DNA from: an uncultured Clostridia bacterium
GTDB taxonomy: Bacteria > Bacillota > Clostridia > Oscillospirales > Oscillospiraceae
Assembly (NCBI GenBank): GCA_947058885.1
Contig: CAMSIF010000002.1
Span: 1-63,407, forward strand
Length of the DNA stretch: 63,407 nucleotides
Direction of reading: 5' to 3'
Program-made: the position numbers and the translations under genes
Notes under the pieces: model-generated
Databases searched by the model: none
Told to the model about the DNA's origin: nothing
The model's input: only the letters and a program-made list of their open reading frames with translations
Shown: positions 1-63,407 of the stretch, piece after piece
How the letters are laid out: the number at the start of each line of letters is the position of its first letter
Position numbering within the stretch: the stretch's first letter is position 1

Positions 1-1585
1 CGTTGGCCGCGCCGGAGGTCTGGGTGTCGAACACCAGCTCCTCGGCGCACCGGCCCGCCAGCAGGGTACGGATTTCTGTGAGGATATCGTCCTTGCTCAT
101 GAGGAATTTTTCCTCCTCCGGCAGGTGGAGGGTGTAGCCCAGAGCTCCCTCGGTGTGGGGAACAATGGTGATTTTCGTAACAGGCTGCGCTTTTTTCTGC
201 TTGGCAGCGGTAAGGGCGTGGCCCACCTCGTGATAGGCGATAATCTTCTTTTCCTGTTCGGTAATCACGGTACCCTTCTTCTCCGCGCCCGCGATGACGG
301 TCTCAAAGGAGGCCAGCAAATCGTCCTGATTGACGGCGTGGCGGCCGTGGCGGACTGCCCGCAGCGCGGCTTCGTTAACTGTGTTCGCCAAATCCGCGCC
401 CACACATCCGGCGGTGGCCTGGGCGATTTTCTCCAGGTTTACGTCCTCCGCCATACGGATTTTCCGGGTGTGAACCTGGAGGGTAGCCAGGCGTCCGGCC
501 AGGTTGGGCCGGTCTACGGTAATGCGCCGGTCAAAGCGGCCGGGGCGCAGCAGAGCTTTATCCAGCACCTCGGGCCGGTTGGTGGCGGCCAGAACGATGA
601 TGCCCTTGGAGGGGTCGAAGCCGTCCATCTCCGCCAGAAGCTGGTTGAGGGTCTGTTCCCGCTCGTCGTTGCCGCCGCCGAAACGGGAGTCACGGGTTTT
701 ACCGATGGCGTCAATTTCATCAATAAAAATGATGCAGGGAGCCACTTTCGCCGCCTCCTGGAACAAATCCCGGACCCGGCTGGCGCCCACGCCTACAAAC
801 ATCTCCACAAAGCCGGAGCCGGAGATAGAGAAAAAGGGTACCCCGGCCTCCCCGGCCACAGCCTTGGCCAACAGAGTCTTGCCGGTACCAGGGGAACCCA
901 CCAGCAGCGCGCCCTTGGGCAGCTTCGCGCCGATGGCGGTGTACTTGCCCGGATTGTGCAGGAAATCAATAATTTCCACCAGGGATTCCTTAGCCTCGTC
1001 CTGACCCGCCACATCGGCAAAGGACACGCCGGTGGATTTCTCCATGTAGACCTTGGCGTTGCTTTTGCCCACGCTGCCGATACCGCCGATGCCGCCGCCC
1101 CGCCGGGCCATCATGTTCATAAACAGCAGGAACGCGCCCACAATCACCACCAGAGGCAGGACATAGGCCACCATGAACTCCAACACAGGACTCATCTCCG
1201 CCACATAGGGGGAGGTGAATTCCACGTTATGCTCCTCCAGCAGGCCGGTCAGTCCCGCGCCGTAGATACCCAGCTGCATAGTGAAGAGGGTGAAGTCCTT
1301 ATCATAGGTCTTGCCCTCCCCGTCGGTGTAGACATACCCCTCCACAGGGGTAATCTCCAGCATCCCGTCCTTGAAGACGACGGAGGCCACCTTGTCTTCC
1401 TCCACCAGGCTCAGGAACTCGCTGTAGAGAATTTCGTGGGTGGTGGCGGCATTGTTGGCCTGTCTGCTGTAGACGGAGAGGTAATTGAAAATGATAGTCA
1501 GACCCACCGCCCAGGCCAGCAAAATCAGCAGGCCGTTCAGATTCTTTTTGTTTTTGTTGTTATTGTTGTTTTGATTGTCGTTCAT
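1..1585 (-). CDS. ftsH: ATP-dependent zinc metalloprotease FtsH (partial, C-terminus outside window)
   Basis: Membrane-anchored AAA+ protease that extracts and degrades misfolded membrane proteins and short-lived regulators. The minus strand reads open from an ATG at 1585 to the window edge (528 codons). It has an Asn/Lys-rich N-terminus, a first membrane segment near residues 18-36, an extracytoplasmic domain, a second segment near 140-160, then the AAA module with Walker A GSPGTGKT at 230-237, Walker B FIDEIDA and the second region of homology (RPGRFDRR). The zinc site HEVGH lies at residues 452-456. The reading stops in the peptidase domain just before the usual third zinc ligand. The start has a good site (GAAGGAG, 7 nt upstream) and its own promoter. 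It is transcribed divergently from rlmB. Identification is firm; only the C-terminus is unseen. Confidence 0.97.
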
Positions 1586-1644
1586 TCTTTTCTCCTTCTA
1601 TTTCAGAGGGCGTTCCGCGAATGGCCCAACGCTATTTCCTATGC

Positions 1645-1673
1645 ATGGTACCACAAAATTCGTCCGGTCACAA
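1645..1673 (-). promoter_or_regulatory. Predicted sigma-A promoter of ftsH
   Basis: On the minus strand, TTGTGA (1673-1668), a 17-bp spacer and TACCAT (1650-1645) with an upstream TG forming an extended -10. It sits about 60 bp before the ftsH start. This is a consensus match only. Confidence 0.5.
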
Positions 1674-1715
1674 GGACTGACTGTGGATTTTCTGTGAAAT
1701 TTCTGTGAATCCCCC

Positions 1716-1745
1716 TTTCACACTCCCCTGGTTTTGTGGTATACT
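1716..1745 (+). promoter_or_regulatory. Predicted sigma-A promoter of rlmB
   Basis: TTTCAC (1716-1721), an 18-bp spacer and TATACT (1740-1745) with TG just upstream. It is about 35 bp before the rlmB start codon and points away from the ftsH promoter, so the two genes form a divergent pair. Confidence 0.5.
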
Positions 1746-1779
1746 GGTTTCATCCTTGCCAGGAAATGGGAGTAGGAAT

Positions 1780-2538
1780 ATGAAAGAACATGAAATCCGG
1801 CCTGAGGCCGAAGGACTCATCGAGGGCCGCAACGCGGTGGCGGAGACCCTGCGCTCCGGTGCGCCTATTGATAAACTCTATATTGCTAAAGGGGAGACGG
1901 ACCGTACCCTTGGCCGTATTGCCGCCGCCGCCCGAAAGTCCGGCGTGGTAGTGGTGGAGGCGGACCGGCGGAAGCTGGATGCCATGAGCGTCACCCACAG
2001 CCACCAGGGCGTTATTGCCCTTGCCGCCGCCCAGGCCTACGCCTCAGTGGAGGATATTCTGCAAAAAGCGGCGGAGCGGGGCGAGCCGCCTCTGCTGGTG
2101 GTCTGCGACGAAATTTCCGACCCCCATAACCTGGGGGCTATTATCCGCACTGCCGAGTGCGCTGGTGCCCACGGCGTCATCATCCCCAAGCGGCGCAGCG
2201 CGGGCCTTACCGCCGTGGTGGCGAAAACCAGCGCGGGAGCGGTCAGTTATATGCCAGTGGCCCGGGTGCCCAACATCCCCGCGCTGCTGAAGGACCTGAA
2301 AAAACAGGGAATCTGGGTGTTCGGCACAGCCGCCGGAGGCAGCGTAGCGCTTTACGAGGCGGATTTGCGCGGTCCCGCCGCCATTGTCATCGGCAGCGAG
2401 GGGGACGGCATGGGCCGTCTGGTGGGGGAGAACTGCGATTTCCAGGTCAGTATTCCCATGAAGGGCCGTATCAACTCCCTAAACGCGTCGGCCGCCGCCG
2501 CTATTCTGCTGTACGAAGCCCTGCGGCAGCGGCGTTAA
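1780..2538 (+). CDS. rlmB: 23S rRNA 2'-O-methyltransferase RlmB (TrmH/SpoU family)
   Basis: SPOUT-class methyltransferase expected to methylate the ribose of a guanosine in 23S rRNA (Gm2251 in E. coli) using S-adenosylmethionine. The 252-residue product has the small N-terminal substrate-binding domain (EGRNAVAETLRSG near residue 15), then the knotted SPOUT domain with motif 1 (DPHNLGAIIRTAE), motif 2 (VIGSEGDGM) and motif 3 (SLNASAAAAILLYEA). Length is normal for RlmB. A longer reading from 1705 is open, but the ATG at 1780 follows GGGAGTAGG and matches the family's N-terminus. The next gene starts 38 bp downstream and may be co-transcribed. TrmH-type paralogues with a tRNA target are the main alternative. 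Confidence 0.9.
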   Translation: MKEHEIRPEAEGLIEGRNAVAETLRSGAPIDKLYIAKGETDRTLGRIAAAARKSGVVVVEADRRKLDAMSVTHSHQGVIALAAAQAYASVEDILQKAAERGEPPLLVVCDEISDPHNLGAIIRTAECAGAHGVIIPKRRSAGLTAVVAKTSAGAVSYMPVARVPNIPALLKDLKKQGIWVFGTAAGGSVALYEADLRGPAAIVIGSEGDGMGRLVGENCDFQVSIPMKGRINSLNASAAAAILLYEALRQRR

Positions 2539-2575
2539 GCGGTACATTCCGCCAGACGCAAGAAAAGAGTATGCT

Positions 2576-4750
2576 ATGACAGAAAAACCGGAACACAATC
2601 AAATAGAGAACGACTCCTCCCTGATGGACACCCAGCGGCTTCTAAGCATGGAGCCCCCAGCGGAAGGAGCCTTCGATTTGGAGGAAATTTTGGCGGAATT
2701 TGGTCCGGGACGTTTTGAGAGCGGCCCGGAGTCCCCTCCGCCAGACGAGCCGGAGGTCCCTCCGCCGGAGGAGCCCGTCTTTTTTGAGGAGCCTCCACAG
2801 CCGCCGGAGGAGCCTGCGCCGCCCGAACCGCAGGAGCCGGCCGCCGCGGACAACGAAGAAGCGGATGAGGAAGCGGTATTCCATACTGGAGCGGAGGAAA
2901 CGTCTCCATTAGTTGAGGAAGAGCCGCCCGCAGAAGCAGAGGAAGAAGCCCCGGAGGATCCGGCCATCTCCATGGAGGATATTGTAGCCAATACAGTGGA
3001 CGCCGTGAAGGGAGAGCAGGAGGAGAAGCAGGAGCGACTGCGCAAACGGCTGGAAAAGGCCCGGAAAAAGCTGATGCGCCGCTCGGAAAAGAGGAAGGAA
3101 CCTGCCGCCCGCCATCCTTTGCCGGAGGTAGAGGAGGAGCCCCTGCCCAGCGAGGAGGCCGTCCGGCACAAGCGGCGGCATCGGGAGTGCCGGAAAAGCC
3201 TTCTGCTGTCCTCGCCTGTGCTGGTGATGCTGTGGATGCCTTGGATCCTGGCCCAATGCGGCGTAGTGGTTCCCTTTTTCAGCGAGAGCGCGGACAACGC
3301 CGCCCTCTGTGTACTGCTTCCCCAGGCGGTAATCAGCGTGTTGTGCTGGCCGGTATTCCGCGCCGCGCTGGGAGGACTGCGCCACGGGGCATGGTCCCTC
3401 TGCGCCACCGCGCTGCTGAGTACTATCATAACCCTTTTTGACGAAATGACTCTTCTGCTGCTGCCTGAGCGCACCGACGCCGCCCCCTTGGGCGGGCTGG
3501 CCGCCACGCTGACCATTTTTGCCCTATGGGGCCTCACCAGCTGGCACCGCGGCATGGCGGAGACCTTCCGTACGGCGGCCATGGGCGAGCCGAGCCAGGT
3601 GGCGGACCGCTGCGGCGGCGCCATCGCCAAGGGAGCGGGAGGCCGGCGGGGCTTCTGCACCCGGGTCAACATGGAGGACACGGCCTCCCAGTGGCAAAGG
3701 CTGCTGCTGCCGGTGCTGGCGGCGGCATCCCTGGTGTTTGCGGTCCTTTCCTCCGTTGGCCAGGAGCGGGGGCAGGACATGCTGTGGTGCTGGTCGGTAA
3801 TCCTCAGCGCCGCGTCGCCGCTGGTGTTTCCGCTGGCGTTTCAGGTCCCGTATGGCCGCATGGCGCTGCGGCTCGCCCGCTCCGGGGCCGCTATGGCAGG
3901 GCATTACGGCGCGGCGGTCCTGGCCTCTTCCCGCCGCCTGGTGGTGACAGATACGGACCTCTTTCCCCAAGGGGCCGCGTCTCTGGGCGGGCTGAAGCTC
4001 TACGGGGAGGAGCGCGGCCGGGCCGTCTCCTACGCCGCTACGCTGGCGGTACAGGGCGGTGGGCTGCTAGGCCGGATTTTTGACGGTGTCTGCCAGAACG
4101 AGCGAATCAGCCTCCAGAGTCTGGAGCATTTCCATATCCACGACGACAACGGTTTCAGCGGCATGATTCATGGGGAGACGGTGCTGGTCGGGCCGCCCGC
4201 CTTCATGCGGCATATGGCGGTGCGCCTGCCCCCTAACATGCCCTCGAAAGCATCTGTCTGCCTGGCTGTGGACGGAAACCTTGTGGCAGTATTCGCCATC
4301 AAGTATAACGCCGCCGATACGGTGGACTACGCCATGCGCCTGCTGCGCCGCAACGGCCTGCAAATCACGCTGGCCTCCCGGGACGGCGGCGTTACGCCAA
4401 AACTGCTCAAGTCCCGGTTTGGTTCTGACTGCGGCGCGGTGGTGCCGGAGCTGGGGGAGCGGCTGAACCTCTCCGACCCGGAGCGCGAGGCGGAGGGGCC
4501 TAACGGTCTTCTCTACCGGGGAGGGCTGCTGCCCTTCGCGTCCCTGGCGGCGGGAAGCCGCCGTCTGTGCCAGACCGTCCTGGTGGGAAATCTCCTGTCC
4601 ATTGCCGGAAGCATTTCCGGCGTGTTGCTGGGGTTCTATCTGACCTTCACTGGAAGTTATAACGTGCTTACGCCGCTGCTGCTGCTTACCTTTTTGGTAT
4701 TATGGGTGGTTCCCATGCTGCCGCTGGTATGGAGCGTGGACAAGCTGTAG
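2576..4750 (+). CDS. Membrane protein resembling a P-type ATPase but lacking catalytic motifs
   Basis: 724 residues. Residues 1-140 are low-complexity Pro/Glu-rich acidic sequence, followed by a basic helical stretch (about 145-200, rich in Lys/Arg/Glu), then four hydrophobic segments (about 205-325), another pair (about 380-430), a soluble region (about 440-650) and a final hairpin of two segments (about 665-720). The part from residue 410 follows the order of heavy-metal P-type ATPases: a membrane segment with ASPL where CPC is expected, a conserved-looking linker, then VVTDTDLFP where the phosphorylation motif DKTGTLT belongs. An N-domain-like stretch (GFSGMIHGETVLVG) and a P-domain-like stretch (DTVDYAMRLLRRNGL, then ASRD instead of TGD) follow. 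Asp459 remains at the phospho-aspartate position, but Lys-Thr-Gly-Thr is gone. I infer a non-transporting, possibly regulatory or structural relative. True function is unknown. Confidence 0.6.
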   Translation: MTEKPEHNQIENDSSLMDTQRLLSMEPPAEGAFDLEEILAEFGPGRFESGPESPPPDEPEVPPPEEPVFFEEPPQPPEEPAPPEPQEPAAADNEEADEEAVFHTGAEETSPLVEEEPPAEAEEEAPEDPAISMEDIVANTVDAVKGEQEEKQERLRKRLEKARKKLMRRSEKRKEPAARHPLPEVEEEPLPSEEAVRHKRRHRECRKSLLLSSPVLVMLWMPWILAQCGVVVPFFSESADNAALCVLLPQAVISVLCWPVFRAALGGLRHGAWSLCATALLSTIITLFDEMTLLLLPERTDAAPLGGLAATLTIFALWGLTSWHRGMAETFRTAAMGEPSQVADRCGGAIAKGAGGRRGFCTRVNMEDTASQWQRLLLPVLAAASLVFAVLSSVGQERGQDMLWCWSVILSAASPLVFPLAFQVPYGRMALRLARSGAAMAGHYGAAVLASSRRLVVTDTDLFPQGAASLGGLKLYGEERGRAVSYAATLAVQGGGLLGRIFDGVCQNERISLQSLEHFHIHDDNGFSGMIHGETVLVGPPAFMRHMAVRLPPNMPSKASVCLAVDGNLVAVFAIKYNAADTVDYAMRLLRRNGLQITLASRDGGVTPKLLKSRFGSDCGAVVPELGERLNLSDPEREAEGPNGLLYRGGLLPFASLAAGSRRLCQTVLVGNLLSIAGSISGVLLGFYLTFTGSYNVLTPLLLLTFLVLWVVPMLPLVWSVDKL

Positions 4751-4845
4751 TTCCCAAGCAAACGGGTCCGGCTGCTGGATGTATCAAAAACAAAGCTCCT
4801 TTTTTGGTGAATCTGTCTAAAATCTAGTCATTAAGAAAATACCAG

Positions 4846-4874
4846 TTGTGCTAAAAGAGAAAAAGTTATATAAT
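4846..4874 (+). promoter_or_regulatory. Predicted sigma-A promoter of the EF-G-like gene
   Basis: TTGTGC (4846-4851), exactly 17 bp, then a perfect TATAAT (4869-4874), in an AT-rich island about 60 bp before the chosen start. A strong consensus match. Confidence 0.7.
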
Positions 4875-4933
4875 TGATTCGTTAGGCAAATTCCTGCTAC
4901 ATGGACACGATAACGGAAGGAGACAAAACTCAT

Positions 4934-7006
4934 ATGGACATTCGCAATATCTGCCTGCTGGGCCACGGCGGCAGCGGGAAAACCTCCCTGGTGGAGAGTA
5001 TGCTGTATATCACCGGCGCTACCGACCGCCTGGGCAAGCCTGCGGACGGCAACACCGTTTGTGACTATGACCCGGAGGAAATCAAACGGCAGATTTCTAT
5101 CTCCCTGGCCATGACGCCCGTTACTTATAATGGCGTGAAAATCAACGTCTTGGACACTCCCGGCAACTTCGACTTTGCCGGAGAGATGCAGTCCGGCGTG
5201 CGGGCCGCCGAGGTGGGCGTGCTGGTTTGCGCCTCCAAGGACGGCCTGAGCGTGGGCGCGGAGCGGGGCTGGAAGTACCTCAAGGCCCAGAAGAAGCCCT
5301 GCATTGTTTATGTCTCCAAGGAGGACGAGGAAAACGCTAACTTCTCCACCACCCTGGAAGCCCTGCGGGAGAACCTTTCCAAGTCCATCGCCCCGGTGGT
5401 GGCCCCCATTTGGGATGAAAATAAGCGCACCATCGGCATTATCGACGTCCTCAACCGCAAGGCTTTCCAGATGCCCAAGGACAAGAAGGGCAAGCGGGTG
5501 GAAATCCCCATCCCCGAGAGCAAGATGGGCGTTCTGGACGAGCTCTACGGCCAGTTGATGGAGGCTGTGGCGGAGACCACCGAGGAGAATATGGAAAAAT
5601 TCTTCTCCGGCGAGTCCTTCACCAAGGAAGAGATTATGACCGGCCTGAAGGTGGGTATGCATGAGGGCACTCTGGCCCCGGTAGTCTGCGGCTCCTCCCT
5701 TACGGGTCTTGGCACCGAGATGCTTCTCTCCACCATCGTAGACCTGGTTCCCGCCCCCGGCGAGATGCCCAGCGAAACTGCTACCGACGAGGCTGGCAGC
5801 GAGGAAATTGAAGTCAAGCGCGACCCCAACGGCCCCACCGCCGCCGTCGTTTTCAAAACCATCTCCGACCAGTACGGCAAATATTCCCTGGTCAAGGTGG
5901 TTTCCGGAAAGATTACCAGCGATATGTCCCTCTACAACCCCAGTACCGGGAAGACGGAAAAATTGGGCCGCCTCTATGTTATTAAAGGCAAGAAAAACGA
6001 GGAGGTCAAGGAGATTGCCTGCGGCGATATCGGCGCAATCGCCAAGATGGACCGTCTGAAAACCGGCGATACCCTCTGCGATCCCAAGCGCGTTGTGAAG
6101 CTGGCCCCGGTGCAGTTTGCCGAGCCCTGCTACTCCCGCGCCATCTCCCCCAAGACCCGGGGCCAGGATGAGAAGGTGGGTACCGGCCTCATCCGCCTCA
6201 ACGAGGAGGACCCCACGTTTTCCGTGGTCAACAACGCCGAGACCCATCAGGTGGTGGTCTCCGGCGCGGGCGACATCCAGATCGACGTGCTGGTCAGCAA
6301 GCTCAAAAGCCGCTTCGGCGTGGAGGCGGAACTGGATACGCCCCGGGTGGCCTACCGCGAGAAAATCCGCAAACAGGTGCGCAAGCAGGGCCGCCATAAG
6401 AAGCAGACCGGCGGCAGCGGCCAGTTCGGCGACGTACATATTGTCTTCGAGCCCCAGGACGAGCAGGAGGATATGATTTTCGCGGAGGAGGTCTTCGGCG
6501 GCAGCGTGCCCAAGAATTTCTTCCCCGCCGTTGAAAAGGGCCTGCGGGAAGCCTGTGTCCACGGCGTGCTGGCGGGCTATCCCATGGTGTTCCTGAAGGC
6601 CACCCTGGTGGACGGCTCCTATCACCCCGTTGATTCCTCTGAAATTGCCTTCAAGACCGCCGCCCAGCTGGCCTACAAGGCCGCGCTGCCCGAGGCGTCT
6701 CCCGTGCTACTGGAGCCCATTGGCGAGCTGAAGGTCACCATTCCCGACAATTACATGGGCGATATCATTGGGGACCTGAACAAGCGCCGGGGCCGCGTCA
6801 TGGGCATGAACCCCACCGGCGACGGCAGCCAGATTGTGGAGGCCGAGGTGCCTATGGCGGAAATGATGACTTACGCTATTGACCTGCGCTCTATGAGCCA
6901 GTCCCGCGGGTCGTTCACCTTCCACTTTGTCCGCTATGAGGAGTGTCCTCCGGCGGCCCAGGAGAAGGCTATCGCTGAGGCCAAGGCCCTGGCGGAAGCG
7001 GAGTAA
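4934..7006 (+). CDS. Elongation factor G-like translational GTPase
   Basis: Five-domain EF-G-type GTPase, 690 residues: G domain (1-270), domain II (about 300-390), domains III-V to the C-terminus (GELKVTIPDNYMGDIIGDLNKRRG is the domain V core). It belongs to the EF-G-like subgroup seen beside canonical FusA rather than FusA itself. The P-loop is GHGGSGKTSL instead of AHIDAGKTT, G3 is DTPGNFDF rather than DTPGHVDF, and G4 reads SKED where NKxD is usual. It probably acts on the ribosome, but whether it translocates, recycles or does something else cannot be told from sequence. An upstream ATG at 4901 is in frame but has no ribosome site. The ATG at 4934 follows GGAAGGAG with good spacing. It has its own promoter and stands alone before a convergent hairpin. 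Confidence 0.85.
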   Translation: MDIRNICLLGHGGSGKTSLVESMLYITGATDRLGKPADGNTVCDYDPEEIKRQISISLAMTPVTYNGVKINVLDTPGNFDFAGEMQSGVRAAEVGVLVCASKDGLSVGAERGWKYLKAQKKPCIVYVSKEDEENANFSTTLEALRENLSKSIAPVVAPIWDENKRTIGIIDVLNRKAFQMPKDKKGKRVEIPIPESKMGVLDELYGQLMEAVAETTEENMEKFFSGESFTKEEIMTGLKVGMHEGTLAPVVCGSSLTGLGTEMLLSTIVDLVPAPGEMPSETATDEAGSEEIEVKRDPNGPTAAVVFKTISDQYGKYSLVKVVSGKITSDMSLYNPSTGKTEKLGRLYVIKGKKNEEVKEIACGDIGAIAKMDRLKTGDTLCDPKRVVKLAPVQFAEPCYSRAISPKTRGQDEKVGTGLIRLNEEDPTFSVVNNAETHQVVVSGAGDIQIDVLVSKLKSRFGVEAELDTPRVAYREKIRKQVRKQGRHKKQTGGSGQFGDVHIVFEPQDEQEDMIFAEEVFGGSVPKNFFPAVEKGLREACVHGVLAGYPMVFLKATLVDGSYHPVDSSEIAFKTAAQLAYKAALPEASPVLLEPIGELKVTIPDNYMGDIIGDLNKRRGRVMGMNPTGDGSQIVEAEVPMAEMMTYAIDLRSMSQSRGSFTFHFVRYEECPPAAQEKAIAEAKALAEAE

Positions 7007-7109
7007 GAATACCAGAAAAATGGGAGGCAGGGGGTTCCCCTCTGTGCCCTGCACGATAGCCTCAGCCTGCGCTATCCGTAAAGGCTGATAACAGTTATTC
7101 CCCAATACA

Positions 7110-7159
7110 GGGACCGCCGGAAGAGAGAGTTTTGAAAACTCAATCTTTCCGGCGGTCCT
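7110..7159. terminator. Long hairpin between convergent genes
   Basis: Arms GGACCGCCGGAAGA and TCTTTCCGGCGGTCC enclose a second pairing GAGTTTT/AAAACTC. It lies between the ends of the EF-G-like gene and the M50 gene, so it probably terminates from both sides. There is no clear U-run, which lowers certainty. Confidence 0.55.
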
Positions 7160-7166
7160 CTTGCCG

Positions 7167-7754
7167 TCAGATAACCGGCCGCACTACTTTTTTCGCGGCA
7201 TACGGAAGCAGTGTGCCCACGGCTCCCAGCAGCAGGAACAGTCCCGCTCCATGCCAAAGGGTCAGCAGCAGCGCAGCCGCCGTCAAAACCAGGGAACAGC
7301 CTAAGCCCACGGTTTCGCAGATTTGGTCAGCCGCTACCGGGTCTGCCAGCCAGCTGACCAGCAGAAACAACGCCCTTCCGCCGTCCAACGAGGCCATTGG
7401 CAGCAGATTAAAGACGCCCAGCAGCAGATTGGCTCCCGCCAGTACATAGTCTCCCGCTACTCGGGCCAGTACCAGTGCCAGAACCAGGTTTACCGCTGGG
7501 CCCGCCAGGGTGCATAGGATTTCCCGACCATAGGGCAGGTATCGGGTATCCGCCCGGATTTCCGCGCCGAAGGCGGTCAGGCGGAAACGCTCCACCCCTG
7601 CTCCCGCCAGCCGCAAAGCGCCCAGATGCCCCAGCTCGTGGCACAGAGCGGACAGTCCAACCAGAGGCAGTACGCTGCCTGCGCCCGCCAATACCGCCAA
7701 CAGCAGCATACAGCCAAAACCCCAAGTGACCTCTATTTTACCCAATTTCCACAT
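7167..7754 (-). CDS. M50 family intramembrane metalloprotease (SpoIVFB-like)
   Basis: Site-2-protease-type zinc enzyme that cuts membrane-embedded substrates. About 195 residues, nearly all hydrophobic: the zinc motif HELGH is at residues 39-43 and the third ligand lies in LLPMASLDGG (Asp124). Both are intact, so it should be active. The stop of the upstream M23 gene overlaps this gene's first codons, a sign of translational coupling. The start is uncertain: ATG at 7754 gives the family-like beginning MWKLGKIEV, but in-frame TTG (7796) and ATG (7787) exist upstream inside the M23 gene. The M23-M50 order matches spoIVFA-spoIVFB, whose products control pro-sigma-K cleavage in the mother cell of spore formers. 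That role is inferred from domain pairing only. Confidence 0.85.
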   Translation of the reverse strand: MWKLGKIEVTWGFGCMLLLAVLAGAGSVLPLVGLSALCHELGHLGALRLAGAGVERFRLTAFGAEIRADTRYLPYGREILCTLAGPAVNLVLALVLARVAGDYVLAGANLLLGVFNLLPMASLDGGRALFLLVSWLADPVAADQICETVGLGCSLVLTAAALLLTLWHGAGLFLLLGAVGTLLPYAAKKVVRPVI

Positions 7755-8739
7755 AATAGATTGGATTGAGATATAAATCTCCGTCATGCAGCTCAAAATG
7801 GAGATGGGGTCCGGTAGTACGCCCGGTGGACCCCACCTCCGCGATTTTATCTCCCTTTGACACGGCTCCGCCAGTGGCGGTCACCTTACTGCAATGGCCA
7901 TACAGCGTGATATATCCGCCTTGGTGGCGCAGCATAATATAATTGCCCAAAGTGCTGCTCTCCCCGGTAGCGTACACGGTACCGTCGGCAAAGGCGGCAA
8001 TATCCGTGCCGTCGTCCGCCGCCAGGTCCACGCCGTAATGAAACTTATTCCCGCCTTCCACGGGATGCTCCCGCCAGCCAAAGGAGGAAGTGAGCACGCC
8101 GCTGACGGGGGTGCAGTGGTCAAACCCCAGGTTGCGCTGTTCCAGGCTGGCGTTTTCCGGCGGGGCGGGCATGGTGTAGACATAGGAGAGAGCTTCCGAG
8201 CTGGCGCCGCTTTCGGACGGCACGCCTGCCACCGGACTCTGGAGCGGTCCTGAGACCAGCGGCGCGTCCGCCGCCGGAAGGCCAACGTACCGCACCAGCC
8301 TGCCTCCGGTCTGCCCGTCTGACGGACTGGAAGGGGCCGTCTGAGCAGGCGAAGCTTCCTGGTCTTCCACCGCGGGCAGGGGATCGGGGGCCTCCGCGCC
8401 GGTCTCCTGCTGAGAGCGGGCGGAGGGGTTGAATACGGCGGTATAGGCGTCCTGGAGGGAACTGCCCACCGGCTCCTCGCCGCTGATGGCCCGGCCTACG
8501 GCGGCAAAAGCCTCCTTAAAATCAGCGTTGCGTCCAATTAACTGGCCTGCGGACTGGGCAAGGCTGTCCACTGTCTCCGGAAACAAAAGCTTTACCAAAA
8601 CCAGCAGCACAAAAACCGCGCCGCAGATGACCAGCCGGACCATAGCCCTATCTCCGGCGGAGCTGCCCTGCGCTCTGGCCCGGCTGCGGCGGATTTGTTC
8701 CGCGCGGCGGCGCGCGGCGTCTGACCTGTTCAAATCCAT
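7738..8739 (-). CDS. Membrane-anchored M23 (LytM) peptidase, SpoIVFA-like position
   Basis: About 333 residues: a basic cytoplasmic N-terminus (RRRAEQIRRSRARAQ), one transmembrane helix near residues 35-55, a long Pro/Ser/Glu-rich linker, then a C-terminal LytM domain. All zinc-site residues are present: His234 and Asp238 in HYGVD, and His312/His314 in HLHFE, so it could be an active cell-wall endopeptidase. The pairing with an M50 protease downstream suggests a SpoIVFA-like partner, although a fully conserved LytM site also fits a plain hydrolase. The start is ambiguous: ATG at 8739 is only one base from AGGAGG, while TTG at 8733 has ideal spacing. The gene diverges from the FAD oxidoreductase. 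Confidence 0.85.
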   Translation of the reverse strand: MDLNRSDAARRRAEQIRRSRARAQGSSAGDRAMVRLVICGAVFVLLVLVKLLFPETVDSLAQSAGQLIGRNADFKEAFAAVGRAISGEEPVGSSLQDAYTAVFNPSARSQQETGAEAPDPLPAVEDQEASPAQTAPSSPSDGQTGGRLVRYVGLPAADAPLVSGPLQSPVAGVPSESGASSEALSYVYTMPAPPENASLEQRNLGFDHCTPVSGVLTSSFGWREHPVEGGNKFHYGVDLAADDGTDIAAFADGTVYATGESSTLGNYIMLRHQGGYITLYGHCSKVTATGGAVSKGDKIAEVGSTGRTTGPHLHFELHDGDLYLNPIYYVEIG

Positions 8740-8840
8740 CCCTCCTTTTTCCTGCCCTAGTTTATGCGCCAGGTGGGCTGAATTATGCAAAAGACGGTTA
8801 TTCTTCCTGTTTCTGGAAAAGCTAGGAGGGAGGTGATGAC

Positions 8841-10295
8841 ATGGAATCCATATGGCACAGAACGGCGAAGCTGTCCCCCAAACCCTCGCTGAAGGGCAAT
8901 CTGGCGGTGGACGCCGCCGTCATCGGCGGGGGGCTGGCGGGCGTTTTGACCGCATCCCTGCTGTGGGAGGCGGGGTTGAGAACGGTGGTTCTGGAGGCGG
9001 ACCGGGCGGGGTCCGGACAGACAGGAAATACCACCGCCAAGGTGACGGCTCAGCATGGAGACATTTACTGCCGCCTGGAGGAGTCCCTGGGACCCGAGGC
9101 CGCCGCGCTGTACGCGGAAGCAAATCAGAAAGCGGTCGAACAGTACGAGACGATGATTCGGAAGAGAAACATCTCCTGCGGCTGGGAACGCCTGCCCGCT
9201 TGGCTCTACTCCCGGTCCGGCGAAAACACGCTGGCCCGGGAGGCGGAGGCGCAGAAGAGAGCTGGACTTCCCGCCGGATTTACGAAGGACGCCGGACTCC
9301 CCTTCCCCATCAAAGGAGCGGTACGCTGCGAGGGGCAGGCACAGTTTCACCCGCTGGAATTCCTATTTTCTCTGGCTGACAATCTGGAAATTTATGAGGG
9401 TACCCGGGTGCTGGAGGTGGAAGGAGATCAGCTGCGCACTTCCGGCGGCCTGGTCCGGGCAAAGCATATCGTGTTCGCCTGTCACTTCCCATTTGTGAAC
9501 GCGCCGGGGTACTACTTTTTGCGGATGCACCAGGAGAGAAGCTATGCTGTGGCTCTGCGGGGCGGGCCGGAACTGGAGGGGATGTACTACAGCGTCGACC
9601 CAGGCGGACTTTCTCTGCGCAGGGCGGGAGAGTATCTGCTTGTAGGGGGCGGAAGCCACCGTACTGGCGAGAATCAGGACGGCGGAAAATATGAGGCCCT
9701 GTCCCGGTCTGCCGGACTGCTCTTCCCAGAGGCGAAGGAGGCCGCCCGCTGGTCCGCCCAGGACTGCGTAACATTGGACGGCGTGCCGTATATCGGACAG
9801 TTTTCCGCCTCCACGCCCAGCTGGTATGTTGCCACAGGCTTTGGTAAGTGGGGGATGACCCACTCAATGGTGGCAGCGCAGCTGCTTCGGGATCAGATTC
9901 TGGGCCGGGAGAATCCATATGCCGGAATTTTTTCCCCGCAGCGTTTTACGCCGGCCGCATCCGCTGGGCAGCTGCTAAGCAACGGCCTCCACGCTGTCCG
10001 GGATTTGGGCCGGGAGCTGCTGGCTCCGGCCCGGGGGGCGGCGGGGACACTGCCTCCTGGGCGCGGGGGCGTTGTGGAGCTCGAGGGGGAGAAGGTTGGC
10101 GTATACCGGACAGCGGACGGCGAAGCGTATATTGTAGATATCCGCTGCCCGCATTTGGGGTGCCAGCTGGAGTGGAACCCGGACGAGAAAAGTTGGGACT
10201 GCCCTTGTCACGGCTCGCGGTTCGATGAACGTGGACGGCTGCTGTGCGGTCCGGCCCAACAGGACCTGTGGTCCGCCCGAATTGAGGAGCTGTAG
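8841..10295 (+). CDS. FAD-dependent oxidoreductase with C-terminal Rieske [2Fe-2S] domain
   Basis: 484 residues. The N-terminal part is a DadA/glycine-oxidase-type fold with the FAD motif GGGLAGVLTASLLWEAG near residues 30-45 and the adenine-binding Glu after it. The FAD-closing segment DGVPYIG and GFGKWGMTHS are near 315-345. The last 80 residues are a Rieske domain: Cys436 and His438 in CPHLGC and Cys454 and His457 in CPCHGS bind the cluster, with Cys441 and Cys456 placed as the disulfide pair. It is expected to oxidise an amine or similar substrate and pass electrons through FAD to the cluster. The substrate is unknown. The start is clear (GGAGGGAGGTGATGACATG). The fusion is a known architecture in Bacillus and Clostridia. 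Confidence 0.9.
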   Translation: MESIWHRTAKLSPKPSLKGNLAVDAAVIGGGLAGVLTASLLWEAGLRTVVLEADRAGSGQTGNTTAKVTAQHGDIYCRLEESLGPEAAALYAEANQKAVEQYETMIRKRNISCGWERLPAWLYSRSGENTLAREAEAQKRAGLPAGFTKDAGLPFPIKGAVRCEGQAQFHPLEFLFSLADNLEIYEGTRVLEVEGDQLRTSGGLVRAKHIVFACHFPFVNAPGYYFLRMHQERSYAVALRGGPELEGMYYSVDPGGLSLRRAGEYLLVGGGSHRTGENQDGGKYEALSRSAGLLFPEAKEAARWSAQDCVTLDGVPYIGQFSASTPSWYVATGFGKWGMTHSMVAAQLLRDQILGRENPYAGIFSPQRFTPAASAGQLLSNGLHAVRDLGRELLAPARGAAGTLPPGRGGVVELEGEKVGVYRTADGEAYIVDIRCPHLGCQLEWNPDEKSWDCPCHGSRFDERGRLLCGPAQQDLWSARIEEL

Positions 10296-10328
10296 GGAGC
10301 AGGTCTGTGTAACCGGCGTCCTCCTGGC

Positions 10329-10363
10329 TTGCATTTGGCGGCAAAATGTGATAAACTTCACAT
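10329..10363 (+). promoter_or_regulatory. Candidate promoter overlapped by a CRP/FNR-like palindrome
   Basis: TTGCAT (10329-10334), 17 bp, TAAACT (10352-10357). Overlapping the -10 is ATGTGA-N6-TCACAT (10346-10363), a perfect palindrome matching the TGTGA-N6-TCACA operator form of the CRP/FNR family. It precedes the YesL-like gene and the molybdate genes. Position on the -10 would suit repression. Which regulator binds is unknown. Confidence 0.45.
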
Positions 10364-10407
10364 AAATTATCCCGCCTTGCCGCTCAAACGGGAGAGGAGG
10401 ACGCTAA

Positions 10408-11082
10408 ATGTTTTTTAATAGTGACTACGATGATTTGATGACTCCGGAGCAGGAGGAGGAACGGCCTGAGAAAACTGGAATATCCCGTTTCCTTGAGCTG
10501 CTGGGTCCGGCTTGCGCACCGCTGCTCAAGCTGAACCTGATTTTTCTGATAAGCTGCATCCCTGTTGTTACCATTCCGCCAGCCGTTTTCGCCATGAACC
10601 ATACCGTCCGCAGGCTTGTGCTGGACCAGCCTGTGAAGTGTCTGCGGGACTATTTTGCCGCCTTCCGGCAGGGATGGAAGCGGGCTTACGGCGCGTTTGC
10701 GCTGTCAGCTTTCCCTATGGTGTGCGCCGGGTACGGCATGTGGTTCTATCTGCGGCTAGCTGCGGATAATCTGCTGATGCTTGCGCCGTTTATGCTCTGT
10801 TCCACGGTTTTCCTGCTGTCACTGCTGGCGTCGGCCTACCTGTACGGTCTCATATGCGGCGGAAGGGCTTTGAATAGGGAGACTTTGCGGCTTGCGCTGC
10901 TGCTGGGGGCGGGACGGCCCCTGCGTACGGTCCTCGCGAATATTTCTTACTATGTGCCGCTGCTGGCGGGGATTCTGCTGTTTCCCTTGAGCGGGTTGTA
11001 TCTTGTGATGATGGGATTTTCTGTTCCATGCTTTGTGGGGAACTTTTTCCTCCGCACGGTGCTGAAGGATTTTGTAAAATAA
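10408..11082 (+). CDS. YesL-like integral membrane protein (DUF624)
   Basis: 224 residues with about five hydrophobic segments. The first carries the family signature (LNLIFLISCIPVVTIPPAVFAM begins near residue 43). A short acidic cytoplasmic N-terminus precedes it. DUF624/YesL proteins occur in polysaccharide and sugar-uptake loci, but their biochemical role is not established. This one sits instead directly before a molybdopterin-binding gene and modABC. The downstream gene begins 20 bp after its stop, so the two are probably co-transcribed. A second, distant YesL-like gene lies at 60206-60841. The start is supported by GGGAGAGGAGG upstream. Confidence 0.75.
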   Translation: MFFNSDYDDLMTPEQEEERPEKTGISRFLELLGPACAPLLKLNLIFLISCIPVVTIPPAVFAMNHTVRRLVLDQPVKCLRDYFAAFRQGWKRAYGAFALSAFPMVCAGYGMWFYLRLAADNLLMLAPFMLCSTVFLLSLLASAYLYGLICGGRALNRETLRLALLLGAGRPLRTVLANISYYVPLLAGILLFPLSGLYLVMMGFSVPCFVGNFFLRTVLKDFVK

Positions 11083-11102
11083 ACGACGGGGAGGCGGAAA
11101 CT

Positions 11103-12122
11103 GTGAAACTGATTCGGACGGAGGACGCAGTGGGACATGTCCTGTGCCACGATATGACGCAAATCATCCCGGGAAAATATAAAGACGCCAGGTTCCGCAA
11201 GGGCCATGTGGTGCGGGAAGAGGATATCCCGACGCTGCTGTCCATGGGCAAGGAAAATCTCTATGTCTGGGAGATGGTTCCGGGGATGGTCCACGAAAAC
11301 GACGGGGCGGCGAGGCTGTGCGGACTGTGTGAAAACGAAAATATGGTCCGCAGTCAGGTCAAGGAGGGAAAGCTGGAGTTGACAGCCGGTACCGGCGGGC
11401 TGTTCCGGGTGGATTCCCGGCGGCTCAATGAAATCAATTTGCTGGGGGACATGATGATCGCCACCCGCCATGGCAATACGGCGGTACGGAAGGGGGATAA
11501 ACTGTGCGGTACGCGGGTGATTCCTTTGGTTATCGAGGAGGAAAAGCTGGAGGAGGCGGAGAAAATCGGGGGCGGAAGACCGCTGATGGAGCTGCTGCCG
11601 TGGAAACTGAAAACCGCCGCTATTATTGTCACTGGCAGTGAGGTTGCAAAAGGATTGGTGGAGGATGCGTTTACTCCGGCGGTGAAACGGAAGCTGGCGG
11701 CGTATGGTATTGAGGCTGTCCGCGTTTGTAAGGTTGGGGACGGCAGAGAGGCGATATCCCGGGAGATTCTGCTGGCAAAAAGCGCGGGAGTGGATTTGAT
11801 TCTCTGTACGGGCGGTATGAGCGTAGACCCGGACGACCGTACGCCGGGAGCTATTAAGGCAAGCGGCGCGAGGATTGTTACATACGGTGCGCCGGTATTG
11901 CCGGGCGCAATGTTACTGCTGGCGTACTTTGAGGATGGGACGCCGGTGATGGGACTGCCGGGGTGCGTTATGTACGCGGAGGCGACGGCGTTTGATTTGC
12001 TGCTGCCGGAGATTGCGGCGGGAGTGGTTGTGAGCCGGGAGGAGATTGCCGGTTTGGGAGAAGGCGGGCTGTGTTTGGGATGCGAAGCTTGTACGTTCCC
12101 CAACTGTGGTTTTGGAAAGTAG
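11103..12122 (+). CDS. Molybdopterin-binding protein (MoaB/Mog-type domain)
   Basis: 339 residues, GTG start after GGGGAGG. The C-terminal half carries a molybdopterin-binding domain: AAIIVTGSEV, the GDGREAI loop, DLILCTGGMSVDPDD and LPGAMLLLAY, the usual contacts of MogA/MoeA-type proteins. The N-terminal half (HDMTQIIPGKYKDARFRKGH) resembles the MoeA-like preface of clostridial molybdopterin-binding proteins, but a full MoeA is not present. The last residues hold a cysteine cluster, C-x2-C-x2-C-x4-C near the end (CLGCEACTFPNCGFGK), which could bind metal. The gene lies just upstream of modABC, so molybdate uptake and cofactor handling are linked. A longer frame starting at 11028 would overlap the YesL gene and has no better site. 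Confidence 0.8.
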   Translation: MKLIRTEDAVGHVLCHDMTQIIPGKYKDARFRKGHVVREEDIPTLLSMGKENLYVWEMVPGMVHENDGAARLCGLCENENMVRSQVKEGKLELTAGTGGLFRVDSRRLNEINLLGDMMIATRHGNTAVRKGDKLCGTRVIPLVIEEEKLEEAEKIGGGRPLMELLPWKLKTAAIIVTGSEVAKGLVEDAFTPAVKRKLAAYGIEAVRVCKVGDGREAISREILLAKSAGVDLILCTGGMSVDPDDRTPGAIKASGARIVTYGAPVLPGAMLLLAYFEDGTPVMGLPGCVMYAEATAFDLLLPEIAAGVVVSREEIAGLGEGGLCLGCEACTFPNCGFGK

Positions 12123-12149
12123 AAGAGTCCTTTGTTTAAAGTTCTTTTG

Positions 12150-12173
12150 ATACTTTTCTTTCAAGAAAAGTAT
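12150..12173. repeat. Perfect 11-bp inverted repeat before modA
   Basis: ATACTTTTCTT and AAGAAAAGTAT separated by two bases, preceded by TTTAAAGTTCTTTTG. It lies between the molybdopterin-binding gene and modA. It could be a hairpin attenuator, a dispersed repeat unit or an operator. It does not resemble the E. coli ModE site. Confidence 0.7.
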
Positions 12174-12205
12174 GACTGCCGGGTAAATCTGGAGGGAGAA
12201 CAGCA

Positions 12206-12991
12206 GTGAAACAGGTGAAGAGTCTTCTGATAACGGCGGTTCTGCTGGTAATGGTTTCCTGCGGCGGGGGAGACGGGGAGCTGACGGTCTTCGCGGCGGC
12301 GTCCATGCAGGAGGCACTGACGGAGATTGGAGAGGCGTATATGGCGGAGCGGCAGGATATCCGGCTTGTCTTTCATTTTGACTCCTCTGGCACACTGCAA
12401 ACGCAGATTGAGGAGGGGGCTGTGTGCGACGTCTTTATCTCCGCCGGACAACAGCAAATGGAACGGCTGGACGAACAGGGGATGCTGTTGGGAGGAAGCG
12501 GGGTGAACCTGCTGGAGAATCAAGTGGTTCTGGCAACGGAAGCGGGGGCGCAGAGTGTGAACAGTTTTGACGCGCTGAAGTGCGCGCTGGAGGAGGGAAC
12601 GGTCCTGCTGGCTATGGGGAACAGCGGCGTGCCGGCGGGGCAGTATGCTCAGAAGATTTTGGAATATCTTGGGTTGGATGAAGCGGCGTTGGCAACCTCT
12701 GGACAGATCAGCTATGGGTCCAATGTCAAGGAGGTGTCCACGCAGATTTCCGAGGGGGTCGTGGACTGCGGTATTATCTACGCCACAGACGCAAAGGCCG
12801 CCGGACTGGAAATCGTGGATTCGGCGGGGGAGGAGATGTGCGGACACGTGATATATCCAGCCTCTATTTTGGAGGCCAGTACGCACCGGGACGAAGCGAT
12901 GGATTTTCTGAGTTACCTGCGTTCGGAGGCTGGCAGGGCGCGGCTGGAAGCGTATGGCTTCGCCCCCTTCGGCGATGCGCCGCTTGCATGA
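12206..12991 (+). CDS. modA: Molybdate ABC transporter substrate-binding lipoprotein ModA
   Basis: Extracellular molybdate receptor. 261 residues, GTG start nine bases after GGAGGG. A signal peptide ends in the lipobox VMVSC, so Cys19 would be lipidated. The mature part starts with the ModA hallmark LTVFAAASMQEALTEIG, then FHFDSSGTLQTQIEEG and ADVFISA-like VCDVFISAGQQQM. These contain the serines and backbone that bind the oxyanion. SGVPAGQYAQK and the CGIIYATDA region are also typical. The stop overlaps the modB start (ATGA), so translation is coupled. Tungstate or sulfate specificity is possible but less likely next to a molybdopterin-binding gene. Confidence 0.93.
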   Translation: MKQVKSLLITAVLLVMVSCGGGDGELTVFAAASMQEALTEIGEAYMAERQDIRLVFHFDSSGTLQTQIEEGAVCDVFISAGQQQMERLDEQGMLLGGSGVNLLENQVVLATEAGAQSVNSFDALKCALEEGTVLLAMGNSGVPAGQYAQKILEYLGLDEAALATSGQISYGSNVKEVSTQISEGVVDCGIIYATDAKAAGLEIVDSAGEEMCGHVIYPASILEASTHRDEAMDFLSYLRSEAGRARLEAYGFAPFGDAPLA

Positions 12992-13665
12992 TGGACTGGT
13001 ATCCGCTTTGGAACTCCGTGAGAATTGCGGGGATTTCCACTATTATTGTGTTTTTTTCCGGTATCTGCGCGGCCTACTATGTGGCGAAAGCCCCGCGGCT
13101 GGTAAAGGGGGCGTTGGATGCCTTGCTGACGCTTCCGCTGGTGCTGCCGCCCACGGTGGTGGGTTATCTGCTGCTGCTGGTGTTGGGACCCAAACGCGGG
13201 CTTGGCGCGTTTGCGCTGGAGGTTTTTCACGTGCGGCTGACTATGACGTGGTGGTCAGCTGTATTTGCCGCCGCCGCAGTGGCGTTTCCACTGATGTACC
13301 GTACGGCCAGAGGGGCTTTTGAGTCCTTTGACGAAACGCTGGCCTACGCGGGGAAAACACTGGGGCTCAGTAATAGCTATATCTTCTGGCGGATTCGTAT
13401 GCCTGTCTGCCGGCAGGGAATTTTGGCGGGGACAGTGCTCTCTTTTGCCAGAGCGTTGGGAGAATACGGCGCAACCTCTATGATTGCGGGATATATTCCG
13501 GGGCGCACGGCCACTATTGCCACGGCGGTCTACCAATTCTGGCGGACCAACGACGATGCCGCCGCCCTGCGATGGGTGCTGGTAAACCTGGGAATTTCAG
13601 CCGCTGTACTGCTGGTGGTAAATCTGCTGGAACGGAAGAACAGGGAGGAGCGTAAATGGCTCTGA
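12988..13665 (+). CDS. modB: Molybdate ABC transporter permease ModB
   Basis: Inner-membrane channel of the ModABC importer. 225 residues from the ATG that overlaps the modA stop. Five membrane segments and the EAA-type loop that docks ModC (ETLAYAGKTLGLSNSYIFWRI near residues 115-135). The motifs LPPTVVGYLLL and RALGEYGATSMIAGYIPGRT are typical of ModB. The reading frame stays open upstream to 12838, but that part lies inside modA. Its end overlaps modC by 10 bp. Confidence 0.93.
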   Translation: MMDWYPLWNSVRIAGISTIIVFFSGICAAYYVAKAPRLVKGALDALLTLPLVLPPTVVGYLLLLVLGPKRGLGAFALEVFHVRLTMTWWSAVFAAAAVAFPLMYRTARGAFESFDETLAYAGKTLGLSNSYIFWRIRMPVCRQGILAGTVLSFARALGEYGATSMIAGYIPGRTATIATAVYQFWRTNDDAAALRWVLVNLGISAAVLLVVNLLERKNREERKWL

Positions 13666-14714
13666 GCGTACAAATCCAGAAAAAGGCGGGGGATTTCCAG
13701 CTGGATGTGGATTTTACAGCCGGGACAGGCGAGGCGTTGGCACTGCTGGGGGCGTCGGGATGCGGCAAGAGCATGACGCTGAAATGTATCGCGGGAGTCG
13801 AGCGTCCGGACAGAGGGCGTATCGTGCTGGACGGCGAAGTGCTCTATGACAGCGAAAGGGGCGTTTGCGTGCCGCCCCAGAGGCGGCGGATTGGATACCT
13901 GTTTCAGAATTACGCGCTGTTTCCTCATATGACGGCGGCGCAGAATATTGCCGCTGGGGCACGGCATATGGAGGCATCCCAGCGCAAAGAACGAGTGGCG
14001 CAGTTGGTTTCACAATTAGGGTTGGAAGGGAAGGAACGGCTGCGGCCCTTTCAGCTCTCCGGCGGACAGCAGCAGCGGGTGGCTCTGGCGAGAATTCTGG
14101 CGTCAGAACCCAGAGCGATGTTGCTGGACGAGCCGTTTTCCGCGTTAGACACCTATCTGAAATGGCGGTTGGAATTGGAAATGCGGGATATACTAAGCCT
14201 GTTCCAAGGCCCTGTGGTGTGGGTGAGCCACGACCAGGGGGAGGTCTACCGAAATTGTGCCAGAGTTTGTGTCCTGGACCAGGGAAAATCCTCTCCGGCG
14301 GCTGGCGTCCGGGAACTGCTGGCGAATCCGGTCACTGTCAGCGCGGCCCGGATTTCCGGCTGTAAGAACTATGTGCCGGTACGTCCCGGCCCCCGGCCGG
14401 GCACGGTGGAGATCCCGCTGTGGGGTCTGACGCTGGAGGCCGCCGCGCCGTGGCGGGAAGGCGTGAGCGTACTGGGCATTCACGCCAGGCATGTCCAGCC
14501 CGCCGGAAAAGACGCGCGAAACGCCTTCTTCTGTGAGACTGTACAGGTGACGGAGGATGTGTCCGCCATGTTGGCGGCACTGCGGCCCAAGGGCGCGGAG
14601 CCGGATGCCCCCTTGTTACGGATGGAGCTGGATAAGGACGTCTGGGCGGCGATGCCGGATCATAAGGGATTCTGGGTGTCGGTGGAACCGGAAAATTTGC
14701 TGCTGCTGGAATAG
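13656..14714 (+). CDS. modC: Molybdate ABC transporter ATP-binding protein ModC
   Basis: ATPase that powers ModB. 352 residues: Walker A GASGCGKS at 32-39, Q-loop YLFQNYALFPH, signature LSGGQQQR, Walker B AMLLDEPF, D-loop SALD and H-loop VSHD. After residue 230 there is a TOBE-like C-terminal domain (VLGIHARHVQPAG), which binds oxyanion in ModC proteins and may regulate uptake. Coupled to modB by a 10-bp overlap. The three mod genes and the preceding molybdopterin-binding gene read as one unit. Confidence 0.92.
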   Translation: MALSVQIQKKAGDFQLDVDFTAGTGEALALLGASGCGKSMTLKCIAGVERPDRGRIVLDGEVLYDSERGVCVPPQRRRIGYLFQNYALFPHMTAAQNIAAGARHMEASQRKERVAQLVSQLGLEGKERLRPFQLSGGQQQRVALARILASEPRAMLLDEPFSALDTYLKWRLELEMRDILSLFQGPVVWVSHDQGEVYRNCARVCVLDQGKSSPAAGVRELLANPVTVSAARISGCKNYVPVRPGPRPGTVEIPLWGLTLEAAAPWREGVSVLGIHARHVQPAGKDARNAFFCETVQVTEDVSAMLAALRPKGAEPDAPLLRMELDKDVWAAMPDHKGFWVSVEPENLLLLE

Positions 14715-14761
14715 AGCGGGGCATTTTTCCAGAAAAAGACCGTACAAATATGGCGCGGGCA

Positions 14762-14789
14762 TTGACTTTTTTATAAAATACGCTATAAT
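14762..14789 (+). promoter_or_regulatory. Predicted sigma-A promoter of degV
   Basis: TTGACT (14762-14767), a 16-bp spacer and a perfect TATAAT (14784-14789), 34 bp before the degV start, in an AT-rich gap after modC. Confidence 0.65.
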
Positions 14790-14823
14790 CTAATTTATCA
14801 TATTACGTTAGGCGGTTTTTGAA

Positions 14824-15657
14824 ATGACATACCAACTGATCTGCGACAGCTGCACCGACCTGCCGGCGGAGACGCTGCGCGATCCTCACGTTGTAAAAGT
14901 CCCCCTGAGCATCCAGGTGGGCCCGGAGACAGTCATCGACGATGAAAACTTCCGCCAGCTGGAGCTGCTGCAAAAAATGCGGGCCTGGCCCGACGCCCCG
15001 AAAACGGCCTGCCCGTCCCCTTCCGCGTATATGGAGCAGTTCCGCGAGGGCAAGGACAACTATATTGTCACCCTGTCTGCCCGGCTGTCCGGCTCCTATA
15101 ACGCCGCGATGCAGGCCAGGGCTATTTACCGTGAGGAGGGCGGCCACGCCAACGTCCATGTGTTCAATTCCCGCTCCGCCGTTTCGGGGCAGGCCCAAAT
15201 CGCGCTGCTGGTCCGGGAACTGGCCGGGAGCGGGCTGGCCTTTTCTCAGGTGGTGGAACGGGTGGAGGCGTATATCAACCGGATGCAGACTCTTTTTGTA
15301 CTGGAGAACCTGGATAACCTGCGGAAGAATGGCCGTTTGACCCGGACCCAGTCCCTTGTGACCGGGGCGCTGCGGGTTAAGCTGCTGATGGGCGCAACCC
15401 GGGAAGGCGAAATCGAAAAGCTGGGCCAGGGCCTCTCCATCCGGCAGACTCTGGCACGGATGGTGGCCCGTATGGCGGAGAACACCGACCACGTCGGGCG
15501 GCGGCTGATTGTGGCCCACTGCAACTGCCAGGAGCGCGCGGAGTACGTCCGGGAACTGGTGCGGCAGCGGTGCCGGTTCGGCGAGGTGCTGATTGTACCA
15601 GTGGGCGGCGTGGCCACCGTCTATGCTAACGACGGAGGCATTGTGGCGGCGTACTAA
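14824..15657 (+). CDS. DegV family fatty-acid-binding protein
   Basis: 277 residues, full family length. DegV/FakB proteins hold a fatty acid for phosphorylation by FakA. Typical segments are visible: DSCTDLP at the N-terminus, CPSPSAYMEQF (about residue 60), LSARLSGSYNAAMQA (about 85), VFNSRSAVSGQ, the lid-region FVLENLDNLRKNGRLT, and the conserved Arg in the later half. No fakA is in the window, so the partner would be elsewhere. The start ATG follows a weak ribosome site (TTAGGCGG). Single-gene unit between a good promoter and a strong terminator. Which fatty acid it binds cannot be inferred. Confidence 0.88.
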   Translation: MTYQLICDSCTDLPAETLRDPHVVKVPLSIQVGPETVIDDENFRQLELLQKMRAWPDAPKTACPSPSAYMEQFREGKDNYIVTLSARLSGSYNAAMQARAIYREEGGHANVHVFNSRSAVSGQAQIALLVRELAGSGLAFSQVVERVEAYINRMQTLFVLENLDNLRKNGRLTRTQSLVTGALRVKLLMGATREGEIEKLGQGLSIRQTLARMVARMAENTDHVGRRLIVAHCNCQERAEYVRELVRQRCRFGEVLIVPVGGVATVYANDGGIVAAY

Positions 15658-15687
15658 ACGGCGGAACTCTTTATCCAGTTAAAAAAT

Positions 15688-15719
15688 ACCCCCGGTCCAT
15701 TTGATAATGGATCGGGGGT
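15688..15719. terminator. Bidirectional rho-independent terminator
   Basis: Stem ACCCCCGgTCCATT / AATGGAtCGGGGGT with a TGAT loop. It is preceded by AAAAAA (a U-run on the minus strand) and followed by TGTTGG. It lies between convergent degV and the PTS gene and is best suited to stop the minus-strand transcript. Confidence 0.8.
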
Positions 15720-15736
15720 TGTTGGTTGCAGTGCGC

Positions 15737-16837
15737 TTATTTCAGTACGAGGTCTCCTTCTTTTATCCAGCCGTTCTTCCGGAAAATCAGCCCGAACGCC
15801 CAACATAACACCGCAGGCAGAACAAAGGAAATCAAAATGAGTCCCAACCAGTCCATTGCCCCCGGCACAATTGCCGCCGCGCCGTTGGCGATGGCCCGCT
15901 CACTGGGGGAAATCCATCCGGTCCATACGCCAATCTGTCCCACCAGGCCGCAGGTTCCCATACCGGCGGAAACCGGCGGACCGTTCATCTCCAATTTAAA
16001 CAGGCAGGTAGACAGCGGCCCCGTTATGGCGGAAGTCAGAATCGCGGGAAGCCAGACGCGGGGGTTTTTTACGATATTTCCCATTTGCAGCATGGATGTA
16101 CCCAGGCCCTGGCTCACAAGACCGCTCCAATGATTCTCCCGGAAGCTCAGTACCGCGAAGCCCACCATATTCGCGCAGCATCCCGCTACGGCCGCGCCTC
16201 CGGCCAGCCCGGTCAGTCCCAGAGCCGCGCAGATCGCCGCAGAGGAGATGGGCAGTGTCAAGGCCACGCCGATTACCACAGAAACAATAATCCCCATTAA
16301 GAACGGCTGCAAATCAGTGGCCCACATGATGATGCCGCCTACTGCGGTAGCGGCGGTTCCGATGGCCGGGGCCCACCAGGCCGACAGCCCTACGCCAACC
16401 AGAATTGTCACCAGAGGCGTTACAAGGATGTCAATTTTTGTCTCCTTGGATACCGCCTTACCGAACTCTGCGGCAATGATGGCGATGAACAGCACCGCCA
16501 GAGGACCGCCCGCGCCGGCCTGGTCTGGAATCAGGCTGGTGCTGCCCAGGGCGTTGGCCGCGTAGCCCACGGTCGCCAGGGAGAACAGCACCAGCGGCGG
16601 CGCTTGCAGGGCGAAGCCGATAGCAATGGCCATGGCCGAGCCGCTCATGGCCGAGGCGTAGCCGCCTGCTTCTACCAGAAAAGCGATACCGGTTTGCTCT
16701 CCCAGGGTCTTGACAATAGTGCCAATGAGCAGGGAACAGAAAAGTCCCTGAGCCATAGCGCCTAACGCGTCGATGGCGTAGCGTTTGCTGGATATCACTA
16801 TGTTTTTGCGCTTGAGAAATGCCCGTATTGTCTCCAT
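15737..16837 (-). CDS. PTS EIIC-type membrane protein (PTS_EIIC_2/PfoR-like)
   Basis: 366 residues with about ten membrane segments and many Gly/Ala, of the EIIC family that includes Clostridium perfringens PfoR. Recognisable parts are the cytoplasmic N-terminus with ISSKRYAIDALGAMAQGLF, FGKAVSKETKIDILVTPLVTI, and the C-terminal SAGMGTCGLVGQI. No EIIA or EIIB genes lie nearby, which is usual for this family. Transport of a sugar by phosphorylation is therefore uncertain, and PfoR-like members have been linked to regulation. It is a single gene with its own promoter and an operator-like palindrome. The start at 16837 follows AAGGAAATGG. The substrate is unknown. Confidence 0.8.
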   Translation of the reverse strand: METIRAFLKRKNIVISSKRYAIDALGAMAQGLFCSLLIGTIVKTLGEQTGIAFLVEAGGYASAMSGSAMAIAIGFALQAPPLVLFSLATVGYAANALGSTSLIPDQAGAGGPLAVLFIAIIAAEFGKAVSKETKIDILVTPLVTILVGVGLSAWWAPAIGTAATAVGGIIMWATDLQPFLMGIIVSVVIGVALTLPISSAAICAALGLTGLAGGAAVAGCCANMVGFAVLSFRENHWSGLVSQGLGTSMLQMGNIVKNPRVWLPAILTSAITGPLSTCLFKLEMNGPPVSAGMGTCGLVGQIGVWTGWISPSERAIANGAAAIVPGAMDWLGLILISFVLPAVLCWAFGLIFRKNGWIKEGDLVLK

Positions 16838-16868
16838 TTCCTTATACCTGATTCCTAATAAATTAGAT

Positions 16869-16921
16869 ATGTGTCAAGACACATTTCGGTTCTATTTTAT
16901 ACCATTTTCCTTGTTTGTCAA
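16869..16921 (-). promoter_or_regulatory. Promoter and operator-like palindrome of the PTS EIIC gene
   Basis: On the minus strand, a perfect TTGACA (16921-16916), 16 bp, TAAAAT (16899-16894). Just downstream of the predicted transcription start is ATGTGTC-AA-GACACAT (16869-16884), a perfect 7-bp palindrome placed where a repressor would block initiation. Confidence 0.6.
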
Positions 16922-17020
16922 GAGCTTTTTGGGAACCGGTAAAGACCTGCCAGCTCATTAAAAGATATCAGCCTGTCCAGCCAGGATTTTCAAAAACTGA
17001 GGGCCGCGCAAAATCAGTAT

Positions 17021-17049
17021 TTGCCAGGAGCAAATTTCCGTGCTACAAT
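17021..17049 (+). promoter_or_regulatory. Predicted promoter of the restriction-modification operon
   Basis: TTGCCA (17021-17026), 17 bp, TACAAT (17044-17049), about 58 bp before the first methyltransferase. Apart from the promoters at each end, I see nothing else in 16838-17107. Confidence 0.6.
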
Positions 17050-17107
17050 AGAATCCGGCAGAGTATCGCCGCAAAATCCACAGAGGTCAAACGGAGATTG
17101 ACACACC

Positions 17108-18124
17108 ATGCGATATATAGGCTCAAAAGCAAGAATCCTCGGTTTTATCAGCGAAACCATCAACCAGACCTTCGGCCCGCTGAAAGGGGCCGTGGCGGCG
17201 GATTTGTTCACGGGAACCTGCTGTGTCGCGGAGATGTTCAAGGCGCAGGGGGCCCAGGTTATCACCAACGACTACCTCCGCTTTTCCTATGCGCTGCAAG
17301 TAGCGAAGGTGAAGCTGAACGCCGAGCCCGCCAGCCGGATTCTCTACGAAGAAGCCCTTGCGGAGCTGAACGCCCTGGAAGGGATAGAGGGATTTTTCTT
17401 TGAAGAATACACCCTGGAGGGGACCGCCGGGGCGCCCTACGCCCGAAACTATTTCTCCAGCGGCAACGCGAAAAAAATTGACGCCGTCTGTACCTGTCTG
17501 GCGCGGTGGCGGAGCCGGGGGGATATTTCCAGCGATATGTTCCACCTCCTTTCCGCCAGCCTGGTTGACACGGTTACAAAGGTCTCCAATATCTCCGGCA
17601 CCTACGGCGCGTTTCTGAAAATCGACGACCACCGCAAATTCAAGCCCTTGGAGCTGCGTCCGTTTACATTTGCGGACAATGGCTTTGAGAACCTGGCTTA
17701 CTGCCAAGATATTATGGACCTGATGGAGGATGTGACGGGGGATCTCCTGTATTTGGACCCTCCATATAACAGCAGGCAATACCCGCCCTATTATCACATT
17801 CTGGAAACTGCTGTTCTGTATGACGCGCCTCCCATTTATGGCCTCACAGGGCGCAGGCCATACAAGGACCAGCTGTCCCCCTTCTGCATCAAGGAAAAAG
17901 CCCTCCCCGCCCTGTTGGACGTGGTGCGGCGGGCCAGGTTTCCGCATATTTACATCAGCTACAGTATGGACGGCATCATGGATTACCAGGAGTTGTGCAA
18001 AGGCCTCTCCTCCATGGGGAAGGTGCAGTCCTATTTCAAACCCCACCGGCGTTTCAAGTCCAACAACGGCGGCGAAGGTGGCGGGCCAGTGAAGGAGATT
18101 ATTATATATGTCCAAAAAAGATGA
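17108..18124 (+). CDS. DNA adenine methyltransferase, D12 class (type IIS modification)
   Basis: 338 residues. N-terminal MRYIGSKARIL is the SAM-binding opening of Dam/M.FokI-type enzymes (compare MRFIGSK in M.FokI), followed by the motif I equivalent ADLFTGTCCVAEMFK and ITNDYLRFS. Motif IV, DPPYNSRQY, is at 217-225. It should make N6-methyladenine on one strand of the recognition site. The length suits a target-recognition insert between motifs I and IV. Its end overlaps the second methyltransferase by 17 bp. With the downstream FokI-like nuclease it forms a type IIS system, in which an asymmetric site needs two methylation activities. The alternative is a solitary methylase, which the overlap argues against. 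Confidence 0.9.
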   Translation: MRYIGSKARILGFISETINQTFGPLKGAVAADLFTGTCCVAEMFKAQGAQVITNDYLRFSYALQVAKVKLNAEPASRILYEEALAELNALEGIEGFFFEEYTLEGTAGAPYARNYFSSGNAKKIDAVCTCLARWRSRGDISSDMFHLLSASLVDTVTKVSNISGTYGAFLKIDDHRKFKPLELRPFTFADNGFENLAYCQDIMDLMEDVTGDLLYLDPPYNSRQYPPYYHILETAVLYDAPPIYGLTGRRPYKDQLSPFCIKEKALPALLDVVRRARFPHIYISYSMDGIMDYQELCKGLSSMGKVQSYFKPHRRFKSNNGGEGGGPVKEIIIYVQKR

Positions 18125-19001
18125 GTCAAAAAAGCTGGGCAAAAACGGGGTGGATATGGGGGAGCGGGGCGTCTATGACAAGCGCAATACGCTTAACGAG
18201 CTCACCGGAAAAGAGTGGGTGTTTTTTACCAACTCCGTCTGGATTACCGGCTACAGCCCTACGGCCAAGGAGAATGTAGGGCTGAAGTACCGCAAAATCC
18301 ACCCCTCCCCCAAGCCCCCCGCGCTGATGCGGGATATTATTGAGTTTTTTACCAAGTCTGACGGAAAAATATTCGATCCTTTCTGCGGGGTGGGCGGTAC
18401 GCTCCTGGGCACGGCGATGGCGGGAGGCCAGCGGGAGGCCGTAGGTATTGAACTGGAAAAAAAATATATAGAAGCCTATGAGCAGGTCTGCGAAGCGGAG
18501 AACATACAGCGCATGACCATGATTCAGGATGATTCCGCCAATATGCTCAGCCATCCGGAGGTGGCGGGAACGGAGTTTGACCTGGTCATTGCCGACCCGC
18601 CCTACTCCGACATGATGGCCAAGGAGCGCACGGGCCAGCGGAAAAAGCTGTACAACGACTCCTCACCGATGCCTTACACCTGCGAAGCCGCAGACCTGGG
18701 AAATATGTCCCTGGAGGAGTTTTATAATGCTCTGCGGCACATTATGGAGCTGAGCTTCACCCGGCTGAAAAGCCGGGGCTATATGGTGGTGTTCTGCAAG
18801 GACTTTCAGCCGCAGCCCGGAAGCCCCAACCTGCTCCACGCGGATATTGTCCGGGAGCTGAGCAAGATAGACGGCCTGGTGTACCGCGGGATGCGGATTT
18901 GGCACGATCAGGCAATGTCACTGTTCCCTTTTGGCTACCCCTACTCCTTTGTTATGAACCAGATTCATCAGTACATACTTATTTTTAGAAAGGAGAGGTA
19001 A
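18108..19001 (+). CDS. Second DNA methyltransferase of the type IIS system (N6_N4_Mtase family)
   Basis: 297 residues, ATG start inside the end of the first methyltransferase, preceded by GAAGGAG. Motif I is FDPFCGVGGT (Asp90 onward), motif IV is ADPPYSDM (DPPY 163-166). The sequence HPSPKPPALMRDII ahead of motif I is the SAM-binding helix of this class. DPPY rather than SPPY favours N6-adenine over N4-cytosine. It is unrelated in class to its neighbour: M.FokI joins two D12-type domains in one chain, while here the two activities are separate and of different families. It probably modifies the complementary strand of the same asymmetric site. The nuclease gene starts two bases after its stop. 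Confidence 0.88.
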   Translation: MSKKDESKKLGKNGVDMGERGVYDKRNTLNELTGKEWVFFTNSVWITGYSPTAKENVGLKYRKIHPSPKPPALMRDIIEFFTKSDGKIFDPFCGVGGTLLGTAMAGGQREAVGIELEKKYIEAYEQVCEAENIQRMTMIQDDSANMLSHPEVAGTEFDLVIADPPYSDMMAKERTGQRKKLYNDSSPMPYTCEAADLGNMSLEEFYNALRHIMELSFTRLKSRGYMVVFCKDFQPQPGSPNLLHADIVRELSKIDGLVYRGMRIWHDQAMSLFPFGYPYSFVMNQIHQYILIFRKER

Positions 19002-19003
19002 TC

Positions 19004-20578
19004 ATGGCAAAAAATAGATCACGTAAAGATAGGCTCTTGCCCAACTACGGCTGGGTACAAAACACCTCTAGGCTCTCAACAGTAAGAGATGTTGTAGAGA
19101 TGGTGCCAGAGGATGGCATCGGCCACAAAGCTCTCATGCGGACCATTCATGAACACCGCCAAAAAATGGACAGTCTCAAAGGTCAGTGGGAATGGGATGC
19201 CCGGTGCCGGATAAAGGCCATCTGCGCCTGCGGCATGGCGGAGCTGGACCGGGACATGCAGGGCTACCAGCTGACGGAGCTGGGCCGCGCCCTGCGCGCC
19301 GCGCCTAAAAGCAGCGAGGGCGGCAACGTCCTCAGCCCGGAGGAACAGGAAATTTTCCAAAAGGGACTGCTGACAAACCCGCCGGTAATCCGTACGCTTC
19401 AGCTCCTGAATGAAAGCCGGAAAAATGGTGGCGGCCCTATGTCAAAGTATGACATAGGCGGCAGGCTGGGATTTGTGGGCGATATAGGCTTCACCCACTA
19501 TGAGGTTGAGTATGTAATTCGGAATAGGCAAAAATTCACCAATACCGAGGGCAGCGCGGACAAGTGGGCGCGAACGATCCTCAGCTGGCTGTGCCAGGTG
19601 GGATGGGCCGTCCAGAGCGGCGTGGAGAAGTACGGCGAACAGACCCTCCCGCTCTATACCACGCGGTATGAAGTGGACCGCGTGCTGCAATATTCAGCTC
19701 GCTCCACCGTGAAGTACGTGCCCCAGGAGATGCTCTGCTCTGCCCACCACCCCTTTGCGCAGATCGTGCAGCAGCGGCGGGCAGCGGTGCTGCGGATTTT
19801 GTCGCAAAAGCCGTATATGGCCATCTCCGACCTGACATCCGCCGTACAGGCCCAGGGGCTGGAAGCGGACGAGGAAACGCTTGCCTTCGACATCTTGAAC
19901 CTGCGGCAGGCGGGGATTCAGATTTCCAAGGAGGTCTCCATCTACCGCCTCACGGACAATATTCACCTGGACACTCCGCCGGAGCAGCTGCCCATAAAGG
20001 TCCAGGGGCGGGTGGCGGATGTGGAAAAGCAAATTGAGCGGTACGTCATGGCCTATGAAGATATTCTTCCTTCCAAACTGGTGGACAACCTCATCCGCTA
20101 CGGCAGCGGCGGAGCGAAAACCGCCGCCTATTTCGAGGATACGGTGAGAGCTCTGTTTTCCATAATGGGGTACGAGGCCAAATGCCTGGGACAGGGCCGC
20201 GGCAGGGTGACGGATGTAATCGTCAAATACCGGGACCCGCTCTATTCCAAATCCTACGCGCTGATGATAGACACAAAAGCCAGTAATCCGTACGCCTTCC
20301 CCGCCGGAGATGTCCGGAAGATGAAGGAGTACATCGCCCTGCATGGGAAGGAGCTGATGCAGGACATGATTCCCAATCACGCCTTCCTATTTGCCAGCAT
20401 GGCGTTCAAACCGCCGGAAGGGCCTCTGGAGGAAATCGCGGCGGACACGGCTGTTTCCGGTACGACGGCGGATGTATTCAGTTTGATGGACTTTGCCGCG
20501 AAGGTGCTGAAGCAGGAAATTTCCATTAAGGATATGTATCCTCATTTTACTACAAACAGGCAGTTTGTCTGCCCGTAA
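19004..20578 (+). CDS. FokI-like type IIS restriction endonuclease
   Basis: 524 residues (FokI is about 580). The N-terminal recognition part matches FokI: NYGWVQNTSRL at 14-24 against FokI FGWVQNPGKF, NPPVIRTLQLL at 125-135 against YPPAIRILTLL, KYDIGGRLGFVGDIGF at 148-163 against KFDLGKNLGFSGESGF, and TEGSADKWAR near 181-190 against WEGSSDKYAR. The C-terminal cleavage domain is PD-(D/E)xK: GYEAKCLGQGRGRVTD with Asp404, then IDTKAS with Asp423 and Lys425, lining up with FokI Asp450, Asp467 and Lys469. All catalytic residues are present. It should bind an asymmetric site and cut outside it after dimerising through the nuclease domain. The site itself cannot be read from sequence. FokI comparisons are from memory. 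Start is clear (AAAGGAGAGG). Confidence 0.88.
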   Translation: MAKNRSRKDRLLPNYGWVQNTSRLSTVRDVVEMVPEDGIGHKALMRTIHEHRQKMDSLKGQWEWDARCRIKAICACGMAELDRDMQGYQLTELGRALRAAPKSSEGGNVLSPEEQEIFQKGLLTNPPVIRTLQLLNESRKNGGGPMSKYDIGGRLGFVGDIGFTHYEVEYVIRNRQKFTNTEGSADKWARTILSWLCQVGWAVQSGVEKYGEQTLPLYTTRYEVDRVLQYSARSTVKYVPQEMLCSAHHPFAQIVQQRRAAVLRILSQKPYMAISDLTSAVQAQGLEADEETLAFDILNLRQAGIQISKEVSIYRLTDNIHLDTPPEQLPIKVQGRVADVEKQIERYVMAYEDILPSKLVDNLIRYGSGGAKTAAYFEDTVRALFSIMGYEAKCLGQGRGRVTDVIVKYRDPLYSKSYALMIDTKASNPYAFPAGDVRKMKEYIALHGKELMQDMIPNHAFLFASMAFKPPEGPLEEIAADTAVSGTTADVFSLMDFAAKVLKQEISIKDMYPHFTTNRQFVCP

Positions 20579-20594
20579 GAAAGGCGGCGGCGTA

Positions 20595-21368
20595 TTGATT
20601 TATCATATACTGGCAGTCGGCGACGTGGTGGGCCAGCAGGGGCTGGACCATCTGGAACGCCGCCTGCGGCCCTTGAAACGGCTGAAGGACATCCATTTTA
20701 CCGTAGTAAACGGGGAGAACGCCGCCGGTACCGGCCTGCTGCCCCAGCAGGTGGACATCCTATTTCAGGCGGGAGCGGACGTGGTAACCCTGGGCAACCA
20801 TACCTTCGGCAAATCCCAGATCATCCGGCAGCTGGACGAGGACCCCTACCTTCTCCGGCCCGCCAACTTCACAGGCCGGGCCCCGGGCCGGGGCTGGGGG
20901 GTCTATGACTGCGGGCGGGTGCAGGTGGGGGTAATGAACCTTATCGGACGATGCGGCCTGGACTTTAACGCTGATAATCCCTTTACAACTGCGGACCGGA
21001 TTTTGAAAACGGAGAAGCCCCGGTTTACTCTGGTGGACTTCCACGCGGAGGCTACCAGTGAAAAGCTGGCGATGGGGTATTACCTGGACGGCCGGGTCTC
21101 GGCGGTCTGGGGTACCCACACCCATGTGCCCACGGCGGACGAGGGCGTTTTCCCCAAGGGGACGGGGTATATCACCGATCTGGGTATGACCGGCCCTGTT
21201 CACTCCGTGCTGGGTATCCCGCCGGAGCAGAGCATTGACCGCTTCCTGGGCGGGCCGCCGCAGCGGCACCAGACGGCGGAAGGACCCTGCAAAATGCAGG
21301 GGGCCATTTTCAGCCTGGACAGCGAGACCGGCCTCTGCGTGGATGTAGAGCGGGTGGATATTCGTTGA
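20595..21368 (+). CDS. YmdB-type metallophosphoesterase (TIGR00282 family)
   Basis: About 257 residues. Metal-binding calcineurin-like fold with AVGDVVGQQG, FTVVNGENAAGTG, TLGNHTFGKS, DFHAEATSEK and VWGTHTHVPTADE, ending with YITDLGMTGP. B. subtilis YmdB hydrolyses 2',3'-cyclic nucleotides and affects RNA turnover and biofilm choice. The role here is by family. The frame opens at 20565 inside the nuclease gene. I chose TTG at 20595, which follows AGGCGGCGG and gives a family-like N-terminus. In many Clostridia ymdB follows the RNase Y gene. Here a restriction system sits directly upstream with a 16-bp gap, suggesting the system was inserted. Confidence 0.88.
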   Translation: MIYHILAVGDVVGQQGLDHLERRLRPLKRLKDIHFTVVNGENAAGTGLLPQQVDILFQAGADVVTLGNHTFGKSQIIRQLDEDPYLLRPANFTGRAPGRGWGVYDCGRVQVGVMNLIGRCGLDFNADNPFTTADRILKTEKPRFTLVDFHAEATSEKLAMGYYLDGRVSAVWGTHTHVPTADEGVFPKGTGYITDLGMTGPVHSVLGIPPEQSIDRFLGGPPQRHQTAEGPCKMQGAIFSLDSETGLCVDVERVDIR

Positions 21369-21512
21369 CGCCGGACAGGAACGCCCGGCGAGAGGGACCA
21401 GGGGACCGTTTCCCGTTTTATTTGCGGACAAGCCGGCGGACTGGGGGAATTCCAGTCCGCGTACCTGGATAAGCCGGGTACGGAGAACATAAAGGAGAAG
21501 GAGAGCACGACA

Positions 21513-22514
21513 ATGAAAGAAAAAAGAATCCTGCTCATCGGCACAGGAGGGACCATCGCCTCCGAGCTGGGGGAGAGCGGTCTGGAGCCGGAACTGACCA
21601 GCGAACAGCTGCTGCGGTATATTCCCGATATCTCCGAGATTTGCGAGGTGGAGTGCGAACAGCTGTTCAGCCTGGACAGCACTAACATCCAGCCAAAACA
21701 CTGGGCCCGTATTGCCGGAGCCATTCGGGAACGATACCGGGAATTTGACGGCTTTGTGGTCAGTCACGGCACAGACACGATGGCTTACACCGCCGCCGCT
21801 TTGAGCTATCTGGTCCAGGGGAGTCCTAAGCCGATTGTCCTCACCGGGGCACAAAAACCCATTGGCTTCGAGACCACCGACAGTAAACAAAACCTTCGGG
21901 ATGCGCTGACGGTAGCCGTGTCGGACCTGCCGGGGGTGACGCTGGTGTTCAACGGCAAGATTATCATGGGCACCCGGGCGAGAAAAACGCACAGCAAAAG
22001 CTTTGAGGCCTTCTCCAGCATCAACTACCCCCTTCTGGGGATGGTCCGGGATGGGCGGATTATCCGCTACATCCGGCCGGAATCCAGAGCGGTGCCCCAG
22101 TTCTATGAGACAGTGAACTCCAATGTGTCTCTGATGAAGCTGATTCCAGGCGCGGACTGCGGCGTAGCGGCGTATTTGCTGGAGCGCAGCGACGCGCTGA
22201 TTATTGAGAGCTTCGGCGTAGGCGGCCTGCCCACCTACAAGGCCGGCGATTACTACGAGACCGTGAAAACGGGTCTGGAGGCGGGAAAAACCGTGGTTAT
22301 GACTACGCAGGTGGAAAATGAGGGCAGCGACCTGGCGGTGTACCACGTTGGGAACAGCATTAAGCGGAACCTGCCCATTCTGGAGGCATATGATATGACG
22401 ACAGAGGCGGTAACGGCAAAGCTGATGTGGATTCTGGGCCAGACCAAGGACCGCAAATGGGTGCAGGAGCTATTTTACACCCCGGTGGCCTGCGATATTC
22501 TGGCAGGGAAATAA
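21513..22514 (+). CDS. ansA: L-asparaginase
   Basis: Hydrolyses asparagine to aspartate and ammonia. 333 residues, complete, with the N-terminal signature [10 protein letters not shown] (catalytic Thr in GGTIA near residue 13), the second signature [13 protein letters not shown] (Thr and Asp of the Thr-Asp-Lys triad, near 88-92) and the conserved Lys in LTGAQKP. No signal peptide is present, so it is the cytoplasmic type I enzyme. Gene symbol ansA follows that type. Ribosome site AAAGGAGAAGGAG. cysK begins 44 bp downstream and may be co-transcribed. The 144-bp gap upstream holds no recognisable site beyond small hairpins. Confidence 0.93.
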
Positions 22515-22558
22515 GCGGCTTTTACGCGAACCGCGGCGGTTACGCAGGAGGTTTTTGT

Positions 22559-23500
22559 ATGGGGAAAATCTACACATCCGCCAGCCAGCTGGTAGGAAAC
22601 ACGCCGCTGCTGGAGTTGGTCCATATAGAGCGGGAGGAGGGCTTGGAGGCAAGACTTCTCGCCAAGCTGGAGTATTTCAATCCCGCTGGCAGTGTAAAGG
22701 ACCGGGTGGCCAAGGCTATGATAGAGGATGCGGAGGCAAGGGGCCTGCTGGGGCCCGGCTCGGTTATGATTGAGCCCACTTCCGGAAATACGGGCATTGG
22801 ACTGGCGTCTTTGGCGGCGGCCAGGGGCTACCGTGTGATGATTGTTATGCCGGAGACCATGAGCGTGGAGCGGCGGCGGCTGATGGGGGCCTATGGCGCG
22901 GAGCTGGTTCTGACAGACGGGGACAAAGGGATGGCGGGGGCAATTGCCAAGGCGGAGGAGCTGGCCCGGGAAATTCCCGGCAGCTTTGTGCCCGGTCAGT
23001 TTGTGAACCCCGCCAATCCCGCTGCCCACAGGGAGTCCACCGGCCCGGAAATCTGGGCGGATACAGACGGTGAGGTGGATATTTTTGTAGCCGGGGCGGG
23101 GACTGGCGGCACTTTGACCGGCGTGGGGGAGTACCTCAAGAGCCGGAATTCCGCTGTAAAAATTGTGGCAGCGGAGCCCGCTTCGTCTCCCGTGCTGGGC
23201 GGCGGAACCGCCGGTCCCCATGGTATCCAGGGCATTGGCGCGGGGTTTGTGCCGGAGATTTTGAACCGGGAGATTCTGGATGAAATTATCCCTGTGCAGG
23301 ATGAGGACGCCTTTGCTGCCGCGCGGCGCGTAGGCCGGTCCGAGGGCGTGCTGGCGGGCATCTCCTCCGGAGCGGCGGTTTGGGCGGCGGTCCGGCTGGC
23401 AAAGCGCACGGAGAACCGGGGAAAAACGATTGTGGTTCTGCTGCCAGACGCCGGGGACCGCTACCTCTCTACGCCTCTTTTCGCAGACGAATCCAAATGA
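22559..23500 (+). CDS. cysK: Cysteine synthase A (O-acetylserine sulfhydrylase)
   Basis: PLP enzyme joining O-acetylserine and sulfide to cysteine. 313 residues from the ATG at 22559, behind GCAGGAGG. A longer frame back to 22427 is an overlap with the asparaginase gene. PLP lysine is in [12 protein letters not shown] (near residue 45), substrate loop [10 protein letters not shown], phosphate-binding loop [10 protein letters not shown] and the C-terminal GISSGAAV. All are intact. A MalY/PatB-type lyase follows in convergent orientation, so cysteine making and breaking sit side by side. It could also accept other nucleophiles, as CysK/CysM enzymes do. Confidence 0.93.
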
Positions 23501-23505
23501 AAAAG

Positions 23506-23547
23506 GCCCGCAGAACGCCCTAAACGGCTGTCCTGCGGACTTTTTTA
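23506..23547 (+). terminator. Rho-independent terminator after cysK
   Basis: Stem GCCCGCAGAACGCC / GGCTGTCCTGCGGAC with one mismatch region, followed by TTTTTT. It is preceded by AAAAA, so it can also act on the opposing patB-like transcript. Confidence 0.75.
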
Positions 23548-23550
23548 TAT

Positions 23551-24762
23551 TTAGGGCACAAACACGTACCGGCTCAGGCGTTCCATGGCCTCCTGTACCC
23601 GGGAGAGGGGCACAGCCAGATTCATCCGGATATGGCACGGTCCGTGGAAAGCCCTGCCGTCCTGCCAGCCCACGCCCACTTCCCAGCCCGCCTTCTGCAC
23701 CTCGTCCACGGTTTTGCCGTGGGCCTCGCACCAACCGGCGCAGTCCAGGAAAAGCATATACGTCCCCTCTGGTTTGGAGACCTGAATTCCCTCAAAGTGC
23801 TCTGTTATGTACCTCCAGGCGTAATCCACGTTCTCCGTCAGAACCTGGCGAAGTTCCTCCAGCCACTGCACGCCCTCCGGCTGATAAGCCCCAATGAGGG
23901 CGTGCATGGACAGTACGTTCATAGAGTTGTAGTGGGAAAGTGAGGACTCCTTCTCCATACGGTCCTGGAGCCACTTGTTATAGACGATGTGGTAGCTGCC
24001 CACCAGCCCTGCCAGGTTGAAGGTCTTGGAGGGGGCATAGAAAGCGGCGGTACGGTTTCTGGCGTCCTCAGAAACGGACTGAGTGGGGATATGCTTGTGT
24101 CCCGCCAGAGTCAGGTCCGACCAGATTTCGTCAGAGATGACAAACACGTCGTACTTTTGGAAAAGCTCCATGGCCCGTTCCAGCTCCCAGCGTTCCCACA
24201 CCCGGCCGCAGGGGTTGTGGGGAGAGCAGAGAATAGCGGCATGGATGTGGTTTTCCGCCAGCTTCCGCTCCATATCCTCGTAGTCCATCCGCCAGACCTG
24301 ATTTTCGTCCAGGACCAAGGGACTGTGGACAATATCATAGCCGTTATTTCCCAGCGCGCCTGTAAAGCCCATATAGGTGGGGGAGTGGACCAGCACCATG
24401 TCTCCCTTGGAGCAGAGTACGCCCAGTGCGCTGAGGACCCCGCCCAGCACGCCGTTTTCGTAGCCGATACAATCCCGGGTCAGACCGGAGACGCCGTTGC
24501 GCTCTGTCTGCCAGCGGATGATAGCGTCAAAGTAGGCGTCCGAGGGGTTGAAGTAACCAAAGGCAGGGTGCTCAATCCGTGCCTGAATGGCGGCGGGAAT
24601 AGAGGGCGCGGTGGGGAAGTTCATATCCGCCACCCACATGGGAATCAGGTCAAACCCCTCTTTGGGCGGCTGCGGGGAGAAGCCGGGGAGAGAACCCAGG
24701 GCGTCTACAGCGATGGCATCCCGTCCCCGGCGGTCCATAATGGAAGTAAAATCGTGTTTCAT
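23551..24762 (-). CDS. MalY/PatB-type PLP aminotransferase (putative cystathionine beta-lyase)
   Basis: About 403 residues, fold type I. The family opening is clear (DFTSIMDRRGRDAIAVD, then PMWVADMNFPTAP). PLP contacts are visible: NGVLGG, CSPHNPCGRVW, VISDEIWSDL and the Schiff-base lysine in YAPSKTFNLAGL. The C-terminal Arg lies in HIRMNLA. Members cleave C-S bonds of cystathionine or cysteine and some act as regulators (MalY). A start at ATG 24762 gives the usual N-terminus. A TTG at 24768 is also in frame. It lies head-on to cysK and downstream of a lipoprotein and LUD gene in the same orientation. Confidence 0.88.
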   Translation of the reverse strand: MKHDFTSIMDRRGRDAIAVDALGSLPGFSPQPPKEGFDLIPMWVADMNFPTAPSIPAAIQARIEHPAFGYFNPSDAYFDAIIRWQTERNGVSGLTRDCIGYENGVLGGVLSALGVLCSKGDMVLVHSPTYMGFTGALGNNGYDIVHSPLVLDENQVWRMDYEDMERKLAENHIHAAILCSPHNPCGRVWERWELERAMELFQKYDVFVISDEIWSDLTLAGHKHIPTQSVSEDARNRTAAFYAPSKTFNLAGLVGSYHIVYNKWLQDRMEKESSLSHYNSMNVLSMHALIGAYQPEGVQWLEELRQVLTENVDYAWRYITEHFEGIQVSKPEGTYMLFLDCAGWCEAHGKTVDEVQKAGWEVGVGWQDGRAFHGPCHIRMNLAVPLSRVQEAMERLSRYVFVP

Positions 24763-24793
24763 TGCCAAACAAATCCCTTCTGTAAAAATCTAT

Positions 24794-25669
24794 TTATGAG
24801 GAGCCCAGCAGGATTTCCACAATCTTGGCGGCCTCCATATTGGGATAAAACCGAACCCTCCAAGGGCAGGGAGGATATTCCGGCTCTGGCGGCTCTTCCG
24901 GTTCAACGCTGTCCAGGTCCGTTCCCTCTTCCGAGAAAAGGGACGCGTTGGCGGCGGAGATGTCCTCTTCTGTAGACGCGTCGTCCAAGGAGGCGTCTTC
25001 CAGGGAAGCATCGTCCTCTCCAAACGGCGGCTGCGCGTCTGTTTCCGGAACCTCGGGTGCCTGAGACAGAGCCTCATCCAGGGGAGGTTCCGTCTTTTCC
25101 TCTCCCCGGCAGAGCTCCTGCCAAAGGGCGTCTATGGCGGCGGTTACATCGGTTTGAGAGGTGTCGTTGACAAAACGGACCGTCAGTTTTTCCAGCTCCT
25201 CCCGGACTGCCAGCCGCAGAAGGTCCACCAGAGATTGGCTGTCGGAGATGGTCATGACGCTCCCCAAATCCTCCGCGTCCTCCCGGTAGGACATGTGGCA
25301 GGTGAGCGTACAGTAACCCTCCTCGCCTTCATAGGTGAAATTCAGGCCGTCCAGAAGATAGGCGCCCAGAGTCGTGTCCTGCCGGACCTCCTGCCGGGCT
25401 CTGCGGGCCAGAATGTAGGAGTTAGCCTCTTCGTAACAGCGGATCGTCCCCTCCTCCGCCCGCTGTTCCACCAGCATCATAAGGGAGTTGACCAAATCCT
25501 GGTAGCTCTCCGCGCGCAGGGCGTCCTCGCCGCCGGAATCGCGGTAGCGGTCCGTATAGGGCTCCACCACGCTGTAGGAACGCTCCAGCAGGGACGCGCA
25601 TCCGCTCAGGGACAGACAGGCGGCCAGAAGCAGGGCAAGGAAAACGGTATTTGATGTTCTGCTTCTCAA
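24794..25669 (-). CDS. Lipoprotein of unknown function
   Basis: 291 residues. Signal peptide with lipobox LSGC (Cys24). The mature part has a folded-looking region to about residue 195 (GAYLLDGLNFTYEGEEGYCTLTCHMSYRED and later conserved-looking helices), then a low-complexity acidic stretch of Asp-Ala-Ser repeats (about 225-250), and a short ordered C-terminus (PCPWRVRFYPNMEAAKIVEILLG). The start is TTG at 25669, whose bases overlap the stop of the upstream LUD gene (TTGA), after AGGAGG at ideal spacing, so the two genes are translationally coupled. I do not recognise the family. Confidence 0.75.
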   Translation of the reverse strand: MRSRTSNTVFLALLLAACLSLSGCASLLERSYSVVEPYTDRYRDSGGEDALRAESYQDLVNSLMMLVEQRAEEGTIRCYEEANSYILARRARQEVRQDTTLGAYLLDGLNFTYEGEEGYCTLTCHMSYREDAEDLGSVMTISDSQSLVDLLRLAVREELEKLTVRFVNDTSQTDVTAAIDALWQELCRGEEKTEPPLDEALSQAPEVPETDAQPPFGEDDASLEDASLDDASTEEDISAANASLFSEEGTDLDSVEPEEPPEPEYPPCPWRVRFYPNMEAAKIVEILLGSS

Positions 25670-26268
25670 TAGCCAACCTCCTGGTTGATGAGGACGACCT
25701 CCATGTCCATAGAGGTCATTTTCTTGTAAAGGACCACCAGCCCCCGGCAGATACGTTCCGGGCTGTTGCAGTCATAGCAGCGGTCCGCCTTCGCGGCGCA
25801 GGGGGTTTTCCGGCCCAGACGCCGGGCGTTTTTGGGGGCTACGACATTCCGGGCCCGGTGCAGCGCGCTGGCAAAGTCCGGAGAGACCTTGTTTTTCCCC
25901 GCCACAAAGTAAACCTTCTTATGACCGTACAGGGAGGAGGCCACCCGGTTACCGGTACCGTCAATGTTGATGATCTCTCCGGTATTCTCCGCGATGGCGT
26001 TGGCGGAGAGGAGGTACACATCCGCGGAAGCGGCCATACGCTGGACCTCCTTGGGGTCCCCGGGGGTAAAGCCGTGGCAGTAGAGGGTATTATGGGCCCC
26101 GACGCTCTCCTGAAGCCCCAGCTCCTTGAGGGTCATGGACCCGCCCATGCCTACCGTTACGCCGTCAATTTGGCTGTTAAGGTAGGCGGCGGCCTCCTGG
26201 CCGGTGGCGAAGATGGATACGGCAAAGCCGTTGTCCTCCAGCCGTTTTTTCAGCTCTTCAAATGCCAT
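25666..26268 (-). CDS. LUD domain protein (lactate-utilisation type, formerly DUF162)
   Basis: 200 residues, a complete single LUD domain. Hallmarks are TVGMGGSMTLKELGL, the YLLSANAIAENTGEI block (about residues 85-100), NVVAPKN-type turn and a C-terminal Cys-rich strip (CAAKADRCYDCNSPERICRG) that may bind a cluster or zinc. LUD proteins work in lactate oxidation complexes (LutABC), but solo versions in Clostridia have no assigned role, and there is no lutA or lutB here. It is the first gene of a minus-strand unit with a strong promoter, followed by the lipoprotein gene. A start at 26268 follows GGAGGATATACGT. Confidence 0.85.
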   Translation of the reverse strand: MAFEELKKRLEDNGFAVSIFATGQEAAAYLNSQIDGVTVGMGGSMTLKELGLQESVGAHNTLYCHGFTPGDPKEVQRMAASADVYLLSANAIAENTGEIINIDGTGNRVASSLYGHKKVYFVAGKNKVSPDFASALHRARNVVAPKNARRLGRKTPCAAKADRCYDCNSPERICRGLVVLYKKMTSMDMEVVLINQEVGY

Positions 26269-26425
26269 ACGTATATCCTCCTTTGAATAAAGTCATAGAA
26301 ACCGCCTGCGTGTCTTAGTGGGAAGCGGAGCGCGGAAAACATGAATTGCGGCCCTGTACAAATGACAGGCCTGATGAACGCCGCAAGCTTGGGTTGTGCC
26401 GCAGTCCGGATGGTGTTACAAATTT

Positions 26426-26454
26426 ATTATATCCACTTTCAGATGCTTTTGCAA
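26426..26454 (-). promoter_or_regulatory. Predicted sigma-A promoter of the LUD-lipoprotein unit
   Basis: On the minus strand, TTGCAA (26454-26449), 17 bp, perfect TATAAT (26431-26426). It lies 158 bp upstream of the LUD start, leaving a long untranslated leader (26269-26425) in which I see no known RNA element. Confidence 0.65.
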
Positions 26455-26501
26455 GCATGGAATTGGAGCCGGAGTACGCTGTAAAGGAACGGCGCATATG
26501 C

Positions 26502-28739
26502 TCACATCAGCCGCATCTGAGCGCCGTCCTCCTCCTCTCTGAGGAGAGCGCCGGCGGCAGGGATGGTCCGGCAGCGGTACCGGGCCGGGTTGGTTAACCC
26601 GCTCTCCTCCAGGACTTTCACCTCCTCCAGACGCCGCTTGGGTTTCAGAGTCATCACCTGGACGCCCAAAGTGGTCCGGGTGCTCTTGGGGGCCAGGAGG
26701 GCGGTGCTGAAAATCAGCACCCGGTTCTCGTTGGAGTATAATGCCAGCTCCTGGTCCTCCTTCAGGTGCAGCAGGGCTGTCAGGGGACTTTTGTCTGAAT
26801 AGGCCCCGGTGAGCTTGCGGCGGTTGGAGGTGGTGGCATAGGCGGAGAGATCCACCCGGGCCGCCTTGCCGTTTTCAAAGAAGAATACCAACGCCCCGGC
26901 GTAGTCTCCCGGCAGAACCATATGCACGACCGCCTCTTCCGGGTCCATGCCTAGCTTGGAGGGCAGGTAATCCCCCAGGACGCTGGCTTTGCTGTCGTCA
27001 AAGTCGGCCAGGCGGCACTTGTAGACCTGCTGGCGGTTGGTGAAAAACATGACCTCCGCCCGGTTGGTGGTCTCAAAGCTCTGGCCGGGGCCGTCGTCCT
27101 CCTTGTATTTCTGCGTATCCGCCATGCGCAGGGATTGAGGGGTAATCTTTTTGAAGTAGCCGCCCCGAGAGAGGAACACCGTTACCGGGTAATCCGGAAC
27201 CTCCTCCGCCTCGTCGCAGGCCTCCAGCTGGTGGTCATAGACGATGGCGGACCGGCGGGGCTGCGCGTACTTCTTCTTCACGTCCTCCAGCTCCCGGATG
27301 ATAAGCTTTTTAATCCGGCCCGGGTTGCTTACCAGATCCTCCAGGTCGTCGATCTCGTCCCGAAGGGCCTCAGTCTCCTGGACGCGTTTGAGAATATACT
27401 CCTTATTGATGTTCCGCAGTCGGATTTCCGCCACATACTCCGCCTGCACCTGATCAATGCCGAAGCCAATCATCAGGTTTGGCACTACCTCGGCTTCCCC
27501 CTCGGTCTCCCGGATGATGCGGATGGCCTTGTCAATGTCCAGCAGAATCCTCTTGAGGCCTTTGAGCAGGTGGAGCTTGTCCTTTTTCTTGTTTAGGGAG
27601 AAGTACACCCGCCGCCGGACGCACTCCGTCCGCCAGCCGCACCACTCCTCCAGCAGCTCCCGCACGCCCATCACCCGGGGCATTCCCGCCACCAGGACGT
27701 TAAAGTTACAGCTGATGGAGTCCTGGAGGGTGGTGGTTTTGAAGAGCTTGGCCATGAGCTTGTCCGGGTCCACCCCCCGCTTGAGGTCGATAGCCAGTTT
27801 CAGGCCGGTAAGGCCGGTCTCATCCCGCATGTCGTTGATTTCCCGCAGCTTTCCGGTCTTGATAAGCTCCGCCACCTTGTCGATAATGGCTTCCGTAGTG
27901 GTGGTGTAGGGGATTTCGTAAATTTCAATGAGGTTCTCGCTCTTCACATACCGGTACTTTCCCCGGATTTTGATGGACCCCCGTCCTGTGCGGTAGACCT
28001 CCTCCAGAGCGGCGCTGTCGTGGAGAATTTCGCCGCCGGTAGGGAAGTCCGGCCCCAGCAGAATATCGGAGAGGACGCAGTCCGGGTTTTTGAGGTAGGC
28101 CACTGTGGCGTCGCAGACCTCCGCCAGATTGAAGCCGCACAGCTGGCTGGCCATACCTACGGCGATCCCCAGATTGGCGGAGACCAGGATATTAGGGAAG
28201 GTGGTGGGCAGCAGCGTAGGCTCCTTCATGGAGTTGTCGTAGTTGTCCACAAAATCTACCGCATCCTGGTCCAGGTCCCGGAAGAGCTCCTGACAGATAG
28301 AGGTCAGTTTAGCCTCGGTGTACCGGCTGGCGGCGTAGGCCATATCCCGGGAGAACACCTTACCGAAGTTGCCCTTGCTGTCCACAAAGGGGTGGAGCAG
28401 GGCCCCGTAGCCCTTGCTGAGGCGGACCATAGTTTCGTAGATGGGGCCGTCGCCATGGGGATTGAGGCGCATGGTCTGGCCCACGATGTTGGCGGATTTG
28501 GTGCGGGCCCCGGTCAGCAGGCCCATTTTGTACATGGTGTAGAGGAGCTTTCGGTGGGAGGGCTTAAAGCCGTCCAGCTCCGGGATGGCCCGGGAGACGA
28601 TGACGCTCATGGCGTAGGGCATGAAGTTGGTCTCCAGGGTTTCGGTGATGGGCTGCTCCTGGACCGAGGCTCGCAGGCCCATGACGTTGGGGTTGTTGAC
28701 CCGGGGGGCGCCCTCCTCCGGGGATTTCTTCTTTGGCAT
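26502..28739 (-). CDS. Type IIA DNA topoisomerase subunit A (ParC/GyrA-like, divergent)
   Basis: 745 residues. DNA breakage-reunion subunit: the winged-helix entry ASVQEQPITETL, DGFKPSHRKLLYTMY, and the catalytic tyrosine in AASRYTEAKL (Tyr140). It then runs through the tower and coiled-coil gate to a C-terminal region with several beta-propeller-like repeats (about 500-740). The sequence around Tyr140 (AASRYTE for AAMRYTE) and the short N-terminus mark it as the divergent set found beside the canonical gyrase in Clostridia, closer to topoisomerase IV. It pairs with the B subunit gene 36 bp upstream in the same operon. Decatenation is the likely role. Gyrase-like supercoiling cannot be excluded. 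Confidence 0.88.
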   Translation of the reverse strand: MPKKKSPEEGAPRVNNPNVMGLRASVQEQPITETLETNFMPYAMSVIVSRAIPELDGFKPSHRKLLYTMYKMGLLTGARTKSANIVGQTMRLNPHGDGPIYETMVRLSKGYGALLHPFVDSKGNFGKVFSRDMAYAASRYTEAKLTSICQELFRDLDQDAVDFVDNYDNSMKEPTLLPTTFPNILVSANLGIAVGMASQLCGFNLAEVCDATVAYLKNPDCVLSDILLGPDFPTGGEILHDSAALEEVYRTGRGSIKIRGKYRYVKSENLIEIYEIPYTTTTEAIIDKVAELIKTGKLREINDMRDETGLTGLKLAIDLKRGVDPDKLMAKLFKTTTLQDSISCNFNVLVAGMPRVMGVRELLEEWCGWRTECVRRRVYFSLNKKKDKLHLLKGLKRILLDIDKAIRIIRETEGEAEVVPNLMIGFGIDQVQAEYVAEIRLRNINKEYILKRVQETEALRDEIDDLEDLVSNPGRIKKLIIRELEDVKKKYAQPRRSAIVYDHQLEACDEAEEVPDYPVTVFLSRGGYFKKITPQSLRMADTQKYKEDDGPGQSFETTNRAEVMFFTNRQQVYKCRLADFDDSKASVLGDYLPSKLGMDPEEAVVHMVLPGDYAGALVFFFENGKAARVDLSAYATTSNRRKLTGAYSDKSPLTALLHLKEDQELALYSNENRVLIFSTALLAPKSTRTTLGVQVMTLKPKRRLEEVKVLEESGLTNPARYRCRTIPAAGALLREEEDGAQMRLM

Positions 28740-28775
28740 AATAACTCTTCCTTATCCAGATTCCTTTACGATGAC

Positions 28776-30776
28776 TTATGAAATGTCCGCCAAATCCAGG
28801 TATTTGTATCCCTCGTTGGCGATATGCTCCTTACGGCCCTGGAGGTTGTCCCCCAGCAGCAGGTCAAAGACCCGGCTGGTGGCCTCCGCGTCCTCGGGCA
28901 TGACCTTGATGAGGCGGCGGGTCTCGGGGTTCATAGTGGTCAGCCACATCATGTCCGGGTCGTTTTCGCCCAGACCCTTGGAGCGGTCAATTTTGACCTT
29001 CTTCCCCTCCAGCTTCTTTACGATCTCCGCCTTTTCCTTTTCCGTGTAGGCGAACCAGGTCTTCTCTCCGCAGGTAATCTCAAAAAGAGGGGATTCCGCG
29101 ATATATACATAGCCATTTTGAATGAGCGTGGGGCAGAGGCGGTAGAGCATGGTTAAAATCAAAGCGCGGATCTGGTATCCGTCTACATCCGCGTCGGTGC
29201 AGATAACCACCTTGGACCAGCGGAGATTGCCCAAATCGAAGGAACTCAGGTCCTTTACATGCTTGTTCTGGACCTCCACGCCGCAGCCCAGCACTTTGAT
29301 GAGGTCGGTAATAATTTCGCTTTTGAAGATACGGGGGTAGTCCGCCTTCAGGCAGTTGAGGATTTTTCCCCGTACAGGCATGATGCCCTGGAACTCCGCA
29401 TCCCGGCTCAGCTTCACGCTGCCCATAGCGCTGTCGCCTTCTACAATATAGATTTCCCGGCGGGTGACGTCCTTGGTCCGGCAGTCCACGAATTTCTGGA
29501 CCCGGTTGGCGATATCAATAGACCCGGAGAGCTTTTTCTTAATATTCAGCCGGGCCTTCTCCGCAGTTTCCCGGCTCCGTTTGTTGATGAGCACCTGCTC
29601 GGCAATCCGCAGCGCGTCGCTAGGGTTCTCAATGAAGTAGATTTCCAGCCTGCTCCGCAGGAACTCCGCCATAGCGTCCTGGACGAATTTGTTGGTGATG
29701 GCCTTTTTGGTCTGATTTTCGTAGCTGGTCTGGGTGGAGAAGTTGTTGCTGACCAGCACCAGGCAGTCCTCAATATCCGCCCAGGTAATTTTGGACTCGC
29801 TCTTCTGGTACTTGTTGTTCTGGCGCAGCCAGGCGTCCACCGCCCCCACAAAAGCGGATTTTGTGGCTTTCTCAGGACTGCCGCCGTGTTCCAGCCAGCT
29901 GGAGTTGTGGTAGTGCTCAATAACCGCCGCCTTGTTGGTAAAGCAGCAGGCGGCGGAGAGCTTCACCTTGTAGTCGTCTTTATCGGCGCGGTCCCGGCCA
30001 CGGCGTTCCGTCTCCCAAAAGACGGGGTCCGTCAGGGGTTCCTCCCCCGCCAGCTCCCGGACGTAGTCCGCAATGCCGTTCTCATAGAGAAACTCCGTGG
30101 TTTCAAACTTTCCCGGCGCGGTCTCGACCTTCAGCCGGAAGGTAATACCGGCGTTTACCACCGCCTGCCGCTTCATCACATCCGCGAAGTACGAAGGCGG
30201 GATAGCGATATCGGTAAAGACCTCCAGGTCCGGCAGCCACCGGGTCCTGGTGCCGCTCTTCTTTCTGGCCAGCGGAGTTTTTTGCAGCTCCTGGCCCTTT
30301 TTGCCGGTGACTTTTCCTTTTTTGAAGTGGAGCTGGTACTCGTATCCGTCCCGCCAGACAGTGACATCCATATAGTCGGAGGCATACTGGGTCGCGCAGG
30401 AACCCAGGCCGTTGAGGCCCAGAGAGTACTCGTAGTTCTCCCCCTCGTTGTTGCCGTACTTGCCTCCGGCGTAGAGCTCGCAGAATACCAGTTCCCAGTT
30501 CCAGCGTTTTTCCTTTTCGTTCCAATCCACGGGGCAGCCCCGCCCCTGGTCCTCCACCTCCACGCTGTGGTCCAGGAAACTGGTAACGGTAATAAGCCGC
30601 CCATGGCCCTCTCGGGCCTCGTCGATGGAGTTGGATAAAATCTCAAATACGGCGTGCTCGCAACCCTCCAGGCCATCGGAGCCGAAAATGACGCCGGGCC
30701 GTTTCCGAACCCGGTCAGCCCCCTTCAGGGCGCTGATCGAGTCGTTGCCGTAGGTCTGCTGTTTCTCAGTAGCCAT
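28776..30776 (-). CDS. Type IIA DNA topoisomerase subunit B (ParE/GyrB-like, divergent)
   Basis: 666 residues: GHKL ATPase domain (EILSNSIDEAREG holds the catalytic Glu and Mg-binding Asn; EDQGRGCPV replaces DNGRGIPV; the GLNGLGS loop for GLHGVG), transducer, then TOPRIM with EGDSAMGSVKLSRD, TDADVDGYQIRALIL and RSKGLGEND. Key acidic residues of TOPRIM (Glu of EGDS, Asp-x-Asp) are all present, although EGDSAGGSAK has become EGDSAMGSVK. It is first in the operon with a GGAGG start and a clear promoter. Together with the A subunit it forms a complete heterotetramer. The number of substitutions in otherwise rigid motifs is notable. Confidence 0.88.
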   Translation of the reverse strand: MATEKQQTYGNDSISALKGADRVRKRPGVIFGSDGLEGCEHAVFEILSNSIDEAREGHGRLITVTSFLDHSVEVEDQGRGCPVDWNEKEKRWNWELVFCELYAGGKYGNNEGENYEYSLGLNGLGSCATQYASDYMDVTVWRDGYEYQLHFKKGKVTGKKGQELQKTPLARKKSGTRTRWLPDLEVFTDIAIPPSYFADVMKRQAVVNAGITFRLKVETAPGKFETTEFLYENGIADYVRELAGEEPLTDPVFWETERRGRDRADKDDYKVKLSAACCFTNKAAVIEHYHNSSWLEHGGSPEKATKSAFVGAVDAWLRQNNKYQKSESKITWADIEDCLVLVSNNFSTQTSYENQTKKAITNKFVQDAMAEFLRSRLEIYFIENPSDALRIAEQVLINKRSRETAEKARLNIKKKLSGSIDIANRVQKFVDCRTKDVTRREIYIVEGDSAMGSVKLSRDAEFQGIMPVRGKILNCLKADYPRIFKSEIITDLIKVLGCGVEVQNKHVKDLSSFDLGNLRWSKVVICTDADVDGYQIRALILTMLYRLCPTLIQNGYVYIAESPLFEITCGEKTWFAYTEKEKAEIVKKLEGKKVKIDRSKGLGENDPDMMWLTTMNPETRRLIKVMPEDAEATSRVFDLLLGDNLQGRKEHIANEGYKYLDLADIS

Positions 30777-30806
30777 AATTTCCTCCAGATTGTAAGCTTA
30801 CCGCCT

Positions 30807-30835
30807 AGTGTAACAAATTTTCCCGTTTATGGCAA
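30807..30835 (-). promoter_or_regulatory. Predicted promoter of the topoisomerase operon
   Basis: On the minus strand, TTGCCA (30835-30830), 17 bp, TACACT (30812-30807), 31 bp before the B subunit start. Confidence 0.6.
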
Positions 30836-30905
30836 GAGGGAGGCTGTGGAAGGGAGCGGCTGTTCTGCAAAAAAGAGATACGCTATATGTATATGAGGAA
30901 GGGGC

Positions 30906-30934
30906 TTGCAACCGGCGGGGATATCTGCTATACT
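30906..30934 (+). promoter_or_regulatory. Predicted promoter of the TSCPD gene
   Basis: TTGCAA (30906-30911), 17 bp, TATACT (30929-30934), about 55 bp before the start. It is divergent from the topoisomerase promoter. Confidence 0.6.
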
Positions 30935-30988
30935 TTTTGACACTGCACACGGCGGCAGGAAAATCACATAATAAGGAGACATTGGAAT

Positions 30989-31246
30989 ATGACATATACT
31001 TATAAGACCAGCGGCACCTGTTCTACGCAGATTGACCTGGAGCTGGAGGAGGGCGTCATCAAAAATGTGGCCTTCACAGGCGGCTGCAACGGCAATTTGA
31101 AGGGCATCTGCGCCTTGGTGAAGGGAATGCCGGCTTCGGAGGCCATCAGCAAGCTCCAGGGTATCCAGTGCGGCTGGAAGCCCACCAGCTGCCCGGACCA
31201 GCTGTCCAAGGCGCTCACCGCCGCTCTCGCGGAGGAAAAGAACTAA
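30989..31246 (+). CDS. TSCPD domain protein (TIGR03905 family)
   Basis: 85 residues. Short alpha/beta protein with the name-giving TSCPDQL motif near residue 65, plus conserved cysteines in GTCSTQI, GGCNGNLKGIC and QCGWKPTSCPD. The domain also occurs at the C-terminus of some adenosylcobalamin-dependent ribonucleotide reductases, where the cysteines may hold metal or shuttle electrons. The free-standing form is common in Clostridia and has no established function. Ribosome site AAGGAGACATTGGAATATG. It stands alone before the infC operon. Confidence 0.88.
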   Translation: MTYTYKTSGTCSTQIDLELEEGVIKNVAFTGGCNGNLKGICALVKGMPASEAISKLQGIQCGWKPTSCPDQLSKALTAALAEEKN

Positions 31247-31360
31247 TCCACAGCGGCGGAACAGAACGGGGACCGCGCTTGGACCGGATATGGGCCGGAG
31301 GTAATCCGGCCCATTCAAAACGTAAGGTTCGAAAAATCCTGAAAATTCTTCAGGTAACCC

Positions 31361-31389
31361 TTGACAATTCTCCAAAACAGTGCTATAGT
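31361..31389 (+). promoter_or_regulatory. Predicted promoter of infC-rpmI-rplT
   Basis: Perfect TTGACA (31361-31366), 17 bp, TATAGT (31384-31389). About 187 bp of leader follow before the infC start. Confidence 0.75.
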
Positions 31390-31524
31390 GAATGGGCAAA
31401 ATGAAGTAGGCAGGACGCATCCGCCTCACCCCCAGCTAAGTGAAGGGGTCAACAATGCCGTTTACCACGCTCTGGAATGGGTGTGTTTTGTTCGTGCGGA
31501 TGCGGTTGCATCCGTGCTTTTTTT
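31390..31524 (+). ncRNA. L20-type leader with attenuator of the infC operon
   Basis: The leader ends in a terminator hairpin: GTGCGGATGC (31494-31503), loop GGTT, GCATCCGTGC (31508-31517), then seven Ts. An earlier strip CGCATCCGC (about 31416-31424) is complementary to the first arm (GCGGATGCG), so it can form a competing antiterminator. Ribosomal protein L20 is known to bind such leaders in Firmicutes and repress its own operon. The L20 assignment rests on gene context and architecture. Exact RNA boundaries are estimated. Confidence 0.7.
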
Positions 31525-31575
31525 GTTTTGCGCTACGTGCAATTTGGGCACAATGTTGAAGGAGGTGCTTCGGTT

Positions 31576-32088
31576 ATTAGCATTGCAATGCATCAACTGA
31601 ACGAGGACATTCGCGACAAAGAGCTGCGCCTGATCGGCAGCGGCGGCGAACAGCTGGGGATTATGTCTGCGACGGACGCCCTGCGTATTGCCGACGAGAA
31701 GGGCCTGGATCTGGTCAAAATCTCCCCGCAGGCCGTGCCGCCCGTGTGCAAACTCATGGACTACGGCAAGTTCCGTTTCGAGCAGGGCAAGCGTGAGAAG
31801 GAGGCCCGCCGGAACCAGCATGTGGTGGAGATTAAGGAGATCCGCATGTCCCCGGGCATCGACGTCGGAGATTTCAACGTAAAGCTGAAAAACGCGCTGA
31901 AATTCCTGGCCGACGGCAACCGCGTGAAGGTGTCCGTCCGCTTCCGCGGCCGCGAAATGGCCCATACCGACATCGGCAGGAAGCTCTTGGATAAGTTTGC
32001 AGAGCAGTGCGCCGAGACCGCCAACGTCGATAAGGGAGCCAAGCTGGAAGGGCGGAATATGTCCATGTTCCTGTCCCCTAAAAAATAG
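31576..32088 (+). CDS. infC: Translation initiation factor IF-3, predicted AUU start
   Basis: Binds the 30S subunit, keeps it dissociated and proofreads start codons. About 170 residues: QLNEDIRDKELRLIGSGGEQLG opens the N-domain. The linker is lysine-rich (QGKREKEARR), and the C-domain has KEIRMSPGIDVGDFNVKLKNALKFL and VSVRFRGREMAH. The frame runs open from 31477, but GGAGGT at 31561-31566 points to ATT at 31576 (nine-base spacing). AUU start codons are conserved for infC because IF-3 then represses its own synthesis. ATG at 31588 is the fallback start. Followed by rpmI and rplT. Confidence 0.95.
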   Translation: MSIAMHQLNEDIRDKELRLIGSGGEQLGIMSATDALRIADEKGLDLVKISPQAVPPVCKLMDYGKFRFEQGKREKEARRNQHVVEIKEIRMSPGIDVGDFNVKLKNALKFLADGNRVKVSVRFRGREMAHTDIGRKLLDKFAEQCAETANVDKGAKLEGRNMSMFLSPKK

Positions 32089-32132
32089 CGGCGGAACGCA
32101 ATCAAGGAAACATACGGAAGGAGTAATGAAGT

Positions 32133-32330
32133 ATGCCTAAGCTGAAGAGCCACAGCGGCGCCAAAAAAAGATTTAACCTGACCAAAACCGGGAAGGTCAA
32201 GCGGGCCAAGGCCTTTAAGAGCCATATTCTTACCAAAAAGGACACCAAGCGTACCCGTCGTCTGCGGGCGGGCGGCTATGCCGACGAGACCAACGCCGCC
32301 GCTATCCGCAAGATGATCCCTTACAAATAA
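32133..32330 (+). CDS. rpmI: 50S ribosomal protein L35
   Basis: 65 residues, basic, full length: [27 protein letters not shown] and [15 protein letters not shown] are the family blocks. Ribosome site GGAAGGAGTAATG with start at the second ATG. Middle gene of infC-rpmI-rplT, 44 bp after infC. Confidence 0.98.
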
Positions 32331-32365
32331 GATTACGATACGCTTTAGAATAGGAGGCTTTAATT

Positions 32366-32722
32366 ATGGCTAGAGTTAAGGGCGCAATGATGACCCGCAA
32401 GAGAAGAAATAAAATCCTGCGCATGGCTAAGGGCTACTGGGGCGCCAAGAGCAAGCATTTCAAAATGGCGAACCAGCAGGTGATGAAGTCCCTGACCTAC
32501 GCTTATGTGGGACGCCGCTTGAAGAAGCGGGATTTCCGCCGCCTGTGGATTACCCGCATCAGCGCTGCCTGCAAAATCAACGGAATGAACTATTCCACCT
32601 TTATGCACGGCCTGAAGGCTGCCAACGTGGCTATCGACCGTAAGATGCTCTCCGAGCTGGCCGTCAACAACGAGGCCGCTTTCAAGCAGCTGGTGGACAT
32701 GGCTAAAAAGGCAAACGCCTGA
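32366..32722 (+). CDS. rplT: 50S ribosomal protein L20
   Basis: 118 residues, full length: [25 protein letters not shown] at the N-terminus (long basic extension into the 23S core) and the globular C-domain with [23 protein letters not shown]. It is needed for early 50S assembly and, in Firmicutes, is the autogenous repressor acting on the leader upstream of infC. Start after GGAGGCTTTAATT. Confidence 0.98.
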
Positions 32723-32737
32723 GTTCTTCAGTAAATG

Positions 32738-32772
32738 AGCATCCCAACGCCGGCAGGCGCTGGGATGCTTTT
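32738..32772 (+). terminator. Rho-independent terminator after rplT
   Basis: Stem AGCATCCCAaCGCC / GGCGcTGGGATGCT, loop GGCA, followed by TTTTG. It closes the infC operon, with the acetyltransferase start 25 bp beyond. Confidence 0.8.
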
Positions 32773-32796
32773 GCCTGTCGGAAGGGAGAAGGCTGG

Positions 32797-33441
32797 ATGA
32801 AAATGGATCTGCTGATTAGGACTGAAGCCGAGAGCGATTACGCCGCTGTGGAGCGGCTTATCCGGGAGGCTTTCTGGAACGTATACGCCCCCGGCTGCCA
32901 GGAACATTATCTGGCCCACATTCTGCGGGGACATCCGGATTTTGTCCCGGACCTGGCTTTGGCGGCGGAATTGGACGGACAAGTGGTGGGCAGCATTATG
33001 TATACAAAAGCGGCGCTGGAGGACGAGGCCGGGGAGCGCAGGACCATTCTGACCTTTGGTCCAATCGCCGTCCATCCGGACTATCAGCGGCGGGGATACA
33101 GTAAGCTGCTGATAGAGCGTTCCTTTGAGAAGGCGCGGGAGTTGGGCTTTGACGTTGTCGTGATTTTCGGCAATCCGGACAATTATGTCAGCAGCGGCTT
33201 TCAAAGCTGCAAAAAGTATAATATCTGCTCAGGAAACGGCGGATTCCCCGCCGCCATGCTGGCGAAGGAATTACGGCCCGGGGTCCTGGACGGCAGGAAG
33301 TGGTATTACCGCGAAAGCGCCGCCTACCAGATGGACCCGGAGGAGGCAGAGGCGTTTGACCGTCAGTTTGAGCCTAAAGAAAAACGGTGGCAGCCCAGTC
33401 AGGAGATGTTTTACATTCTCAGTCATGCGGAGATTCAGTAG
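32797..33441 (+). CDS. GNAT family N-acetyltransferase
   Basis: 214 residues. The GNAT core is in the first 150: LAAELDGQVVGSIMYTKAAL, then FGPIAVHPDYQRRGYSKLLIERSFEKARELG with the acetyl-CoA pyrophosphate loop (Q/R-x-x-G-x-G/A as QRRGYS) and IFGNPDNYVSSGF. The remaining 60 residues, with KWYYRESAAYQMDPEEAEAFDRQF, form a tail typical of the YhbS-like group of small-molecule acetyltransferases. The substrate is unknown. The start follows GGAAGGGAGAAGG. No separate promoter is visible in the 25-bp gap, so expression may depend on readthrough from rplT. Confidence 0.85.
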   Translation: MKMDLLIRTEAESDYAAVERLIREAFWNVYAPGCQEHYLAHILRGHPDFVPDLALAAELDGQVVGSIMYTKAALEDEAGERRTILTFGPIAVHPDYQRRGYSKLLIERSFEKARELGFDVVVIFGNPDNYVSSGFQSCKKYNICSGNGGFPAAMLAKELRPGVLDGRKWYYRESAAYQMDPEEAEAFDRQFEPKEKRWQPSQEMFYILSHAEIQ

Positions 33442-33484
33442 ACAGAGGGTGCGCGGCCAGAGCGTCCGTCAGGCATATTGCGGA

Positions 33485-33513
33485 TTGACAGGGGATGCCT
33501 GGCGGCATATAAT
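33485..33513 (+). promoter_or_regulatory. Consensus sigma-A promoter of the Wzz/kinase pair
   Basis: Perfect TTGACA (33485-33490), exactly 17 bp and perfect TATAAT (33508-33513), about 39 bp before the start. It is the closest consensus match in the window. Confidence 0.8.
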
Positions 33514-33551
33514 AAGAACCAGCAATTCAAAAGAAGTGGAAGGAAACGCGT

Positions 33552-34310
33552 ATGCCGGCAGGAACGCAGGAAAAAGATTTGGCGGAAATTGACTTGATTC
33601 GCCTTGCGGCGGCGCTGTGGCGCCGGGGCTGGGTTATTCTGCTGACAATGCTGTTGTGCGGCGCGGCGGCGTTTTCCTGCGCCGCTTTTCTTATGACGCC
33701 GCTCTATCAATCCAGTGCGCTGATGTACGTTAATAACGGCTCTATTTCCGTAGGCGACGCCTATGTAAGTCTGGCGGACCTGAACGCGTCCAAGACGCTG
33801 GTGGACAGCTATATTGTCATCATGAAAACCAGACTGACCCTCAACGAGGTAATCGAGAGAGCGGATTTGGACTACACCTATGAGGAGCTCTGCGAGATGG
33901 TCAGCGCGGACGCCGTTAATGCCACAGAGATTTTTCGGATTACCGTGACCGGCCCGGACCCGGCGGAAACCGAACGGATTGCCAATACGATTGTGGACGT
34001 GCTGCCCGATAAAATTTCTGAGATTATGGAGGGGAGTTCCGCCCGGGCGGTGGACTACGCGGTTGTTCCGGACCGAAGGAGTTCTCCCAGTGTGCTCAAG
34101 TACACGGCGGCAGGTCTGCTGGCAGGATTGATTCTGAGCTGCGGCATCATCGTCCTGCGGGAGCTGTTTGACGACCAGATCCGGGAGGACGAGTATCTGG
34201 CGCAGGCCTATGGACTTCCGGTCCTGGCAAATATCCCAGATCTCCTGTCCTCGAGAGAGCGTGCCGGATATGGCGGCTGCGACGCTTATTATGGAGCGGG
34301 GAAGGAGTAA
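33552..34310 (+). CDS. Wzz/YveK-type polysaccharide chain-length regulator
   Basis: 252 residues. Two membrane helices bracket an extracellular domain: TM1 near residues 25-48 (the RRGWVILLTMLLCGA run) and TM2 near 180-200 (AAGLLAGLILSCGIIV). The N-terminal Wzz motif is DLAEIDLIRLAAALWRRGW and the pre-TM2 Pro-rich VPDRRSSPSVLK is present. These are adaptors that bring the cytoplasmic tyrosine kinase encoded next to the membrane, controlling exopolysaccharide or capsule length. No glycosyltransferase, flippase or polymerase lies near, so the assembly machinery must be elsewhere. The kinase gene begins four bases downstream. Confidence 0.85.
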   Translation: MPAGTQEKDLAEIDLIRLAAALWRRGWVILLTMLLCGAAAFSCAAFLMTPLYQSSALMYVNNGSISVGDAYVSLADLNASKTLVDSYIVIMKTRLTLNEVIERADLDYTYEELCEMVSADAVNATEIFRITVTGPDPAETERIANTIVDVLPDKISEIMEGSSARAVDYAVVPDRRSSPSVLKYTAAGLLAGLILSCGIIVLRELFDDQIREDEYLAQAYGLPVLANIPDLLSSRERAGYGGCDAYYGAGKE

Positions 34311-34313
34311 GAG

Positions 34314-35024
34314 GTGTCTATGTCCGCCCGGCGGGAGAGATATAAAAATATCTTGCAGATGATAGAGGAACGATTAACCTTTGGCGAGGACATCAGCTTT
34401 TCCGCCGCAGAGGCCTACAAGCTCCTGCGGACCAACATCCTCTTCGCACTGCCCGACGCGCAGCGGTGCCGCGTCATAGGCGTGACCAGCGCGGGCCGGG
34501 GCGAGGGGAAGAGCACAACCGCTCTGAATCTGTCCCACATGCTGGCGGAGGCGGGCGAGCGGGTGCTGTTGATAGAGGCGGATATGCGGCTGCCCGCCAT
34601 CAGCAGGCGGCTGGGGCTGAGGGCCGCGCCGGGGCTTTCCAATGTGCTGGCCGGACTGCGGAACGCCGGAGAGACGATTCAAAAATCCGGTCTCCACGAG
34701 CGTCTGCAAGTTGTCAGCTCCGGGGATATTCCTCCAAATCCCTCCGAGCTGCTGGGGTCCAGACAAATGAACACGCTGATGGAGACGGTATCCGGCAGCT
34801 ACGACTTTATAGTGATGGACCTGCCTCCGGTCAACGGAGTACCTGACGCACTGGTAGCTTCCAAACTGACGGACGGCATGATTGTGGTGGTGCGGCAGAG
34901 GTACGCGACCCGCCGCGCTCTTGCGGAAGCGATGCAGAAGCTGCAATACGCGGAGGCAAAGGTTTTGGGATTTGTGACGACGTATTCTGAAACCCAGACA
35001 AAAGGGAAAAAATACAAAGGTTAG
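34314..35024 (+). CDS. CpsD/CapB-family tyrosine-protein kinase
   Basis: 236 residues, GTG start after AAGGAG at six bases. P-loop ATPase fold: Walker A AGRGEGKST (about residue 62), Walker A-prime LLIEADMR, Walker B FIVMDLPP. YkwD-like or ParA functions are excluded by the BY-kinase order. These kinases normally carry a C-terminal cluster of tyrosines that they autophosphorylate. Here the tail (TYSETQTKGKKYKG) has only two tyrosines, so the usual cluster is nearly absent. It is paired with the Wzz adaptor. Activity may be weak or directed at other substrates. Confidence 0.85.
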   Translation: MSMSARRERYKNILQMIEERLTFGEDISFSAAEAYKLLRTNILFALPDAQRCRVIGVTSAGRGEGKSTTALNLSHMLAEAGERVLLIEADMRLPAISRRLGLRAAPGLSNVLAGLRNAGETIQKSGLHERLQVVSSGDIPPNPSELLGSRQMNTLMETVSGSYDFIVMDLPPVNGVPDALVASKLTDGMIVVVRQRYATRRALAEAMQKLQYAEAKVLGFVTTYSETQTKGKKYKG

Positions 35025-35067
35025 CAGAAAGGTCTGCCGGCCTGCTATAAGAAAGGAACCAATCAGA

Positions 35068-35958
35068 ATGGACCAGCTAGTTCGCGCTATCACCGCCGGC
35101 GGGCAGGTAAAAGCTGTTGCCGTAACCACAAGGGAACTGACAGAAAGGGCGAGAAATATTCAAAAAACCCTTCCCGTTGCTACCGCCGCCTTGGGACGGA
35201 CCCTGGCGGCCGCCTCCATGATGGGCAACGCCCTCAAGGCGGAGGAGGCCAGCCTGACGCTGCAAATTAAGGGAGGCGGTCCGCTGGGTACGGTGCTGGC
35301 GGTTTCCGACCATCTGGGATGCGTCCGGGGCTACGTCCAGAATCCTCAGGTGGACCTTCCTCTCCGCGAGGACGGCAAACTGGATGTTGGCGGGGCTGTG
35401 GGGAGCAGCGGGACGCTGACGGTCATCAAGGACCTGGGGATGAAAGAACCCTATACCGGCAGCGTAAGCCTTTTGGGCGGAGAGATTGCGGAAGATTTGG
35501 CGGCCTACTTTGTGGAAAGCGAGCAGATTCCCACCGCCAGCGCACTGGGCGTACTGGTGGACCGGGACCAGAGCGTGAAGGCTGCCGGAGGCTATATTAT
35601 CCAGCTTCTTCCTGGCGCGGGAGAGGATGTAATTGCCAAGGTGGAGGGCGGCGTACTGGCCGCCGGACCTGTTACCGCGCTCCTGGACAAAAACCCTGAC
35701 CCAACAGCCCTGCTGCGGACAGTACTCAGCGATTTTGAGATAGAAATTCTGGAGGTTAGTCCCATTTCCTACAAATGTTACTGCAGCCGGGACAGAGTGG
35801 AGCGCGCACTCATCAGCATGGGCGTGGAGGAGTTGGAGGACATGCTGGCCGGACAGGGCGGGTGTGAATTGGGCTGTCAGTTTTGCGACAAAATTTACCG
35901 GTATTCCGCCGGAGAGCTGCAAGAGCTGATTGACCGGCTGAAGTCCCAAAAGAAATAA
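35068..35958 (+). CDS. hslO: Redox-regulated chaperonin Hsp33
   Basis: 296 residues. Holdase chaperone activated when oxidants release zinc from four cysteines. N-domain features DQLVRAITAGGQVKAVAVTTREL and the SLTLQIKGGGPLGTVLA block. The zinc/redox site near the C-terminus is complete: Cys237-x-Cys239 (CYC) and Cys270-x2-Cys273 (CQFC), with an extra Cys266. No signal peptide is seen. The start is supported by AAGAAAGGAACC. The gene is followed by two hairpins, the second a good terminator. Confidence 0.95.
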   Translation: MDQLVRAITAGGQVKAVAVTTRELTERARNIQKTLPVATAALGRTLAAASMMGNALKAEEASLTLQIKGGGPLGTVLAVSDHLGCVRGYVQNPQVDLPLREDGKLDVGGAVGSSGTLTVIKDLGMKEPYTGSVSLLGGEIAEDLAAYFVESEQIPTASALGVLVDRDQSVKAAGGYIIQLLPGAGEDVIAKVEGGVLAAGPVTALLDKNPDPTALLRTVLSDFEIEILEVSPISYKCYCSRDRVERALISMGVEELEDMLAGQGGCELGCQFCDKIYRYSAGELQELIDRLKSQKK

Positions 35959-36011
35959 ACTGGCGGCCAAAAGACCGCCAGCGAAATGCGTGTAGACGCC
36001 CCATCATTTTG

Positions 36012-36051
36012 ACGCCCCGCTGGCAGGGCTCAAAACGGCGGGGCGTTTTTT
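36012..36051 (+). terminator. Rho-independent terminator downstream of hslO
   Basis: Stem ACGCCCCGC (36012-36020) / GCGGGGCGT (36038-36046) with an 17-base loop, then six Ts. It overlaps the last codons of the opposing XRE gene. A weaker hairpin without a U-run (CTGGCGG / CCGCCAG) lies at 35960-35981. Confidence 0.75.
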
Positions 36052-36269
36052 GTGTTTCTGGGGTAGGGAGACCTGGTATCCGTAACCCCCAGAAGATAGT
36101 CGACGCTGGTGTGGTAGTAGTAGGAGAGCTTGACCAGTACGTCTGTAGGGATGTCTCTTTTTCCCGTCTCATAGTAGGAGTAACAGACTTGGGAACAGTT
36201 CAAATAGTCCGCGAGGTTCTTCTGCAACAGGTCGTTGTCCTCCCGCAGCTCCCGGATCCTATGATACAT
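36030..36269 (-). CDS. XRE-family HTH transcriptional regulator
   Basis: 79 residues, almost all one lambda-repressor-type helix-turn-helix (RIRELREDNDLLQKNLADYL, then CSQVCYSYYETGKRDIP as the recognition region, LVKLSYYYHTSVDYLLGVTD). No sensor or dimerisation domain follows. The start is uncertain: ATG at 36269 has AAGGAG nine bases upstream, while a TTG at 36278 directly abuts the site. Just upstream is a perfect 16-bp inverted repeat, a natural place for autoregulation. It stands next to, but divergent from, the LacI gene that begins the sugar island. Confidence 0.85.
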   Translation of the reverse strand: MYHRIRELREDNDLLQKNLADYLNCSQVCYSYYETGKRDIPTDVLVKLSYYYHTSVDYLLGVTDTRSPYPRNTKNAPPF

Positions 36270-36314
36270 TTGATGCAACTCCTTCTGCGTTTGTGATACA
36301 CAAAAAGTATAGGG

Positions 36315-36356
36315 TAAAACGTTTTGTTATCTTGAAAAATATAACAAAACGTTTTA
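36315..36356. promoter_or_regulatory. Operator-like perfect inverted repeat upstream of the XRE gene
   Basis: TAAAACGTTTTGTTAT (36315-36330), 10-bp spacer, ATAACAAAACGTTTTA (36341-36356): perfect 16-bp arms, each also holding the self-complementary decamer AAAACGTTTT. A minus-strand TATACT (36311-36306) lies next to one arm, so bound protein would cover the XRE promoter. Confidence 0.7.
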
Positions 36357-36515
36357 TCATTGAGTAGAGCAAAACTGCTGGTAAGGGATTGCCGCAGATT
36401 TTTGGGGAAAGCTTTTGTTGGAGCGGGCGGCGCGCATTTCCAAGAGCTGGAAGCGGTTCGGCAGTATTCTACATTTTTGCTGTTTCTGCGATGGGATTTT
36501 GTATAGAATAGCATA

Positions 36516-36544
36516 TTTACGTAACAAAGTTTCGTAGCTATCAT
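36516..36544 (+). promoter_or_regulatory. Predicted promoter of the LacI gene
   Basis: TTTACG (36516-36521), 17 bp, TATCAT (36539-36544), 75 bp before the LacI start. A moderate match. The stretch 36357-36515 contains nothing else I can name. Confidence 0.45.
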
Positions 36545-36619
36545 ACAAGTAAAGTGAATCCCTGGAGCCGCAATGTTGTTCAAAATGACAAAACAATAGA
36601 GGACGAAGGGGACAAAGCT

Positions 36620-37627
36620 ATGAGAAAGATTACGTTGGAAGACATTGCCCGCATGGCGGGCGTATCCAAAGCCACCGTCTCCCGTGTACTCAACGGGAAA
36701 AAAGATGGCTACAGCCGGGAGACAGGAGACCGGGTCCGGCAGCTGCTGGAGGACGTAGGCTACCTGCGGACAGAGGGCCAGATGCCCTACCTGGGCCGGA
36801 CGAAGTCCATCGGCCTTATCCTGCCGGATATCACAAATCCATTTTTTCAGAGCATTGCGGACGCCGTAGAGGACTACGCCTACCAGCAGGATTATACCCT
36901 GCTGCTGGGAGGAACGCGGCTTTCGGCGGAACGGGAGCAAAAGTTCATCAGTGCCTTTGTCACCAAGCGGGTGGACGGCATCATTATGGTGGTGGCGTCG
37001 GGGAACCAGACGGCGCTCCAGCTGCTGGACCGCTACCGGGTTCCCAGCGTGCTGCTGGACCGCAGGTACGCGGGAGCAAATCCCTTTCAGGCAGGCGTGT
37101 TTGTAGACAGCATGTACCCCATCTACCTGGCCTGCGAGCATCTGATCAAACACAATTGCCAGCATCTGGTGTTTATCTCTGGTCCGGAGGGCGTTTCCAC
37201 CGCCCGGGAGCGGTTTGACGGTTACCGGACCGCCTTGAGCCAATACGCCATTGACCTGGATGCCAACTTGGTCTGCTACGGCGACTACACCATCCGCTCC
37301 GGATATGAGTGTATGGCGCAGATTATTCAGTCCAATATTCACTTTGACGCCATTATTGCGGCCAACGATTTTATGGCCATTGGAGCTCTCGCCGCAGTCC
37401 GGGAGGCTGGAATTCCCGTGCCGGACGAGGTGGAAATTATCGGCTTCGACGGCATTGACATCTGCGAGTATATCACGCCAACCCTCTCCACGATTGTCCA
37501 GCCCGCCTATGAAATGGGCAGGAAGTCGGCGGAGCTGCTGTTTAACCTCATCCACGGTATCCCGATTAAGCATCCCTACGTGAGTATGGAGGCGAAACTG
37601 GCTCTGCGGGGGACCACCAGGGAGTAG
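36620..37627 (+). CDS. LacI-family transcriptional regulator
   Basis: 335 residues. DNA-binding helix-turn-helix at residues 4-23 (TLEDIARMAGVSKATVSRVL) with hinge region, then a periplasmic-binding-protein-like sensor (GLILPDITNPFFQSIADAVEDYAYQ, HLVFISGP, IIAANDFMAIGAL, IGFDGIDICEYITPTLSTI). Typical length. It is first in a 25-kb same-strand run of sugar genes, so it probably represses or activates them in response to a sugar. The inducer is unknown. The frame is open from 36554, but ATG at 36620 follows GAAGGGG and matches the family start. No palindromic CRE-type operator was certain upstream. Confidence 0.9.
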   Translation: MRKITLEDIARMAGVSKATVSRVLNGKKDGYSRETGDRVRQLLEDVGYLRTEGQMPYLGRTKSIGLILPDITNPFFQSIADAVEDYAYQQDYTLLLGGTRLSAEREQKFISAFVTKRVDGIIMVVASGNQTALQLLDRYRVPSVLLDRRYAGANPFQAGVFVDSMYPIYLACEHLIKHNCQHLVFISGPEGVSTARERFDGYRTALSQYAIDLDANLVCYGDYTIRSGYECMAQIIQSNIHFDAIIAANDFMAIGALAAVREAGIPVPDEVEIIGFDGIDICEYITPTLSTIVQPAYEMGRKSAELLFNLIHGIPIKHPYVSMEAKLALRGTTRE

Positions 37628-37691
37628 CTGAGAGAAAGATTTTGTCCGCACCATGTTTCATGAGGAAATAAAAAGCAATTTGGAGGCAAAA

Positions 37692-38087
37692 ATGAGAAAA
37701 GAGGGAATTCTGAACCCGGCGTTGGAAAACGCCATCGCTGCGGTGGGCCACACCGAATACCTGGTGGTAGGGGACTGCGGCCTGCCTATGCCCAAGGAGG
37801 CAAACATTCTGGACCTGTCGTTAGTGCGGGGCGTACCCACCTTTATGCAGGTCTTGGAAGCCGTAAAGGATGAGATGGTAATTGAGTCGTTCATCTACGC
37901 GGAGGAGGCGGACAAGGTCAATCCCGGTATAGTGGAACAGATTCGCCAAGCGCTGCCGGGCATTCCGTCGGTCAAGATGTCCCATGAGGATTTCAAAAAG
38001 GAGACCCAGCGGGCCAGAACTGTAATCCGGACCGGGGAGTACAGCTCCTACGCCAATATTATTTTGGTTGGCGGCGTGAACTTCTGA
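37692..38087 (+). CDS. RbsD/FucU-family sugar mutarotase
   Basis: 131 residues. Catalyses anomer or ring interconversion of ribose or fucose-like sugars so transporters and kinases see the right form. Family blocks: GILNPALENAIAAVGHTEYLVVGDCGLPMPK (the His is catalytic), FMQVLEAVKDEM, ARTVIRTGEYSSYANIILVGGVNF. The ATG at 37692 follows GGAGG with five-base spacing and gives the standard length. A longer frame from 37653 is less likely. FucU- and RbsD-type cannot be separated here. With a rhamnosidase in the operon a deoxyhexose substrate is possible. Confidence 0.85.
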   Translation: MRKEGILNPALENAIAAVGHTEYLVVGDCGLPMPKEANILDLSLVRGVPTFMQVLEAVKDEMVIESFIYAEEADKVNPGIVEQIRQALPGIPSVKMSHEDFKKETQRARTVIRTGEYSSYANIILVGGVNF

Positions 38088-38164
38088 CCCCTCTCCCGCC
38101 GGGACGGGGCCGGACGGCCATCTACTTATAAACAAAATTTACATTAGAAAGGGAGCGAAGTCAA

Positions 38165-39187
38165 ATGGAAGTCATGAAAGCTGCTGTATTTGAGAGGGAA
38201 GGGTCTTTTGTTCTGAAGGATGTCCCTGTGCCTCAGATTGAGGCGGAGGACCAGGTCATTGTAGAGGTCGAGGCGTGCAGCATCTGCGGTACGGACGTGC
38301 ATATCACCGCCACACCTCCGGGATACATCGCCACCCCTGGTACGACGCTGGGCCATGAGTTCTGCGGTCATATCATTGCCAAGGGCGCGGCGGTCAAGCA
38401 CCTGAACATCGGCGACCGGGTAGTGGCCAACCCCAACAACTACTGCGGTAACTGCGTCTACTGCCGTAAGAACCTGCCCAATGAGTGCGAGCATATCGAG
38501 GCCCTAGGCATTGACTACGACGGCGCGTTCGCCAAATACTGCCGTATCAACAGCAAGGTTGCCTACAAGATTTCTGAAGATGTCCCCGCGGAAGTGGCGG
38601 CCTGCGTGGAGCCTCTGGCCTGCGCGGTCAACGGTCTGAACAAAATCAACATCAAGCCCAGCGACAGCGCGGTGGTGATTGGCTGCGGTCCTATCGGCAT
38701 GTTGATTGGTATGCTGCTGAAAGCCTCCGGCGCCAGCAAGATTTATATGCTGGAGACAGTGGACTACCGCATTGATTTCGTAAAGAAGCTGGGGATTGCC
38801 ACCCGTGTCATCAACCCCATCAAGGAGGACGCGAAGGCGATTATTCTGGAAGAAACCGGCATTGGCGCGGACTTCGTTCTGGACGTCACCGGCTCTCAGG
38901 CGGTACCCAGTATTGATTTTACCCGCAAGGGCGGCACGGTAGTACTCTTCGGCGTAAACAAGCGGGCGCGGGCGGAGCTGGCGCAGTGCGAGATTACCAC
39001 CAAGGAAATTTCCGTTCTGGGTACCTGGCTCGCCAACGCCACCTTCCCCAAGGCGGTGAGCATCGTGGAGCAGAAGGCCATTGACGTGGGTGCGCTGGTT
39101 ACGGATGTAATGCCGCTGGACCTGATTCACGAGGGCCTGGAAAAGCTGGCGAAGGGACAGGCTGTGAAAGTGATTATTACACCCTGA
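38165..39187 (+). CDS. Zinc-dependent polyol/sugar dehydrogenase (medium-chain ADH)
   Basis: 340 residues. Catalytic zinc ligands: Cys in ACSICGTDVH and His-Glu in GHEFCGHII. The structural zinc loop is CGNCVYCRKNLPNEC with four cysteines. The Rossmann motif is VVIGCGPIGMLIGM with an acidic residue at the end of strand two (LETVD), favouring NAD. It fits the sorbitol/threonine-dehydrogenase group, and oxidation of a sugar alcohol or secondary alcohol is expected. Either the ATG at 38165 (after AAAGGGAG) or the one at 38174 may be used. A small hairpin (39209-39224) lies before the next gene. Confidence 0.88.
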   Translation: MEVMKAAVFEREGSFVLKDVPVPQIEAEDQVIVEVEACSICGTDVHITATPPGYIATPGTTLGHEFCGHIIAKGAAVKHLNIGDRVVANPNNYCGNCVYCRKNLPNECEHIEALGIDYDGAFAKYCRINSKVAYKISEDVPAEVAACVEPLACAVNGLNKINIKPSDSAVVIGCGPIGMLIGMLLKASGASKIYMLETVDYRIDFVKKLGIATRVINPIKEDAKAIILEETGIGADFVLDVTGSQAVPSIDFTRKGGTVVLFGVNKRARAELAQCEITTKEISVLGTWLANATFPKAVSIVEQKAIDVGALVTDVMPLDLIHEGLEKLAKGQAVKVIITP

Positions 39188-39265
39188 CGGTTTCCCTTTT
39201 GGGCTTTTTGCCGCAATGGCGGCATAAAGAGATACTTAAAAATTCGGACAGAAAGGAAGAATGAG

Positions 39266-40702
39266 ATGAAACGTTTTAGGAAGGCACTGGTTATCTTGCT
39301 GGCGTTGGCAATGGTTATGAGTCTCTTTGCCGGCTGCAACGGAAACAGCGGCAACAACAACGGCGGCTCCCCCAACAATGGCGGCGAACCCAACTCCAAC
39401 GGCGGAGAGGGAGGCATCGCCGGAAAGAGCATCACCCTCATCACCAGCGATAAGTCTTACGAGGGCCAGGCGGATGCCTACGAGGCGGCGGTCCAGGCCT
39501 TCAACGAGGCCACCGGCGCGAATATGAACATCACATTCCAGGGCAAGTGGACCGACCTGATTCAGACCCTTCAGGCGGCCAAAATTTCCGGTGAGAAGTA
39601 CGATATGACCAGCGTTGGCTCCGGAAACCTGCACCAGTCCATCGCCAAGAGCGGTCTGGTCATGGATATTACGGAGATTGTAGAGCCCCTTAAGGATCGC
39701 TTCGTGGGCGACTCCCTGTCCCATCACACCATCGGCGGACACGTCTTTGGTATCCCTCACGGCACCGTTTCCACCATGGGCGTCTTCTACAACAAGACCA
39801 TGCTGGACGAGCTGGGCTTCACTCTGGAGAACGGCTACACCTATGAGGATCTGAAAACCATCTGCGAGGCGGTCAAGTCCCAGAAGGGCATCACGCCCAT
39901 TATCCACGACGGCGCGTCCTCTTGGTGGTGGCCCTCCTGGTTCTTCTTCACCTACGCCCAGGAGTCCGGCAACAAGTCCGAGGCTGAGCTGGAAAAGATT
40001 CTTCGCGGGGAGAGAAGCTGGGTAGAGGACGACATCATTGCCGCCTTTGACGACATCAAGATGTTCTTTGACGACGGCCTGATTGGCGCCGAGTCCCTGG
40101 AGACGGACACAGAAGCCGCTGCGGCGAACTTCGTCCAGCAGAACGCGGCCTTCTACTTCTGCACCGCCACCAACTACGTCAAGTTCAAGGGAGCGGACTT
40201 TGAAATCGGCTATGTCGCCTACCCGGTGCTGGTGGACGGCGCTACGCCCCAGTCCTCCGGCGGCGCGGACGAGGCGCTGAACATTCTGACCCTGGGGAAC
40301 CCGGACAATCTGGATGTCTGCGCGGCCGCTCTGGAATATTTCACCCGGCCCGAGGTGGCGGCCCCCATGTTTGAGCCCACCCAGAACTTTGGTTATTCCA
40401 TCGTGGGCGTGGACGGACACAAGACCCCGATTTCCGACGCGGCCTTTGAGCTCTTCACCGACTATACCATTATGTACCTCGACTGGTACTGGGCCGCTGA
40501 GCACAACGACGCCGTTATTGCCGCCATTCAGGGCCTGACCACAGGCGAATATGACGGACAGTCCGCCGCGCAGTACGTGCAGGACGCCTATGACGCCACC
40601 GTTTCTCAGGACGACTACACCTACGAGTGGTGGAACACCTGGACAGAGGACGACTGGGCCGCGGTTGCGCCGGCGTATGTCCCGGCCATCAACGCGGGCT
40701 GA
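39266..40702 (+). CDS. Sugar ABC transporter substrate-binding lipoprotein
   Basis: 478 residues. Signal peptide ending in lipobox LFAGC (Cys24), then a Gly/Asn/Ser-rich spacer of about 30 residues that tethers the receptor. The mature domain is a family 1 carbohydrate-binding fold: VQAFNEATGANMNITFQGKWTDLIQTLQAA, FGIPHGTVSTMGVFYNKTMLDELGF and a Trp-rich region (GASSWWWPSWFF) suited to stacking on sugar rings. Two permease genes follow, but no sugar-type ATPase, which is common where MsmK-like ATPases are shared. Ribosome site GAAAGGAAG. Confidence 0.92.
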   Translation: MKRFRKALVILLALAMVMSLFAGCNGNSGNNNGGSPNNGGEPNSNGGEGGIAGKSITLITSDKSYEGQADAYEAAVQAFNEATGANMNITFQGKWTDLIQTLQAAKISGEKYDMTSVGSGNLHQSIAKSGLVMDITEIVEPLKDRFVGDSLSHHTIGGHVFGIPHGTVSTMGVFYNKTMLDELGFTLENGYTYEDLKTICEAVKSQKGITPIIHDGASSWWWPSWFFFTYAQESGNKSEAELEKILRGERSWVEDDIIAAFDDIKMFFDDGLIGAESLETDTEAAAANFVQQNAAFYFCTATNYVKFKGADFEIGYVAYPVLVDGATPQSSGGADEALNILTLGNPDNLDVCAAALEYFTRPEVAAPMFEPTQNFGYSIVGVDGHKTPISDAAFELFTDYTIMYLDWYWAAEHNDAVIAAIQGLTTGEYDGQSAAQYVQDAYDATVSQDDYTYEWWNTWTEDDWAAVAPAYVPAINAG

Positions 40703-40735
40703 CCGGCATAAGTTCCTTTCACGAATCGAGAATCA

Positions 40736-40773
40736 GGCGGCCCACTGGGCGGAGAGATCGCCGGTGGGCCGCC
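40736..40773 (+). repeat. Intercistronic stem-loop between binding protein and permease genes
   Basis: Perfect 10-bp stem GGCGGCCCAC / GTGGGCCGCC with an 18-base loop that can pair further (GGCG/CGCC), no U-run. Such hairpins after a binding-protein gene often protect its mRNA so that it outnumbers the permeases. Confidence 0.65.
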
Positions 40774-40804
40774 GGATTTCAATTGCGGACCGGAGGAAAA
40801 TGAC

Positions 40805-41737
40805 ATGATGAAGAAGCCATCTGCTGAACAGACGCTGGGCGGCAGGCTCAAGGGGAACCGGAGCGACAAGGCGTTTCCATATTTGATGATAGCCCCCGCG
40901 ATTCTGCTGTTCTGCGTCTTTGTAATCTACCCGTTTGCCCAGGGCTTTATTTCCAGCTTTCATAAATGGGACGGGCTGTCCCCCATGAAGTGGCTGGGGC
41001 TGCGCAACTACGAGAATATTATGCAGGACAGCCTGTTCTGGGGGGCAATGAAAAATACGTTCCTCTACGCAATCCTGGTTACCATTATCAAAAATATTTT
41101 TGCTCTCCTCCTGGCCCTGTTCCTGGTGAAAAAGGTCCTGCCGGGCAGGACGCTCTTCCGGACGGCGGTATATCTGCCGGTCACCATGTCCTATGTGGTT
41201 ATCGGCGTACTGTGGATGTGGATTTTCAACCCCACGTTTGGCCTTCTCAACCCGCTTCTGGAGTTCATGGGACTTGGCGGGCTGATTCGGGGCTGGCTCA
41301 GCGATCCGGATGTAGCGATATATTCCGTCATCTGGGTGGACATCTGGAAGTGGACCGGTTTCCATATGGTCATGTATGTGGCGGGCCTCAACAGCATTCC
41401 GGAGGACTACTATGAGGCGGCGGCCATCGACGGGGCCAGCAGCTGGCAGCGGTTCTGGAAAATTACGATTCCCCAGCTCAACAGCACGATTTTCACAAAC
41501 CTTCTTATGTCGGTAACCGGCGCCTTTACCTCCAACTACGCGCTGGTGAACGTTATGACCGGCGGCGGTCCCAACAACGCTACCGAGGTCGCGGCAACCT
41601 ATATCGTCAAGACGGGACTGAAATACGTCAACCTTGGCAAAGCCAACGCCATGACCTTTGTGCTGTTCATTTTCACGCTGGTCTTCGGAATGATTCAGCT
41701 GAAAACGATCGTCCGGGACGAGAATTACGACCATTAG
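40805..41737 (+). CDS. Sugar ABC transporter permease (MalF type)
   Basis: 310 residues, six membrane segments. Features: PAILLFCVFVIYPFAQGFISSF in TM1, the long cytoplasmic N-terminus (KKPSAEQTLGGRLKG), and the EAA loop EDYYEAAAIDGASSWQRFWKITIPQL (about residue 200) that docks the ATPase. It forms the channel with the downstream MalG-type permease. Two adjacent ATGs at 40805 and 40808 are possible. GGAGG supports either. Confidence 0.93.
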   Translation: MMKKPSAEQTLGGRLKGNRSDKAFPYLMIAPAILLFCVFVIYPFAQGFISSFHKWDGLSPMKWLGLRNYENIMQDSLFWGAMKNTFLYAILVTIIKNIFALLLALFLVKKVLPGRTLFRTAVYLPVTMSYVVIGVLWMWIFNPTFGLLNPLLEFMGLGGLIRGWLSDPDVAIYSVIWVDIWKWTGFHMVMYVAGLNSIPEDYYEAAAIDGASSWQRFWKITIPQLNSTIFTNLLMSVTGAFTSNYALVNVMTGGGPNNATEVAATYIVKTGLKYVNLGKANAMTFVLFIFTLVFGMIQLKTIVRDENYDH

Positions 41738-41754
41738 AAAGTAGGGGTGGAACG

Positions 41755-42594
41755 ATGGTTGAAAAGAAAACTTCCAAAGTCGTGGTTATGGTAATTGGCT
41801 ACGCGGCCATGATTGTCTGTCTGCTGCTATGCGTTTACCCCCTGATTTGGATGGTATTCGGCTCGTTGAAGACGACAAACGATTTCTATACCAATATCTG
41901 GGGTCCGCCAATCAAGTTCATCTGGGAAAATTACGTGGAGGCATGGCGGCGGGCTGATATGGGCCGGCGTTACCTCAACAGCGTCTTTATCACAGGGCTC
42001 TTCCTGCTCATTAACATCCCCACCGCCTGCTGCGCGGCCTACTCCTTCGCCCGCCTGCGGTTCAAGGGACAGCAGAAGCTGTATCTGTTCCTGCTGTGCG
42101 GCATCATGATCCCCACCGGGGTGCTGACGCTGCCGCTGTACTCCACTATGGTAAGCCTGGGTCTCATCAACTCACGGGTGGGCCTGGCGATCACCTACGC
42201 GGGTACCTCCGTTGCCTTTTCCACCTTTATGATGCGCGGATTCTTTATCTCCCTGCCGAAGGGACTGGAGGAGGCGGCCTGTATCGACGGCTGCACGATG
42301 TTCGGGGCGTTCCGGCGGGTCATTCTGCCGCTGACCAAGCCGGGCATTATGATACTGGTAATCTACAACGGCCTCTCCAACTGGACGGAGTATCATCTGG
42401 CCAGTCTGGTGCTGCCCAGCGCCGCCAAGCAGACGGTTCCGGTAGGTATGGCTCTGTTCCAGGCCAATAACGCCATTGAGTACCCGGTATTGTTCGCGGC
42501 GTTATCTCTGGCCACGGTGCCGATGGTCATTGTCTATATTCTGTGTCAGAAGAGCTTTATTTCCGGCATGACCGCCGGCGCGGTTAAGGGCTGA
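41755..42594 (+). CDS. Sugar ABC transporter permease (MalG type)
   Basis: 279 residues, six membrane segments. Typical YPLIWMVFGSLKTTNDF after TM1 and the EAA loop PKGLEEAACIDGCTMFGAFRRVILPLTKPG (about residue 175-200). Pairs with the MalF-type gene 18 bp upstream. Together with the lipoprotein they make a CUT1-type importer for an oligosaccharide or glycoside. The start follows GGGGTGGAACG. The next gene, a rhamnosidase, begins 30 bp later. Confidence 0.93.
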   Translation: MVEKKTSKVVVMVIGYAAMIVCLLLCVYPLIWMVFGSLKTTNDFYTNIWGPPIKFIWENYVEAWRRADMGRRYLNSVFITGLFLLINIPTACCAAYSFARLRFKGQQKLYLFLLCGIMIPTGVLTLPLYSTMVSLGLINSRVGLAITYAGTSVAFSTFMMRGFFISLPKGLEEAACIDGCTMFGAFRRVILPLTKPGIMILVIYNGLSNWTEYHLASLVLPSAAKQTVPVGMALFQANNAIEYPVLFAALSLATVPMVIVYILCQKSFISGMTAGAVKG

Positions 42595-42623
42595 GCGGAA
42601 ACCGGAAAGGAGGGGCAATCTAA

Positions 42624-45302
42624 ATGCTGCAAGTTACAAAAATCCGCGTTAATTTCTCGGACGAGCTTCAGACGGTGGACAGGCCGCCGGTACTGTCTCT
42701 GGTTTGCCAGGGCGGCGGCAGGGGAAGCCGGACCGTCAAATACGCGGTACGGGTTTTCCACGAGAAGGAGGCCTTTGAGTGGGAGGCCCTGGCGGAGGAA
42801 CAGGACCCGGCCTATATCCGCTTCCCCGCGGCGTTCATCCTGTCCCCCCATACCCGCTATCTTGTACAGGCGCGGGTGTGGAATCAGGAGGGCGCGGTAT
42901 CCGAATGGGGCGGCGGGACCGCTTTCGAGACGGCTTTCCTATCCGCCGGGGAGTGGTCGGGACGGTACATTTCCGCCGCCGGTTTTCCCGATGAAAGAAA
43001 GGAGACACCCTGCGTCCTGTTTGTCCGGGAGTTCGATTGCCCCCATAACCTGACGGATGCGCGGCTTCATATTACGGCGAAAGGCGTGTATGCCGCCAGC
43101 CTCAACGGCCGGAGGGTTTCTCAGGACGTTCTGACGCCGGGCTATATGAGCTACAACAAGCATCTCGCTTACCAGAGCTACGACGTAACGGGCCTGCTCC
43201 AGCCGGGGCGGAACCGCCTGGAGGTCCTGGTAGGAGACGGCTGGTATAAGGGATTTCTGACCTCATCCTGGCACAGAAATTATTATGGCAGTAAACGGGA
43301 GCTTCTCTGCGAGCTGCGTATGCGGGATGCGCGGGGCGGTGTAACCGCTGTATGCAGCGGGAGGGACTTTACATGGCAGTTCACCCCCATTTTGAGTTCT
43401 GAAATCTACTGCGGCGAACGCTGTGACCGGAGCGGCCTGCATGATCTGGACACCGCCGTTCACCCGGTAGAAGTGGGGAACCGGCCCGAGGAGGAAAACC
43501 TTCATCCGTCCCTGGCCCGGCCTATGCGGTACGGCGACGCGGTGCAGCCCGAGCGGATACTCATAACCCCTAAGGGAGAGCGGGTATTGGACTTTGGACG
43601 GGTGCTCTCCGGCACGGTTGAGCTGGAGGTGTCCGGCCCGAAGGGGAGCAGAGTGGTACTCCGCTGCGGCGACACGCTGGATTCGGAAGGGAATTTCTAC
43701 AACGACAATGTGGAGCTCTTCAGTATGAAGAGCCAGGAGCGTCCTACGGTACAGCGGCTGGAGTACTGCCTGTCCGGACAGGGCAGGGAGGTATACCGTC
43801 CCAGTTTCACCTACCAGTGTTTCCGGTATGTCCTTATTGCGGAATTTCCCGGAGAACCCAGCTTGGAAAATTTCCGCGCTGTCCCCATCACATCCTTCAC
43901 AGAACAGACAGGATTTTTCCACTGCGGACACAGCGGCGTAAACCAGCTTTTTAAGAACGTGATCAACACGGAGAAGGCAACCTTTCAAGACGTCCCCGTG
44001 GCGGGACCGCAGCGGGCCGAACGGCTGGGCTGGACCGGCGATAACCAGCTTATCACGCCGTCATGCTGCCGGACCATGTTTGAAACCCGCCGCTTTTTTG
44101 GCAAGTGGCTGGCGGATGCGGCCCTGGACCAGGGAGCGGACGGACAACTGGGTACCATGGCCCCCTATGTCAGCTTTGCCCCGGAAGGGGAACAGTCCCT
44201 GGATAACCCCAGCGCGTCGGCGGCCTGGGGAGACGCGGCGGCTGTAGTGCCCTGGGAGCTGTATGCTTTCTACGGGGACAAGTCCCTGCTGGAGGAGTAC
44301 ATCCCGCTGGCCCAGGGGTATGTGGAGTACATGCGAAGAAGCGGGGAGGATGAGCTGCTGTTTACCGAGGGATTCAGCTTCGGAGATTGGTTTGCTCTGG
44401 ACGATGGCGAGGATGCCTATCCAGGAAAAACGGATAAGACGTTTATCGCCTGCTTCTACTTCTGCCATTCCACAGAATTGCTGGCACGGATGCTGCGGGC
44501 AGCCGGACGGCGGGAGGAGGCGGAAGCGTATTTCAACCTGGCGGGCAGGATACGGCGGAAGCTCACGGAGCTGTACTTTGACCAGGAGGGCCGTCTCCTA
44601 CAGCCCACCCAGGCCGGCGCGGCCATGGCTCTGGAATTTGAAATCGCGCCTAAGCCCGCCCTGGTGGCGGAGCAGCTGGCGGAATTGATTCGCGCCGCCT
44701 CCGGACATCTGCTGACCGGCTTTTTGGGTACGTCGCTGGTCATGCAGGCGCTCTGCCATAACGGTTACGAGAAATTGGCGTATGACGCGCTGCTGCGCGA
44801 GGACTGCCCCTCTTGGCTGTACGCCGTCGGGCGCGGGGCTACCACTATCTGGGAACACTGGAATGGCGTGAAGCCGGACGGAAGCCTGTGGGACCCCAAT
44901 ATGAACTCCTTCTGTCATCTGACGTTCGGCTCTGTGGCGGAGTGGTTATTCGGTTACGTGCTGGGAATCCGGCAGGAGCCGGAACAGTGCGGATACCGGG
45001 AATTCCTGATGGAGCCGGTAATAGACAGGCGGCTGGGCTTCGCGGAAGGAGCCTTTGAGACAGTACGCGGAACAATCCGTGCCGGATGGAAATTCCAAGG
45101 CCAGGAGCTGCGGGTATTCTTGGAAGTTCCGGTGGGAGCTTCCGCCCGAGTAAACCTGCCGTTAGTGAGAGACCCGGAGCATCTGACGCGGGAACTGGCA
45201 TACAGCGGCTTTACAGACGGCGTGAGCCGCTGGGGCAGCCATGGTGTGACGCTGCACTGTGAGGCGGGAAGCTATGTGTTCCGTTATACGGCGGATGCGT
45301 GA
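42624..45302 (+). CDS. GH78 alpha-L-rhamnosidase
   Basis: 892 residues with no signal peptide, so cytoplasmic. Order: N-terminal beta-sandwich (from VNFSDELQTVDRPPVLS), lectin-like domain with FVREFDCP and GDGWYKGFL, a linker sandwich, then the (alpha/alpha)6 barrel from about residue 440: ERLGWTGDNQL (acidic catalytic residue), KWLADAALDQGADGQLGTMAP, AAWGDAAAVVPWELYAFYGD, and TTIWEHWNG with the glutamate, then NSFCHLTFGSVAEWLFGYVLGI. The Cys in NSFCH replaces the Asn usual in NSFNH. It is expected to remove terminal L-rhamnose from imported glycosides. Which aglycone or sugar cannot be read. Confidence 0.92.
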   Translation: MLQVTKIRVNFSDELQTVDRPPVLSLVCQGGGRGSRTVKYAVRVFHEKEAFEWEALAEEQDPAYIRFPAAFILSPHTRYLVQARVWNQEGAVSEWGGGTAFETAFLSAGEWSGRYISAAGFPDERKETPCVLFVREFDCPHNLTDARLHITAKGVYAASLNGRRVSQDVLTPGYMSYNKHLAYQSYDVTGLLQPGRNRLEVLVGDGWYKGFLTSSWHRNYYGSKRELLCELRMRDARGGVTAVCSGRDFTWQFTPILSSEIYCGERCDRSGLHDLDTAVHPVEVGNRPEEENLHPSLARPMRYGDAVQPERILITPKGERVLDFGRVLSGTVELEVSGPKGSRVVLRCGDTLDSEGNFYNDNVELFSMKSQERPTVQRLEYCLSGQGREVYRPSFTYQCFRYVLIAEFPGEPSLENFRAVPITSFTEQTGFFHCGHSGVNQLFKNVINTEKATFQDVPVAGPQRAERLGWTGDNQLITPSCCRTMFETRRFFGKWLADAALDQGADGQLGTMAPYVSFAPEGEQSLDNPSASAAWGDAAAVVPWELYAFYGDKSLLEEYIPLAQGYVEYMRRSGEDELLFTEGFSFGDWFALDDGEDAYPGKTDKTFIACFYFCHSTELLARMLRAAGRREEAEAYFNLAGRIRRKLTELYFDQEGRLLQPTQAGAAMALEFEIAPKPALVAEQLAELIRAASGHLLTGFLGTSLVMQALCHNGYEKLAYDALLREDCPSWLYAVGRGATTIWEHWNGVKPDGSLWDPNMNSFCHLTFGSVAEWLFGYVLGIRQEPEQCGYREFLMEPVIDRRLGFAEGAFETVRGTIRAGWKFQGQELRVFLEVPVGASARVNLPLVRDPEHLTRELAYSGFTDGVSRWGSHGVTLHCEAGSYVFRYTADA

Positions 45303-45365
45303 CGAAAGTGATTTTATGCATACCGCTTTCCACGCGTCATAGCATCGGAAAAGTAGGGAGGAAAC

Positions 45366-46841
45366 ATGTACTTTATCGGTATTGATTTAGGCACCTCGGC
45401 CTGCAAGATGCTGCTGGTGGATGAAGCGGGCCAGGTATGCGGCACAGTGGCGCGGGAGTATCCGCTGAGCTTTCCCCGCCCCGGCTGGAGCGAGCAGGAC
45501 CCTGCCCGATGGTGGCAGGCGGTCGTGGAGGGCGTTCCCGCACTGCTGGAGGGGATTGACGCGAAAGAAGTCCGAGGTATCGGATGCGGCGGACAGATGC
45601 ACGGACTGGTTGCCCTGGACGAAACGGACAATATTTTGCGTCCAGCCATCCTCTGGAACGACGGGCGTACCGCTAAAGAGGTGGATTACCTCAACGAGAC
45701 AATTGGGCGTGACAAGCTGAGAAGCTGCACCGCCAATATTGCCTTCGCGGGTTTTACGGCCCCCAAGCTGCTTTGGATGCGTGAAAATGAGCCGGAACTA
45801 TTTGGGAAAATTGCTAAAATCATGCTGCCCAAGGACTACCTGGTCTACCGTCTCACCGGCAGGCACGCCACAGACTACTCCGACGCCTCCGGAACTCTTC
45901 TTCTGGATGTGGAACACAGGCGGTGGAGCAAGGAGATGTGTGAAATCTGCGGCGTGGCGGAGGGACAGCTTCCCCGGCTTTATGAAAGTTGGGAACCGGT
46001 GGGAACGCTGCTGCCGGAAGCAGCAAAGGCGTTGGGCCTGCCGGAAAGCGTGACGGTCTGCGCCGGAGCGGGAGATAATGCCGCCGCCGCCGTGGGGACA
46101 GGAACTGTGGGCGCGGGCAGATGTAACATCAGCCTGGGAACCTCCGGAACGCTCTTTATCTCCCTGGACAAATTCAGCGCGGACCCCATGAGCGCCCTCC
46201 ATGCCTTTGCCCACGCCAACGGCGGCTATCATCTTATGGGCTGTATGCTGTCGGCCGCCAGCTGCAACAGGTGGTGGCAGGAGGAGATTACCGGCACATC
46301 AGATTACAAAGACGGTGAGGCTGGCATTCTTCCAGAGAGGCTAGGGCGAAATCATGTCTATTTCCTGCCCTATCTCATGGGAGAGCGAAGCCCTATCAAC
46401 GACGTCAACGCCCGGGGGATGTTTATAGGCCTGACCATGGACACCACCCGCGCGGATATGCTGCAAGCGGTGCTGGAGGGCGTGGCCTTTGCCATCCGGG
46501 ACAGCTTTGAGGTGGCGAAAAGCCTGGGGACCAAAATTTTACGTTCCCATATCTGCGGCGGCGGCAGCAAGTCGGGCCTATGGAGAACCATTGCAGCCAA
46601 CGTATTGGGGATTCCTCTGGATATGGTGGCGACAGAGCAGGGACCCGGCTGCGGCGGCGCTATGTTGGCCATGGTAGCTGCGGGGCGGTATTCCACCGTC
46701 CAGGCGGCGGTGGACGAACTGGTCTCCGTGACGGCTGCGGTAGAACCGGACCCGGCGCTTACCGCGCTTTATGAGGAACGGTACCAACAGTTCCGGGAGA
46801 TCTATCCCGCCTGCAAGGCGTTGTTTCCAAAACTTCTATAA
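45366..46841 (+). CDS. xylB: Xylulokinase (FGGY family)
   Basis: 491 residues. Two-domain FGGY kinase phosphorylating D-xylulose. N-domain: GIDLGTSACKMLLVD (phosphate 1), GIGCGGQMHGLVALD with the substrate-binding MHG, and RPAILWNDGRTAKE. C-domain: GAGDNAAAAVGTG and ICGGGSKSGLWRTIAANVLG (adenosine). The full set matches XylB better than rhamnulokinase or ribulokinase, although the rhamnosidase neighbour makes a ketose such as rhamnulose worth testing. Start is supported by GTAGGGAGG. Confidence 0.87.
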   Translation: MYFIGIDLGTSACKMLLVDEAGQVCGTVAREYPLSFPRPGWSEQDPARWWQAVVEGVPALLEGIDAKEVRGIGCGGQMHGLVALDETDNILRPAILWNDGRTAKEVDYLNETIGRDKLRSCTANIAFAGFTAPKLLWMRENEPELFGKIAKIMLPKDYLVYRLTGRHATDYSDASGTLLLDVEHRRWSKEMCEICGVAEGQLPRLYESWEPVGTLLPEAAKALGLPESVTVCAGAGDNAAAAVGTGTVGAGRCNISLGTSGTLFISLDKFSADPMSALHAFAHANGGYHLMGCMLSAASCNRWWQEEITGTSDYKDGEAGILPERLGRNHVYFLPYLMGERSPINDVNARGMFIGLTMDTTRADMLQAVLEGVAFAIRDSFEVAKSLGTKILRSHICGGGSKSGLWRTIAANVLGIPLDMVATEQGPGCGGAMLAMVAAGRYSTVQAAVDELVSVTAAVEPDPALTALYEERYQQFREIYPACKALFPKLL

Positions 46842-46853
46842 AGGAGTTCCGCT

Positions 46854-47489
46854 ATGAAGATTGAATCCGTTTATGACAGCTCTTTCAAGGCCTACGGCCA
46901 GATATTAACCGGCTATAATACGGCGGCGTTATTAACGTCCATGGCGGCGGTTCCTCTGCCGGAGGACGGGGTGGCCTACGAGCCGTCCATTGCCGCGCTG
47001 GAGGCTAACGCTGTCTTCGGCCAGCTGCAAAACAACGCCTATGGCGGGATGCCGGTGGAAATCGGCATGTGCTGGGGCCGCAACACCAGGCTCAACTGCC
47101 TGGAATACCATCGGGACAGCGAGCTGAACATTGGCGCGGACGATTTCATCCTCCTGCTGGCAAAGCAGGACGAAATCGTGGATGGCAGGCTGGATACGGA
47201 AAAGGTGCGGGCTTTCCGCGCCCCGGCTGGGGCGGTGGTGGAGGTATACGCCACTACGCTGCACTATGCCCCCTGTCATGTGGACGCCGGGACGGGCTTC
47301 CGGGTGGCCATCGTGCTTCCCAAGGGGACCAACGAGGCAAAGCCGGACATCGTACCGGCAGGGGAGGAGGACCGCCGGCTGTGGGCCAGAAACAAGTGGC
47401 TGCTGGCGCATCCGGAATCCAGCGAAGCCGCCCAGGGGGCCTGGGTGGGCCTGACAGGCAGGAATATTGACCTGCAAAAGGAGGTCTAG
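46854..47489 (+). CDS. DUF4867 family protein (cupin-like)
   Basis: 211 residues. Predicted beta-rich single domain: PVEIGMCWGRNTRLNCLEYHRDSELNIG and DFILLLAKQDEI, then VVEVYATTLHYAPCHV and AIVLPKGTNEAKPDI. The spacing of His and Glu in LEYHRDSE and LHYAPCHV would suit a metal-binding cupin, such as a sugar isomerase or lyase. It begins 12 bp after xylB, behind AAGGAGTTCC, so the two are coupled. I recall that such proteins often sit with FGGY kinases, hence an isomerase feeding the kinase is a reasonable inference, but no activity is established. Confidence 0.7.
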   Translation: MKIESVYDSSFKAYGQILTGYNTAALLTSMAAVPLPEDGVAYEPSIAALEANAVFGQLQNNAYGGMPVEIGMCWGRNTRLNCLEYHRDSELNIGADDFILLLAKQDEIVDGRLDTEKVRAFRAPAGAVVEVYATTLHYAPCHVDAGTGFRVAIVLPKGTNEAKPDIVPAGEEDRRLWARNKWLLAHPESSEAAQGAWVGLTGRNIDLQKEV

Positions 47490-47552
47490 CGGCAGCTGCG
47501 CCCGATACTTTTTTCGATACAAAGGATGAGTAAGTAGGAGGAAGCAAAGACA

Positions 47553-48551
47553 ATGCATATTTCCCAGACAGCAGGGCTTTTTATGGTCCTTGGAACGACG
47601 TTCCTGTGGGGCTCCTGGTCCCAGTTTGTGAAAAAGCTGGATAAATGGCCGGTGTCCGCGTTTATGGTGTGGCTCTTTACCTTTGGATTTGGCGTAGTAT
47701 CTGCGGCGATGCTGTTCCTGCACAAGGTTCTGGTGCCGGGGGGCATGTTTACTCTGATGCGCGCGCTGCCGGACAAATGCCTGCTGGTCTTCATCTGCGG
47801 TATGACCTATGCCCTTGGTATGCAGATTCAGATGACAGTGGTACATAAGGCGGGGCTGATTTTCTCCACATCCATCACCGCCATGCTCACCATCCCTGTG
47901 GGCTGTACGATCTCCTCCATTTTTGGCGGTATTCCGGAAAATGTGTCCATACTCCAGATTGTTCTGGGGGTAGTGCTGCTGGTAGCCGCCACGCTCCTGT
48001 GCCAGAAGTCCACCCGGATGCGGGACCGTGACAACGGCGTAAAGGAGGAGGAGAGCGAGGTGCGGGCCCGGCTGAAATATATGCTGATGCTGACAGCCTG
48101 CTCGGTGATATTCGCGCCCACCTATACGATAGCCCTCTCCATAGGCACCGCACCGGTAGGCGATTTAATGCTGCCTCCCGCGCTGTTGGTATGGATTCTC
48201 AGCGGCGGCGCGCTGGTGGGTACGCTGGCGGCCTCCGTTATCCTCCTGGCCAGACGCGGCGAACTGGCCCAGCTGGCCGCCTTCCGGGAGAACCGCCGGA
48301 ACATGGGCCTTGCGCTGGTGGCGGGTATCTTCCACTGCGGCGGCAACCTGATTCACACCATCGCCAGCCCCGTGGTCAGCGTAGCCATCGCGTGGCCGCT
48401 GGGGTATCTGTCCAACGTCTGGCAGTACCTGTGGGGAATGGTACGGGGCGAGTTCAAGGGGGCCAAGGCGAAAACCTGGGGCGTTCTGGTATCCGGTATT
48501 CTCTGCTTCCTGCTGGCTCTGGTCACGCTGGCCTCCGCGCTGTACTGGTAA
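47553..48551 (+). CDS. RhaT/GRP-like sugar transporter, tandem copy 1
   Basis: 332 residues, about ten membrane segments in two fivefold repeats, of the drug/metabolite transporter superfamily. Shared signatures with the next two genes: TTFLWGSWSQFVKKL at the N-terminus, ALGMQIQMTVVHKAGLIFSTS, SSIFGGIPE, and the C-terminal GGNLIHTIASPVVSVAIAWPLGYLSNVWQYLWG. Similar in layout to the rhamnose permease RhaT and glucose/ribose GRP proteins, so import of a monosaccharide or polyol is plausible. No binding protein or ATPase is needed. Start after TAGGAGGAAG. Confidence 0.75.
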   Translation: MHISQTAGLFMVLGTTFLWGSWSQFVKKLDKWPVSAFMVWLFTFGFGVVSAAMLFLHKVLVPGGMFTLMRALPDKCLLVFICGMTYALGMQIQMTVVHKAGLIFSTSITAMLTIPVGCTISSIFGGIPENVSILQIVLGVVLLVAATLLCQKSTRMRDRDNGVKEEESEVRARLKYMLMLTACSVIFAPTYTIALSIGTAPVGDLMLPPALLVWILSGGALVGTLAASVILLARRGELAQLAAFRENRRNMGLALVAGIFHCGGNLIHTIASPVVSVAIAWPLGYLSNVWQYLWGMVRGEFKGAKAKTWGVLVSGILCFLLALVTLASALYW

Positions 48552-48587
48552 CCTGCGTCCTGATTGACACGGAAGGAGAAAGAAACC

Positions 48588-49583
48588 ATGAATATTCCAG
48601 TTCCTGTAAGCCTTTTGATGGTCCTTACAGCGTCCGTGATGTGGGGGTCCTGGTTCCAGTTTCTGCGCCGGACCGGGGCGTATCCGGTGCCGGGCTTCAT
48701 GCTGTGGCTCTACTCGGCCAGCTTTGTAATCGTATGGGGCGCGGTGTTCTGCCTGAAGGATGTCTTTATTCCAGAGGGGATTTGGACGGCCATTCAGGCT
48801 GCCCCCGGCCTTTGCGTGTTCATTCTGGTCTGCGGTATGCTCTTCAGCGTCAGTATGCAGATTCAGATGATGGTAGTCAACAAGGCGGGGCTCGTTTTTG
48901 CCACATCTGTTACGGCGATGTTCTCCATCCCTTATAATTTTCTGATTACCAGCCACTTTGGGGGGATTCCCGAGACGATTTCTCTCCCTCTGCTGCTAAC
49001 CGGCGTGGGGATTATCTTCCTGGCGGGATTTTTATGCCAGCGCTCCACACTGATGCGGGACGCCGATAAGGCGGATCAAAAAGTAAAGATGGACAGCGCC
49101 CGTATCAAGTATATGGCCATGATTCTGGTGTGCGTATTTGTTCTGGGCCCCTCCTACACGCTGGCTATGTCCGTCGGAACCCGTACGGAGCTGCGCCCCG
49201 ACGGACTGCCCACCGTCCTGCTCGTTGGAATTCTCAGCGCGGGGTCCCTGATTGGAACCTGGATATTCTCAGGAATCCGGCTGACCCTCTCCCATCAGTG
49301 GGGAGAAACCTTTGCCTGGAAAAACCGCCGGTACATTTTTTACGCCTGCGTTTCGGGTCTCTGCCACTACGGCGGAAACCTCATCCATACCGTCGGCATC
49401 CCCGCTCTGAGCATGTCCATCGCCTGGCCGCTGGGGAACCTTGCCAGCTTCTGGCAGTATCTGTGGGGCGTCGCCCAGGGGGAGTACCGGGACGCCAAAC
49501 AAAAGACCAAGCTCGTATTTGGCGCGGGGCTGTTCTGCTATGTCATGGCTCTCGCCATTCTGACCATCGCGCTGTACTGGTGA
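48588..49583 (+). CDS. RhaT/GRP-like sugar transporter, tandem copy 2
   Basis: 331 residues, paralogue of the previous gene: VMWGSWFQFLRRTGAYP, SVSMQIQMMVVNKAGLVFATS, HFGGIPE and NLIHTVGIPALSMSIAWPLGNLASFWQYLWG line up position by position. The ATG at 48588 follows GGAAGGAG. A longer frame from 48564 includes that site and is rejected. Identity to copies 1 and 3 looks low enough (clearly below half by eye) that the copies are old and probably specialised. Substrate unknown. Confidence 0.75.
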   Translation: MNIPVPVSLLMVLTASVMWGSWFQFLRRTGAYPVPGFMLWLYSASFVIVWGAVFCLKDVFIPEGIWTAIQAAPGLCVFILVCGMLFSVSMQIQMMVVNKAGLVFATSVTAMFSIPYNFLITSHFGGIPETISLPLLLTGVGIIFLAGFLCQRSTLMRDADKADQKVKMDSARIKYMAMILVCVFVLGPSYTLAMSVGTRTELRPDGLPTVLLVGILSAGSLIGTWIFSGIRLTLSHQWGETFAWKNRRYIFYACVSGLCHYGGNLIHTVGIPALSMSIAWPLGNLASFWQYLWGVAQGEYRDAKQKTKLVFGAGLFCYVMALAILTIALYW

Positions 49584-49589
49584 CGGAAT

Positions 49590-50588
49590 ATGGAAATTTC
49601 CTATTCCGCAGCCGTGTGGATGGTGCTGCTGACATCGTTTATGTGGGGATTCTGGCACCAGTTTGTTAAGCGAATCTCCTCCTGGCCCCTGCCCGCGTTC
49701 ATGATTTGGATGTTCACCAGCGGCGCGCTGGTGGTGTGGGGGTGCATTCTGGCATTCCAGGGCAGCATGGTTCCCGAAGGTATCCTGACCGCCATCGGCG
49801 GCGCAAGGGAGTACGCCCTTCTGGCCGTGGTATGCGGGGCTGGTTTTGCCATTGGAATGCAGATTCAGCTGTACGTTGTCAGCAAAATGGGTTTGATTTA
49901 TTCCACCTCCGTTGTCTCCACCAGCAGCATCCTGCTGGGAACGCTGTTTTCCAGCATCCTGGGGGGCATCCCCGAGGACACCTCCTTTGTAAAAATCCTT
50001 TTCGGCGCACTGATTCTGCTGGCGGCGACTCTGACCTGCCAGCGGGCTGGGGTGGAAAAGGACCGCCATCTGCGGGTTCCTAATGAGACGATCCGGCGCA
50101 ACAGCCGCAAGTACCTGTTAATCCTGCTGGCGTATCTCATCTTCTTTTCCCAGTCCTATACCATCGGAATGTCCGTCAGCGTCCGCACAGACCTCCGGCC
50201 CAACGGCCTTCCCGGCCCGGTGGCGGTGGGGATGCTGGCGGTTGGGGCGGCGGCAGCCGTATGGATTGTCTGCGGAGCCATGCTGCTGAGAAAAGGAGAA
50301 CTGCGCCTCTTATGCAGGCCCGGCAAGCCGGTGTGCTTTCTGTACGCCGTGGTGGGCGGCGTTTGCTGCCTGGGGGGAGACCTGCTGCACAACATCGCTT
50401 CCCCGGTGGTCAGCGTAGCGATTGCGTGGCCGCTGAGCAATCTCTCCGGTGTATGGCAGTACTTTTGGGGTATTCTAAGCGGGGAGTTCCGGGGCGCAGG
50501 CCGGAGGGCGAAAGTCCTTCTGGGCGTTGGGATGTCTCTCTTTGTATTGGGCGTTATCTGGTTGGCCCTTGCCAGATATGGCAATTAA
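49590..50588 (+). CDS. RhaT/GRP-like sugar transporter, tandem copy 3
   Basis: 332 residues, third paralogue: SFMWGFWHQFVKRISSWP, AIGMQIQLYVVSKMGLIYSTS, SILGGIPE, GDLLHNIASPVVSVAIAWPLSNLSGVWQYFWG. It starts six bases after the stop of copy 2 and has only a weak ribosome site, so it may depend on coupled translation. A Gly-Asp pair replaces Gly-Asn at the conserved GGN of the other two. The Gfo/Idh/MocA gene follows after 58 bp. Confidence 0.75.
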   Translation: MEISYSAAVWMVLLTSFMWGFWHQFVKRISSWPLPAFMIWMFTSGALVVWGCILAFQGSMVPEGILTAIGGAREYALLAVVCGAGFAIGMQIQLYVVSKMGLIYSTSVVSTSSILLGTLFSSILGGIPEDTSFVKILFGALILLAATLTCQRAGVEKDRHLRVPNETIRRNSRKYLLILLAYLIFFSQSYTIGMSVSVRTDLRPNGLPGPVAVGMLAVGAAAAVWIVCGAMLLRKGELRLLCRPGKPVCFLYAVVGGVCCLGGDLLHNIASPVVSVAIAWPLSNLSGVWQYFWGILSGEFRGAGRRAKVLLGVGMSLFVLGVIWLALARYGN

Positions 50589-50646
50589 CCATATGAAGCG
50601 AATCTCTGGACCAAAAACAAAAATTTTAAGTGAGGAGTGTAACAAC

Positions 50647-51738
50647 ATGCAAAAGAAGTTCAAGCCCGGTGACAAGATCAACGTCGGCGTCATTGGCTGC
50701 GGCCAGATTGCGCAGATCATGCACTTGCCCTATATCTGCGAGAACGAAAACTTCAATCTCTACTCGGTCTGCGACCTCTCCCGTCTGGTAATCGACAGCG
50801 TTGGGGAGCTCTACCATATCCCCGCCGGCCGCCGCTTCACCGATATGGACGCCATGCTGGCTGACGAGGCCCTGGACGCCGTCATCATCTGCACCAAGGA
50901 CCACTATGAGCCCGGCGTAAAGGCCGCCAAGGCGGGCAAGCATATGATTATCGAAAAGCCGCTGGCCTACAGCCTGGCCCAGTGCGACGAGATTATCTCC
51001 CTGGCAAAGGAGAAGAATCTGGTCTTGCAGGTGGGTTACATGAAGCGGTATGACCCGGGTTTCCAGTACGCGCTGGAGAAAATCAAGACGCTGAAGAACG
51101 TCAACCTGGTCCGTGTCCACGATTACGGCGGAAGCTTTGACTTCACCACCAAAATCTACGACCTGTATGCCGGTACCGACATCCCCAAGGAGGTCATTGA
51201 GGCGGGCAACCAGGCCACCACGGCGGCAAAGATATCGGAAATCGGCAAGGAGCGGGAGGCGTTCCTCCAGAGCTACGACCTTATCTGCGGCCTCTCCTCC
51301 CACGATACCATCCTCATGCGCCATGCCTTCGGAGACCCCAAGGTTCTCTTCGCCCATGTATCCAAGCCCGGCTTTGTTACGGCGGTGCTGGAGTTTGAAA
51401 ACGGCGTACAGTGCGTCTTTGAGTCCGGCCTGGTTACCAGCCGCCGGTCCTGGGACGAGAGCCTGTGGGTCTACTCCGACGATTGTAATATGTCCGTCCA
51501 TTTCCCCTGGCCCTACCTGAAGAACGCCCCCACCGTTGTGCGCATCAACGAGAACGAGGAGGGCTCCATGATTAACTACGACAAGGAAGTAGTCAGCTCC
51601 TTCGACGAGTCCTACCGCCGGGAGTGGAGGCACTTCTATGAGTGCATCACCGAGGGCAAGACCCCCTTCACCTGCGGCGAGGACGCCCGCAAGGACATTA
51701 AGCTGGCCAGCGATATTATCAAGGCAGTTAAGCTGTAA
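50647..51738 (+). CDS. Gfo/Idh/MocA family oxidoreductase (module 1)
   Basis: 363 residues. NAD(P)-dependent sugar or polyol dehydrogenase: Rossmann motif GVIGCGQIAQIMHLP, the EKP motif (IIEKPLAYS, catalytic Lys) and a beta-sheet C-domain with HDYGGSFDF and SSHDTILMRHAFG. The His in SSHD is the usual catalytic partner. The start at 50647 follows GAGGAG. A longer frame back to 50527 overlaps the transporter. The TIM-barrel isomerase gene is 24 bp downstream, so the pair probably acts on the same sugar in sequence. Substrate unknown. Confidence 0.85.
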   Translation: MQKKFKPGDKINVGVIGCGQIAQIMHLPYICENENFNLYSVCDLSRLVIDSVGELYHIPAGRRFTDMDAMLADEALDAVIICTKDHYEPGVKAAKAGKHMIIEKPLAYSLAQCDEIISLAKEKNLVLQVGYMKRYDPGFQYALEKIKTLKNVNLVRVHDYGGSFDFTTKIYDLYAGTDIPKEVIEAGNQATTAAKISEIGKEREAFLQSYDLICGLSSHDTILMRHAFGDPKVLFAHVSKPGFVTAVLEFENGVQCVFESGLVTSRRSWDESLWVYSDDCNMSVHFPWPYLKNAPTVVRINENEEGSMINYDKEVVSSFDESYRREWRHFYECITEGKTPFTCGEDARKDIKLASDIIKAVKL

Positions 51739-51762
51739 ATTATTTTAGGAAGGAGTTTTACC

Positions 51763-52599
51763 ATGAATATTGCGTATACTGTATGGACATGGATGCAAAG
51801 CGAGTTTGGCCGGGGGGACAACCCCTCCGATCAGGCGGAAGCCAACTTCGAGCAGGCCCTCAAGGAGATTTCCTACCTGGGTTACCGGAAGCTGGAGAAC
51901 TTCAACTTCATCGTTCCCGTGTACGAGAAGTGCCCGGAGAAGCTGGCGGAGCTGCTGGCGAAGTACGATTTGCAGCTGGTGAACCTCTATCACACGTACT
52001 ATGAGGACGGCCTGGAGGGCTGGCTGAAGCTGGGCGAGCGCACCTGCAAGCTGCTGCAATACTGCGGCGCGAAGCATCTGAACGTGCAGGGCAACATCTG
52101 GCACGATCCGCCCATGAACCGCTCCATCAATAGGGAGTCGCTGGATATGTATATCGACGCCTTCTCCAAAATGGGAGAGATTTCTAAGGAGTACGGCATC
52201 CAGACCTGCCTGCATCCCCACGCCAATACCAGCATGTTCCACGAGGATGAGATCGACTATTTCCTGGAACACAGCAAGAACGTCGCGCTGACGATGGACA
52301 CGGCCCACACCACTCTGGCGGGCATGGACGCGGAAAAGGCCTTTGACAAGTACGGCAGTCTCATCCGTTACGTCCATCTTAAGGACCTTGACCCCAACCC
52401 GGAGGCCCACCTGGATTGGCCCATGAAGCGGTTCTGCGCCCTTGGACAGGGCTGCGTGGACTTCAAGGGCGTTATCCGCTCTCTGAAGAAGCACGGCTAT
52501 GACGGAACGCTGTGCGTGGAGGTGGACTATCCTCTGGTCTGCAACTTTGAGACCGCGCAGTATTCCCGCAACTATATCAAGGACGTTCTGGGCATGTAA
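51763..52599 (+). CDS. Sugar phosphate isomerase/epimerase-like TIM barrel (module 1)
   Basis: 278 residues of the AP-endonuclease-2/xylose-isomerase-like fold. Metal-binding positions: CLHPHANTSMF (His), MDTAHTTLAG (Asp-His), HLKDLDPN (His), VEVDYP (Glu). Start has AGGAAGGAG. The pattern matches epimerases and inosose-type isomerases or dehydratases that follow Gfo/Idh oxidoreductases. Which reaction it does is open. A strong stem-loop follows its stop, and the ABC cassette begins. Confidence 0.82.
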   Translation: MNIAYTVWTWMQSEFGRGDNPSDQAEANFEQALKEISYLGYRKLENFNFIVPVYEKCPEKLAELLAKYDLQLVNLYHTYYEDGLEGWLKLGERTCKLLQYCGAKHLNVQGNIWHDPPMNRSINRESLDMYIDAFSKMGEISKEYGIQTCLHPHANTSMFHEDEIDYFLEHSKNVALTMDTAHTTLAGMDAEKAFDKYGSLIRYVHLKDLDPNPEAHLDWPMKRFCALGQGCVDFKGVIRSLKKHGYDGTLCVEVDYPLVCNFETAQYSRNYIKDVLGM

Positions 52600-52608
52600 C
52601 GCAGTGGT

Positions 52609-52637
52609 GGGCATGGGGCTCCGCCGGCTCCATGCCC
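52609..52637 (+). repeat. Stem-loop between isomerase and ABC cassette
   Basis: GGGCATGG (52609-52616) and CCATGCCC (52630-52637) with further GC pairing inside. No U-run. It may mark a processing point between the two gene sets. Confidence 0.5.
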
Positions 52638-52666
52638 GCCTGTCCGGCGGCGGGGGAGGGCACGTA

Positions 52667-53608
52667 ATGATTGAAATCAAAAACCTGACCAAGAAATATG
52701 GGAATCATACCGCTGTAGACAACATCAGCATGGAGATTCACGATAACGAGGTGCTGGGTTTCCTGGGTCCCAACGGCGCGGGGAAGTCCACTACCATGAA
52801 TATGATTACCGGCTTTCTCTCCGCCACCTCGGGCACAGTGCTGGTGGGCGGCGCGGACATCCTGTCCGACCCCCTCCGGGCCCGGCGGCAGATTGGATAC
52901 CTGCCGGAGATACCGCCGCTCTACAAGGATCTGACGGCATGGGAATACCTCTCCTTTGTTCATGGCCTGAAGCGGTGCCCTCAGAACAAAAAAACGCACG
53001 TTCAGGAGATTGCCCAACGGGTGGGAATTTCAAACATCCTCCACAGACTGATTGGAAATCTTTCCAAAGGCTACCAGCAGCGGGTGGGACTGGCCCAGGC
53101 TCTGCTGGGGGACCCGCCTATTCTGATTCTGGACGAGCCCACAGTAGGCCTGGACCCCGCGCAGATTGTGGAAATCCGGGACCTGATTCGGGAACTGGGC
53201 CAGCGGCACACCGTTATTCTCAGCACACACATCTTGCCGGAGGCCCAGCTGGTCTGCAGCCGGGTTGTCATGATTCAAAACGGAAGGCTGGCAGCGGACG
53301 GTCCGGCGGAAAGTCTCACCGGCTCCCCAGGCCGGCTCTGCGCGGAAATCCGGGGCGCGCCGGAACAGGTGCTGTCCCTGCTGCGCGCCGTGCGCGGGGT
53401 TTCAGACGCCTGGGAGGACGGCGAAGGGCGGTTTCTTATCCAGCCGGAGGAGGGGGAGGACGTCCGGGAGGCGGTCTTCTACGCCCTGGCAGAGGCGCGA
53501 ACGCCGCTGGTGGGACTCAGAGACAGCCAGGGTACCCTGGAGCAGGCCTTCCTGCAAATTATGACAAAAGGCGGCTCGGCGGAAGCGGGGGATGCGGGCC
53601 ATGATTGA
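52667..53608 (+). CDS. ABC transporter ATP-binding protein (GldA-like)
   Basis: 313 residues. Walker A GPNGAGKST (about residue 36), Q-loop GYLPEIPPLY, signature LSKGYQQR, Walker B ILILDEP, H-loop STHILPEA, then a C-domain of about 90 residues (CAEIRGAPEQVLSLL). The LSKGYQQR signature and C-domain are typical of ABC-2 exporters such as GldA. It is not a sugar-importer ATPase of the MalK type. The ATG at 52667 follows GGGGGAGGG. A longer frame overlaps the isomerase gene. The permease gene overlaps its last eight bases. Confidence 0.9.
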   Translation: MIEIKNLTKKYGNHTAVDNISMEIHDNEVLGFLGPNGAGKSTTMNMITGFLSATSGTVLVGGADILSDPLRARRQIGYLPEIPPLYKDLTAWEYLSFVHGLKRCPQNKKTHVQEIAQRVGISNILHRLIGNLSKGYQQRVGLAQALLGDPPILILDEPTVGLDPAQIVEIRDLIRELGQRHTVILSTHILPEAQLVCSRVVMIQNGRLAADGPAESLTGSPGRLCAEIRGAPEQVLSLLRAVRGVSDAWEDGEGRFLIQPEEGEDVREAVFYALAEARTPLVGLRDSQGTLEQAFLQIMTKGGSAEAGDAGHD

Positions 53609-54314
53609 GATTTTGAAAAAGGAAGTCCGGCAGTTTTTCACCACTCCGATGGGATATATTATCTGTGCGGTCTACGCGGGCCTGAGCTCCCTCTATTTTT
53701 ACGCGGCAAACCTTAATGGGATGCTGGTGAGCCTCAGCTATGATTTTCAATTCCAGGCCACTTGGCTGCTGGTGTTCCTGATGCCCCTTCTCACCATGCG
53801 CCTTTTGGCGGAGGAACGGCGGATGAAGACGGACCAGCTGCTGCTGACCGCGCCTGTGACCGTGGGGGCGGTCGTACTGGGAAAATTCCTGGCGTCAATG
53901 GTGATTTTCTTCCTCTGTACGTCGGTGAACCTGCTGTTCTGCCTGGTGGCCTCCCTCTACTCCCAACAGCCCCTCTTGGGGGAGTTTATCTGCTGTTATA
54001 CAGGATTCCTGCTGCTGGGGGCCAGCCTGACCGCGGTGGACATGCTGCTTTCCGCCCTGACAGAGAATCCGTTTGTCGCGGCCTTTTCCGCCATTGGAGT
54101 GAACGTGCTGCTGATGGTAACCAGGTCCCTGGCCAGCAGCATCCGTCTGGAGGCGGGGCGGTTCCTGATGGAACTGGTTTCCGTGTTCACACGGTTTTTC
54201 AACGACTTCGCCAGAGGGATTTTCAGCATTCCGTCGCTGTTCTACTATCTCAGCTTCTCCGCGCTGTTTCTCTTTTTGACAGTGTTGGCTGTGGAGAAGC
54301 GGAGATGGGGTTAG
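53601..54314 (+). CDS. ABC transporter permease (GldF-like, ABC-2)
   Basis: About 237 residues with six membrane segments. The ABC-2 mark is the pair of helices after LLTMRLLAEERRMKTDQLLLTAPVTVGAVVLGKFLAS, a coupling loop near residues 70-100. It works with the GldA-like ATPase and the GldG-like subunit. ATG at 53592 is also possible, adding three residues. Its stop is 10 bp before the next gene. In Bacteroidetes GldF/G act in gliding and secretion. In Clostridia the same trio has unknown cargo. Confidence 0.85.
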   Translation: MIEILKKEVRQFFTTPMGYIICAVYAGLSSLYFYAANLNGMLVSLSYDFQFQATWLLVFLMPLLTMRLLAEERRMKTDQLLLTAPVTVGAVVLGKFLASMVIFFLCTSVNLLFCLVASLYSQQPLLGEFICCYTGFLLLGASLTAVDMLLSALTENPFVAAFSAIGVNVLLMVTRSLASSIRLEAGRFLMELVSVFTRFFNDFARGIFSIPSLFYYLSFSALFLFLTVLAVEKRRWG

Positions 54315-54324
54315 GAGGGATGCC

Positions 54325-55737
54325 ATGAAAAAACAAAATCTGCGCTTTGGCATGGCCGCCGTCCTGACGATGGCTTTGGGACTGGCTCTGTTCGTGCTGA
54401 GCAATCTGGTATTCTATGTGCTGGACCGGCGGATGGACCTGGATATTGACATGACCAGTCAGAAGATGTATTCCCTTGCGCCGGAGGCCAAGGCGTTTTT
54501 GGAGACGCTGGAAAAGGATGTGACCCTTACGGTTTTGCAGGAAGAGGAGAAGTTTGACTCCCGGACCCAGGAGGCGCTGCGCAACTACGCCGCGTCTTCC
54601 AGACACATTGATTTCCAGTATGTGAACGTGGAGCTGAATCCCTCCTTCGCCGCAAGTTTTTACGGCGCGAAACTGACAGATACTTCTATTATTGTCAGCT
54701 GCGGCGAGCGGTTCCAGGTGCTGGAGGAGAGGGAACTATACTATCTGAACGAAGCCTCCGGCTATACCACTATCCAAGGAATAAAAATCGACCAAAAACT
54801 CTGCTCCGCCATTGCGGATGTCACCAGCGATACCCAAAACACTGCCTGCGTGACCGTAGGACACGGGGAGGTCATTCCGGAGGAGCTTGCCGCGCTGTGC
54901 GGTACGGCGAACCGCCCCGTCAGGGAGGTGAACCTGCTGACGGAAGAGATTGACGCCGCCGCAGATGCGGTCATACTCTGCGAACCCGCTTCTGATTTTG
55001 ACGAGGCGGAGATTAAAAAGCTGGAGGACTTCCTGGACCGGGGCGGCACAAACCTTCTGGTATTTCTGGACGCCCAGGTGGGCCAGCTGCCTACGCTGCA
55101 AAGTTTTCTTGAGGAGCGGGGCATCCTGCTGCGGGACAACATCCTGGTGGATGCCAGCTACTACTGGGGCGGCAGCGAGACCTATATTCTCGCGTCTTGT
55201 CCCGAGGAGGGACGGATTGGACAGGCGGTTCGGGAGGCGGGCGGTCAGGTGATGGTGCCCCTGGCCAGGGAAATAGCGTTATCTGAGGACCCCTTGGAAC
55301 GTTACGAGGTGTTTCCTCTGCTCACATCCCATGATACGGCCTATGCAAAGGAGCTGGGCAGCGAGCTCAACACGCTTGAAAAGCTCGCGGGAGACCGGGA
55401 GGGACCGTTCCTGCTGGGGGCAGGCAGCGTTACAGAGCTGGTGCGGGACAATGCTTCGGCTGAAAGCGCGGTTTTTGTTTTTGGCTCAGCGGCCATGACC
55501 TCTGACGCCTTCCTGACGTCCACGTCCTTTGGAAACCGGGAGATCATCTTAGATGCGCTTCTGTACGGAAAACATCAGACGGCGGTTATGTCCGTCCGCC
55601 CGGTTTATATCCGGGATATGTCCCTGAGCATGACCGCCGGACAGATTGCCTTTTGGAAAATCGCGCTCATTGGCTTTGTGCCAGGCTGTGTCTGTGTGGT
55701 TGGAACAGCGGTGTGGTATAGAAGGAAGAAGCGATGA
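54325..55737 (+). CDS. GldG-like ABC transporter subunit (extracytoplasmic domain)
   Basis: 470 residues. N-terminal helix (about 10-35), large extracytoplasmic region with DIDMTSQKMYSLAPEAKAFLETLEKDVTLTVL, the GldG/IFT52-like domain around residue 165-260 (ACVTVGHGEVIPEELAAL and DAVILCEPASDFDEAEIKKLEDFLDRGG), and a C-terminal membrane helix (GFVPGCVCVVGTAVWYRRK). Such subunits bind unknown ligands at the outer face. The start follows TTAGGAGGG and its end overlaps the DUF4340 gene by four bases. Confidence 0.82.
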   Translation: MKKQNLRFGMAAVLTMALGLALFVLSNLVFYVLDRRMDLDIDMTSQKMYSLAPEAKAFLETLEKDVTLTVLQEEEKFDSRTQEALRNYAASSRHIDFQYVNVELNPSFAASFYGAKLTDTSIIVSCGERFQVLEERELYYLNEASGYTTIQGIKIDQKLCSAIADVTSDTQNTACVTVGHGEVIPEELAALCGTANRPVREVNLLTEEIDAAADAVILCEPASDFDEAEIKKLEDFLDRGGTNLLVFLDAQVGQLPTLQSFLEERGILLRDNILVDASYYWGGSETYILASCPEEGRIGQAVREAGGQVMVPLAREIALSEDPLERYEVFPLLTSHDTAYAKELGSELNTLEKLAGDREGPFLLGAGSVTELVRDNASAESAVFVFGSAAMTSDAFLTSTSFGNREIILDALLYGKHQTAVMSVRPVYIRDMSLSMTAGQIAFWKIALIGFVPGCVCVVGTAVWYRRKKR

Positions 55738-57131
55738 GAGGAAAATTGAAACTTGCGGGATTCCTCTTCGCTGGAATCCTTCTGGCAGCGGCGCTCTTGC
55801 TGATTCTGGTTCGTCCGGATGCGCAGGATGGAGACGGCCGCTCAGGCGAGACAAGCGTATATCAGGTCACAGACTACTCCGCGGAGCAGGTCGAGGCCAT
55901 TGAAGTGCTGAACGCCGCCGGGGAACGTTATACGATCCGGCTGGGCGCGGAGGGGGTCTCCATTGACGGCGCCGGTCCCGGCGTGCCGCTGCGCCGGACG
56001 CTGCTGCTGCCGGTAATCAACCTTCTGCTGCAAGGCGTCAGTTATTCCGAGCCCCTTCCTGCGGAACGGGCCGGGGAATACGGCATGGATACCCCTAGAG
56101 CGGTATTTACTATCTGCTTTACCGGTGGAGAAACCGCCGTTTTGCGGCTGGGCGATGAGACCGTAAAGAAAAACGGAGTTTATCTATGGCCGGAAGACAG
56201 CGGGGAGGTCTATGTGGTAGAATATGCCTATGACACTCTGGCGGGCTACGGCGTTTACGACTATATTGACCCTGTGCTGGCGGAGATTGACCAGAGCGGC
56301 GGATTTACCATTTCCCGCTTAACCCTGACAAACCGGACAGCAGGGACGGAATTGGATATTATCCGCAAGCCCGACACAGACCGCATGGACCCTTCTATCT
56401 ACAGTTATCAGGTAACCGGTTTGCGCGTATACGACGCGGCGGATGACAAACTGAACGCCTATTTGTTTGACCATCTTGCGCCCCTGCGGGCGGAGGGAGT
56501 GTACACCCTGGATACCTCCGAGGAAAATCTGGAGAGGCTGGGCCTCCTGGAACCAGCCTGCGTCCTCTCCTTCACGGACGATAGACAAGGCGAGGCCGCG
56601 TTCCGCTTCTCCCGTCTGGAGGACGGTACGGCGTTGGTTATGGCGGAGGGGGTTCCGGTGGTCTATGAACTGGCGGAAGCGGGTGCCGCGCTCCTGGATG
56701 TTACCCTGGAGCAGATTGTAAGTCCCTTTCTCCTTCTGCAAAATATAACAGATGTAGAGAGATTCACCGTCTTTGACGGGGAAAAGGAATTTGTCTTTGA
56801 TCTCCAGAGCGATCCCGATTCCGGAGAACTGCTGGTGTCCTGCGGCGGGGAGGCCGTGGATACGGCGTCCTTCCGCAAGCTGTACAGCAGGGCGGCTACC
56901 ATTTATCTCCAAGGAATGGCGGAGCGTCCGGAAGGGAAGGAACCGGTTCTGCGGGTGACCTATGGCTGCCGGAACGGAGAGATTTATGTCACCGAATTCA
57001 TCCCCATAGATGGAAGACGCTGCTTTGCGGCTCTGAACGGCAGCGGAGAATTTTATGTGCGCCTTACGGACGTTGAATTTTTCCTGGAGGGGCTTTACGC
57101 CTGTATCCAAGGGGAGGCGCTGACGGAGTAA
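55734..57131 (+). CDS. DUF4340 domain protein, companion of the Gld-type ABC system
   Basis: 465 residues. Signal anchor at residues 7-28, then repeated beta-rich units: the first has YQVTDYSAEQVEAIEVLNAAGERYTIRL, with DTPRAVFTICFTGGETAVLRLGDETVKKNGVYLWPEDSGEVYVVEY typical of DUF4340, and a second similar half after residue 300. Probably an extracytoplasmic partner of GldF/G. DUF4340 proteins have no known activity. The start overlaps the stop of gldG (ATGA). The cassette of four genes closes with a hairpin. Confidence 0.8.
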   Translation: MRGKLKLAGFLFAGILLAAALLLILVRPDAQDGDGRSGETSVYQVTDYSAEQVEAIEVLNAAGERYTIRLGAEGVSIDGAGPGVPLRRTLLLPVINLLLQGVSYSEPLPAERAGEYGMDTPRAVFTICFTGGETAVLRLGDETVKKNGVYLWPEDSGEVYVVEYAYDTLAGYGVYDYIDPVLAEIDQSGGFTISRLTLTNRTAGTELDIIRKPDTDRMDPSIYSYQVTGLRVYDAADDKLNAYLFDHLAPLRAEGVYTLDTSEENLERLGLLEPACVLSFTDDRQGEAAFRFSRLEDGTALVMAEGVPVVYELAEAGAALLDVTLEQIVSPFLLLQNITDVERFTVFDGEKEFVFDLQSDPDSGELLVSCGGEAVDTASFRKLYSRAATIYLQGMAERPEGKEPVLRVTYGCRNGEIYVTEFIPIDGRRCFAALNGSGEFYVRLTDVEFFLEGLYACIQGEALTE

Positions 57132-57135
57132 ACCT

Positions 57136-57152
57136 GGGCGCGCCGTGCGCCC
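57136..57152 (+). terminator. Short GC hairpin after the Gld cassette
   Basis: GGGCGC (57136-57141), loop GCCGT, GCGCCC (57147-57152), followed by CGCAAAATAAG. A compact hairpin with no U-run. Termination is only a possibility. Confidence 0.35.
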
Positions 57153-57179
57153 GCAAAATAAGAATGGAGGAATGCAGCA

Positions 57180-58169
57180 ATGGCAAGACTCGTTACAATC
57201 TTCACCGCGCAGTGGGCGGACCTGGACTTTGAGACCATGTGCCGCAAGGCTCAGGAGATGGGCTACGAGGGGCTGGAAATCGCCTGCTGGGGCAACCAGC
57301 TGGACCCTGAACGGGCCGCCAAGGACGATGCCTATGTGGAGGAAATCAAGGCCACTCTGGCGAAATACGGCTTGCAGTGTCAGGCTCTGGGCGCGCATAT
57401 CATCGGACAGTGCGTGGGAGACGGCCCGGACCCCCGTCTGGACAATTTCGCCCCGCCTCAGCTGGCGGGCAGGAGCGCGGAAATCCGCGAATGGGCTGTG
57501 CAGCAGATGAAATACTGCGCCGTCGCCGCCAAAAAGCTGGGGGCGTATGTGGTGACGGGCTTTACCGGCTCCCCCATCTGGAAATATCTCTACTCCTTCC
57601 CCCAGACCTCAGAGGAGCTGGTGGAGAGCGGGTTTGAGGAAATCTACCAGCTCTGGAGCCCCATTCTGGACGTATTCCGGGACAATGGAATCAAATTCGC
57701 CCTGGAGGTACACCCCGGCGAGATTGCTTTCGACTATTATTCCACCAAGCGTCTGCTGGAGAAATTCGCCTCCCGCCCGGAATTTGGACTGAACTTTGAC
57801 CCTAGTCACTTAATCTGGCAGGGAATCACTCCCCACGTTTTCCTCAATGATTTCATGGACCGGGTTTACCACGTCCATATCAAGGACGCCGCCGTCACGC
57901 TGGACGGCCGCACGGGCCTGCTGGGGTCCCACATCGACTTCGGCGATCTGCGCCGGGGCTGGAATTTCCGCTCGCCGGGACATGGAGACGTAAACTTTGA
58001 GGAAATTATCCGCACGCTCAACGCCCACAACTATCAGGGTCCCCTGTCCGTGGAGTGGGAGGACAGCGGCATGGACCGGGAATTCGGCGGCAAGGAGGCT
58101 GCGGCCTTTGTGAAGAAAATCGACTTCGCGCCGTCCGCCATCAAATTTGACGACGCGATTAAGCAGTAA
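57180..58169 (+). CDS. Sugar isomerase/epimerase-like TIM barrel (module 2)
   Basis: 329 residues. Metal site residues: Glu in FALEVHPGEIAFDYY, Asp in GLNFDPSHLIWQG, His in YHVHIKDAAV and Glu in SVEWEDSG. Longer than the module 1 enzyme and of a different subgroup. It pairs with the Gfo/Idh gene 11 bp downstream and the ThuA gene after that. The trio recalls sets that oxidise a sugar at C3 and then isomerise or cleave the keto product, as described for some 3-keto-glycoside pathways. The reaction here is inferred. Confidence 0.82.
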   Translation: MARLVTIFTAQWADLDFETMCRKAQEMGYEGLEIACWGNQLDPERAAKDDAYVEEIKATLAKYGLQCQALGAHIIGQCVGDGPDPRLDNFAPPQLAGRSAEIREWAVQQMKYCAVAAKKLGAYVVTGFTGSPIWKYLYSFPQTSEELVESGFEEIYQLWSPILDVFRDNGIKFALEVHPGEIAFDYYSTKRLLEKFASRPEFGLNFDPSHLIWQGITPHVFLNDFMDRVYHVHIKDAAVTLDGRTGLLGSHIDFGDLRRGWNFRSPGHGDVNFEEIIRTLNAHNYQGPLSVEWEDSGMDREFGGKEAAAFVKKIDFAPSAIKFDDAIKQ

Positions 58170-58180
58170 GGAGGCGGCGT

Positions 58181-59323
58181 ATGGGAAAGGATTTTATCCG
58201 CTACGGCATGGTAGGCGGCAGCGCGGACGCGTTCATCGGAACGGTCCACCGCGTAGCCAACCGCTTTGACGAGAGGACCCGTCTGACGGCGGGCTGCTTC
58301 TCCAGAGACGAAGAGAAAAACCGCGCTTCCGGCGCGGCCTTCGGGACAGAGCGGCTCTACGCCAGCTTCCAGGAGATGGCGGAGGCCGAGGGCAGGCGGG
58401 AGGACGGTATTGATTTTGTATCCATCGTAACCCCCAACGTGTCCCACTACGAGGTTGCCAAGGCGTTTCTCGCCCAGGGCATCAACGTTGTCTGCGAAAA
58501 GCCTCTCTGTTTCACCGTACAGCAGGCGGAGGAGCTGGCGGCTCTCTCCAGGGAGAAGGACCTGCTATTTGGCGTAACCTATACTTACATGGGCTATCCC
58601 ATGGTCAAATTTGCCCGGCAGCTGGTTCGGGAGGGAAAAATCGGACGGGTCATCAACGTATCCGCCGAGTACCCGCAGGAATGGCTTATTGACCTGTTGG
58701 GGGAGGCCTCCAGTACGGCGCAGCTGTCCGGCTGGCGGTTCAATCCCAAGGTTGCGGGGATTTCCAACTGCGTGGGCGACATCGGCACCCATATTGAGAA
58801 CGTCGTAGCCTATGTCACCGGGCTGAAAATCAAACGGGTGGCCGCGGCGGTGGACTACTTTGGCCAGGAGCTGGATCTCAACGCCAATATTTTAGTGGAG
58901 TACGATAATGGCGCGAAGGGCAATTACTGGTGCTCTCAGGTGAGTATGGGACACTACAACGACCTGGTATTCCGCGTTTTCGGTACGGAGGGCTCTCTGG
59001 AGTGGCATCAAGAGGACCCGGAACGCCTGAAGGTATGCCTGAAGGGCCAGCCCATGCAGTATTACTATCGCGGCACGGGAGACATCTATGGCGCGGCGCA
59101 GGCCTGCCAGAGGATTCCCAGCGGCCATGTGGAGGGCTTCCACGCCGCGTTCGCCAATATCTATCGGGCCTACAGCGGCGCGGTTTTGAAGAAGAGCCGG
59201 GGAGAGGCCCTGACAGAGGCGGACCTGGACTTCCCCACCGTAGAGGACGGCGTGGAGGGCGTGAAGTTCATCAACGCGGTGGTAGCATCCGGAAAGAAGG
59301 ATGCCGCCTGGGTGGCGCTGTAA
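58181..59323 (+). CDS. Gfo/Idh/MocA family oxidoreductase (module 2)
   Basis: 380 residues. Rossmann opening MVGGSADAFIGTVHRVANRFD (Gly-Gly-Ser variant of GxGxxG), the EKP motif (VCEKPLCFT), and NCVGDIGTHIENVVAYVTGL with the catalytic-type His. C-domain GSLEWHQEDPERLKV. The N-terminal pattern GGSxxAFIGxVHR marks a subgroup unlike the module 1 enzyme, so the two modules are not simple duplicates. Start follows AAGGAGGCGG. Likely NAD(P)-dependent oxidation of a glycoside or free sugar. Confidence 0.85.
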   Translation: MGKDFIRYGMVGGSADAFIGTVHRVANRFDERTRLTAGCFSRDEEKNRASGAAFGTERLYASFQEMAEAEGRREDGIDFVSIVTPNVSHYEVAKAFLAQGINVVCEKPLCFTVQQAEELAALSREKDLLFGVTYTYMGYPMVKFARQLVREGKIGRVINVSAEYPQEWLIDLLGEASSTAQLSGWRFNPKVAGISNCVGDIGTHIENVVAYVTGLKIKRVAAAVDYFGQELDLNANILVEYDNGAKGNYWCSQVSMGHYNDLVFRVFGTEGSLEWHQEDPERLKVCLKGQPMQYYYRGTGDIYGAAQACQRIPSGHVEGFHAAFANIYRAYSGAVLKKSRGEALTEADLDFPTVEDGVEGVKFINAVVASGKKDAAWVAL

Positions 59324-59362
59324 CCATCATCCCTCGCGGGATGTGAGAAAGGAGAACATATT

Positions 59363-60103
59363 ATGAAACGCGCAATGATTTTCCATGGCGGGTGGCCGGG
59401 ACATGACCCGGAGCTGGTGGCGAACCGGTTTGGACGCCTCCTGCGTGCGGAGGATTTTGAGGTGGAGATTTATGACACCCTGGACATCCTCTCGGATTAC
59501 GGAAAACTGATTTCCTACGACCTGATTGTCCCGGTGTGGACCCAGGGGGAGATTGAGCAGCAGCCAATTATCAACCTCTGCAACGCGGTGGGCCACGGCG
59601 TGGGACTTGCCGGATGCCACGGCGGCATGTGCGACTCCTTCCGGGAGAGCGTGATGTACCAGTTCATGACCGGCAGCCAGTGGGTGGCCCACCCGGGCAT
59701 GGACGGCGTGGATTACCGGGTGAATATCGTCTCCGGCGCGGACCCCCTGCTGGAGGGGATTGAGGACTTTGACGTCTGCTCGGAGCAGTATTACCTCCAC
59801 GTGGACCCGGCGGTCAAGGTGCTGGCAACCACCCGGTTTCCGGTGGTTTGGGACTACAATGTCACAAATCCCCCTGTGGACATGCCGGTGGTTTACACTA
59901 AAATGTGGGGACACGGCAGGGTGTTCTACAGCTCTCTGGGCCATCTGGACAGCGTGTTTGTGAAGTCGCCCGCCGCGGAGGAGATTATGCGCAGGGGAAT
60001 GCTGTGGGCGGCTGGAAGCAGGGAGGCGTCCGCGGCGGAAAAGCCCTTTCCCTTTTCCTACGCCCCTGCCGCCGCCATGGGGACCCCCCGCTGCAAGCTG
60101 TAA
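59363..60103 (+). CDS. ThuA-like protein (class I glutamine amidotransferase fold)
   Basis: 246 residues. ThuA fold: FHGGWPGHDPELVANRFG near the N-terminus, DLIVPVWTQGEI, GVGLAGCHGGMCDSF (about residue 78-92) where amidotransferases have their nucleophile elbow, then WDYNVTNPPVDMPVVYTKMWGHGRVFYSSLGHLD. The His after the Gly-Cys (GCHGG) is characteristic of ThuA. Known partners are trehalose and keto-sugar utilisation genes with Gfo/Idh enzymes, as here. Catalytic role in this family is not settled. Start after GAAAGGAGAAC. Confidence 0.83.
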   Translation: MKRAMIFHGGWPGHDPELVANRFGRLLRAEDFEVEIYDTLDILSDYGKLISYDLIVPVWTQGEIEQQPIINLCNAVGHGVGLAGCHGGMCDSFRESVMYQFMTGSQWVAHPGMDGVDYRVNIVSGADPLLEGIEDFDVCSEQYYLHVDPAVKVLATTRFPVVWDYNVTNPPVDMPVVYTKMWGHGRVFYSSLGHLDSVFVKSPAAEEIMRRGMLWAAGSREASAAEKPFPFSYAPAAAMGTPRCKL

Positions 60104-60132
60104 CCGCTCTCTCTGAAAAAATAAACAGGCCA

Positions 60133-60162
60133 GCCGTCCGGGCAGGAGCGTGTCCGGACGGC
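60133..60162 (+). repeat. Stem-loop between ThuA and YesL genes
   Basis: Perfect 9-bp stem GCCGTCCGG / CCGGACGGC with a 12-base loop and no U-run. Possibly an intercistronic mRNA-stability element. Confidence 0.5.
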
Positions 60163-60205
60163 CCGCCGGAGGCTTTTGCCGCCTTTGCCAGAACAGGAGG
60201 ACGCC

Positions 60206-60841
60206 ATGAAGGGCTTTTTTTCTCCGGACGCGCCGCTGGCGCATATCCTCTCCACGCTCTTTGACCTGATGATCCTCAATATTGTCTTTGTCTTCTGCTG
60301 CCTGCCGGTGGTGACCGCCGGAGCGGCCAGCGCGGCTCTGCTCCGGCAGACGTTCTCTCTGGTCAAGGGCGGAGGCGTCTCGGTCTCCAAATTTTTTCAG
60401 GCTTTTCGGGAAAACGCGAAAAACGCCACCATTGTGTGGCTGGCGTTTCTTTTGATTACCGCTCTGGTATATATGGACATCCGGCTGCTGCAAACCAACC
60501 GGCTTCCGTTGGGAGGCTTTGTCGCGGTATTGGTCTGGATAATGTACTTGGTGTGCGCGGCTGTGCTGGTGTACGCGATTGCGCTGATGGTAAAGTTTGA
60601 AAACACACTGAAGAACTATATTGTCTGCGCGTTTTTCTTCGTTTTTTCCCATCTGCCCGCAACCGTTCTCCTCCTGCTGCTGAACGCCGCTCCCATTGCG
60701 GTTTTCCTGCTCTACCCGTCAACATTTCTGACGCTGCTCCCCTTCTGGGTGCTGATTGCTTTCTCCCTTGCGTCTCTGGGCAGTGCGTGGCTGTTGACTC
60801 GCTGCTTTCAAAATTACCTGCCGCCGGATCCCAACGCGTAG
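60206..60841 (+). CDS. YesL-like integral membrane protein (DUF624)
   Basis: 211 residues, about five membrane segments. Family signature in the first helix region: LMILNIVFVFCCLPVVTAGAASAAL, then FFQAFRENAKNATIVWLAFLL. Start at 60206 has CAGGAGG. It sits between ThuA and the sugar kinase in the sugar island, the usual context for YesL. Exact function is unknown; a role in assembling or regulating sugar-uptake machinery is possible. Related in family, not closely in sequence, to the gene at 10408. Confidence 0.78.
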   Translation: MKGFFSPDAPLAHILSTLFDLMILNIVFVFCCLPVVTAGAASAALLRQTFSLVKGGGVSVSKFFQAFRENAKNATIVWLAFLLITALVYMDIRLLQTNRLPLGGFVAVLVWIMYLVCAAVLVYAIALMVKFENTLKNYIVCAFFFVFSHLPATVLLLLLNAAPIAVFLLYPSTFLTLLPFWVLIAFSLASLGSAWLLTRCFQNYLPPDPNA

Positions 60842-60900
60842 GAGGTTGGGAATGGGGGGCCATGGATTGCCAAAACTTGCGAAAGGAAGGACATCGCGAC

Positions 60901-61794
60901 ATGAAGGTTGTTAATTTTGGTTCTCTTAATCTGGACTATCTCTACCATGTTCCGCATACCGCCGTCGCCGGAGAGACGATTTCCGCCAAAAGCTATGCCA
61001 TCTCTGTTGGCGGCAAGGGACTCAACCAGTCGATTGCCGCCGCCCGGGCCGGCGTTTCCGTGTGTCATGCCGGACTGGTGGGGAAGGAGGGCGGCATCCT
61101 TGTGGACTGCCTGCGGGAGAGCGGTGTGGACGTCTCCCTGGTACAGCCCACCAGCGCGCCGCAGGGACACGCCATGATTCAGATTAATGACGGCGGCAAC
61201 AACTGCATCATTGTGTTCGGCGGCTCCAACCAGGAGGTATCCAGGGAGTACATAGACCAGACGCTGGAGGGCATGGGACCCGGCGACTACGTTATGGTAC
61301 AAAATGAGGTGTCCAACGTGGGCCACATCATTTCAGCGGCCAACGCTCTGGGCTGTACGGTGGTCTTTAACGCCTCTCCCATTGACAGCTCCCTCCTCCA
61401 GCTGGACTACAGCCAGGTGGACTGGCTGGTGGTAAACGAGCTGGAGGGCATGGCCATCGCCGGGTGCGAGGATATTGACAGCATTATTCCCGCGCTGACG
61501 GAGAAATTCCCGGAGCTGCACATTATACTGACCCTTGGGGGCAGCGGCTCCCTGTGCAGTTCCGGCGGCCAGCTCTGGAAACAGGAGGCCCTTCCCGCCC
61601 GGGTGGTGGACACCACCGGCGCCGGGGACACCTTTTTGGGCTACTGCGTGGCGGGACTTATTCGCGGCGACGATATTCCCACCATTTTGCGTACCGCCAC
61701 CGGGGCGTCCTCTTTGGCGGTATCGTCTCTGGGGGCCGCCGCGTCCATCCCCTGCCGGGAGCAGGTGATGGAATATCTGGCGCAGCACCCATAA
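60901..61794 (+). CDS. PfkB-family sugar kinase (ribokinase-like)
   Basis: 297 residues. N-terminal VNFGSLNLDYLYHVP, the GGKGLNQSIAAARAG block (about residue 42), and the PfkB signature 2 DTTGAGDTFLGYCVAGL with the catalytic Asp near residue 240. Monovalent-cation and anion-hole residues are in place. Closest in pattern to ribokinase, consistent with the RbsD-like gene at the other end of the island. Last gene of the plus-strand run. The ATG at 60901 follows GAAAGGAAGG. A longer frame from 60787 overlaps the YesL gene. Confidence 0.86.
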   Translation: MKVVNFGSLNLDYLYHVPHTAVAGETISAKSYAISVGGKGLNQSIAAARAGVSVCHAGLVGKEGGILVDCLRESGVDVSLVQPTSAPQGHAMIQINDGGNNCIIVFGGSNQEVSREYIDQTLEGMGPGDYVMVQNEVSNVGHIISAANALGCTVVFNASPIDSSLLQLDYSQVDWLVVNELEGMAIAGCEDIDSIIPALTEKFPELHIILTLGGSGSLCSSGGQLWKQEALPARVVDTTGAGDTFLGYCVAGLIRGDDIPTILRTATGASSLAVSSLGAAASIPCREQVMEYLAQHP

Positions 61795-61825
61795 CAGCGA
61801 TGTCCGGTGACGCTGGACAAGACAG

Positions 61826-61877
61826 CCCGGCAGGCGGGGGTTGGCGGAGGGCAAGCCCGCCTGCCCCTCCTGCCGGG
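61826..61877. terminator. Strong hairpin terminating the sugar island
   Basis: CCCGGCAGG (61826-61834) and CCTGCCGGG (61869-61877). The first arm can instead pair with CCCGCCTGCC (61856-61865) through GGCAGGCGGG. It is followed by GGAAAATTTTG and lies between the convergent kinase and iron-sulfur genes. Confidence 0.65.
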
Positions 61878-61906
61878 GAAAATTTTGTATGCTAGACGGA
61901 GGGCAG

Positions 61907-62482
61907 TCAGGGCTTTCCGTTCCTGACCTTGCAAATCAACTGGGTCATGGTTCCCATGGGGCAGTAAACGCACCAGCTGCGCGGCTTAAACAGTACCATC
62001 GTGACTAGTCCGAGGACTGTGGAGGTCAGCATCACGCTGTAAAAACCAAAGGCGAACTGCGCTACGCCAGGATGGAGCAGCGTTCCATGATAGGCCCAGT
62101 GCCAGGGAAGCTGGAAGGTCCACAGCAGCGTAACCGCCTGCCGCAGTCCCCTTGCTTCGGAAAAGACCAGATATGTATTCCAAAGCATCTGGAAAAACAT
62201 GACGAAGAAGAAAATCAGGAAACCGTAGCGGAACCACTTGCTTTTCATCCACCGGGGAATGTCCTTTTTTCTGGAGAGGCCGAACCGTCCGCCCAGCAGG
62301 CTGAAAAGCTGTCCTCTGCCGCAGTAGCGGTTGCAGTAGCCCTTGGTGCCCGCCGCGGCAGAGATGATCAGCGGGATGAAAAAACAAAGCAGTCCCAGCC
62401 ATGCAAACAGTATGTTAAAGAATCCCAGAATCAAATAGGTCAAAGAGACAATCCAGAGGTAGTCGTACCACCGCTTTTTCAC
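61907..62482 (-). CDS. Polytopic [4Fe-4S]-binding membrane protein (NapH/polyferredoxin type)
   Basis: 191 residues with about four membrane segments. Two CxxxC-type half sites: GYCNRYCGRGQLF (about residues 48-60) and WCVYCPMGTMTQ near the C-terminus, in the pattern of polyferredoxin and NapH-like proteins. It could carry electrons across the membrane to a partner not in the window. The start is GTG at 62482, overlapping the stop of the ferredoxin gene (GTGTGA), so translation is coupled. Confidence 0.78.
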   Translation of the reverse strand: MKKRWYDYLWIVSLTYLILGFFNILFAWLGLLCFFIPLIISAAAGTKGYCNRYCGRGQLFSLLGGRFGLSRKKDIPRWMKSKWFRYGFLIFFFVMFFQMLWNTYLVFSEARGLRQAVTLLWTFQLPWHWAYHGTLLHPGVAQFAFGFYSVMLTSTVLGLVTMVLFKPRSWCVYCPMGTMTQLICKVRNGKP

Positions 62483-62691
62483 ACGGCCACCTCCTCAAGC
62501 GTAATGATGGAAGCGGGACACTCCTTTGCGCACTTCCCGCATCCGACGCACTTATCCTGGTCTACCCGCGCGGTGATTCCCTTCAGAATTTGAATGGCTG
62601 AAAAAGGACAGACCTTCACGCAGCAGCCGCAGGCAACGCAATCGTTCTGCGCTGCCAGGGCCTTGCGTTTTTTCTTTACGGCCTTGTTCAT
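62479..62691 (-). CDS. 2[4Fe-4S] ferredoxin
   Basis: 70 residues. Two complete cluster motifs: CVACGCCVKVCPFSAI and CVGCGKCAKECPASII, each C-x2-C-x2-C-x3-CP. A basic N-terminus (NKAVKKKRKA) precedes them. Small soluble electron carrier; its coupling to the membrane protein downstream suggests delivery of electrons to or from it. The start has AAGGAGGAGC. Confidence 0.93.
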   Translation of the reverse strand: MNKAVKKKRKALAAQNDCVACGCCVKVCPFSAIQILKGITARVDQDKCVGCGKCAKECPASIITLEEVAV

Positions 62692-62720
62692 TCTTGCTCC
62701 TCCTTGAAAGATAATAGAAG

Positions 62721-62749
62721 ATTATATCATATATACGGCAGGATTACCA
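62721..62749 (-). promoter_or_regulatory. Candidate promoter of the iron-sulfur unit
   Basis: On the minus strand, a perfect TATAAT (62726-62721) 29 bp before the ferredoxin start, with a weak -35 (TGGTAA, 62749-62744) at 17-bp spacing. Confidence 0.4.
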
Positions 62750-62763
62750 GGCCGAAACCGCTG

Positions 62764-63360
62764 TTACATTATATTGTAGTATGTTTCCTGAAATACCTCT
62801 ATGAACCTCTGCGCCGGGGAGGTAAGGTTTTCTCCGTTATTAGTAATCAGATACATTTCCTGGACAGGCGTGCCATGCTGGAGCAGGAAGTAGTCCAGGG
62901 AATCGGGATGGGGTGATTTCAGAACCATCAATTCCGGGATAAGCGCAATACCCAATCCCTGAGCGGCCAGACTGTAGGAGGTCTGGACATTGGTACATTC
63001 AATGGTCTGGAGGGGGACAAATTCCGCCTTTTCACATAACACACGCATAGAGGAGCCGAGAAACGTCCTGTTAGGGAGAATAACAAAGGGGAAATCCCGC
63101 AGTTGGATGAGCCGGATACGGGCGTATCTGCCGTCTTTCTCCGAGGGGGCGGAGCCCTGTACGCCAAAGGCTTTCGGCACCGCCAGCACCAGGTGCTCTT
63201 TTGTAATATATTGGTTGCTGAACTTTGCGATATTAGCATGAGAGTTGCCAATCATAATGTCAAGGTCGTGGCTTTCCAGCATGTCGTAGAGTTCCCGCTC
63301 GGGAACGCTGTCCTCAATGGAAAGCATGCAGTTGGGGAACTCGTCCATAATAGTGCGGGC
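62764..63360 (-). CDS. LysR-type regulator, effector-binding domain only (N-terminus lost at contig end)
   Basis: The open frame covers about 199 residues of the LysR C-terminal domain (MDEFPNCMLSIEDSVPERELYDMLESHDLDIMIGN is the first strand and the inducer-pocket entry, then HLVLAVPKAFG and SLAAQGLGIALIPEL). The DNA-binding helix-turn-helix lies upstream and is missing because native sequence stops at 63360 where adapter bases begin. It reads in the same direction as the iron-sulfur genes, 72 bp upstream of the ferredoxin start. Its target may be those genes, as LysR proteins often control neighbours, but more often divergent ones. Effector unknown. Confidence 0.8.
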   Translation of the reverse strand, partial: ARTIMDEFPNCMLSIEDSVPERELYDMLESHDLDIMIGNSHANIAKFSNQYITKEHLVLAVPKAFGVQGSAPSEKDGRYARIRLIQLRDFPFVILPNRTFLGSSMRVLCEKAEFVPLQTIECTNVQTSYSLAAQGLGIALIPELMVLKSPHPDSLDYFLLQHGTPVQEMYLITNNGENLTSPAQRFIEVFQETYYNIM

Positions 63361-63407
63361 AGATCGGAAGAGCGTCGTGTAGGGACAGAGTGTCCGCGGT
63401 TGTGTAG
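63361..63407. other. Illumina adapter sequence at contig end (artefact)
   Basis: Position 63361 onward reads AGATCGGAAGAGCGTCGTGT, the reverse complement of the Illumina universal adapter, with continued match through AGGGAcAGAGTGT (one mismatch) to about 63393. The last 14 bases do not fit the adapter clearly and look like low-quality tail. It is not genomic. Confidence 0.9.

Follow-up and report, generated by a model that had tools for sequence, protein, structure and literature searches.

A near-universal Oscillospirales membrane protein related to CopA-type copper pumps lacks the catalytic motifs of P-type ATPases

A phosphorylated aspartate is the defining trait of P-type ATPases. In a 63,407-nt stretch of DNA from an uncultured Clostridia bacterium of the order Oscillospirales (the window), one ORF encodes a 724-aa protein that a preliminary description, made from the sequence alone, had interpreted as a P-type ATPase-like membrane protein without catalytic motifs. 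This raised the questions of whether the protein belongs to the P-type superfamily by descent, whether its gene is being maintained, and what it could do instead of pumping. A 2023 review recognises the P-type families P1 to P6, and no dead P-type family is named in the available part of it (PMC10654040). Searches of the open-access literature, a scope that most subscription papers fall outside, returned no paper on P-type ATPase or CopA pseudoenzymes, pseudo-ATPases or pseudopumps, and broader literature searches gave no such dead family among the matches listed. A near-universal dead family is a natural test of what the scaffold can do once pumping is lost, and the pseudo-ATPase gene is a concrete unknown core gene of an anaerobic order, lying beside the gene of a ribosome-maturation enzyme.

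The ORF is genuine and conserved among relatives; its features are collected in Table 1. The reported position between rlmB and an EF-G-like gene was confirmed by matches to TIGR00186 and NF009381 above their cut-offs, and the net charges of the acidic Pro/Glu-rich front and of the basic stretch behind it indicated that both of these reported additions are real.

Table 1. Features of the pseudo-ATPase locus in window coordinates
Feature	Position	Strand	Basis or remark
rlmB, 23S rRNA (guanosine-2251-2'-O)-methyltransferase	1705..2538	+	TIGR00186, 241 bits (cut-off 160)
Promoter-like site TTCACA-17-TATACT, extended -10	1717..1745	+	consensus scan, 10/12 matches; weak evidence
Pseudo-P1B-ATPase ORF	2576..4750	+	724 aa, ATG start
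Acidic Pro/Glu-rich extension, residues 1-130	2576..2965	+	net charge -38; pLDDT <50
Putative docking motif LEEILAEF, residues 35-42	2678..2701	+	pattern count against shuffles
Basic stretch ahead of first membrane helix, residues 154-175	3035..3100	+	net charge +10
First four membrane helices, at the MA, MB, M1 and M2 positions of P1B pumps	3194..3559	+	hydropathy; LpCopA profile alignment
A-domain (actuator) remnant, about 47 residues, TGES core absent	3560..3700	+	gap opposite LpCopA A domain
M3-M4 equivalent helices	3701..3847	+	hydropathy and column alignment
SPL replacing CPC, residues 414-416	3815..3823	+	column alignment
Rebuilt phosphorylation loop TDTDLFP replacing DKTGTLT, residues 458-464	3947..3967	+	columns, 128 members
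N domain, residues 467-578	3974..4309	+	fold kept; SEHPL Glu/His lost; Gly526/Gly539 kept; Tyr577 new
SRDGG replacing TGDN, residues 601-605, Asp603 kept	4376..4390	+	columns, 128 members
M5-M6, two closing membrane helices, including Trp710	4571..4747	+	hydropathy; column information
EF-G-like gene	4901..7006	+	NF009381, 846 bits (cut-off 583)

Single-sequence searches related the protein to P-type ATPases at marginal significance, with E=0.0011 for NCBIfam TIGR01525 and E=0.0031 for LpCopA in the PDB. Pfam gave no family match for the 724-aa protein (best E=0.65), and when 37 homologous cores were searched against it, none of their matches at E<=0.1 was a P-type model. A family profile built from the alignment of these 37 cores matched LpCopA at E=4e-35, aligning positions 1-529 of 531. 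It also matched Archaeoglobus CopA (E=1e-23), the Zn/Cd P1B ATPases (ZntA 4umv, 7qbz; E=5e-9 and 1.8e-12) and, at best at 1.2e-4, Na,K-ATPase. The P-type relation is firm because the family profile matches LpCopA along its whole length. The homology is significant over the membrane helices and the N and P domains, so the family is of the P-type superfamily by descent, and it covers residues 205-724, with the first four membrane helices among them, rather than the last 300 residues to which it had first been limited. A Foldseek search with a low-confidence model found LpCopA at E=5e-11, and that model placed a helix at residues 133-169. The P domain was modelled without confidence, with block means of pLDDT of 28 to 66 past residue 578; the VIA-align rows among the matches listed spanned mainly model residues 24-157 and did not confirm the P-domain fold. 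An N domain of P1B fold was present in the protein. The interpretation as a P-type ATPase-like protein without catalytic motifs was supported.

The eight predicted membrane helices, obtained from hydropathy runs grouped into segments by eye, follow the P1B plan; an extra run at residues 566-570 falls inside the N domain, outside the eight segments. Pro379, Pro425 and Trp710 are conserved in or beside the helices, and Trp710 is the core column with the highest information content. In trees, the family formed one clade (support 100/100) adjoining the copper-type pumps, and the Zn/Cd pumps branched outside the group of family and copper-type pumps (support 100/99); the joint clade had 85% support in a quick tree. 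The branch leading to the family was very long, measuring 1.7, 2.7 and 3.9 changes per column across three trees, so the family's place is unsure. Judged by sequence comparison, the family descends from a CopA-type (P1B) copper pump. CopA-type P1B-1 ATPases (LpCopA 3rfu/4bbj, Archaeoglobus CopA) were nearest to it in both the profile search and the trees, and share with it the eight-helix plan, the helix order, the N-domain fold, the Gly526 and Gly539 glycines of that domain and the Asp of TGD. Unlike them, the family is without the metal-binding domain, CPC, the A-domain core, the GDGxND segment and the Glu and His of SEHPL; it has (T)DxDLFP in place of DKTGT and has gained the acidic extension. 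The Zn/Cd P1B ATPases share the overall plan, with weaker matches, and the motif losses relative to them are identical.

To describe the lost motifs, we used the family profile to align the members and, with them, 13 intact P1B pumps from the class. One locus per genome was used, 128 in all: 56 first-survey relatives, 12 from a class sample and 60 from an order survey, the latter taken among the matches listed and chosen to spread over genera. Same-genus contigs (L001-L015), second loci of included genomes (L072-L074, L076, L078), further order-survey loci, some of them from genomes otherwise absent (L103-L128), and L189 onward were left out. Ten of the 128 members were short or weak (ORF <560 aa or <300 bits). 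The replacement of CPC by Ser414-Pro415-Leu416 and of TGD by Ser601-Arg602-Asp603 had been read correctly. The catalytic aspartate had been said to remain as Asp459; this was off by one position, because the gap-free alignment with the 13 active pumps puts Thr458 in the phosphorylated-Asp column of DKTGT, Asp459 in the Lys column and Asp461 in the Gly column. A one-residue shift of the loop is nevertheless conceivable.

The losses were counted over the 128 members. DKTGT was found in 0/128 members, as the preliminary description had wished to see checked among homologues. The catalytic column held T in 48, D in 19, R in 16, S in 11, A in 11 and other residues in the rest; the Asp in those 19 speaks against a full loss, although KTGT never followed it, and an Asp occupied either this column or the next one in 120/128. 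CPC was absent from all 128, with its first Cys in four and its second in two. The ATP-binding residues of SEHPL were kept in 3/128 (Glu) and 0/128 (His), and of the N-domain GxG, the second G was present in 127/128 and the first in 35/128. The Thr position of TGD was Thr or Ser in 78/128. No TGES was found at the A-domain position in the 128 members, the profile alignment with LpCopA indicating that the core of this domain is missing; it also lacked the GDGxND-bearing part of the P domain, about 32 residues long (GDGxND in 0/128). Stray DKTG strings in three members and TGE in two lay elsewhere, in unrelated places. We infer that neither phosphorylation and dephosphorylation nor binding of the transported metal, as known from active pumps, would still be possible.

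Other conserved residues were found in the former catalytic segments. The Lys column of DKTGT held D in 105/128 members; its Gly column held D in 95 and E in 25 (D/E together 120/128), followed by Phe463 (F in 108/128) and Pro464 (P in 119/128). Tyr577 was found in 121/128, where active pumps have Asp, and Asp603 in 124/128, with Asn two places on in 107/128 (Gly in the 724-aa protein). In the N domain, Gly526 was kept in 127/128 and Gly539 in 128/128. Pocket segments comprising 33 columns on the active-pump motifs averaged 2.20 bits, against 1.38 in the remaining soluble domain, and 0/5000 random placements of equal-length segments matched this value; although active-pump motifs defined the segments, their limits were set after the column counts were seen. 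Within the genus of the source genome, the median dN/dS of the gene was 0.36 (231 pairs, range 0.04-0.68), compared with 0.24 for rlmB (185 pairs). The former catalytic pocket has the pattern of a rebuilt site with new conserved residues, not of a decayed one.

The family is close to universal in its order. A first survey matched 58/60 relatives, two of the 58 by the front part alone. Among 297 genomes of Oscillospirales (the source genome and genomes at least 90% complete), 290 matched at E<=1e-40, two of them with a second match, and these matches covered 144/146 genera of the order; at most four candidates per genome were scored in the order and phylum surveys and at most three in the class survey. 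Two genomes below the threshold contained the gene: in G706, a local search found a divergent member following rlmB (E=1e-34), and in G448 the start of a member, front motif included, was made out by eye where a contig ends. The other five (G473 and G523 of one genus, G390, G493 and G620), rated 95-100% complete, had neither a clear rlmB nor the pseudo-ATPase gene; their rlmB matches were weak and paralogue-like (1e-8 to 1e-18). Since no member was found and rlmB was weak in these five, though rlmB was found in 41/41 genomes of a class sample, the two genes may be missing together, by loss or by an assembly gap. In a phylum sample, a threshold of E<=1e-45 was passed by 4/299 genomes, each belonging to the order, and by none of the other 295 (20 of them among the matches listed). 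In a class sample of 391, 17/18 genomes of the order scored at least 250 bits, and the top non-order match among the matches listed scored 120 bits. When 30 class-sample loci among the matches listed were examined, the 13 best matches outside the order were intact pumps. Members were mostly open reading frames. A few were split or cut, L059 and L060 being split; L182-L184 were reported with in-frame stops, yet their frames of 836 aa end at the core end, so that this is presumably the terminal stop.

The N-termini were compared in 115 of the 128 members, those with a complete 5' end whose core was preceded by 60 aa or more. A median of 263 residues preceded the core, 23% of them acidic, and 104/115 were net negative away from the membrane. 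In the source protein, residues 1-130 are probably disordered, as judged by the structure model. A motif of the LEEILAEF type occurred in 73/115 N-termini, compared with a mean of 0.6% and a maximum of 3.5% in shuffles, the sequences counted being related and not independent; the strict pattern was missing in the other 42. The idea that other proteins of the genome carry the motif was dropped, as two LEEILAEF DNA patterns found this gene alone.

We then analysed the neighbourhood in the same 128 loci. Where upstream sequence was present, rlmB lay upstream on the same strand in 116/117; of the 12 loci without it, 11 had at most 13 nt of upstream sequence, and in L049 the two were separated. The distance, measured between the stop codons of both frames, was -250 to +110 in 110/116 loci and -550, -493, 143, 159, 447 and 1097 in the remaining six, the last being the split L059. 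The true start of rlmB in the window is perhaps near 1780, judged by eye. The pseudo-ATPase gene is probably co-transcribed with rlmB because the genes are adjacent, and the promoter-like site could serve both. Terminator-like sites on the forward strand within 1500-5000 were at 1665, 3712 and 4615. None of these separates rlmB from the pseudo-ATPase gene, and shuffled sequence gave at least as many; no RNA family reached the gathering threshold in window positions 1-9000. The EF-G-like gene was downstream in 61/128 loci. A constant link to it was rejected, since the gene was absent in 44 loci despite more than 2 kb of downstream sequence, and the downstream genes were otherwise variable. Its product belongs to the NF009381 subfamily and scored 612 bits against canonical EF-G, under the cut-off of 659.

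An intact pump was found in the same slot in another order of the class. In a survey of rlmB loci, 30/41 were examined, 28 of them outside the order, taking the first downstream ORF by length as the next one; a P-type ATPase was the next ORF in 1/28. In the family to which that genome belongs, f42, an intact CopA was encoded behind rlmB in 5/14 genomes with rlmB (L278-L282; genomes G076, G138, G187, G165 and G111), a pairing of which we know of no description. Like the dead gene, these copA genes are directly behind rlmB; unlike the family, their products keep CPC, DKTGT, TGES, GDGxND and the metal-binding motif. The f42 arrangement is possibly ancestral to the rlmB slot of the family, and the shared slot points, without proof, to a copA behind rlmB as the origin of the dead gene. 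The trees did not support descent from the f42 genes: in AU tests, a grouping of the family with f42 CopA was rejected with a Zn outgroup (p=0.0198) and not without an outgroup (p=0.117).

The pseudo-ATPase is neither a product of decay nor a one-off. From its sequence features, it is probably a non-pumping membrane protein that serves as receptor or scaffold and carries an acidic, disordered tail. It would be an eight-helix pseudoenzyme derived from a CopA-type pump, with the pump cycle and presumably its activity lost; the order maintains it as a core gene. Its former pocket, rebuilt around Asp459/Asp461, Phe463-Pro464, Tyr577 and Asp603, may take up an ion or a small ligand, or may hold the N domain fixed relative to the P domain; the acidic front, with its short hydrophobic-acidic motif near the start, may recruit a partner from the cytosol to the membrane. 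RlmB or the ribosome would be the first candidate for this partner, because rlmB is the sole constant neighbour. A bolder version, which we put forward tentatively and which may well fail, is that this is the first known pure-receptor family in the P-type superfamily: the cycle would have been abolished once at the base of the order, the pocket turned into a ligand site and a docking tail added, and the gene would now define the order as part of its core and be linked to rRNA methylation, possibly from a copA-behind-rlmB ancestor.

Pseudoenzymes often regulate active paralogues, and the protein could be a heteromer partner that tunes an active CopA or Zn/Cd pump of the same cell. A heavy-metal pump above the family cut-off was found in 20/20 genomes searched, the source included, and motifs were intact in two source-genome pumps, L211 and L222 (motifs were checked in part of the pumps); active pumps coexist with the dead homologue. 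The constant neighbour is rlmB, however, with variable genes downstream, the metal-binding CPC is lost, and P1B pumps are not, to our knowledge, in need of a sister subunit; we regard such a regulator as unlikely. A passive channel or permease, in which the helix bundle still passes an ion or small molecule after loss of the ATP cycle, would agree with the retention of all eight helices and of Pro379, Pro425 and Trp710. It is a quite improbable function for a protein whose membrane part averages 1.16 bits, below the pocket, and in which CPC is lost, its Pro being kept in 74/128 members. Asp459-Thr460-Asp461 resembles what we take to be motif I (DxD) of HAD phosphatases, and residual HAD-type phosphatase or phosphotransfer chemistry could use the two Asp residues as nucleophile and acid, consistent with the 120/128 counts for the acidic Asp461 column and for Asp in the catalytic or next column. 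Against this, the motif comparison found the DxD-like loop without the motif IV region, which is presumably the missing GDGxND segment; just 78/128 members have Thr or Ser at the Thr position of TGD, presumably motif II, and the nucleophile column is off by one residue in most members, making such chemistry very unlikely. The lost motifs, the long branches and the few split or cut members might suggest that the gene is a pseudogene in decay or a product of misassembly, a reading that we regard as refuted by presence and selection: near-universality in the order, mostly open frames, the dN/dS of 0.36 and the fixation of new pocket residues.

Other genes were observed on the reverse strand around the locus. 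An FtsH-type protease gene (2-1585; TIGR01241, 654 bits, cut-off 600) is divergent from rlmB and runs past the left end of the window. Downstream, a small protein (7167-7796) shows weak similarity to RseP (27 bits against a cut-off of 148) and adjoins an M23-type peptidoglycan peptidase (7738-8790), with matches under the curated cut-offs.
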